The notes beneath the pieces were generated by a model. It was not told the origin of the DNA and made no database searches. It saw only the letters and a list, made by a program, of their open reading frames with translations. DNA of 32,309 nt from Oryzomicrobium sp. (lineage in GTDB: Bacteria; Pseudomonadota; Gammaproteobacteria; Burkholderiales; Rhodocyclaceae): NCBI RefSeq assembly GCF_021287045.1, contig NZ_JAJTBG010000022.1:1-32309 (forward strand). The letters are read 5' to 3'. The position numbers and the translations under genes are program-made. Shown one piece after another: positions 1-32,309 of the stretch (positions are counted from its first letter, which is position 1; each line of letters opens with the position of its first letter).

Positions 1-80
1 GTAAATTAACCTCGGATTCTAAAGCCCACTGCTACTGAAAACGGGGGGACGTCGCACCCAACCTTTAAAGGATTTTGAAA

Positions 81-295
81 ATGGCCGGCAAAAACCAACA
101 CGTAGTGAAACGCGACGACGGCTGGGCCGTGCGTGGCGCAGGCAATCAGCGAGACACCTCGCATCACCGCACCCAGTCCGAGGCCAAACGTGCCGCCCGC
201 GACATCGCCATCAACCAGCGCAGCGAAGTGCTGATCCATGGCGAGAACGGTCGTATCCGGGAGCGCAACAGGATCCGCACCCGCCCAAGGGGTGA
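81..295 (+). pseudogene. DUF2188-type small protein gene, 3' end apparently frameshifted
   Basis: The ATG at 81 follows an AAAGGA ribosome-binding site. The first ~63 residues look like the DUF2188 family (start MAGKNQHVV, then GGWAVRG-like and SEVLIHGENGRIRERN segments), short proteins of unknown function that usually end in a S-Y-G-N-D-P-x-P-P-K tail. Here the frame breaks after the Asn codon at 267-269: GAT CCG CAC CCG CCC AAG GGG TGA (D-P-H-P-P-K-G-stop) is present at 272-295 but in the +2 frame. This fits loss of about 10 nt (the expected S-Y-G-N codons) between 271 and 272. Read without correction, the frame runs on to 482 (133 aa) with a tail I do not recognise. Either the gene is recently broken or it has gained a new C-terminus. 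The family match is from memory of its consensus. Confidence 0.62.
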
Positions 296-598
296 CGATC
301 ATCACCATGCAGGCATCGGGTTCGACTATTCGCGGCGGGTAATCCATGCGTCGAACTCGGTGCAGCACCACGGTAGCAAACGCTTGTCGCGAAAGGGTTT
401 CTGCGTGCGCTCGGCTGGCGCAGTTCTCGGATATTTTTTGAGAACCAAGAGCGGACAAGGGTCAAACTCGGCGGGTAAGTAGGCGCCTTGTAGTTGGCCT
501 GCCGGGGCTTGACACGCAGAATCGATGAAAACCGCGCACAGACTGGGGAAAGCCCAGATGTGAAAAAGCCCAACCGAGAAGGGTTGGGCTTTGAATTT
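296..598. other. Intergenic stretch, largely unassigned
   Basis: About 300 bases between the DUF2188-type gene and tRNA-Ala. The only supported element is the minus-strand terminator at 563-592. A perfect TTGACA at 509-514 has no -10 hexamer at a suitable distance. Open frames exist on both strands but encode nothing I recognise, and one of them runs through the tRNA. Confidence 0.5.
563..592 (-). terminator. Intrinsic terminator of tRNA-Ala
   Basis: An 11-bp perfect stem (565-575 paired with 582-592, 6-nt loop) is followed on the minus strand by a run of T (positions 567-563). It lies 7 nt beyond the CCA end of the tRNA, so it ends that transcript. Confidence 0.88.
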
Positions 599-674
<76 letters not shown>

Positions 675-688
675 AAAACGAGCGACGG

Positions 689-716
689 ATTATAGCGACT
701 TCGCCCCGGTTGTCAA
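689..716 (-). promoter_or_regulatory. Consensus sigma-70 promoter of tRNA-Ala
   Basis: On the minus strand a perfect -35 (TTGACA, 716-711) and a perfect -10 (TATAAT, 694-689) are separated by 16 bp. The predicted start is about 7-9 nt upstream of the mature tRNA 5' end at 674. Confidence 0.92.
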
Positions 717-747
717 AGCGAAGCCCCTTTGCCACCAACCAACCGCT

Positions 748-1797
748 TCAGGTTTCGTCCTTGTCCGCACCGGCACCGCAGGCAGCGCGGCCGAGGCGGT
801 CGTGGATGGCAGACCAAGCAGAGCCGGGCGGCGGTGTCTCGATCAGCAGTTGGGCGACCCCCAGGCCATCGAGGCGACGCAGGGCGGCGTAGAGGTCGTG
901 GGCGTAGGCATCGGGAGTCGCAGGTGCGGAGACCCACGCAACGCCTTCTGGCAAACCCACAGGCGCAGTGCAAGACCACGCATAGACCGCCATCGGCTGA
1001 CCGCCTGCGCGCAATACCTCGGCCTGCAACGCCGCCGAGGCGACCAGGGTCAGCCTGGTGCGGGGGGCATAGTGAGCCGCCAGCGCGCCAGAGACCCGGG
1101 GCACGTCGGCATTGCGCAGGTGTTCCGGCAGTGCCAAAGGCACGCCCATCACCGCTTCCAGCTGGTCGGGGCGGATGTGGCCGGGGCGCAGCAGGCGCGG
1201 CTGGCCCGAGGACAGGTCGACGATGGTGGACTCGATGCCCACCGGACATTCACCGCCGTCGAGAATCATCGCCACCCGGTCACCCAACTCTTCCTGAACG
1301 TGGCAGGCGGCGGTGGGGCTGATGCGGCCGAAGCGGTTGGCCGACGGGCCGGCCACGCCGCCGCTGCCGCCAGCCGCGGCAAAGGCCCGGAGCAGCGCCA
1401 AGGCCAGCGGATGCCCGGGGACGCGCAGGCCCACGGTGTCCTGCCCGCCGGTGACCGCATCGGGCACCCAAGACTGGCGTTTGAGGATGAGGGTCAGGGG
1501 GCCGGGCCAGAAGTATTCGGCCAGCTCCCAGGCCAGCGCCGGAATGTCCTGGGCCCAGTTTTCCATGGCCTGGGAACAGGGCAGATGCACGATGACCGGG
1601 TGATCCGCCGGCCGGCCCTTGGCGGCGAATATCTTGGCCACTGCCGCCGCATTAGCTGCGTCCGCGCCGAGGCCGTAGACGGTCTCGGTGGGAAAGGCCA
1701 CCAACTCGCCAGCCTTGAGCAACGCCACCGCCCGCGCCAAATCGGCATCGGTGGCGGGCAATGTGGCTGACGACGGGGACTGGGCGGCGTCGGTCAT
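748..1797 (-). CDS. L-threonylcarbamoyladenylate synthase, Sua5 type
   Basis: Makes threonylcarbamoyl-AMP from threonine, bicarbonate and ATP, the first step of t6A37 modification of ANN-decoding tRNAs; cytoplasmic. The 349 residues comprise the YrdC/Sua5 catalytic fold (about 15-210), with FPTETVYGLG at about 35-44, K60-G-R62-P and a GPSANRFGRISPT stretch. A C-terminal Sua5 domain follows (about 220-349). That domain separates it from the ~190-residue TsaC of enterobacteria. The ATG at 1797 is only 15 bp beyond the purK stop codon, so it is the last gene of the folD-purE-purK-sua5 operon. The family call is firm; the choice between the names tsaC, tsaC2 and sua5 is a matter of convention. 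Confidence 0.95.
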   Translation of the reverse strand: MTDAAQSPSSATLPATDADLARAVALLKAGELVAFPTETVYGLGADAANAAAVAKIFAAKGRPADHPVIVHLPCSQAMENWAQDIPALAWELAEYFWPGPLTLILKRQSWVPDAVTGGQDTVGLRVPGHPLALALLRAFAAAGGSGGVAGPSANRFGRISPTAACHVQEELGDRVAMILDGGECPVGIESTIVDLSSGQPRLLRPGHIRPDQLEAVMGVPLALPEHLRNADVPRVSGALAAHYAPRTRLTLVASAALQAEVLRAGGQPMAVYAWSCTAPVGLPEGVAWVSAPATPDAYAHDLYAALRRLDGLGVAQLLIETPPPGSAWSAIHDRLGRAACGAGADKDET

Positions 1798-1812
1798 GGC
1801 GGGTTCCGGGAC

Positions 1813-3000
1813 TCAGTCCTGGATGCCGATGGCGGCGCGGGCCGCCTGGGCAAGGATCAGGGCGCGGGCCGGATCGGCGTCGATCACGGTGAAGTGCCCC
1901 ATCTTGCGACCATGACGGGCGTGGTGCTTGCCGTAGAGGTGCAGCTTGAGGTTGGGCACGGCGTACAACTTGGCCCAGTCGGGTTCCCGGTAGCGCTCGT
2001 TGCCGTCGGCATCCTTCTCGAACCAGATGTCGCCGAGCAGGTTCACCATCACCGCCGCCGAGTGGGCGCGGGACTCGCCCAGGGGCAGGCCGCACAGGGC
2101 GCGCACCTGCTGTTCGAACTGGTCGGTGACGCAGGCGTCCAGGGTGTAGTGGCCGCTGTTGTGGGGGCGCGGCGCCATTTCGTTCACGTACAACTGGCCG
2201 CGGGAGACGAAGAACTCCACCCCCAGGGTGCCGATGTAGCCGAGCTTGTCGGCGATGCGCTCGGCCACTTCCTGGGCACTGTCGGCGGTGCAGGCCGAGG
2301 CCCGGGCCGGAGCAATGGAAATGTCGAGAATGCCCTTGCGGTGGATATTCTCGGCCGTCGGAAAGCAGCGGGTGGCACCGCGCTCGTCCCGGGCCAGCAC
2401 CACCGAGACCTCGTAGTCCAGGTGCAGCTTCTGCTCCAGGACGCAGATCTCGCCCTTGAATGCCTGGAAGGCGGCAATGGCTTCTTCCCGGCTGTTCACC
2501 ACTGCCTGGCCCTTGCCGTCGTAGCCGAAGCGGGCGACCTTGAGGATGCCGGGGAAGAGATTGGCGCCGACCTTGGCGGTATCGCGCAGGTCGTCCTCGC
2601 TGACGATGGCGGCGAAGGCGGCGTGGGGAATGCCGTTGTCGCGCAGGAAGGATTTCTCCGCCACCCGATTCTGGCAAATCGCCACGGCGCCGGCATGGGG
2701 GCGCACCGGGACGAACTTGGCCAGGTAGTCCAGGGTGTCCGCCGGCACGTTCTCGAACTCGGTGGTCACCGCGGCGCAGCCCTGGGCGAATTGATCCAGG
2801 GCTGCATAGTCGTCGTAGGCGGCCTGCAGGTGGCGGTCGGCAATTTTGCCTGCCGGGCTGTTGGCGTCCGGGTCAAGGACCCACACCTGGTAGCCCATTT
2901 CGTGGGCGGCGGCGACGAAGAAGCGGCCGAGCTGGCCGCCCCCCAGCATGCCCAGGGTGGCGGGCGGCAGGATCGGGGTGATTGCGTCGCTCACGATCAC
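1813..3000 (-). CDS. purK: N5-carboxyaminoimidazole ribonucleotide synthetase
   Basis: Carboxylates AIR with ATP and bicarbonate to N5-CAIR, the substrate of the adjacent PurE, in de novo purine synthesis. The 395 residues have an N-terminal nucleotide-binding segment (LGGGQLGRF at about 19-27), an ATP-grasp core with VEFF and [12 protein letters not shown] metal/ligand segments, and a usual-size C-terminal domain. The GTG start at 3000 overlaps the purE stop by 4 nt (GTGA), which indicates translational coupling and supports this start. A second in-frame GTG lies two codons downstream. Confidence 0.96.
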
Positions 3001-3494
3001 ACTTCCGGCAGCTTCATGGCCAGAACCTTGCTGCTCTGGGCATGGCGGAAGGCCGCCAGCTTGGCGGCCAGCGCGGCGTCCTGGGTGGCCAGCTGGGCCA
3101 CGGCGAACAGGGCGGCATTGGCGGCACCAGCCTCGCCGATGGCGAAGGTGGCGACCGGGATGCCCTTGGGCATCTGCACGATGGAGTAGAGCGAATCCTG
3201 GCCGGACAGATGCTTGGACGGCACCGGCACGCCCAGCACCGGGACGATGGTCTTGGACGCCAGCATGCCCGGCAGGTGGGCGGCGCCGCCGGCCCCGGCG
3301 ATGATGGCCTTCAGCCCCCGCTCGCCGGCGGTGGCGGCGTAGTCGAACAGCAGGTCCGGGGTGCGGTGGGCGGAAACCACGCGGGCCTCGAAGGGCACGC
3401 CGAATTCCTTGAGCATGACGGCGGCGGCCTGCATCACCGGCCAGTCCGAATCCGAGCCCATGACGATGCCCACCAGGGGATGCTTGTCGGTCAT
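2997..3494 (-). CDS. purE: N5-carboxyaminoimidazole ribonucleotide mutase
   Basis: Converts N5-CAIR to CAIR, working directly after PurK. The length of 165 residues is normal for class I PurE. Visible signatures are GSDSDWP (13-19), SAHRTP (41-46, with catalytic His43) and the [11 protein letters not shown] loop. The ATG at 3494 has an AAGGA ribosome-binding site. It lies 27 bp beyond folD and overlaps purK, placing it in the middle of the operon. Confidence 0.97.
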
Positions 3495-3521
3495 TGTGTG
3501 TCCTTGTGTGCTAAGGGCAGG

Positions 3522-4385
3522 TTACTTGGCGGCGGCCCGTTCGGCCGACTCCAGGGTGTTGGCGAGCAGCATGGTGATGGTCATCGGACCGACGCCGCCG
3601 GGCACCGGGGTGATGGCGCCGGCCACCTCTTTGACCGAATCGAAATCCACGTCGCCGCACAGCTTGCCGCCCTGCTCCGCCGGCAAGCGGTTGATGCCCA
3701 CGTCAATGACCACGGCCCCAGGCTTGACCATGTCGCCGGTGACGAAGCGGGGGCGACCCACCGCCGCCACCAGGATGTCGGCGCGGCGGGTGTGGAAGCC
3801 CAGGTCGGCGGTCTGGGAATGGCACACGGTGACGGTACAGCCGGCGTGCAGCAGCAGCATGGCCATGGGCTTGCCGACGATGTTGGAGCGGCCGATCACC
3901 ACCGCCTCCTTGCCCTTCAGCGAGCCGCCGGCTTCTTCCAGCAGCTTCATCACGCCATAGGGCGTGCAGGGCAGGAAGCGCGGGTTGCCTTGCATCAGGG
4001 CACCCACATTCTCGGCGTGGAAGCCGTCCACGTCCTTTTCCGGGGAGATGGCTTCGAGCACCGCGTCCTCGTCGAACTGGGGCGGCAGGGGCAACTGCAC
4101 CAGGATGCCGTGGATGGCCGGATCGGCGTTGAGTTCGGCGATCTTGGCCAGCACCTCGGCCGGCGCCACGTCGGCGGGGTAGTCGAGCTTGACCGAATGA
4201 AAACCGGCCTCGGCGCAGGCATTGACCTTGTTGCGCACGTAGACCTGGGAGGCGGGGTTCTCGCCCACCAGGATCACCGCCAGCCCAGGGCGGGTGCCCT
4301 GGGCGGCCAGGGCCTCGGCCCGGGCCTTGAAGTCGGCGCGCAGTTTCTTGGCCAGCGCGTTGCCGTCGAGGAGTTTTGCCGTCAT
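3522..4385 (-). CDS. folD: Bifunctional methylenetetrahydrofolate dehydrogenase / methenyltetrahydrofolate cyclohydrolase
   Basis: Interconverts 5,10-methylene-, methenyl- and 10-formyl-tetrahydrofolate, supplying formyl groups to purine synthesis; this fits its place ahead of purE-purK. From the ATG at 4385 the protein has 287 residues, the family norm. It shows the Y49...K53 catalytic pair, a GILVQLPLP segment, PCTPYGV, the GRSNIVGKP dinucleotide site and a C-terminal [12 protein letters not shown] ten codons upstream (4415) is in frame, but it lies inside the leader hairpin and would add residues the family lacks, so I chose the ATG. Confidence 0.96.
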
Positions 4386-4396
4386 GGTCGTATCCG

Positions 4397-4429
4397 GAAA
4401 AGCAAAAACGGACACGGGGGCCGTGTCCG
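4397..4429 (-). terminator. Terminator-like hairpin in the folD leader
   Basis: A perfect 9-bp inverted repeat (4421-4429 with 4409-4417, 3-nt loop) is followed on the minus strand by five T, then GC, then four T. It sits only 12 nt upstream of the folD ATG. It may simply end the upstream gene (4462-5289). If the folD promoter is the TAAAAT upstream of it, it would act as an attenuator. Confidence 0.75.
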
Positions 4430-4458
4430 ATCATGGTGTGCAAGGTCTGTTCGGGCGA

Positions 4459-4464
4459 ATTTTA
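4459..4464 (-). promoter_or_regulatory. Candidate -10 element for folD-purE-purK-sua5
   Basis: TAAAAT on the minus strand, 5/6 to the sigma-70 -10 consensus. I see no clear -35. It overlaps the stop codon of the upstream gene. The implied start near 4452 would give a ~70-nt leader containing the hairpin at 4409-4429. Confidence 0.4.
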
Positions 4465-5289
4465 CCCCACTTTTCCCCTTGACTCCCGGCCAGCGGCAAA
4501 CGGCGGAATCTCCCCGCATTGCAGGACTATCCCCTCTTCGGCCAGGGCCGCCGGCACCCAGTCGCCGCCCCCGGGGACCCAGCAGGTCAGCGCGGACACG
4601 GCCACCACGCCCTTGATCGTCTTCAGCGGCAACGGCCAAGCCAGGTCCAGGCGCAGGCAGCGGGCCTGCGGATAGCGGCGGCGGGCAAGGTGCCAGCCCG
4701 GGCCGGCGCAAATTAGCCCCAGGCGCCGGTCGCCGCTGCGCTGCAAGCGCCAGGCCCCCAGCCCTTCCACATGATTGGCCAGGGCCACCGCCCGGGCCAC
4801 CGCCGCCTCGGGCTGGGGAACGGCCGGCGGCAGGCCGGCGAGCAGCGCCGCAACTCGCTCCGGCACCAGGCACGCGCCCCCCGTGCCGGCCAGGGCCAGG
4901 CACACAGGAGTAGTGAACTCCTCGGACAAGGCCAGCGCCTGGGGCAGCAGACGCACCGCCTCGGCGGCGTCGGCCGGCACGAACACCGGGAACGGCAGCC
5001 GCCCCAGCCGCTCCGACGGACCGCACACCACCAGCAGACGCCCGCCCAGGCCGCCTTCGGCGTGGGCGGCCAAGGTCGGCGCGAGCCGGTCGTAATCGGC
5101 CCCGTGCAGCACCAGCGCCCGGACCGCCTCGCGCTCATCAACGAAGGCGTGCAGACCGGCCGGACTCGGCGGGCAATCCAGCGCCACCTCGACGGTCAGC
5201 CCCAGGCGGCGGACGGCCTCGGCCAGATCCGGCCATTTTGGTGGCGCCGGCAAGGAGATCGTCGGGTCATCGGGGCAATCGTCGGGCAT
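4462..5289 (-). CDS. IorA-like protein lacking TPP and Fe-S domains (function unknown)
   Basis: From the ATG at 5289 the product has 275 residues. Two stretches resemble the alpha subunit of indolepyruvate:ferredoxin oxidoreductase (2-oxoacid oxidoreductase superfamily). One is a PVFVPADAAEA...LSEEFTTPVCL region (about 105-135). The other is an RLGLICAGPGWH...YPQARCLRLDLAWPLP region (about 190-225), matching the family's 'LGIITSG...LKLG...YPLP' block. The TPP-binding domain and C-terminal ferredoxin cysteines of true IorA (about 600 aa) are absent, so enzyme activity on its own is unlikely. An in-frame extension to 5439 is possible but carries no recognisable sequence. It may be a divergent or degenerating paralogue. 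The assignment rests on motif memory and is moderate. Confidence 0.55.
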   Translation of the reverse strand: MPDDCPDDPTISLPAPPKWPDLAEAVRRLGLTVEVALDCPPSPAGLHAFVDEREAVRALVLHGADYDRLAPTLAAHAEGGLGGRLLVVCGPSERLGRLPFPVFVPADAAEAVRLLPQALALSEEFTTPVCLALAGTGGACLVPERVAALLAGLPPAVPQPEAAVARAVALANHVEGLGAWRLQRSGDRRLGLICAGPGWHLARRRYPQARCLRLDLAWPLPLKTIKGVVAVSALTCWVPGGGDWVPAALAEEGIVLQCGEIPPFAAGRESRGKVG

Positions 5290-5411
5290 GGCGCAAAGCA
5301 TTTGATAAACAAGGAAAAACCAGGAACGGCGCGGCTTTCCGGGAAAAAACCCGGCCAACCCGGAGAGTGGCGTAAAAACGCGGGCAAAGCCAGGCCTGGC
5401 GGTTATTGCAG

Positions 5412-5431
5412 CGCAATATTGCGTATCGCAA
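5412..5431. promoter_or_regulatory. Overlapping palindromes, candidate operator of the PDH operon
   Basis: A perfect 12-bp palindrome CGCAATATTGCG (5412-5423) shares half its arm with a second inverted repeat, TTGCG-TAT-CGCAA (5419-5431). The repeated TTGCG/CGCAA half-site suggests a dimeric DNA-binding regulator. It lies about 230 bp upstream of aceE and about 125 bp upstream of the IorA-like gene, so either gene could be the target. The regulator is not identified. Confidence 0.45.
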
Positions 5432-5567
5432 AAAATCATCTTACGATGCGAAATTGTGCGGCGCGGGACATGATCCCCGAATCACGTATTACGCTGTGTC
5501 GCGTACCTTTCCTGCGGAATCGCTCGCCGGGAAGCGCCCGAGACACTCCGACGACATTTTCGCCCCC

Positions 5568-5637
5568 GCACCGGATCGGCATCCGTTTTCTTCGGTCGAA
5601 GCAAACGCCGCCAACAGCGATGGCGCCGATCCGGTGC
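5568..5637 (+). promoter_or_regulatory. Structured 5' leader of aceE
   Basis: A perfect 13-bp stem (5568-5580 with 5625-5637) encloses an inner hairpin. In the inner hairpin CTTCG (5590-5594) pairs with CGAAG (5597-5601), extended across one mismatch by GTTT/AAAC (5585-5588 with 5603-5606). A weaker GCC/GGC pairing (5607-5609 with 5622-5624) would make a three-way junction. No T-run follows, so it is not a standard terminator. The outer stem ends 13 nt before the aceE Shine-Dalgarno. Confidence 0.5.
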
Positions 5638-5660
5638 TGACATAAATCAGGAGACGAACC

Positions 5661-8333
<2,673 letters not shown>

Positions 8334-8348
8334 GGGGAGCCACGGAAC

Positions 8349-10022
8349 ATGAGTCAAATCATCGAAGTGAAGGTCCCGGATATCGGCGACTTCAAGGACG
8401 TGCCGGTCATCGAGCTGTTCGTCAAACCCGGCGACAGCGTCAACGCCGAGGACGCCCTGATCAGCCTGGAATCCGACAAGGCCACCATGGACGTCCCCTC
8501 CCCCGCCGCCGGCGTGGTCAAGGAGATCAAGATCAAGGTCGGCGACAAGGTCAGCGAAGGCAGCCTGGTGCTGCTGCTGGAAGCCAGCGCAACGGCCAGC
8601 ACGGCCGCCGCGCCTGCGCCCGCAGCGGCGCCGGCTCCGGTCCAGGCTCCTACCCCCGTGGCCGCCGCTCCGGCCTCGGCGCCTGCCGCCGCCCCCGCCA
8701 CCGCGGGCGGCCTGGTGGACGTGAAGGTGCCGGACATCGGCGACTTCAAGGACGTGCCGATCATCGAGGTGTTCGTCAAACCTGGCGACACCGTAAAGGC
8801 CGAGGACCCACTGATCAGCCTGGAATCCGACAAGGCCTCCATGGACGTGCCCGCCCCCGCCGCCGGCGTGGTCAAGGAACTGAAGGTCAAGTTCGGCGAC
8901 AAGGTCAGCGAAGGCACCCTGATCCTGGTGCTGGAAGCGGCGGGAAGCGCCGCCCCGGCCGCTGCTGCGGCGCCGGCGCCTGCCCCGAGCACGGCCCCGG
9001 CAACCGCGCCGGTCGCGCCCAGCGCCCCGGTGGCAGCCGCCCCTGCCCCCAGCCTGGCCGCCCCCTTGCCCGCCCTGGGCGGCAAGGTACACGCCAGCCC
9101 GTCGGTGCGCGCCTTCGCGCGGGAGCTGGGGGTGGACCTGACCAAGGTCGCCGCCAGCGGCCCCAAGGGCCGCATCCTGACCGAGGACGTGAAGGCCTTC
9201 ATCAAGGGTGTCATGAACACCGGCGCCGTGCCCGGTGCGGCCACCGCAGCCGGCGGCGGCATCACCGGTGGCGGAACCCTGGACCTGCTGCCCTGGCCCA
9301 AGGTGGACTTCGCCAAGTTCGGCCCCATCGAAACCCAGCCCCTGTCGCGCATCAAGAAGATTTCCGGCGCCAACCTGGCACGCAACTGGGTGATGATCCC
9401 GGCCGTGACCTACCACGAGGATGCCGACATCACCGACCTGGAAGCCTTCCGCGTCGCCCTCAACAAGGAGAACGAGAAGGCCGGCCTCAAGCTGACCATG
9501 CTCGCCTTCATCATCAAGGCCTGCGTCAAGGCACTGCAGCAGTTCCCGCAGCTGAACAGTTCCCTGGACGGCCAGGGTGATGAGCAGCGCCTGGTGCTGA
9601 AGCAGTACTACCACATCGGTTTTGCTGCCGACACGCCCAACGGGCTGGTGGTGCCGGTGCTTAAGGACGCCGACAAGAAGGGCATCTTCGAGATCGCCAA
9701 GGAAACCGGCGAACTGGCCAAGGCCGCCCGGGACGGCAAGCTCAAGCCCGCCGACATGCAGGGCGCCAGCTTCACCATCTCGTCGGTGGGCGGCATCGGC
9801 GGCACGGCGTTCAGCCCCATCGTCAATGCGCCGGAAGTGGCCATCCTGGGCGTTTCCAAGAGCACCATGAAGCCGGTGTGGAACGGCAAGGAATTCGTGC
9901 CGCGGCTGATCGTGCCCCTGTCCTTGTCCGCCGACCACCGCGTCATCGACGGCGCCCTGGCGACCCGCTTCAACGCCGAACTGGCCAAGCTGCTGGCGGA
10001 CTTCCGCCGGGTCATGCTGTAA
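8349..10022 (+). CDS. aceF: Pyruvate dehydrogenase E2, dihydrolipoyllysine acetyltransferase, two lipoyl domains
   Basis: Forms the core of the PDH complex and transfers acetyl groups from lipoamide to CoA. The 557 residues are, in order: lipoyl domain 1 (about 1-78, lipoylated Lys44 in ESDKATMD), an Ala/Pro linker, lipoyl domain 2 (about 120-196, Lys162 in ESDKASMD), another Ala/Pro linker, a peripheral-subunit-binding domain (about 247-285, [13 protein letters not shown]), and the catalytic acyltransferase domain (about 330-557) with the DHRVIDG active site (His530, Asp534). Both linkers are typical flexible swinging arms. The gene is flanked by aceE (15 bp) and lpdA (10 bp) in one operon. 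Confidence 0.98.
8367..8585 (+). repeat. Lipoyl-domain coding repeat, copy 1 (aceF)
   Basis: Encodes the first lipoyl domain of AceF. It is nearly identical in DNA as well as protein to copies at 8721-8939 and 10051-10269; for example the stretch coding GDFKDVP is shared by all three. Confidence 0.85.
8721..8939 (+). repeat. Lipoyl-domain coding repeat, copy 2 (aceF)
   Basis: Second lipoyl domain of AceF. It differs from copy 1 by scattered, mostly conservative changes (KASMD in place of KATMD around the lipoylated lysine). Confidence 0.85.
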
Positions 10023-10032
10023 GGGGGACGCC

Positions 10033-11817
10033 ATGAGCCAACTGGTTGAAGTAAAGGTCCCGGACATCGGCGACTTCAAGGACGTGCCCGTCATCGAGGT
10101 GTTCGTCAAACCCGGCGATACGATCAAGGCCGAGGACGCCCTGGTCAGCCTGGAATCCGACAAGGCCACCATGGACGTGCCCTCCTCGGCCGCCGGCGTG
10201 GTCAAGGAGGTCAAGGTCAAGGTCGGCGACAAGGTCAGCGAAGGCAGCCTGATCCTGGTGCTGGAAGCCAGCGCTGCCGTGGCGGCGCCTGCGCCGACGG
10301 CGGCAGCACCGGCCCCGGCGCCCGCCGCCCCGGCCGCTCCTGCAGCCGCCCCCCAGGCCGCCGGCGCCTACAGCGGCCCGGTGGACGTGGAGTGCGACAT
10401 GCTGGTGCTGGGCGCCGGCCCGGGGGGCTATTCCGCCGCCTTCCGCGCCGCCGACCTGGGGCAAAAGACCGTCATCGTCGAGCGCTACGCCACCCTGGGC
10501 GGCGTCTGCCTCAACGTCGGCTGCATCCCCTCCAAGGCCCTACTGCACGTCACTGCGGTGATGGACGAGACCGCCCATTTCGCCGACCTGGGCGTGACCT
10601 ACGGGGCGCCCCGGGTGGACATCGACAAGCTGCGCGCCCACAAGGCCAAGGTGGTGGGCAAGCTCACCGGCGGCCTGGCCGGCATGGCCAAGGCGCGGAA
10701 GGTGGACGTGGTACGCGGCTACGGCAGCTTCATCGACGCCCACCACGTCGAGGTGGAAGTCACCGACGGGACCGGCCAGGACAAGACCGGCGCCAAGCAG
10801 GTGTTGCGCTTCAAGCAGTGCATCATCGCCGCCGGCAGCGCCGCGGTGCACCTGCCCTTCATCCCCCGCGACCCGCGCATCGTCGATTCCACCGGCGCCC
10901 TGGAACTGCGTTTCGTGCCCGAGAAGATGCTGGTCATCGGCGGCGGCATCATCGGCCTGGAAATGGCCACGGTCTATTCCACCCTGGGCGCCCGCGTCGA
11001 TGTGGTGGAAATGCTCGACGGCCTGATGCAGGGCCCGGACCGGGACGCGGTCAAGGTCTGGGAAAAGCAGAACCTGCACCGCTTCGACCAGGTCATGCTC
11101 AAGACCAAGACCGTGGCGGTGGACGCCAAGGACGACGGCCTGTGGGTGACCTTCGAAGGCGACAAGGCCCCCGCCGGGCCGCAGCGCTACGACCTGATCC
11201 TGCAAGCCGCCGGGCGCAGCCCCAACGGCAAGAAGATCGGAGCCGAAAAGGCCGGCGTGATCGTCGGCGAGCGCGGCTTCATCCCGGTGGATGCCCAGAT
11301 GCGCACCAACGTGCCGCACATCTTCGCCATCGGCGACATCGTCGGCAACCCGATGCTGGCCCACAAGGCTGTGCATGAAGCCCACGTGGCCGCCGAGGCC
11401 GCCGCCGGGCAGAAGGTCGCCTTCGACGCCCAGGTCATCCCCGGGGTGGCCTACACCCACCCGGAAGTGGCCTGGGTCGGCGTCGGTGAGGACGAGGCCA
11501 AGCAGGCCGGGCGCAAGGTCGAAGTGGCCAAGTTCCCCTGGGCCGCCTCCGGCCGGGCCATCGCCAACGGCGCCGACTACGGCTTCACCAAGCTGGTGTT
11601 CGACGCCGAGTCGCACCGGGTGATCGGCGGCACCATCGTCGGCCCCTCCGCCGGCGACATGATCGGCGAGGTGGCCCTGGCCATCGAGATGGGCTGCGAC
11701 GCGGTGGATATCGGCAAGACCATCCACCCGCACCCGACCCTGGGCGAATCCATCGGCATGGCCGCCGAAGTCGCCCACGGCTCGTGCACCGACCTGCCGC
11801 CGATGAAGAAGCGCTGA
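10033..11817 (+). CDS. lpdA: Dihydrolipoyl dehydrogenase (PDH E3) with N-terminal lipoyl domain
   Basis: Reoxidises dihydrolipoamide with NAD+ in the PDH complex. The 594 residues carry an extra N-terminal lipoyl domain (about 1-78, Lys44) and an Ala/Pro linker (about 80-112) ahead of the ~475-residue flavoenzyme. The flavoenzyme has the FAD motif GAGPGG (127-132), the redox-active Cys159-x4-Cys164 pair (GGVCLNVGC), a second GGGIIG NAD motif, and the C-terminal HPHPTLGE with catalytic His567-Glu572. The fused lipoyl domain is typical of PDH-dedicated E3 in betaproteobacteria and Neisseria. The ATG at 10033 follows AAGGGGG, 10 bp after aceF. A terminator follows at 11859. Confidence 0.98.
10051..10269 (+). 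repeat. Lipoyl-domain coding repeat, copy 3 (lpdA)
   Basis: Lipoyl domain fused to E3. It retains the ESDKATMD lipoylation site and is as similar to the two aceF copies as they are to each other. Confidence 0.85.
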
Positions 11818-11858
11818 CGCGCCGCGAGTCACTACGAATCGCCTCGGCAATCCCGGCA

Positions 11859-11899
11859 AAAAAAGCGGCGGAGCGGCACAAGCCCTCCGCCGCTTTTTT
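11859..11899. terminator. Strong bidirectional terminator after lpdA
   Basis: A perfect 15-bp stem (11859-11873 with 11885-11899) has an A-run at its left foot and a T-run at its right foot. It lies 41 bp beyond the lpdA stop codon and closes the PDH operon. Confidence 0.93.
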
Positions 11900-11964
11900 G
11901 CCAACTATTTCACGAAATGGCGAACCCGACGGAAGAGGCACGGTCATTTTCGTACCGACTTTGC

Positions 11965-11970
11965 AATAAT
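11965..11970 (+). promoter_or_regulatory. Candidate -10 just upstream of the PilZ-like gene
   Basis: AATAAT ends 6 nt before the ATG at 11977 and no Shine-Dalgarno is present. If it is used, the transcript would begin at or next to the start codon (leaderless or nearly so). No good -35 is visible. Confidence 0.35.
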
Positions 11971-11976
11971 CCGCCA

Positions 11977-13680
11977 ATGTTGAAGCACTTCGTCTCCCGC
12001 CTCCGCGGCGAGCGCAGCGACCACCCGCTGGGCACCGCGGACAACCTGGCCGCTGTCATCGCCGACCTTACCGGCAAGCGCCCCACCCACGCGCTGATGG
12101 CCCTGCGCGGCTGGCTGGCCGACGCCGCCCCCCTGGTCGGGCAACTGCCGCGTGAGGCCTGCCAGCGCGCCATCCTGCGCTTGGACGAGGCGGCCCAGCC
12201 CTGGCTCGCCGCCCTGTGGGACGATGCCGCCCGCCAGTTGCACACCCTGGACCCCCAGGCCGAGATCACCCTGAAGGCCCTGGAGTCCTACTACCACACC
12301 GCCGCCCGGGCCCTGGAAGTGGCCCTCAACCTGCAAGAGGCCCTGTCGCCCCAGCAGCCCAAGGCCCTGACCGTGATCCTGGCGCGCATGCTGCGCGCCC
12401 TGTCCCGGGAAAAGCTGGCGGCCCGCATCTGCTTCCAGGACCTGCCGGGCGAATGGTGGCCCGCCGCCCACGCCCTGATGGAAAAGGCCCGCGCCCTGGG
12501 CGCCCTGCACCTGCGCGAGATCCTTTACCCCGGCGACCCCGGCGACACCTCCCCCTGGCGCGAATACCGCATCGGCCTGTTCTACGAGCTGGGCCCCCTG
12601 GGCAACCTGTCGCCGCGCCAGATGATCCTGCTCGACCGCATCGTCGCCTGGGCCGAGCCCCACTTCACCCTGGCCGACACCCCGGCCGCCGGCACGCCCT
12701 GGCGCCTGCGCACCGACGGCCTGCGCGGCCCCGAGCGGATGATCGAATCCCCCACGGCGGAACAGGCCGCCGAGCCAGGCTGGCGCTACCTGGGGCCGGG
12801 CCGGGTGAGCATGCTGCTGTTCCCCCTCAAGAGCGACGTGGTGCGCCAGCAGACCGTGCCGGACTGGCTGTCCGTCCCGCCCGAGAACGACAGGGAGGCG
12901 GCGGCCCTGCTGCAACGCCTGATGCAGCACTGGTCCCAGACCCCGCCCAAGCGCCGCCACGCCCGCAAGGACGCCCAGAGCGCCCTGCGGGTGGTGCCCG
13001 GTTTCGACCTGGCGCGCCGCATGGTGGCCGCCGGCGAATACGCCCGTTCCGGCCGCCAGCTCGAATACGCCGCCGCCAGCCAGCAGGCCATGCGCCAGGC
13101 CTTCGCCCTGCCCACCCCCACCGGCGAGACGCTGACGCCCGAGGAGGTCCTGGCCAGCCTGGAAACCGCCGGCGACCGGCAGATGATGGAACGCTGGGAA
13201 CTGCGCGACATCAGCATGTCGGGCCTGGGCGCCCGCCCCCCGGTGAAGCGCCAGTGGCAGGCCATCGGCGCCCTGGTGGGCCTTCGCACCGACCAGTCCC
13301 TGCATTGGCGGCTGGCCCTCATCCGCCGCCTGACCCGCAGCCACGGCCGCTACAACGCCGGCCTGGCTCTCCTACCCGGAGAGCCCCGCTGCGCCCTGCT
13401 CGAAGCCATCAAGCGCCCCGACGACCCCTGGGCGGCCGAGACCGGCGGACTGCGCGGCACGGTGGACGCCCTGCTGGTGGACGATAAGGCCGGTCACCTG
13501 CTCGCCCCCCTGGGCACCTTCGGCCCCGGCGGACTGCGCTACACCCTGGTTTCCGGCGGCACCCGCCAGCCGGTGGTTCTCCAGCACCTGCTGGAGAGCG
13601 GCCCGGATTACGAACTGATCGCCTACACCGTCGGCGCCGAGGGCAGCGATCCCGCCGCCCCGGCCACCTCCGCGGCGTAG
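11977..13680 (+). CDS. Conserved-type protein with PilZ-like motif (function unknown)
   Basis: I do not recognise the full-length family. The 567-residue product (ATG at 11977, MLKHFVSRLRG) has no signal peptide or membrane segment. Its N-terminal half is helical and Leu/Ala-rich. Near the C-terminus WELRDISMSGLGA (about 405-417) resembles the D-x-S-x-x-G half of a PilZ c-di-GMP-binding domain, followed by a GALVGLR...RLALIRRL segment as in PilZ strands. The usual upstream RxxxR is not obvious. An in-frame start 20 codons upstream exists, but its extension looks noncoding and overlaps the promoter-like AATAAT (11965-11970). No Shine-Dalgarno precedes the chosen ATG. Its 3' end overlaps the convergent glycosyltransferase gene by 58 bp. 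Role in c-di-GMP signalling is inference. Confidence 0.7.
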   Translation: MLKHFVSRLRGERSDHPLGTADNLAAVIADLTGKRPTHALMALRGWLADAAPLVGQLPREACQRAILRLDEAAQPWLAALWDDAARQLHTLDPQAEITLKALESYYHTAARALEVALNLQEALSPQQPKALTVILARMLRALSREKLAARICFQDLPGEWWPAAHALMEKARALGALHLREILYPGDPGDTSPWREYRIGLFYELGPLGNLSPRQMILLDRIVAWAEPHFTLADTPAAGTPWRLRTDGLRGPERMIESPTAEQAAEPGWRYLGPGRVSMLLFPLKSDVVRQQTVPDWLSVPPENDREAAALLQRLMQHWSQTPPKRRHARKDAQSALRVVPGFDLARRMVAAGEYARSGRQLEYAAASQQAMRQAFALPTPTGETLTPEEVLASLETAGDRQMMERWELRDISMSGLGARPPVKRQWQAIGALVGLRTDQSLHWRLALIRRLTRSHGRYNAGLALLPGEPRCALLEAIKRPDDPWAAETGGLRGTVDALLVDDKAGHLLAPLGTFGPGGLRYTLVSGGTRQPVVLQHLLESGPDYELIAYTVGAEGSDPAAPATSAA

Positions 13681-14858
13681 GGCTGCGGCCCGTCGCCCGC
13701 GCTGACGGCGCGCAGCACCGCCTCGAAATCCCCCACCACCTGTTCCCAGGCGCAGGCCAGGGCCCGCTCCCGGGCAGCCCGGCCGAGCCGGGGCCGGCCC
13801 GCGTCGTCCAGGGCCAGCGCCACGGCGGCGGCGGCGAAGGCGTCCTCATCCCCCGGGCTGACCGTCAGCCCCTGCACCCCGTCGGCGATCAGCTCGGCGG
13901 CGGCGGCGCTGCGGTAGGCCACGGTCGGCACGCCGCTGGCCAGGGCTTCCAGGGTTACGTTGCCGAAGGTCTCGGTCAGGCTGGGGAAGAGGAACAGGTC
14001 GCCGGAGGCATAGTGGGCCGCCAGGTCCTCGCCGATGCGCACCCCGGCGAAGCGGTGTTCGGGATGGCGTTCCTCCAGGCCGCGCCGCAGCGGCCCGTCC
14101 CCCACCAGCACCAGCCGGGCGTCGGGCCGCCGGGCGCGGATGGCGGCGAAAGCCTTGAGGGTCAGGGGCAGGTTCTTTTCTGCCGCCAGCCGCCCCACCG
14201 ACAGCACCGCCAGCCCGCCCTCACCGACGCCCCAGGCGGCGCGCAGCCCGTCGTCGCGGCGCGCCGGGTCGAACAGGGAGGTATCCACGCCGCGCCCCAC
14301 CACCTTCACCCCGGGGATGCCCTCCCCGGCCAGGTCCGCCGCCAGGGCCATGGTCGGCGCCAGGGTGGCCCGGGTGCGGCGGTGGAAGGTGCGCAGGTAG
14401 GCGGCCACCGCCGGGCGCAGAAAGCCCATGCCGTAGTGGACGCTGTAGCGGTCGAAGTTGGTGTGGAACCCCGAGGTGGCGGGAATGCCCAGACGCCGCG
14501 CCGCCCCCAGGGCAGACCAGCCCAGGGGCCCCTCGGTCACCAGGTGCACCACGTCGGGCCGCTCGTGGCGCCATTCCCGCAGCAGGCGGGACTTGGCCGG
14601 CAGGCCGAAGCGCAGCCCCGGATAGCCGGGCAGGGGCAGCCCGGCCACGGTGCGGTCCGCCGGGGCGCTAGCGCCCCCGGCCCCGACATCCCCGTCGCCG
14701 GGCTGGCGCGGGCGGATCACCGTGACCAGGTGGCCCCGCGCGCGCAGGCCTTGCACCAGCCGCCCCACCGTCATGGCCACACCGTTCACTTCCGGAGGAT
14801 AGGTTTCGGTCACCACTGCCACTTTCAGGGGCGGGACCGGGACGGCGGATGCGTTCAT
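13623..14858 (-). CDS. GT4 glycosyltransferase, MgtA/SqdX-like
   Basis: Probable retaining glycosyltransferase of GT-B fold that uses a nucleotide sugar, with a lipid acceptor inferred from context. The 411 residues show the N-terminal TETYPPEVNGVAMTVG acceptor-domain start (17-32), the FHTNFDRYSVHYG block (131-143) typical of MgtA/SqdX-type enzymes, SVGRLAAEKN (220-229) and the donor-site E-x7-E (Glu296, Glu304). The ATG at 14858 has a strong AGGAGGT with 7-nt spacing. It is the last gene of the minus-strand operon, 75 bp beyond dgkA, and its end overlaps the convergent PilZ-like gene by 58 bp. Sugar and acceptor cannot be read from sequence. Confidence 0.88.
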   Translation of the reverse strand: MNASAVPVPPLKVAVVTETYPPEVNGVAMTVGRLVQGLRARGHLVTVIRPRQPGDGDVGAGGASAPADRTVAGLPLPGYPGLRFGLPAKSRLLREWRHERPDVVHLVTEGPLGWSALGAARRLGIPATSGFHTNFDRYSVHYGMGFLRPAVAAYLRTFHRRTRATLAPTMALAADLAGEGIPGVKVVGRGVDTSLFDPARRDDGLRAAWGVGEGGLAVLSVGRLAAEKNLPLTLKAFAAIRARRPDARLVLVGDGPLRRGLEERHPEHRFAGVRIGEDLAAHYASGDLFLFPSLTETFGNVTLEALASGVPTVAYRSAAAAELIADGVQGLTVSPGDEDAFAAAAVALALDDAGRPRLGRAARERALACAWEQVVGDFEAVLRAVSAGDGPQPYAAEVAGAAGSLPSAPTV

Positions 14859-14933
14859 GGCATGACCTCCTACGGGGTTGCACTCAACGGGGAAAGGAAG
14901 GGGCCGCGGAAGGAGCAGAGCTGCCCCTCCGCA

Positions 14934-15314
14934 TCACAACAGCACGCAGCCCCACACCAGGGCCACGTTGATCAGCGCGATCAGCACCGCCGCGCTGCCG
15001 ATGTCCTTGGCCCGCTTGGCCAGCCGGTGGTGCTCCAGGGAGACTCGGTCCACCGCCGCCTCCACCGCCGAGTTGAGCAGTTCCACCACCAGCACCAGCA
15101 AGATGCTGCCCACCATCAGGGCCCGCTCCACCCCGGCGACGGGCAGGAAGAAGGCCAGGGGCACCAGCACCAGGGCCAGCCAGACTTCCTGGCGGAAGGC
15201 GTCCTCGCAGGCGTAGGCGGCGCGCAGGCCGGCCAGGGAATAGTTGAGGGCGTTCCAGACCCGGGTCAGGCCGGTCTTGCCCTTGAAGGGGCTTTCGTCG
15301 TGGGGAGCGTTCAT
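14934..15314 (-). CDS. dgkA: Diacylglycerol kinase
   Basis: Integral inner-membrane kinase that phosphorylates diacylglycerol to phosphatidic acid with ATP. The 126 residues have three hydrophobic segments (about 44-60, 65-82, 107-126). The family signature ELLNSAVEAAVDR (78-90) carries the catalytic and metal-binding acidic residues. The start is set at the ATG at 15314; a TTG two codons upstream is possible. It lies 12 bp beyond a glycosyltransferase and downstream of a PlcP-type phospholipase gene. This suggests that it recycles diacylglycerol released during lipid turnover instead of, or besides, the usual membrane-derived-oligosaccharide role. Confidence 0.96.
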   Translation of the reverse strand: MNAPHDESPFKGKTGLTRVWNALNYSLAGLRAAYACEDAFRQEVWLALVLVPLAFFLPVAGVERALMVGSILLVLVVELLNSAVEAAVDRVSLEHHRLAKRAKDIGSAAVLIALINVALVWGCVLL

Positions 15315-15326
15315 GGGCAAAAGGGG

Positions 15327-16616
15327 TCAGCCCCGGGCCTCTGGCCGGGGGATCAGGAGGGCGGGACGGGGATCGACGACACAGCGGGCGTGATAACGCT
15401 CGGCCAAGCGGGCGGCCAGGGCCTGGTCGGACCAGCCGGCGGCGCTGCCCCGGGCTTCCCGCTCCAGGCGGAGACGGGCGTGGGGATCCTGGTGCAGGCC
15501 GCCCAGCAGGTCGGCCAGGTGCAGGGCGAAATCGGCCACCTCGGCCCGGGGCACCACGCAGCCCGGCATGGGGCAGCCGTCGCGGTCGAGCAGGATGTCG
15601 CGAGTGCCCATCTCGGCCAGGGCCACCACCGGCAGCCCGGCGGCCAGGGCTTCGAGCAGCACCAGCCCCTGGGTCTCGGTGTGGGAGGCGAAGGCGAAGA
15701 CGTCCGCCGCCGCGTAGCAGTCGGGCAGGGCCCGCTCCCGCTCCAGGTAGCCGAGGAAGCGCACCGAGTCGCCCAGGCCCAGGCTGGCGGCATGGCGTTC
15801 CAGGGCCGGGCGGGCCGGGCCCTCGCCGGTAACCAGCAGCAGCAGGTCGGGCAGGTGGCGGCGCGCCAGGGCGTGGGCTTCGAGCAAAAAGGCGATGTTC
15901 TTCTCGAAGGCCACCCGGCCGACGAAGAGGGCCACGGGCCGGTCCGGCGCAATGCCGTGGGCCAGGCGGAAGCGCTGCCGCGCCGCGGCCCGGGTCCCGG
16001 TGTCGGTGCAGTCGAAGCGGGCCATGGGGATGCCGGTGGGCAGCACGGTGAGGGGCGTCGTCACGCCGTAGTCCGACAGGCGCTCGGCCATGGCCCGGCT
16101 GGGTACCACCACTTCGTCCACCCCGTTGCACTGGTGGCGCGACAGGCGCCTGGCCAGGCCGCGCAGCAGGGCGCCGGGGAGGAAGGGGGCGTAGTGGTGC
16201 AGGTATTCCTCGAAGAAGGTGTGATAGGTGGCAAGCACCGGCACGCCCCGCCGCCGGGCCTCGGCCACCCCGGCGTAGTGGGCCAGGAACGGGGTCTGGA
16301 CGTGGATCAGGTCGGCCCCCTCGGCGGCCTCGGCCACGGCGCGGCCCAGCTTGCGCCAGGCCATCAGCCGGTCCTCCGGGTCCCGAGGCACCGGCCGGCC
16401 CGGGACGCGCCACAGGGCATCGTCGGCGTCGTCGGAGGCACCGTAGGCGGGCGCCACCAGGCGCACCGTCACCCCCAGGTCGGCCAGGGTACGGCGAAAG
16501 GTTTCGATGGAGGTGGAAACGCCGTTGATACGCGGGAAATAGACGTCGGAAACCATCAGCACCGTCAGGGGGCGAGACAACGACGGCGGCGACGCGGGAT
16601 GGGGCGTCATGGGCAT
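15327..16616 (-). CDS. GT4 glycosyltransferase, candidate diacylglycerol glycosyltransferase (Agt-like)
   Basis: The 429-residue GT-B enzyme has VSDVYFPRINGVSTSI (22-37) at the N-terminal acceptor domain, the YHTFFEEYLHHY block (131-142), FVGRVAFEKN (231-240), LVTGEGP and the donor-site E-x7-E (Glu314, Glu322; TETQGLVLLEAL). This pattern is shared with 1,2-diacylglycerol 3-glucosyltransferases and with the Agt enzymes that accompany PlcP. The start ATG at 16616 overlaps the plcP-like stop codon (TGATG), so the two are translationally coupled. A longer open frame reaching 17450 is only a shadow of the upstream gene. The diacylglycerol acceptor is inferred from the neighbourhood and the sugar donor is unknown. 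Confidence 0.87.
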   Translation of the reverse strand: MPMTPHPASPPSLSRPLTVLMVSDVYFPRINGVSTSIETFRRTLADLGVTVRLVAPAYGASDDADDALWRVPGRPVPRDPEDRLMAWRKLGRAVAEAAEGADLIHVQTPFLAHYAGVAEARRRGVPVLATYHTFFEEYLHHYAPFLPGALLRGLARRLSRHQCNGVDEVVVPSRAMAERLSDYGVTTPLTVLPTGIPMARFDCTDTGTRAAARQRFRLAHGIAPDRPVALFVGRVAFEKNIAFLLEAHALARRHLPDLLLLVTGEGPARPALERHAASLGLGDSVRFLGYLERERALPDCYAAADVFAFASHTETQGLVLLEALAAGLPVVALAEMGTRDILLDRDGCPMPGCVVPRAEVADFALHLADLLGGLHQDPHARLRLEREARGSAAGWSDQALAARLAERYHARCVVDPRPALLIPRPEARG

Positions 16617-17503
16617 CAGGAGGCGCCCTCCGGGGAAGAAGGATAGAGAGGATGGGGGCTTCCGCCGTTGCCGACCTCGGACTCGCCACGCAGGGCGGCC
16701 GGTGCGGGCAGGGGCAAGGGCGTTTCGGGCGCCGGCAGAGCAGCGGGGGCGTCGGCGTCGTGCAGGAACGGCGAGCCCCAGGACACCAGTTCCAGGCGGC
16801 CGTCGAAGTGCTCGACGATGGCGGTGCACGAGTCGACCCAGTCGCCGCAATTGACGTAGGTGAGGCCGTCCACCTGCTTGATGGCCGCCCAGTGGATGTG
16901 GCCGCAGATCACCCCGTCCATGCCCCGGGCCCGGGCATGGCGGATCACCGCGTCCTCGAAGTCGAAGATGAACTGTAGGGCGCTCTTCACCTTGCGCTTG
17001 GCGTAGCCGGCCAGGGACCAGTAGCCCGGCCGGCCGAGGCGCCGGCGCACCCAGGAGAGCCAGCCGTTGAGGCGCACCAGGGCGTTGTAGGCCACGTCGC
17101 CGACCACGGCCACCCAACGGTGGTAGCGGGTCACCTGGTCGAACTCGTCGCCGTGCACCAGCAGAAAGCGGCGTCCATCGGCGGTTTCGTGGACCCACTC
17201 GGACTCGACCCGGATGTCGCCGAAAGCCACGCCCACGTATTCGCGCAAGGCCTCGTCGTGGTTGCCGGGGACGAACACCACCTGCTCGCCGTGGCGGGCC
17301 CGGCGCAGAATCTTCTGCACCACCGTGTTCTGGGCCGCCGACCAGGCGATCGAGCGCCCCATGGCCCAGAAATCGATGATGTCGCCGACCAGATAGAGAT
17401 GGTCGGCGGGGGTTTCCTTGAGAAAGTCGAGGAGCCGTTCCGCCTGGCACGCCCGGGTGCCCAGGTGGACGTCGGAGATGAAGATCGAACGCACCTTTGC
17501 CAT
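16616..17503 (-). CDS. PlcP-type metallophosphoesterase (phospholipase C-like)
   Basis: Calcineurin-like phosphoesterase of 295 residues with all five metal motifs: D11-x-H13, G40-D-x-x-D44, G80-N-H-D83, H117-G-D and G201-H-I-H204. Databases often label such proteins UDP-2,3-diacylglucosamine diphosphatase. However, the length and the [20 protein letters not shown] and [12 protein letters not shown] blocks fit the PlcP family, which removes the head group from phosphatidylethanolamine or phosphatidylcholine during phosphate starvation to give diacylglycerol (shown in Sinorhizobium and marine bacteria). The ATG at 17503 is chosen because family similarity begins there. No Shine-Dalgarno is evident. 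A PhoB-type box array lies 22-62 bp upstream. The last ~45 residues are Pro/Ala-rich and unconserved. Confidence 0.85.
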
Positions 17504-17525
17504 GCCGCTAGGGTGGGCCCGGCGC

Positions 17526-17565
17526 ATGACCGGGCCGTGGCACTGCCGTGACAGCGCCGTGACAC
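17526..17565 (-). promoter_or_regulatory. Tandem PhoB box (four half-sites) upstream of the plcP-like operon
   Basis: On the minus strand four 7-mers occur with an exact 11-bp period: GTGTCAC (17565-17559), CTGTCAC (17554-17548), GTGCCAC (17543-17537) and CGGTCAT (17532-17526). The E. coli Pho box is two CTGTCAT/C direct repeats with 4-bp spacing. The array ends 22 bp before the start codon at 17503 and points toward it. The -10 is not clear (a weak CACCCT lies 10 nt after the last half-site). Confidence 0.78.
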
Positions 17566-17610
17566 CCCGATTTCCCTTCCGGGCAGTCGCCAGCCTCCGC
17601 CACCGCCCCG

Positions 17611-17616
17611 TAGAAT
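17611..17616 (+). promoter_or_regulatory. Candidate -10 of rpiA
   Basis: TAGAAT (5/6) lies 30 bp upstream of the rpiA ATG, with no evident -35. An AGGAGA ribosome-binding site follows at 17633-17638. Confidence 0.5.
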
Positions 17617-17645
17617 GGCGCTTTTGCCCCACAGGAGATTTCCCC

Positions 17646-18323
17646 ATGAACCAGGACGAACTGAAACGCGCCGTTGGTCAGGCCGCCGCCGACTACGTGG
17701 TGGCCCACGCTCCCCAAGGCGCGGTGCTGGGCGTGGGGACCGGCTCCACCGCCAACTGTTTCATCGACGCCATCGCCCCGTTCAAGGAGCGCTTCCGCGG
17801 CGCCGTGTCCAGCTCCGAAGCCTCCACCGACCGGCTGCGCAGCCATGGCTTCGCCATCCTCGACCTGAACGACGTGAGCGAGATTCCCGTCTACGTGGAC
17901 GGCGCCGACGAGGTGAACGACCGCCTGCATATGGTCAAGGGCGGCGGCGGCGCCCTGACCCGGGAGAAGATCGTGGCCGCAGTGGCCGACACCTTCGTCT
18001 GCATCGCCGACGCCTCCAAACTGGTGCCGACCCTGGGCGCCTTCCCCCTGCCGGTGGAGGTGATCCCCATGGCCTGCGCCCACGTGGCCCGGGAACTGGC
18101 CAAGCTGGGCGGCGACCCGCACCTGCGCAAGGGTTTCATCACCGACAACGGCAACCTGATCCTGGATGTGCGCGGCCTGTCCATCGACGATCCGGTGGCC
18201 CTGGAGGCCCACATCAACCAGATCGTCGGCGTGGTGTGCAACGGCCTGTTTGCCGCCCGGGGCGCCGATCTGTTGCTGCTCGGCACCCCCGACGGGGTGC
18301 GGCAGTTGCACCCGAAATCCTGA
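17646..18323 (+). CDS. rpiA: Ribose-5-phosphate isomerase A
   Basis: Interconverts ribose 5-phosphate and ribulose 5-phosphate in the pentose phosphate pathway, and in the Calvin cycle that the prk gene at 29934 implies. The 225 residues contain GVGTGSTA (29-36), [10 protein letters not shown] (56-64), VDGADEV (84-90) and [11 protein letters not shown] (98-108) with the catalytic Glu107. The ATG at 17646 has AGGAGA 7 nt upstream. It is transcribed divergently from the plcP-like operon and followed by an intrinsic terminator at 18406. Confidence 0.97.
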
Positions 18324-18405
18324 GGCCGGACGGCCGCGCCGGCCGCCCAATCCGCCACCGCAACATTTCTGTCATATTGGAATGCTAGGTTCCACGTTTT
18401 GATCG

Positions 18406-18437
18406 GCCCCGCCCGCAACGCCGGACGGGGCTTTTTT
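18406..18437 (+). terminator. Intrinsic terminator between rpiA and phoU
   Basis: A 9-bp GC-rich stem with one mismatch (18406-18414 with 18423-18431) is followed by six T. It ends rpiA transcripts 17 bp before the phoU start. If phoU is transcribed from further upstream, it would have to read through this hairpin. Confidence 0.85.
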
Positions 18438-18454
18438 CAGACAAGAGAGACCCC

Positions 18455-19156
18455 ATGCTCGAACACACCTCCAAGCAATTCGATCTGGAACTGGAAAGCC
18501 TGCGCACCCGGGTGCTGCAAATGGGCGGACTGGTTGAACAGCAATTCCGTCTGGCCATGGAAGGCCTCTACTCCGGCGAAATCGCCGACCTGGAGCGGGT
18601 CATCGTCGGCGACGCCCGGGTCAATCAGCTGGAGGTCGAACTAGACGAGGCCTGCACCCAGGTGATCGCCAAGCGCCAGCCCACCGCCATCGACCTGCGC
18701 ATGATCACCACCGTGATCAAGACCATCGCCGACCTGGAGCGCATCGGCGGCAAGGCCCAGAAGATCGCCAAGCTCGGCGTCCGTCTGTACGACCAGCACG
18801 CCTCCTTCGCCCCGGAAGTGGAGCTGCGCCACACCGCCGACCTGGCCCTGACCATGCTGCGCGCCGCCCTGGACGCCTTCGCCCGCCTCGACGCCGCCGC
18901 CGCCGCCGACGTGGTCTACAAGGACGAGCAGGTGGACATGGAACACAACGCCATCACCCGCCAGCTCATCACCTTCATGATGGAAGACCCCCGCACCATC
19001 TCCCAGTCCCTCGACATCATGGCCATCGCCAAGGCGGTGGAGCGGGTCGGCGACCACGCCAAGAACATCGCCGAATACGTGATCTACATGGTCAAGGGCC
19101 GCAACGTGCGCCACGTTCCGCCCGAAGAACTGGACCGGGAAATCAACGAGCATTGA
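18455..19156 (+). CDS. phoU: Phosphate transport/signalling regulator PhoU
   Basis: Negative regulator that links the Pst phosphate transporter to the PhoR-PhoB two-component system. The 233 residues form the usual two three-helix repeats. Metal-cluster motifs are E-x-x-x-D-type, with DLERIGGKAQKIAK (about 92-105) in the first repeat and KAVERVGDHAKNIAEY (about 193-208) in the second. The ATG at 18455 has only a weak purine-rich AGAGAG before it. No pst or phoBR genes adjoin it here. It lies 1 kb from the candidate PhoB-regulated lipid operon. Confidence 0.97.
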   Translation: MLEHTSKQFDLELESLRTRVLQMGGLVEQQFRLAMEGLYSGEIADLERVIVGDARVNQLEVELDEACTQVIAKRQPTAIDLRMITTVIKTIADLERIGGKAQKIAKLGVRLYDQHASFAPEVELRHTADLALTMLRAALDAFARLDAAAAADVVYKDEQVDMEHNAITRQLITFMMEDPRTISQSLDIMAIAKAVERVGDHAKNIAEYVIYMVKGRNVRHVPPEELDREINEH

Positions 19157-19180
19157 GCGGCACCCAACATCGTTCTTTTT

Positions 19181-19215
19181 CGGCGCAAACCCGCCACAGG
19201 CAAGGGTTTGCGCCG
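19181..19215 (+). terminator. Stable hairpin after phoU, no T-run
   Basis: A perfect 12-bp stem (19181-19192 with 19204-19215) is extended by GCC/GGC inside the loop. It stands 25 bp beyond the phoU stop. The T-run lies before it, not after it, so on the plus strand it would be an atypical terminator or a 3'-end protector. Confidence 0.5.
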
Positions 19216-19399
19216 GGCCGCCAGGCGCCCCATCCCGCTAGCATCGTTCCCTCCCCGGCGCAATACCCAGCACGCAAATATTTCTCCGGCAAATCGCTTG
19301 CAAATGCTGGCGCAGAGCGGTTTTCCGGGCTATGCTTGCGCCACTCGGAGTCTCAAAGCAGCCGTAGAACGCTCCTCTGGAGCGACCTGCGGAGGCTTG

Positions 19400-19405
19400 T
19401 ATAAA
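19400..19405 (+). promoter_or_regulatory. Candidate -10 of hupB
   Basis: TATAAA (5/6), about 97 bp upstream of the hupB ATG. The position 17 bp upstream (CTGGAG) is a poor -35. Confidence 0.4.
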
Positions 19406-19501
19406 CTTGTCGGGCCTGACGGACTTTCGCGGTTAGCCTGACGGCCCGGGATCATTACTTGTCCTGAATCGGACTTCCTATCTCACGAAGGAGATGTTTG
19501 C

Positions 19502-19792
19502 ATGAACAAGAACGAACTGATCGATGCCATCGCCCAGGAAGCGGACGTCACCAAGGCTGCCGCCGGCCGCGTTCTCGACGCCCTGACCTCCACCGTGGTG
19601 AAGGCCGTCGCCAGCGGCGACTCCGTCACCCTGGTCGGCTTCGGCAGCTTCAAGTCCAGCACCCGCGCTGCCCGCGAAGGCAAGAACCCGAAGACCGGCG
19701 AAAAGATCAAGATTCCGGCCGCCACCGTGCCGAAGTTCTCCGCCGGCGCCGGCTTCAAGGAAGCCGTGAACAAGCCCGCCAAGAAGAAGTAA
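19502..19792 (+). CDS. hupB: DNA-binding protein HU
   Basis: Small histone-like protein that bends and compacts DNA as a dimer. The 96 residues begin [11 protein letters not shown] and contain the HU signature [18 protein letters not shown]. The arm continues to [16 protein letters not shown], then comes a Lys-rich C-terminus (PAKKK). The ATG at 19502 has a strong AAGGAGA. It is a single gene with its own leader and terminator. HU-beta is the closest label; IHF is excluded by the arm sequence. Confidence 0.96.
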
Positions 19793-19831
19793 ACGACGCT
19801 TGCACTGTTCCGGGCCCCTGCGCCCGGACGC

Positions 19832-19867
19832 AAAAAAGCCGCACGGCCTGCGCCCTGCGGCTTTTTT
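19832..19867 (+). terminator. Intrinsic terminator of hupB
   Basis: A perfect 12-bp stem (19832-19843 with 19856-19867) with A- and T-runs at its feet, 39 bp past the stop codon. A second GC-rich hairpin (about 19810-19828) precedes it. Confidence 0.93.
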
Positions 19868-20019
19868 GTTGCCCGTCGCTTGTTCCCGCGTCGCTTGCTC
19901 CCGTTATCGCGGCTCGCCATTTCCTACAGCGCCGCCGCCTCCGGGATTGCCGTGAAGCCGCCGTCGCGCCAAGGCGCCAGCGGCTCCGCCGAGATTCGTC
20001 GGGGGTGTGGGCGCGCCGT

Positions 20020-20292
20020 TCAGCCCTGGGGCGGAACGTAGCCCTGCACCTGGTCGGCCCCTTCGCCGAAGAAGTGCTTTTCCACCTGCTCTTGCAGGTA
20101 CTTGCGGTGCCGGGCGTCGGCCAGGTTGAGGCGGTTCTCGTTGATGATCATCGTTTGCAGCTTGATCCACTGCTGCCACGCCTCCTTGGAGACGTTGAGC
20201 CACAGCTTCTTGCCCAGTTCGCCGGGCATGGGGGGAAAGTCGAGCCCTTCGGCCTCGCGGCCGAGCTTGATGCAGTTGACGGTACGTGCCAT
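20020..20292 (-). CDS. yggX: Probable Fe(2+)-trafficking protein YggX
   Basis: Small cytoplasmic protein linked to protection of iron-sulfur proteins from oxidative damage. The 90 residues match the family norm: [19 protein letters not shown] with the conserved Cys7, then [31 protein letters not shown], and [15 protein letters not shown] at the end. The ATG at 20292 has GGAGG with 6-nt spacing. It lies 169 bp beyond argA on the same strand, so co-transcription is possible. A TAATAC in that gap could give it its own promoter. Confidence 0.96.
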
Positions 20293-20461
20293 GAAAATCC
20301 TCCGCGGATGGAATGCCGCGTTGCCGCGGGCCGTAATAGTTGAGTATTAATCTCGGGTATCGATTATAGCGGCGCCGCACCGCCTCCGGGCCTTGATCCG
20401 GGGCAGAACGGCAGCACCCGAAGGAGCGGGCCAGCGCGATAAGGCCGGCCTGGCGTTCCGG

Positions 20462-21817
20462 TCAGGCCGCGTCCAGCGCCTTGACCATGACCTTGGAGCG
20501 ACGCTGGAAGTTGTACATCAGCCGCTTTTCGTCCGGCAGCTCGTCCACCGAGGCCGCCGAGAAGCCCCGTTCGAGGAACCAGTGGGAGGTACGGGTGGTG
20601 AGCACGAACAGGCGGGAGACGCCGGCCACCCGGGCCTGCTGTTCGATGTGGTTCATCAGCCGCTCGCCGTAGCCCCAGCGCCGGTGGTCCGGGCTGACCG
20701 CCAGGCAGGCCAGCTCGGCCATGCCGTTGCCGAAGGGGTAGAGAGCGGCGCAGCCGACGATCACCCCGTCGTGCTCGATCACCGAGAAGCGCCCGATCTC
20801 GCGCTCGAACAGTTCCCTAGGGCGGGGCACCAGGGTGCCGTCGTTCTCCAGGGGCTCGATGATCGACAGCAGGCCGCCGATGTCGTCGGGCTTGGCGCCG
20901 CGCAGCACGTCCAGGGATTCCCGGGTGATCACGGTGCCCACCCCGTCGTGGGTGAACAGCTCCTGAAGCAGCGCCCCGTCCTCGGCGTAGCCGATGATGT
21001 GCACCCGCTTCACCCCGCGCCGGCTGGCGCGCACGGCACAGGGCAAATAGCGCTTGAGGTCGGGCGAGAGCCAGTCCCCCACCCGCATCAGCTGCTCGGC
21101 GGCGTCCGCCGTCAGTTCGTCGAGCAGCTTGCCTTCGGCGTCGGTGGCGCCCTGGCTGTCGGTCAGGTAGAGCAGCTTGTCGGCCCCCACCGCCACCGCC
21201 ACCGCCTCGGCCACGTCTTCCATGCCCAGGTTGAAGATCTCGCCAGTGGGCGAGGCGCCGATGTTGGAGAGCAGGACGATGTTGCCCAGCCCGAGCTGGG
21301 CGCGGATGCCCTCGCCGTCGATCTTGCGCACGGCGCCGGTGTATTGCAGGTCCACCCCGTCCACCACCCCCACCGGGCGGGCGGTGATGAAGTTGCCGCC
21401 GACCACCCGGATGGTGCTGCCGGCCATGGGGGTGTTGGGCAGGCCCTGAGAGAGCAGGGCCTCGATTTCCAGGTAGACGCTGCCCACCGCGTCGATGACG
21501 CAATCCAGGGTGGGTGCGTCGGTGATGCGGAAACTGCCGTGGTAGCGCGGCTCGATGCCCTTCTCGTGCAGTTCCTCGTCGATCTGGGGCCGGGCGCCGT
21601 GCACCAGCACCAGGCGTACCCCCAGGCTGGCCAGCAGGTTCATGTCGTAGGCGAAGGTCTTGGCCAGGGGCCCGGAGATGGCCTTGCCGCCGAAGCCGAT
21701 GACGAAGGTCTTGCCGCGGAAGCCATTGACGTAGGGCGCCACCGAGCGGAACCAGGCGACGAAGTTTTCGGAGTGCTGGGACGGCAGGGACTTCGGAAGG
21801 TCGGACGAGCCGGACAT
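20462..21817 (-). CDS. argA: Amino-acid N-acetyltransferase (N-acetylglutamate synthase)
   Basis: Acetylates glutamate with acetyl-CoA, the first step of arginine synthesis. The 451 residues combine an N-terminal amino-acid-kinase fold (about 25-290, KTFVIGFGGKAI near 35-46, used for arginine feedback) with a C-terminal GNAT domain (about 305-440, AVSPDHRRWGYGERL acetyl-CoA loop). This is the classical ArgA layout. The start is at the ATG at 21817; 22 upstream in-frame codons are unlike the family. A TAGAAT -10 at 21899-21894 supports a promoter shortly upstream. Confidence 0.95.
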   Translation of the reverse strand: MSGSSDLPKSLPSQHSENFVAWFRSVAPYVNGFRGKTFVIGFGGKAISGPLAKTFAYDMNLLASLGVRLVLVHGARPQIDEELHEKGIEPRYHGSFRITDAPTLDCVIDAVGSVYLEIEALLSQGLPNTPMAGSTIRVVGGNFITARPVGVVDGVDLQYTGAVRKIDGEGIRAQLGLGNIVLLSNIGASPTGEIFNLGMEDVAEAVAVAVGADKLLYLTDSQGATDAEGKLLDELTADAAEQLMRVGDWLSPDLKRYLPCAVRASRRGVKRVHIIGYAEDGALLQELFTHDGVGTVITRESLDVLRGAKPDDIGGLLSIIEPLENDGTLVPRPRELFEREIGRFSVIEHDGVIVGCAALYPFGNGMAELACLAVSPDHRRWGYGERLMNHIEQQARVAGVSRLFVLTTRTSHWFLERGFSAASVDELPDEKRLMYNFQRRSKVMVKALDAA

Positions 21818-21893
21818 GGGGGCCTCGCGGTCGTGAAGAGCGGGTGGGCTGCGGCGCGCAGAAGGTACGCCGCAGCGCAGCAATCAAGGCGCG

Positions 21894-21899
21894 ATTCTA
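21894..21899 (-). promoter_or_regulatory. Candidate -10 of argA
   Basis: TAGAAT (5/6) on the minus strand, 77 bp upstream of the argA ATG. No convincing -35 or ARG box is visible. Confidence 0.4.
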
Positions 21900-22003
21900 G
21901 CGCCAAACCCGGCCGCCACGCAGGCCGACGCAGCCCCGGCCCGTGGCGATCTCATCATCGTCCCATCCGCGCCCCCGGCATCCGGCAGCGGCGGCGGATG
22001 GAC

Positions 22004-23500
22004 TCAGACCGCGTCCCCATCCAAGGCCGCTTCCAGCTGCCGGACCACCGTCTTCAGCACCTTGATGCGGGCGAAGTACTTGTCCTCGGCCTCCACCAGG
22101 GTCCAGGGCGCCACCTCGGTGGAGGTGCGGTCCACCATCTGGCACACGGCAGTCTCGTAGTCGCTCCACTTCTCCCGGTTGCGCCAGTCCTCGTCGGTGA
22201 TCTTGAAGCGCTTGAAGCGGGTTTCCTCCCGCTCCTTGAAGCGGCGGTACTGCTCGTCCTTGGAAATGGCCAGCCAGAACTTCACCACCACCGCGCCATG
22301 GCGCACCAACTGGTCCTCGAAATCGTTGATCTCGCTGTAGGCGCGCATCCAGTCGGCCTCGCTGCAAAAGCGCTCGACCCGCTCCACCAGCACCCGGCCG
22401 TACCAGGAACGGTCGAAGACGGTGACCCGGCCATGGCCCGGCACGTGGCGCCAGAAGCGCCACAGGTAGGGCTGATCCCGCTCTTCCTCGGAAGGGGCGC
22501 CGATCGGCACCACCCGGTAGCTGCGGGCATCCAGGGCACCGGTGACACGGCGGATGGCGCCGCCCTTGCCGGCGGCATCGTTGCCCTCGAACACCAGCAC
22601 CAGGGAACGCTTGGCGAAGCGCTCGTCGCGCACCAGCTGGTTGAGCCGCCCCTGCCAGCGGGCCAGCTCGCTGGCGTAGGACTTTTTCTTGCTGAGGCGC
22701 TGCTCCAGGTCCAGGGCGGACAGCACGTTCACGCCCGTGCCGGCCACGGGCTGGAAGGGAGCCGCGGCGATGCGCTGGGTGGCGTCCGGCATGGCCAGGC
22801 GACGGTGGATCGCCGAGGCCAGGATGCGCCCCACGGACAGGGCGCGGTAGCGCGGGTCGAAACCGTCTACCACCACCCAGGGGGCGTAGGCGGTGCTGGT
22901 GCGGCGCAGCACGTACTCGGCCATGCGGTGGTAGCGCTCGTAATTCTCGAAGCGCCACCAGTCCTGGTCGGTGATGCGCCAGGCGGTCTTGGGGTCCTTG
23001 GAGAGAGTCTTGAGGCGCCGTTCCTGCTCGTCCCGGGAGAGGTGGAACCAGAGCTTGAGGATCAGGGCGCCTTCGTCCGCGAGCATCTTCTCGAAGCGCA
23101 GGATGCGCTCCAGGTGGTGGGCGGCGGCGGCCCGCTTCATGTCCTTGCGCACCCAGCCGGTGATCGGCTCGGCGTACCAGTTGCCGAAGAACACGCCGAC
23201 CCGCCCCTTGCCCGGCAGGGCTCGCCAGTAGCGCCACATGGGCGGGCGCTGGCGTTCCTCGTCGCTGGGATCGCCGAAACCCTCGGTGCGGATGTGGCGC
23301 GGGTCCATCCAGGCGTTGAGCAGGTTCACCGTCTCGCCCTTGCCCGCCCCGTCCAGGCCGTTGACCAGGATCAGCACCGGAAAGCGCCGGGCGGCCAGCA
23401 GGTCGTACTGCAGGTCGAGCAGGTCGGCGCGCAGCTGGGGCACCTCGGCATCGTAGGTGGCCTTGTCGACGCGCTGGCCCAGTTCGGCGGATTCGAACAT
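22004..23500 (-). CDS. pap: Polyphosphate:AMP phosphotransferase (two-domain PPK2)
   Basis: Transfers phosphate from polyphosphate to AMP, giving ADP. The 498 residues are two tandem PPK2 domains. The C-terminal domain (about 270-498) has an intact Walker A (G306-N-D-A-A-G-K312-G) and Walker B/lid start (F362-D-R-S-W-Y). The N-terminal domain (about 1-240) keeps a Walker A (G48-L-D-G-A-G-K54-G), but the Walker B Asp-Arg-Ser is replaced by Phe-Gly-Asn (105-107). This suggests a structural role, as known for class II PPK2. The ATG at 23500 is preceded by GGGAGG. It is a single gene between argA and rsmE. Confidence 0.94.
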   Translation of the reverse strand: MFESAELGQRVDKATYDAEVPQLRADLLDLQYDLLAARRFPVLILVNGLDGAGKGETVNLLNAWMDPRHIRTEGFGDPSDEERQRPPMWRYWRALPGKGRVGVFFGNWYAEPITGWVRKDMKRAAAAHHLERILRFEKMLADEGALILKLWFHLSRDEQERRLKTLSKDPKTAWRITDQDWWRFENYERYHRMAEYVLRRTSTAYAPWVVVDGFDPRYRALSVGRILASAIHRRLAMPDATQRIAAAPFQPVAGTGVNVLSALDLEQRLSKKKSYASELARWQGRLNQLVRDERFAKRSLVLVFEGNDAAGKGGAIRRVTGALDARSYRVVPIGAPSEEERDQPYLWRFWRHVPGHGRVTVFDRSWYGRVLVERVERFCSEADWMRAYSEINDFEDQLVRHGAVVVKFWLAISKDEQYRRFKEREETRFKRFKITDEDWRNREKWSDYETAVCQMVDRTSTEVAPWTLVEAEDKYFARIKVLKTVVRQLEAALDGDAV

Positions 23501-23685
23501 CGCAACCTCCCAAGGATGGCCGGGGTCCGGGTCGGGCCCGGCCCCGTTTCATGTCATCGTTCCCGCCCGGCGGCGAGGCGCTCCCGGCCAACGTCCGGCG
23601 CATCGGCCGGCCCCGGCGGAGCCTGGCCCAGCTTAGCCGAAATCAGCGGAAATCAGGCAAACAGGCAACCGGCAGAAACCGGCGA

Positions 23686-24429
23686 TCAGCAAAAATCACC
23701 GCGCACCGCGTGCAGGGCGGCCAGGGCCGTCAGGGCCGCGGTCTCGGTGCGCAGCACCCGGGGGCCCAGGCGCAGGCCGATGAAGCCGGCGGCCCGGGCG
23801 GCGGCCTCCTCTTCCGGGTCCAGACCGCCCTCGGCTCCCACCAGCAGGTCGATGCGGCTCCCCGGGGGCAATTGGTTCAGGGTCACGCCCCCTTCGGGAT
23901 CGAGCAGCAGACGCAGGCGCCCCCCGCTCTCCTCCCCGCCCAGGGCCTGGGCCAGAGGCACGATGGGCGCCACCTCGGGCACCCGCGTGCGGCCGCACTG
24001 CTCGCAGGCGGACACCGCCACCCCCTGCCAGTGGGCGACCCGCTTGGCCGCCCGCTCGCCGGACAGGCGCAGCACGCTGCGCCGGCTGTCCACCGGGACG
24101 ATGCACCCCACCCCCAGCTCCACCGCCTTCTGCACCGTGTAATCCATCTTGTCGCCAGACTGGAGGGCCTGGTAGAGGGTCACGTCCAGGCGCGATTCCC
24201 GGTCGGCGCCGGTGGCCTCGCCCACGGCAACCCGGGCGTCGCGCTTGCCGATCTCGCTCAACACCGCGGCGAACTCCCGGCCGGCGCCGTCGAACAGCAA
24301 CAGGCCGTCGCCCACGGCCAGGCGCAGCACCCGTACGGCGTGATGGGCCGCCTCGGCGGGCAGGTCGAAGGTGGCGCCGGCAACGAGCCGGCCCTCGGGA
24401 TCGGGGCAGTGGAATCGGGGAAGGGCCAT
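23686..24429 (-). CDS. rsmE: 16S rRNA (uracil-1498-N3)-methyltransferase
   Basis: Methylates U1498 of 16S rRNA using S-adenosylmethionine. The 247 residues have an N-terminal PUA-like domain (HHAVRVLRLAVGD at about 29-41) and a SPOUT methyltransferase domain with KMDYTVQKAVELGV, LLVGAEGGLDPEEE and LGPRVLRTETA forming the knotted cofactor site. The ATG at 24429 lies about 10 nt after a GATAAT -10-like hexamer, so its leader may be very short. It is divergent from the thioredoxin-fold gene. Confidence 0.96.
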   Translation of the reverse strand: MALPRFHCPDPEGRLVAGATFDLPAEAAHHAVRVLRLAVGDGLLLFDGAGREFAAVLSEIGKRDARVAVGEATGADRESRLDVTLYQALQSGDKMDYTVQKAVELGVGCIVPVDSRRSVLRLSGERAAKRVAHWQGVAVSACEQCGRTRVPEVAPIVPLAQALGGEESGGRLRLLLDPEGGVTLNQLPPGSRIDLLVGAEGGLDPEEEAAARAAGFIGLRLGPRVLRTETAALTALAALHAVRGDFC

Positions 24430-24514
24430 GGGTGCTATTATCCCTTGAACCGGCGCCGTCCCCTACCCGCACCGGGTCCAGGCCCGCCGGGCCCCTTCTC
24501 TCAGGTACCGCATC

Positions 24515-25069
24515 ATGGCCGCCTTGAATCCCCCCCTCTGCAATTTCGGCTGGAAAGCCCCCGATTTCGACCTGCCCGGCACCGACGGGCGTCGCCACAG
24601 CCTGGAGGCCCTGCGCGGCCCCAAGGGGCTGGTGGTGGTCTTCATCTGCAACCATTGCCCCTTCGTCCAGGCCGTGGTCGACCGCCTGGTGCGCGACGCC
24701 CGGGATCTGGCGGCCAAGGGCATCGGCTTCGCCGCCATTTCCAGCAACGACGTGGCCGCCTACCCGGAGGACGGTTTTGCCGAAATGGGCGAGTTCGCCC
24801 GTCGCCACGGTTTTTCCTTCCCCTACCTGTACGACGAGGACCAGTCGGTGGCCCGGGCCTACGGCGCCGTGTGCACCCCGGACTTCTTCGGTTTCAACGC
24901 CGACCTGGAACTCCAGTACCGGGGCCGGCTCGACGACACCGGCCGGAACACGCCCCGGCCCGACGCCCGTCGCGAGCTGTACGAGGCCATGACCCTGGTG
25001 GCCGACACCGGCCGGGGCCCGGCCGATCAGGTGGCCTCCATCGGCTGCTCGCTGAAATGGAAGGCCTGA
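24515..25069 (+). CDS. Thioredoxin-fold (AhpC/TSA-like) protein
   Basis: Cytoplasmic redox protein of 184 residues with no signal peptide. It has an N-terminal KAPDFDLPGTDG peroxiredoxin-like strand (14-25) and a C45-N-H-C48 motif in FICNHCPFVQAV. Later strands include YDEDQSVARAYGA and VCTPDFFGFN with the cis-Pro. The CNHCPFV motif marks a bacterial thioredoxin-like family usually annotated as thiol-disulfide isomerase or thiol peroxidase; the substrate is unknown. It is followed 42 bp later by an inositol-monophosphatase-family gene on the same strand, probably co-transcribed. Confidence 0.88.
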   Translation: MAALNPPLCNFGWKAPDFDLPGTDGRRHSLEALRGPKGLVVVFICNHCPFVQAVVDRLVRDARDLAAKGIGFAAISSNDVAAYPEDGFAEMGEFARRHGFSFPYLYDEDQSVARAYGAVCTPDFFGFNADLELQYRGRLDDTGRNTPRPDARRELYEAMTLVADTGRGPADQVASIGCSLKWKA

Positions 25070-25111
25070 TGCCGCTCCCCCACCCCGCCCCCCTTGCACG
25101 GAGCCAGGCCG

Positions 25112-25915
25112 ATGCGTGACGCCGCCACGTTGAAGGTCATGCTCGACGCCACCATCGACCTGGTGCGCCAAGTGTCCCGCCAGGAAATCATGCCCCGCTT
25201 CCTGCGCGTGGAGCAGCAGCAGAAGGCCGACGGTACTCTGTTCTCGGAAGCCGACCTGGCCGCCCAGCACTTCCTCTACCGGGAACTGCGCCGGGTGGCC
25301 GACTGCCCGGTGGTGGGCGAGGAGATGGGCGAGGACGAGCAGGCCCGCGCCTGGGCCGCCGGCCGGGACGGGCTGTGGTGCCTCGACCCCATCGACGGCA
25401 CCACCAACTTCATCAACGGCATCCCCATGTTCGCCGTGTCGGTGGCCTTCTTCGAAGGCGGCACGCCGCGGCTGGCGGTGACCTATTCGCCGATCACCGA
25501 CGAGATGTTCTACGCCCGGGAAGGCAACGGCGCCTACCTCAACGGCCAGCGCCTGCCCCTGCGCCCGGTGGCGGACAGCCTGGAGCGGGCCGTGGCCGGG
25601 GTCGATTTCAAGCGCATCCCCAAGGCCCTGGCCGACCGGCTGGCCTGCGATCCGCCCTTCTACTCCCAGCGCAACTTCGGCTGCTCGACCCTGGAATGGT
25701 GCTTCGTCGCCGCCGGCCGGCTGGACGTGTACCTGCACGGCGGCCAGATGCTGTGGGACTACTGCGCCGGCAGCCTGATCCTCAAGGAAGCGGGCGGGGT
25801 GATGGCCACCCTGGACCAGACCGAGTTCAACGCTGCTCCGGTGTGGAAGCGCCCGGTGATGGCCGCCCTCAACCCCCGGGTGTTCGCCGCCTGGCAGGAG
25901 TGGATCCGGGGCTGA
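25112..25915 (+). CDS. Inositol-monophosphatase-family phosphatase
   Basis: Mg2+-dependent, Li+-sensitive-type sugar phosphatase fold. The 267 residues contain KADGTLFSEADL (38-49), the metal-binding E70-E71, the signature D92-P-I-D95-GTTNF and the C-terminal WDYCAGSLILKEAGG. The ATG at 25112 has GGAG 8 nt upstream; a TTG six codons earlier is less likely. Candidate substrates are inositol-1-phosphate, histidinol phosphate or 3'-phosphoadenosine phosphate, and sequence alone does not decide. The neighbourhood gives no pathway. Confidence 0.88.
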   Translation: MRDAATLKVMLDATIDLVRQVSRQEIMPRFLRVEQQQKADGTLFSEADLAAQHFLYRELRRVADCPVVGEEMGEDEQARAWAAGRDGLWCLDPIDGTTNFINGIPMFAVSVAFFEGGTPRLAVTYSPITDEMFYAREGNGAYLNGQRLPLRPVADSLERAVAGVDFKRIPKALADRLACDPPFYSQRNFGCSTLEWCFVAAGRLDVYLHGGQMLWDYCAGSLILKEAGGVMATLDQTEFNAAPVWKRPVMAALNPRVFAAWQEWIRG

Positions 25916-25990
25916 CCCGCAGCCCGGCCTCCTGCCCCCCTGGCGCAACCCCGCGCCAGGCAACGATCTTCACGACCCCATCCCGGAAAG

Positions 25991-26045
25991 CCAAGCGGGG
26001 CGCGGCGTTCCACGGCACCTGCCGCGAACGCCGCGCCCCGCTTGG
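25991..26045. repeat. Very long perfect intergenic hairpin
   Basis: A 20-bp perfect inverted repeat (25991-26010 with 26026-26045) encloses a further 5-bp stem (26013-26017 with 26020-26024). Together they form a near-continuous 25-bp hairpin. It lies between the convergent phosphatase and GGDEF-EAL genes. There is no T-run on either side. It may be a bidirectional transcription barrier or an interspersed palindromic repeat. Confidence 0.7.
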
Positions 26046-26082
26046 GGTTTGGGCCTACACCTGAAATCGGTCAGGCCATCGC

Positions 26083-28656
26083 TCAGACCAGCATCGGCTC
26101 CCCGGCCGGCGACCAGGCGCCGTGCAGGATCTGGGGTTCGGGCCGGCCGATGTAGTAGCCCTGGGCCAGGTCCACGCCCATCCGCCGCAGTTCTTCCAGC
26201 ACCTCGGCACTCTCGACGAACTCCGCCACCACCTGGATGCCCAGTTCCTGGGCCAGGGACTGCATGCTCTGGACGAAGGCCCGGTCCCGCGGGCTTTGCA
26301 GGATGTTCATGACGAAGTCCCCCTCCACCTTCAGGTAGTCCACCGGGAAGTGGCGCAGGTAGTGGAAGGAGGAGAAGCCCGAACCGAAGTCGTCAATGGC
26401 CAGCTTGAAGCCGTCGAACTTCAGGTCGTTGAGGAAGCGCTGCACCAGGCTCAGGTTCTTCACCGTGTCGCGCTCGGTGATCTCGAACACGATGCGCGAC
26501 GGGTCCACCCCGGAATCGGCCACCACGCGGCGCACCGACTTGGCGAATTCGTTGAGCACCAGGGCCCGGGGCGACAGGTTGAGGAACATCAGGCCGTCGT
26601 GGCCGGCGTCGCGCAGACGGCCCAGGGCCTCCTCGATGATCAGGCAGTCGAGGCGGTGAATCACCCCCATCTTCTCGGCGATCTCGACGAACTCGTCGGC
26701 GCGCAGGATGCGTCCTTCCAGCGGCATCCGGCACAGCACCTCGTAGGCCGCCACGGTGTTACTGCGCACGTCCAGGATCGGCTGGAAGTGGGGCACCAGC
26801 TTGCGCTCCTCAATGGCGTTGAGGATCAGCACGCTCTTGTTGGAGATGTCGCGGAACACTTCCACCACGTCGTCGCTGGAGGGGATCGCCACCCGCTCCT
26901 TACCCTCGGCCTTGGCCCGGTACATCATGTTGTCGGCGAACAGGAACAGGTCCTTGGCCTCGGTGGCGTGCTCGGGGAAGACCGCCATGCCGATCGAGGC
27001 GGTGGCGCGGATCGGCGTCCCGTCCGGGCCGTCCAGGGTCATGTCGCGCACCGCATGGAGGATGCGGTGGGCCACTTCCGAGACCTGGGGCAGCTCGGCC
27101 TCGGGCAGGATCACCACGAATTCGTCGCCGCCGTAGCGGGCGAAGATGTCGCCCCCACGCAGCACGCCATGGACGGTGCGGGCGAAGAGCTGGAGGAAGC
27201 GGTCGCCGGTGGCGTGGTCGTAGTGGTCGTTGACCAGCTTGAAGTTGTCCAGGTCGATCAGCAGCACGCCGAAGGAGCAATCGTGGCGCTTGGCCCGGTC
27301 AATCTCGTAGCCGAGCAGCTCCCAGAACACCCGCTGGTTGAACAGGTCGGTGAGGGGGTCCCGGGTGGCGTAGTACTCCAGGTCCCGGGTGTATTTGTAG
27401 ATGGCCTTCACCGAGCCCACCACGTTGAGCAGGGTGGACAGCACCGAGTCGAGCACCAGGTGGCGAGTCTCGTCCTCCAGCTCGTTGGCGTGGACGCCCA
27501 CACCGACGATACCGCCGATCTTGGGGGTGTCGACGAAGAACGACTTGACGTGCAGGGCCAGGGTTTCCTCGTCCAGTTCCACTTCCGACGCGTCGGCCTC
27601 GGCCACGTGGTGGTTGATGTTGAAGTGGGTGTAGGCGGAGAAGCGCGGGTGGCGTTCCAGGATGTCGCGGATATGCCGCTCCACCTGGGCCCGGGCTCCG
27701 GCGTTGGGCGGGTTGAACCAGAAGATTTCCAGGTCGAACAACTCGTCGTCGATCTGGAACAGGGAGAACAGCAGGTGGGCGGGCATCACCTTGTTGATGT
27801 CGCGCACCAGATGGTTCACGTACTCGTGCCAGTCACGGATGATTTCCGAGGTGATGACGAATTTTTCCAGGAGGCCGATCTCGAAGGTCAGCATGTCCTT
27901 GTCCACCGCCACGGCGCGCAGGCGCTTCACCAGTTCCTCGACGGCGCCGAGAATGCGGTGGATCTCCTCGAAGCCGGACTCTTCCCGAGGGAATTCCAGC
28001 TTGCGCAGGTCGGCCACCGCGTTCACCTCGGCCACCCGGGCCTCGACCCCGTCCAAGGCCCGGCCGACCCGGCGGTTGACCAGGAACACGCCGAGCAGGG
28101 TGAGGAAGGCCGCCGGCAGCAGCCACCAGGCGGTCTGAGCGAGGAAGCCGCCGCGCAGACCGGTCAGGGCCGGGGTCAGGTCCTGGCGCACCTCGATCAC
28201 CCCCAGGGTGTCACCCACCGTGGCGTTGTGGTGGCAGCCCAGGCATTTTTCCTCGGCCTGGAGCGGGTAGAGCAGGCGGATGTTCTCGTCCTTGACCCGG
28301 TGGAAGGAGTGGCCGCTGAGCAGCACCTGCTCCAGCTCGGCATCCAGGGCGGGCTGCTCGATGGGTCCGTACAGAGCCTCGACCCGGGGGCCCCGGTAGA
28401 TCTGCACCATGCCCCCCTGGCCGGCGTTGGCCTCCCGGGTGCGGGCGACGAAGCGCTCGGCCTGGGCCCGGCTCCACCCGGTGGACATCAGTTCGTACAT
28501 GGCCACGAAGGTGGTGCGGGCGGTGGCCTCCGCCGATTCCCGGGCCTGGGTGGTCACCGCCACGTCGAAGGCGCGGGACACGGCCAGATAGCTACCGGCG
28601 AAAAGGACCGATCCGGTGAGGATCGAACCTGCGAGGATGAAGGTTCTGATTTTCAT
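26083..28656 (-). CDS. Membrane GGDEF-EAL protein with periplasmic c-type haem motif
   Basis: Makes and/or degrades cyclic di-GMP. The 857 residues run: membrane segment (about 5-25), periplasmic sensor (about 26-172) with C138-L-G-C-H142 for covalent haem, second membrane segment (about 174-194), linker, a GAF-like region (about 255-420), GGDEF domain with intact GGDEF (509-513) and I-site R500-G-G-D503, then an EAL domain (about 605-850). The EAL motif reads E639-V-L. The other catalytic positions (EITE 725-728, DDFGSG 755-760, K776, E812) are present, so phosphodiesterase activity is plausible. The ATG at 28656 is chosen because the signal anchor [10 protein letters not shown] starts there. 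It probably senses redox, oxygen or NO; that is inference. Confidence 0.92.
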
Positions 28657-28848
28657 GTTCGTATGGGCTCCCTCGGCCCGGCGTCCCGGGCCCGGCGGCT
28701 CCCGGAGCCGCCTTTCTGCCATTTATTTACCGCTGGCATATTACCGTAGCCACCTGCTTCGCCGCAGGAGATATTTGCCCTTCCGGACCGCGCCGGACCA
28801 CGGCTGCGGACCTTATTGCGCAGCGCAGCAGCGGGCGGGGCATCGCGG

Positions 28849-28854
28849 TACAAT
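28849..28854 (+). promoter_or_regulatory. Candidate -10 of fbp
   Basis: TACAAT (5/6) lies 47 bp upstream of the fbp ATG. The -35 region is poor and no CbbR-type T-N11-A site stands out. Confidence 0.5.
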
Positions 28855-28900
28855 CCGGCGCAGATTGTCGTCATCGCAGTTTCAGTTTCCGGAGTTTTCC

Positions 28901-29914
28901 ATGCGCCGCATCACCCTCACCCGCTTCCTGATCGAAGCCCAGCGCCAGCAAGGCGCCCAGAACAACGACCTGCGCCTGCTCATCGAGGTCGTGGCCCGGG
29001 CCTGCAAGGCCATTTCCGTGGCCATCGGCAAGGGCAGCCTGGGCGGTGTGCTCGGCGAGGCCGGCAGCGACAACGTGCAGGGCGAGGCGCAGAAGAAGCT
29101 CGACGTGATCTCCAACGAAATCCTGCTCGAAGCCAACGAGTGGGGCGGCCACCTGGCCGGCATGGCCTCCGAAGAAATGGAGCTGCCCCACGCCATCCCC
29201 AGCCACTACCCCCGCGGCGAATACCTGCTGCTGTTCGATCCCCTGGACGGCTCGTCCAACATCGACGTGAACATCTCGGTGGGCACCATCTTCTCGGTAC
29301 TCAAGTGCGCCGACAGCAGCTGCGACCTGCACGACCACGACTTCATGCAGAAGGGCACCCGGCAGGTGGCCGCCGGCTACACCGTCTACGGCCCCTCCAC
29401 CCTGCTGGTGCTGACCCTGGGCAACGGGGTGCATTGCTTCACCCTGGACCGGGAGCTGGGCTCCTTCGTACTCACCAGGGAAAACCTGTCGATCCCTGCC
29501 GACACCCGGGAATTCGCCATCAACATGTCCAACCAGCGCTTCTGGGAAAAACCCATGCAGCGCTACGTGAACGAACTGGTGGCCGGCAAGGAAGGCCCCC
29601 GCGGCACCGACTTCAACATGCGCTGGGTGGCCTCCATGGTGGCCGACGTGCATCGCATCCTGACCCGGGGCGGCATCTTCATGTACCCCCTGGACAGCAA
29701 GACCGTGGCCCAGGGCGGCAAGCTGCGCCTGATGTACGAGGCCAACCCGATGGCCTTCATCGTCGAGCAGGCCGGCGGCGCCGCCACCACCGGCCGGGAG
29801 CGTATCCTCGACCTGGAACCCACCGGCCTGCACCAGCGCGTGCCGGTGGTGCTTGGCTCGAAGAACGAGGTGGAGCGGGTCACCCGCTACCATCAAGAAG
29901 GCAGCGAAGGCTGA
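28901..29914 (+). CDS. fbp: Fructose-1,6-bisphosphatase, class 1
   Basis: Hydrolyses fructose 1,6-bisphosphate in gluconeogenesis and in the Calvin cycle. The 337 residues show the metal site E91-E92 and D113-P-L-D116-GSSN, then a complete C-terminal half with YPLDSK and [10 protein letters not shown]. The ATG at 28901 has GGAG 7 nt upstream. It is followed 19 bp later by prk, so it heads a carbon-fixation operon. Class 1 FBPases occur in all beta- and gammaproteobacteria, but the pairing with prk points to a Calvin-cycle role. Confidence 0.97.
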
Positions 29915-29933
29915 TCGTCCCGGAGGCTCCGCC

Positions 29934-30809
29934 ATGTCGGTCAAGCACCCCATCATCGCCGTCACCGGGTCCTCGGGCTCGGGCACGACCACGGTCCGCC
30001 AGACCTTCGAGCGCATCTTCTGGCGCGAGAACGTCAAGGCCGTGCTGATCGACGGGGACAGCTACCACCGCTACATCCGGGCCGACATGCACAAGAAGGT
30101 GCAGGAGGCGGAGGCATCCGGCCACCGTCCTCCGTCGCACTTCGGGCCGGACGCCAACCTGCTGCCGGAACTGGAAATCCTCTTCCGCGACTACGCCGCC
30201 AGCGGTACCGGCCGGATGCGCCACTACGTGCATGACGAGGCCGATTCGCTCAAATGGGGCCAGCCCCTCGGCACCTTCACCGCCTGGGAGGACATCCCGG
30301 CGGGCACCGATCTGCTGTTCTACGAGGGCCTGCACGGAGGCGTGGTCACCGACACGGTAAACACGGCCCAGTACCCGGACCTGCTAATGGGGGTGGTGCC
30401 CACCATCAACCTGGAGTGGATTCAGAAGATTCACCGTGACACCCGCACCCGGGGCTATTCGCTGGAGGCGGTGACCCACACCATCCTGCGCCGCATGCAC
30501 GACTACGTGCACACCATCACCCCCCAGTTCTCGCGCACCCACATCAACTTCCAGCGGGTGCCGGTGGTGGACACCTCCAATCCCTTCATCGCCCGGGACA
30601 TCCCCAGCCAGGACGAGAGCTTCGTGGTGATCCGCTTCGCCAACCCGCGCGGCGTGGACTTCCCCTACCTGCTCAACATGATCGCCGACAGCTTCATGAG
30701 CCGGCCCAACACCATCGTCGTGCCCGGCGGCAAAATGAACCTGGCCATGGAACTGATCCTGACCCCCTTCGTCTGGCGCCTGATGGAGCGCCGCCACGGC
30801 GCCGGCTGA
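29934..30809 (+). CDS. prk: Phosphoribulokinase, class I (proteobacterial)
   Basis: Phosphorylates ribulose 5-phosphate to ribulose 1,5-bisphosphate, the Rubisco substrate. It has essentially no other role than the Calvin cycle. The 291 residues are the length of bacterial octameric PRK. The P-loop is GSSGSGTT (12-19), the LIDGDSYHRY substrate segment follows at about 38-47, and HFGPDANLL, FYEGLHGG and TRGYSLEAVTHTILRRM are all present. The ATG at 29934 has CGGAGG upstream. It lies 19 bp after fbp and 109 bp before tkt. No Rubisco gene is in the window. Confidence 0.97.
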   Translation: MSVKHPIIAVTGSSGSGTTTVRQTFERIFWRENVKAVLIDGDSYHRYIRADMHKKVQEAEASGHRPPSHFGPDANLLPELEILFRDYAASGTGRMRHYVHDEADSLKWGQPLGTFTAWEDIPAGTDLLFYEGLHGGVVTDTVNTAQYPDLLMGVVPTINLEWIQKIHRDTRTRGYSLEAVTHTILRRMHDYVHTITPQFSRTHINFQRVPVVDTSNPFIARDIPSQDESFVVIRFANPRGVDFPYLLNMIADSFMSRPNTIVVPGGKMNLAMELILTPFVWRLMERRHGAG

Positions 30810-30823
30810 CCCTCCCGGGCCCG

Positions 30824-30840
30824 GCGGCGCCCCGCGCCGC
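30824..30840 (+). terminator. Weak GC hairpin between prk and tkt
   Basis: A 7-bp stem (30824-30830 with 30834-30840, 3-nt loop) is followed only by TCTTG. It may be a weak terminator that lets fbp-prk and tkt be partly uncoupled. Confidence 0.3.
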
Positions 30841-30883
30841 TCTTGCCGCACTGCAAAATCTGTTCAACCCCCCTGTTTTGGCG

Positions 30884-30889
30884 GATAAT
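30884..30889 (+). promoter_or_regulatory. Candidate -10 of tkt
   Basis: GATAAT (5/6) lies about 30 nt before the proposed GTG start. The -35 region (TGTTCA, 30861-30866, 17-bp spacing) is a partial match. It suggests tkt has its own promoter inside the cluster. Confidence 0.5.
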
Positions 30890-30918
30890 TTCGGTTTTTG
30901 CTGATCTTGGCCGCCGCC

Positions 30919-32309
30919 GTGTCTTCTACCGCTTCCACCGCGTCTTCCGCACCCTCCGCATCCACCCAATTCCTGCTTTCCCCCCTGACCGGCGCCATCC
31001 GCGCCCTGGCCATGGATGCGGTGCAAAAAGCCAACTCCGGCCACCCGGGCATGCCCATGGGTATGGCCGAAATCGCCGAAGTCCTGTGGCGCCGCCACCT
31101 GAAGCACAACCCGGCCAATCCGCAATGGCCCGACCGCGACCGCTTCGTGCTGTCCAACGGCCACGGCTCCATGCTGCTCTACAGCCTGCTGCACCTGACC
31201 GGCTACGACGTCACCATCGACGACCTGAAGAACTTCCGCCAGCTGAATAGCCGCACCCCGGGCCACCCCGAAGTGGGCTACACCCCGGGCGTGGAAACCA
31301 CCACCGGCCCCCTGGGCCAGGGCATCACCAACGCCGTGGGCCTGGCCCTGGCGGAAAAAATCCTGGCCGCCGAATTCAACAAGCCCGGCCACGCCGTGGT
31401 CGACCACCACACCTACACCTTCCTCGGCGACGGCTGCCTGATGGAAGGCGTCTCCCACGAAGCCTGCTCCCTGGCCGGCACCCTGGGCCTGGGCAAGCTG
31501 ATCGCCTTCTACGACGACAACGGCATCTCCATCGACGGCCACATCGAAGGCTGGTTCACCGACGACACCCCGAAGCGCTTCGAAGCCTACGGTTGGCAGG
31601 TGATCCCCAACGTGGACGGCCATGACAGCGCCGCCATCGAGGCCGCCCTGCTCAAGGCCCAGGCCGAAACCGGCAAGCCCACCCTGATCTGCTGCAAGAC
31701 CAAGATCGGCATGGGCTCCCCCAACAAGGCCGACAGCCACGACGTGCACGGCTCCCCCCTGGGCGACGCCGAAATCGCCGCCACCCGCGCCGCCATCGGC
31801 TGGAACCACGCCCCCTTCGAAATCCCCGCCGACGTGTACGCGGCCTGGGACGGTAAGGCCAAGGGCGCCGAGGCCGAAGCCGCCTGGGATGCCCGCTTCG
31901 CCGCCTACACCGCCGCCTTCCCCACGGAAGCCGCCGAATTCATGCGCCGCATGAAGGGCGAGTTGCCGGCCAACTGGTCCCAGGTGGTGGACGCCTACAT
32001 CGCCGACACCGCCGCCAAGGCCGAAAACATCGCCACCCGCAAGGCCAGCCAGAACGCCATCGCCGCCCTGGTGCCCAGCCTGCCGGAAGTGGTGGGCGGC
32101 TCCGCCGACCTGGCCGGTTCCAACCTGACCCTGTGGAAGGGCGCCAAGGGCGTCACCGCCAAGGACGGTGGCAACTACATCTATTACGGCGTGCGCGAGT
32201 TCGGCATGACCGCCATCGCCAACGGCCTGGCCCTGCACGGCGGGCTGATCCCCTACACCGCCACCTTCCTGGTGTTCTCCGACTACGCCCGCAACGCCAT
32301 CCGCATGGC
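30919..32309 (+). CDS. tkt: Transketolase, 5' part (runs off the window)
   Basis: Transfers two-carbon units on thiamine diphosphate in the pentose phosphate and Calvin cycles. About 463 of the usual ~670 residues are present. The TPP domain is complete: [56 protein letters not shown] and [10 protein letters not shown]. The pyrimidine domain starts at [10 protein letters not shown] and the frame is open at the window end. The GTG at 30919 is proposed; an in-frame TTG at 30907 is possible, and the first ATG (31015) is too far inside the conserved region. No Shine-Dalgarno is visible. The first ~16 residues are Ser/Thr/Ala-rich and unconserved. Confidence 0.93.

Follow-up and report, generated by a model that had tools for sequence, protein, structure and literature searches.

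Judging from the portions available of the papers cited here, lipid remodelling by PlcP has so far been worked out in alpha-proteobacteria, Pseudomonas and methanotrophs. The Pseudomonas aeruginosa system, PlcP-Agt1/Agt2 (PA3219, PA3218, PA0842; PMC8528852), combines a PlcP-family enzyme with two GT4 glycosyltransferases under Pho-box promoters; one glycosyltransferase yields glucosyl-diacylglycerol and the other glucuronosyl-diacylglycerol, and agt2 lies apart from plcP-agt1. In marine heterotrophs and SAR11 (PMC4796936, PMC8231724), plcP precedes a GT4 gene, again with a Pho box and a link to diacylglycerol (DAG), and the Agt/GTcp proteins carry the motif FPSxTDTFG, with Asp in the dyad (PMC8231724); in two further arrangements, types 3 and 5, plcP precedes a number of other glycosyltransferases, and one of the two types is tied to di- and triglycosyl-DAG (PMC4796936). 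Methanotrophs have a plcP-agt operon in which PlcP is accompanied by an adjoining DAG glycosyltransferase, and in some type Ia methanotrophs agt is replaced by another putative DAG glycosyltransferase, described as of the Bacillus type (PMC9239053). The phrase "diacylglycerol kinase" has no occurrence in the main text of PMC8528852 or in the available text of PMC9239053, and the term DAG kinase is absent from that of PMC4796936. A search of the literature available found no description of DgkA as part of such a cassette, in line with a sequence-only reading of the present locus that had known of none.

The window (the whole stretch of Oryzomicrobium DNA analysed, 32,309 nucleotides) contains a plcP-like gene, a GT4 gene (GTa), dgkA and a second GT4 gene (GTb) in a tandem run (Table 1). 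The four genes, their common strand and their order, as first read from the sequence, are borne out by the translations, and so is the TGATG overlap, in which the stop codon of plcP shares one base with the start codon of GTa. The gap between GTa and dgkA is 12 nt and that between dgkA and GTb 75 nt, with AGGAGG ahead of GTb. All four proteins score above the curated Pfam cut-offs, which identifies them at the family level (Metallophos/Metallophos_2 for the plcP product, GT4 domains for GTa and GTb, DAGK_prokar for DgkA). The arrangement differs from that of P. aeruginosa (PMC8528852, in the text available) in that the run with plcP takes in both glycosyltransferase genes and also dgkA; a canonical Agt was not found, its position being taken by GTa.

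Table 1. Features of the cassette (tandem run, positions 13623-17503, minus strand) and its neighbours in the window.
Feature	Product	Position	Strand	Remarks
plcP-like	metallophosphoesterase, 295 aa	17503-16616	-	proposed phospholipase C yielding diacylglycerol
GTa	GT4 glycosyltransferase, 429 aa	16616-15327	-	proposed glycosyl-diacylglycerol synthase; motif FASHTETQGLVLLE
dgkA	integral-membrane diacylglycerol kinase, 126 aa	15314-14934	-	
GTb	GT4 glycosyltransferase, 411 aa	14858-13623	-	proposed glucuronosyl-/glycosyl-diacylglycerol synthase; motif FPSLTETFGNVTLE
Tandem Pho-box-like repeats		17526-17565	-	62 to 23 nt upstream of plcP start codon
rpiA		17646-18323	+	divergent neighbour; context, outside cassette
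phoU	phosphate signalling protein	18455-19156	+	neighbour; context

Co-occurrence was counted in 61 genomes (the window's own and 60 relatives), neighbours being genes within 8 kb, after removal of eleven weak dgkA rows (at most 42.5 bits), plcP rows in the LpxH range and three plcP fragments. Genes for PlcPs of the window's clade (class 1) lie within 8 kb of GTa in 18 of the 21 genomes holding both, of GTb in 18 of 23, and of dgkA in 14 of 25, the other 11 genomes with class-1 plcP having no dgkA within that distance. The dgkA and GTb genes are neighbours in 21 of 28 genomes; GTa and GTb are neighbours on one strand in 17 of the 21 that hold both. All four families occur at one locus in 11 of 25 cases in a first set of relatives and in 8 of 21 in a second, named set; the two locus sets overlap at least at one point, where L085 and L047 both represent one Sulfuricella contig region, and the L060 stretch stops short of GTa, which was placed just outside. 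Gaps between adjacent matches in the relatives' loci are below 130 nt in 67 of 83 instances, and at least seven gene orders occur. Co-occurrence and recurrent gene orders rule out a chance neighbourhood, and the number of orders rules out a single universal one: the gene-order survey that the sequence-only reading had called for finds families that cluster recurrently in variable order. Class-1 plcP is carried by 24 of 37 genomes of the window's own family.

The promoter of plcP carries a Pho-box-like motif of the phosphate regulon, which fits the proposed link to phosphate starvation. Its repeats have an 11-bp period (GTGTCAC, CTGTCAC, GTGCCAC and CGGTCAT, separated in turn by GGCG, GGCA and GGCC). 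The 3.9 Mb genome has five exact copies of TGTCAYNNNNCTGTCA, one of them ahead of plcP and one ahead of phoB-phoR, and pstS is preceded by a copy with one mismatch; at up to one mismatch the genome holds 16 matches, against 3 for a reversed control. At three of the five exact copies no phosphate gene is evident alongside, as judged by eye. Because the signal within the window alone is weak (five matches at up to three mismatches against 5.8 expected, no excess over chance), the whole genome, relatives, and reversed and permuted patterns were tested. A Pho-box score of at least 11 out of 14 is reached upstream of plcP in 12 of 24 class-1 loci of the first set, against 1.9% of random stretches; on the same 24 loci the reversed pattern gives 2 and three permuted patterns give 0, 0 and 0. 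In the second set only 3 of 21 class-1 loci reach 11 upstream of plcP, several of the loci having plcP in a position other than first; loci that begin with GTa mostly show nothing remarkable upstream of it. Class-2 loci reach 11 with the true pattern in 28 of 73 cases and with the reversed pattern also in 8 of 73. No convincing -10 element was seen at the plcP promoter. In one relative (G030) GTa-dgkA is directly divergent from pstS, and in another (G060) pstB lies about 1.4 kb from GTa. PhoB is predicted to bind at the plcP promoter.

We consider it probable that the cassette serves PhoB-controlled remodelling of membrane lipids under phosphate starvation. When phosphate is scarce, PlcP would cleave the phosphorylated head group off a glycerophospholipid to leave DAG; from DAG and UDP-sugars, GTa would make a probably neutral glucosyl-DAG and GTb a probably acidic glucuronosyl-DAG. 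Unused DAG would be converted by DgkA to phosphatidate, which would keep the DAG pool low and the exchange reversible. In this scheme the enzyme activities, the choice of sugars and what DgkA contributes are all predictions.

The family assignment of DgkA is clear: DAGK_prokar covers it (120.9 bits, profile positions 1-102 of 102), and it aligns along its length with the solved DgkA 3ze3 (E 1.1e-30, 12-127). Its membership of the operon, as originally proposed, gains from its recurrence near plcP in relatives. The kinase may instead be a housekeeping enzyme, previously paired with GTb and carried along by chance, with no role in remodelling; dgkA-GTb pairs do occur distant from plcP (G021, G029, G050 and G058, with prmA, tpx or pfkB-family genes close by) and in a genome with no plcP (G059), and eight relatives yielded no dgkA besides that of the cassette, which must therefore do housekeeping there as well. 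This explanation seems rather unlikely to us, however, as dgkA also stands next to plcP in other combinations (plcP-Agt-dgkA in G057 and G022, plcP-dgkA in L106, plcP-dgkA-GTa in L088), and the window's own genome and a sister species keep the cassette dgkA despite a second copy elsewhere. (The second copy of the own genome adjoins a cation-efflux gene and seems unrelated to the cassette.) In three relatives, moreover, the dgkA-GTb pair adjoins olsB-like genes of ornithine lipid synthesis, a context that would tie dgkA-GTb to phosphorus-free lipids of other kinds; the own genome encodes an OlsB-like protein. Salvage of DAG is the function that DgkA would have in the remodelling scheme.

The two glycosyltransferases set the cassette apart from the established PlcP-Agt pair, with which it had at first been equated. 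That identification fails, because the own genome has no canonical Agt at E 1e-40 and because GTa and GTb both fall outside the Agt clade of the GT4 tree (the tree leaves out two GTa and two Agt rows not longer than 300 aa, and extra rows not longer than 280 aa). The 25 genomes with class-1 plcP likewise yielded no canonical Agt; the matches to an Agt query in class-1 relatives, at 35-41%, sit at the coordinates of GTb genes. The motifs are FASHTETQG in GTa and FPSLTETFG in GTb, and neither protein has the combination of FPSxTDTFG and GRVAxEKN given for Agt/GTcp (PMC8231724). TETQG is found in 29 of 31 GTa proteins and TETFG in the window GTb, in groups separate from the marine and SAR11 enzymes, and FPSxTDTFG, with the dyad Asp, is present in 47 of 50 glycosyltransferases of class-2 loci. 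For GTa the highest-scoring NCBIfam model is NF049988, alpha-monoglucosyldiacylglycerol synthase, at 138 bits against a cut-off of 400, which is a lead on function only. GTb forms one clade with a Pseudomonas GT4 that, from its gene neighbourhood, may be PA0842 (Agt2); GTb is perhaps Agt2.

Were the two enzymes to act in series, GTa would make a mono-glycosyl-DAG to which GTb would add a second sugar, giving the diglycosyl lipid that the sequence-only reading had entertained. The shared gene run and strand of the two genes across relatives would suit such a series, but GTb occurs without GTa (E 1e-60) in G029, G047, G048, G058 and G059, for example, and a GTb orthologue is present in 58 of 59 genomes of the P. 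graminis genus group (a search for GTb only). PA0842, which may be the GTb orthologue, yields glucuronosyl-DAG in E. coli with no other Pseudomonas glycosyltransferase present (PMC8528852, in the part available). We regard serial action as unlikely and two mono-glycosyl lipids as the likelier products, given that GTa is nearest the monoglucosyl-DAG synthase model and that GTb shares a clade with a possible Agt2. It is still less probable that GTb takes a phospholipid such as phosphatidylglycerol in place of DAG, so that no phosphate would be saved at its step: its top NCBIfam model is N-acetylglucosaminyl-phosphatidylglycerol synthase, but at 145 bits, far under the cut-off of 480, and GTb genes away from plcP have Pho-box-like upstream scores of at least 11 in 6 of 9 beta-proteobacterial and 4 of 7 Pseudomonas loci, against 2.5% of random stretches.

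The window PlcP belongs to a clade, class 1, that is sister to the Agt-linked PlcPs (about 46-62% identity), the reference PlcPs being proteins identified by adjacency to an Agt-like glycosyltransferase. It is 50-53% identical to Pseudomonas PlcPs encoded directly before such an enzyme, and in the PlcP tree (three class-1 rows under 200 aa dropped, L137 present twice) it lies outside a set of 78 class-2 and Pseudomonas rows with support 99. It has all the metallophosphoesterase motifs (DxH, GD, GNHDE, HGD, GHIH), and D11, H13, G40-D41, G80-N81-H82-D83-E84, H117-G118-D119 and G201-H202-I203-H204 are invariant in a 23-row alignment (the window protein with 22 of the 29 relatives retrieved; in-frame stops removed five, and L025 and L028 were omitted too). 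A class-2 PlcP query found no second PlcP in the own genome. That the protein is a second LpxH-type UDP-2,3-diacylglucosamine hydrolase, with the glycosyltransferases acting in lipopolysaccharide synthesis, is highly improbable: the two share the metallophosphoesterase superfamily, with 24-32% identity between the window PlcP and 17 LpxH-type proteins from relatives, and LpxH supplies its best NCBIfam model and, by sequence, its nearest solved structures, but the 55.7 bits are far under the curated cut-off of 190, a branch with support 100 sets LpxH apart, GNHDE is found in 44 of 46 class-1 proteins and 0 of 17 LpxH, GNRDF in 16 of 17 LpxH and none of the PlcP sets, and the own genome has a separate LpxH-type gene with GNRDF and GHTH where the window PlcP has GNHDE and GHIH. 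Score, motifs, tree and the separate gene thus exclude LpxH and uphold the initial assignment to the PlcP type, an enzyme that would release DAG from phospholipids.

With its sister-clade PlcP, two other GT4 families and no canonical Agt in the 25 genomes, the cassette is best read as a variant of known PlcP remodelling, not as the textbook plcP-agt pair. That it stands for a second, Agt-independent type of remodelling, widespread in its own family and neighbouring beta-proteobacteria, in which a distinct PlcP clade serves two glycosyltransferases other than Agt and a DAG kinase is an integral part, we would put tentatively at a little under an even chance. If so, a single PhoB-controlled unit would split DAG between glycolipid and phosphatidate and could be reversed quickly once phosphate returns. 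With a kinase inside the unit, the fate of PlcP-released DAG when glycosylation lags or phosphate returns becomes testable. Rhodocyclales-type bacteria include denitrifiers, polyphosphate accumulators and pollutant degraders, and surveys that use Agt as the marker would miss their different gene set.

Four genes with Pfam support are arranged head to tail on one strand of the window (see the table), which bears out the run of a PlcP, a GT4 glycosyltransferase, DgkA and a second GT4 proposed in the sequence-only reading. The proposed TGATG coupling of plcP to the first GT4 is present too, the stop codon of plcP overlapping the start codon of GTa by one base. The gap between GTa and dgkA is 12 nt; that between dgkA and GTb is 75 nt and has AGGAGG ahead of GTb. 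On the upstream side rpiA and then phoU are divergent from the cassette; with phoU and a polyphosphate:AMP phosphotransferase in one window, the stretch holds several phosphate genes. A gene for a 587-aa protein is convergent with GTb and overlaps its 3' end by 58 bp; the protein has no Pfam match at 1e-5 and no NCBIfam match at 1e-20, and among the relatives' loci fetched around plcP its only relative is in the sister species (L036).

Features of the cassette and its surroundings in the window
Feature	Position	Strand	Basis
plcP-like	17503-16616	minus	Pfam match
GTa	16616-15327	minus	Pfam match
dgkA	15314-14934	minus	Pfam match
GTb	14858-13623	minus	Pfam match
phoU	18455-19156	plus	
polyphosphate:AMP phosphotransferase	22004-23500	minus	TIGR03708, 744.7 bits vs cut-off 547.65
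587-aa protein	11917-13680	plus	
dihydrolipoamide acyltransferase, two lipoyl domains	8349-10022	plus	by eye
dihydrolipoamide dehydrogenase, own lipoyl domain	10033-11817	plus	by eye

The rival identity raised for the metallophosphoesterase, LpxH, is its top NCBIfam model, at only 55.7 bits (cut-off 190). It is rejected on the basis of that score, of a separate LpxH-type gene in the same genome (peptidyl-prolyl isomerase-like genes lie close by, as judged by eye), of motifs and of the tree. GNHDE occurs in 44 of 46 loci of class 1 (the PlcP clade of the window protein), 66 of 73 of class 2 (the Agt-linked sister clade), all five Pseudomonas loci and none of 17 LpxH-type proteins; GNRDF is absent from the first three sets and present in 16 of the 17 LpxH-type proteins. 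In a 139-row tree, made by a quick method with SH-aLRT support only, a support-100 branch sets the 17 LpxH apart, a support-99 branch has all 73 class-2 and five Pseudomonas rows together on one side, and the window protein groups with class 1, outside the latter set; the classes, first assigned by identity rank, match the tree. Identity to the window protein is 46-62% for PlcPs of class-2 loci and 50-53% for Pseudomonas PlcPs directly ahead of an Agt-like glycosyltransferase (L194, L195, L196, L198). Judged by its sequence, the window protein is a PlcP-type enzyme, not LpxH.

The sequence-only reading had placed the cassette with the established PlcP-Agt pair. This placing does not hold, since GTa and GTb fall outside the Agt group and canonical Agt (defined by at least 54% identity) is found at E 1e-40 in 0 of 25 genomes with class-1 PlcP, among 61 genomes searched. 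It is present in 10 of the 13 with class-2 PlcP, and the two classes never occur together in any of the 61. A 134-row tree gives three separate glycosyltransferase groups, each with support 99: Agt with Pseudomonas Agt1-like proteins, GTb with Pseudomonas GTb, and GTa. Of three gamma-proteobacterial outgroup rows, two nest within the GTa group and the remaining one, on a long branch, joins it. FPSxTDTFG, given in PMC8231724 as a signature of the Pelagibacter enzyme and Agt, is found in 47 of 50 glycosyltransferases of class-2 loci; TETQG is found in 29 of 31 GTa, and the GTb rows looked at (out of 33 overall) show 16 T/S-ETFG and one TDTFG. On these comparisons of sequence, the cassette is different from the classical pair.

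The top NCBIfam model is alpha-monoglucosyl-diacylglycerol (DAG) synthase for GTa (138 bits, cut-off 400) and GlcNAc-PG synthase for GTb (145 bits, cut-off 480); both scores are below cut-off, so membership of either family is not established. A GTb orthologue (48-54% identity) is present in 58 of 59 genomes sampled from the larger P. graminis genus group. In P. graminis it adjoins what by eye is a flavin-oxidoreductase-like gene; PA0842 of Pseudomonas aeruginosa presumably has a similar neighbour. PA0842 produces glucuronosyl-DAG in E. coli (PMC8528852). Because of the nearest models, this neighbour and the PA0842 product, the likeliest split, with moderate confidence, is that GTb is a glucuronosyl-DAG synthase and GTa a glucosyl-DAG synthase.

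Class-1 plcP occurs in 25 of the 61 genomes (24 of 37 in the organism's own family), GTa in 24, dgkA in 50 and GTb in 28. Counting genomes that hold both genes, the own genome included, distances under 8 kb separate plcP from GTa in 18/21, from GTb in 18/23 and from dgkA in 14/25, GTa from dgkA in 15/24 and from GTb in 18/21, and dgkA from GTb in 21/28. All four families are present at 11 of 25 class-1 loci of the relatives' set and 8 of 21 from named records. The gene-order survey suggested earlier finds that clustering recurs (67 of 83 gaps between adjacent matches are under 130 nt) but in at least seven orders of the four-family cluster. Part or all of it is seen in records, many of them metagenome assemblies, named Dechloromonas, Azonexaceae, Azovibrio, Rugosibacter and Sulfuritalea; Aromatoleum toluclasticum has GTb and plcP only, and class-1 plcP appears also under Gallionella, Gallionellaceae and Sulfuricella. 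Such names suggest that the organism's own family is Rhodocyclaceae-like.

Window DgkA covers the full DAGK_prokar Pfam profile and aligns with the solved DgkA structure 3ze3, which we take to be the E. coli enzyme. The cassette dgkA is the sole copy found in eight relatives (G002, G003, G014, G024, G032-G035); the own genome and the sister species have a second (58 and 56% identical). The own second copy (L185 near 5052; contig C5, 257379) has as its neighbour a cation-efflux gene that carries a heavy-metal-associated domain; this may be a metal-resistance island. Pairs of dgkA and GTb remote from plcP occur near prmA, tpx or pfkB-family genes in G021, G029, G050 and G058; G059 has the pair but no plcP. 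In G030, also without plcP, a transposase-like ORF separates GTa-dgkA from GTb (L186 3048-9737). Elsewhere dgkA follows Agt (G057, G022) or comes immediately after plcP (L106, L088). We infer that dgkA and GTb were paired first and that GTa and plcP would have joined them later. In the available portions of open-licence main texts, neither DgkA as part of such a plcP/glycosyltransferase cassette nor phosphate-starvation lipid remodelling in this bacterial group was seen described, and these sources gave nothing related on glycolipid with Rhodocyclaceae; a search of that literature for dgkA, Pho regulon and glycosyltransferase together found nothing. Where plcP and dgkA were co-mentioned, in the portion available, dgkA was only a gene-table entry and plcP was discussed elsewhere in the same paper.

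Phosphate control is predicted from four 7-mers at 11-bp steps, 62 to 23 nt ahead of the plcP start codon. Three tandem repeats upstream of plcP score 18/21 (maximum 16 in 30 simulated windows); no clear -10 element was seen there, and inside the window the pattern shows no excess at three mismatches. Genome-wide, TGTCAYNNNNCTGTCA has five exact matches, one before plcP, one roughly 60 nt upstream of the likely phoB start, and three with no evident phosphate gene alongside; one of eleven one-mismatch sites is about 85 nt before pstS, and the 16 sites at up to one mismatch compare with 3 for the reversed control. PhoB, PhoR and PstS identities were assigned to genes beside these sites. Among relatives, the 250 nt ahead of plcP hold a site with a Pho-box score of at least 11/14 at 12/24 class-1 loci of the relatives' set (random stretches 1.9%), 3/21 class-1 named-record loci (2.2%) and 28/73 class-2 loci (2.5%); the reversed pattern reached it at 2, 0 and 8 of these, and three permuted patterns at 0, 0, 0; 0, 0, 0; and 2, 5, 4. 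Many class-1 sites lie near -60. Such sites also precede GTb genes remote from plcP at 6/9 beta-proteobacterial and 4/7 Pseudomonas loci; in G030 GTa-dgkA and pstS are direct divergent neighbours, and in G060 some 1.4 kb lie between GTa and pstB. Counting against Pho control are, besides the lack of an excess inside the window and of a clear -10 element, the low score count in named class-1 loci and the weak sites before GTa.

An olsB-like gene is close to the dgkA-GTb pair in G059, G021 and G029, with an olsA-like gene too in G059 (L187 5244-6759, the olsA-like one included; L190 6156-6911; L192 779-1558). These genes score below curated cut-offs (for OlsB, 173 to 192 bits where the cut-offs are 320 to 350), and a wider unit of phosphorus-free lipid genes around dgkA-GTb is possible. 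The own genome encodes, on contig C8, an OlsB-like protein that shares 77% identity with its G021 counterpart, so this organism may have ornithine lipids as a second kind of lipid free of phosphorus.
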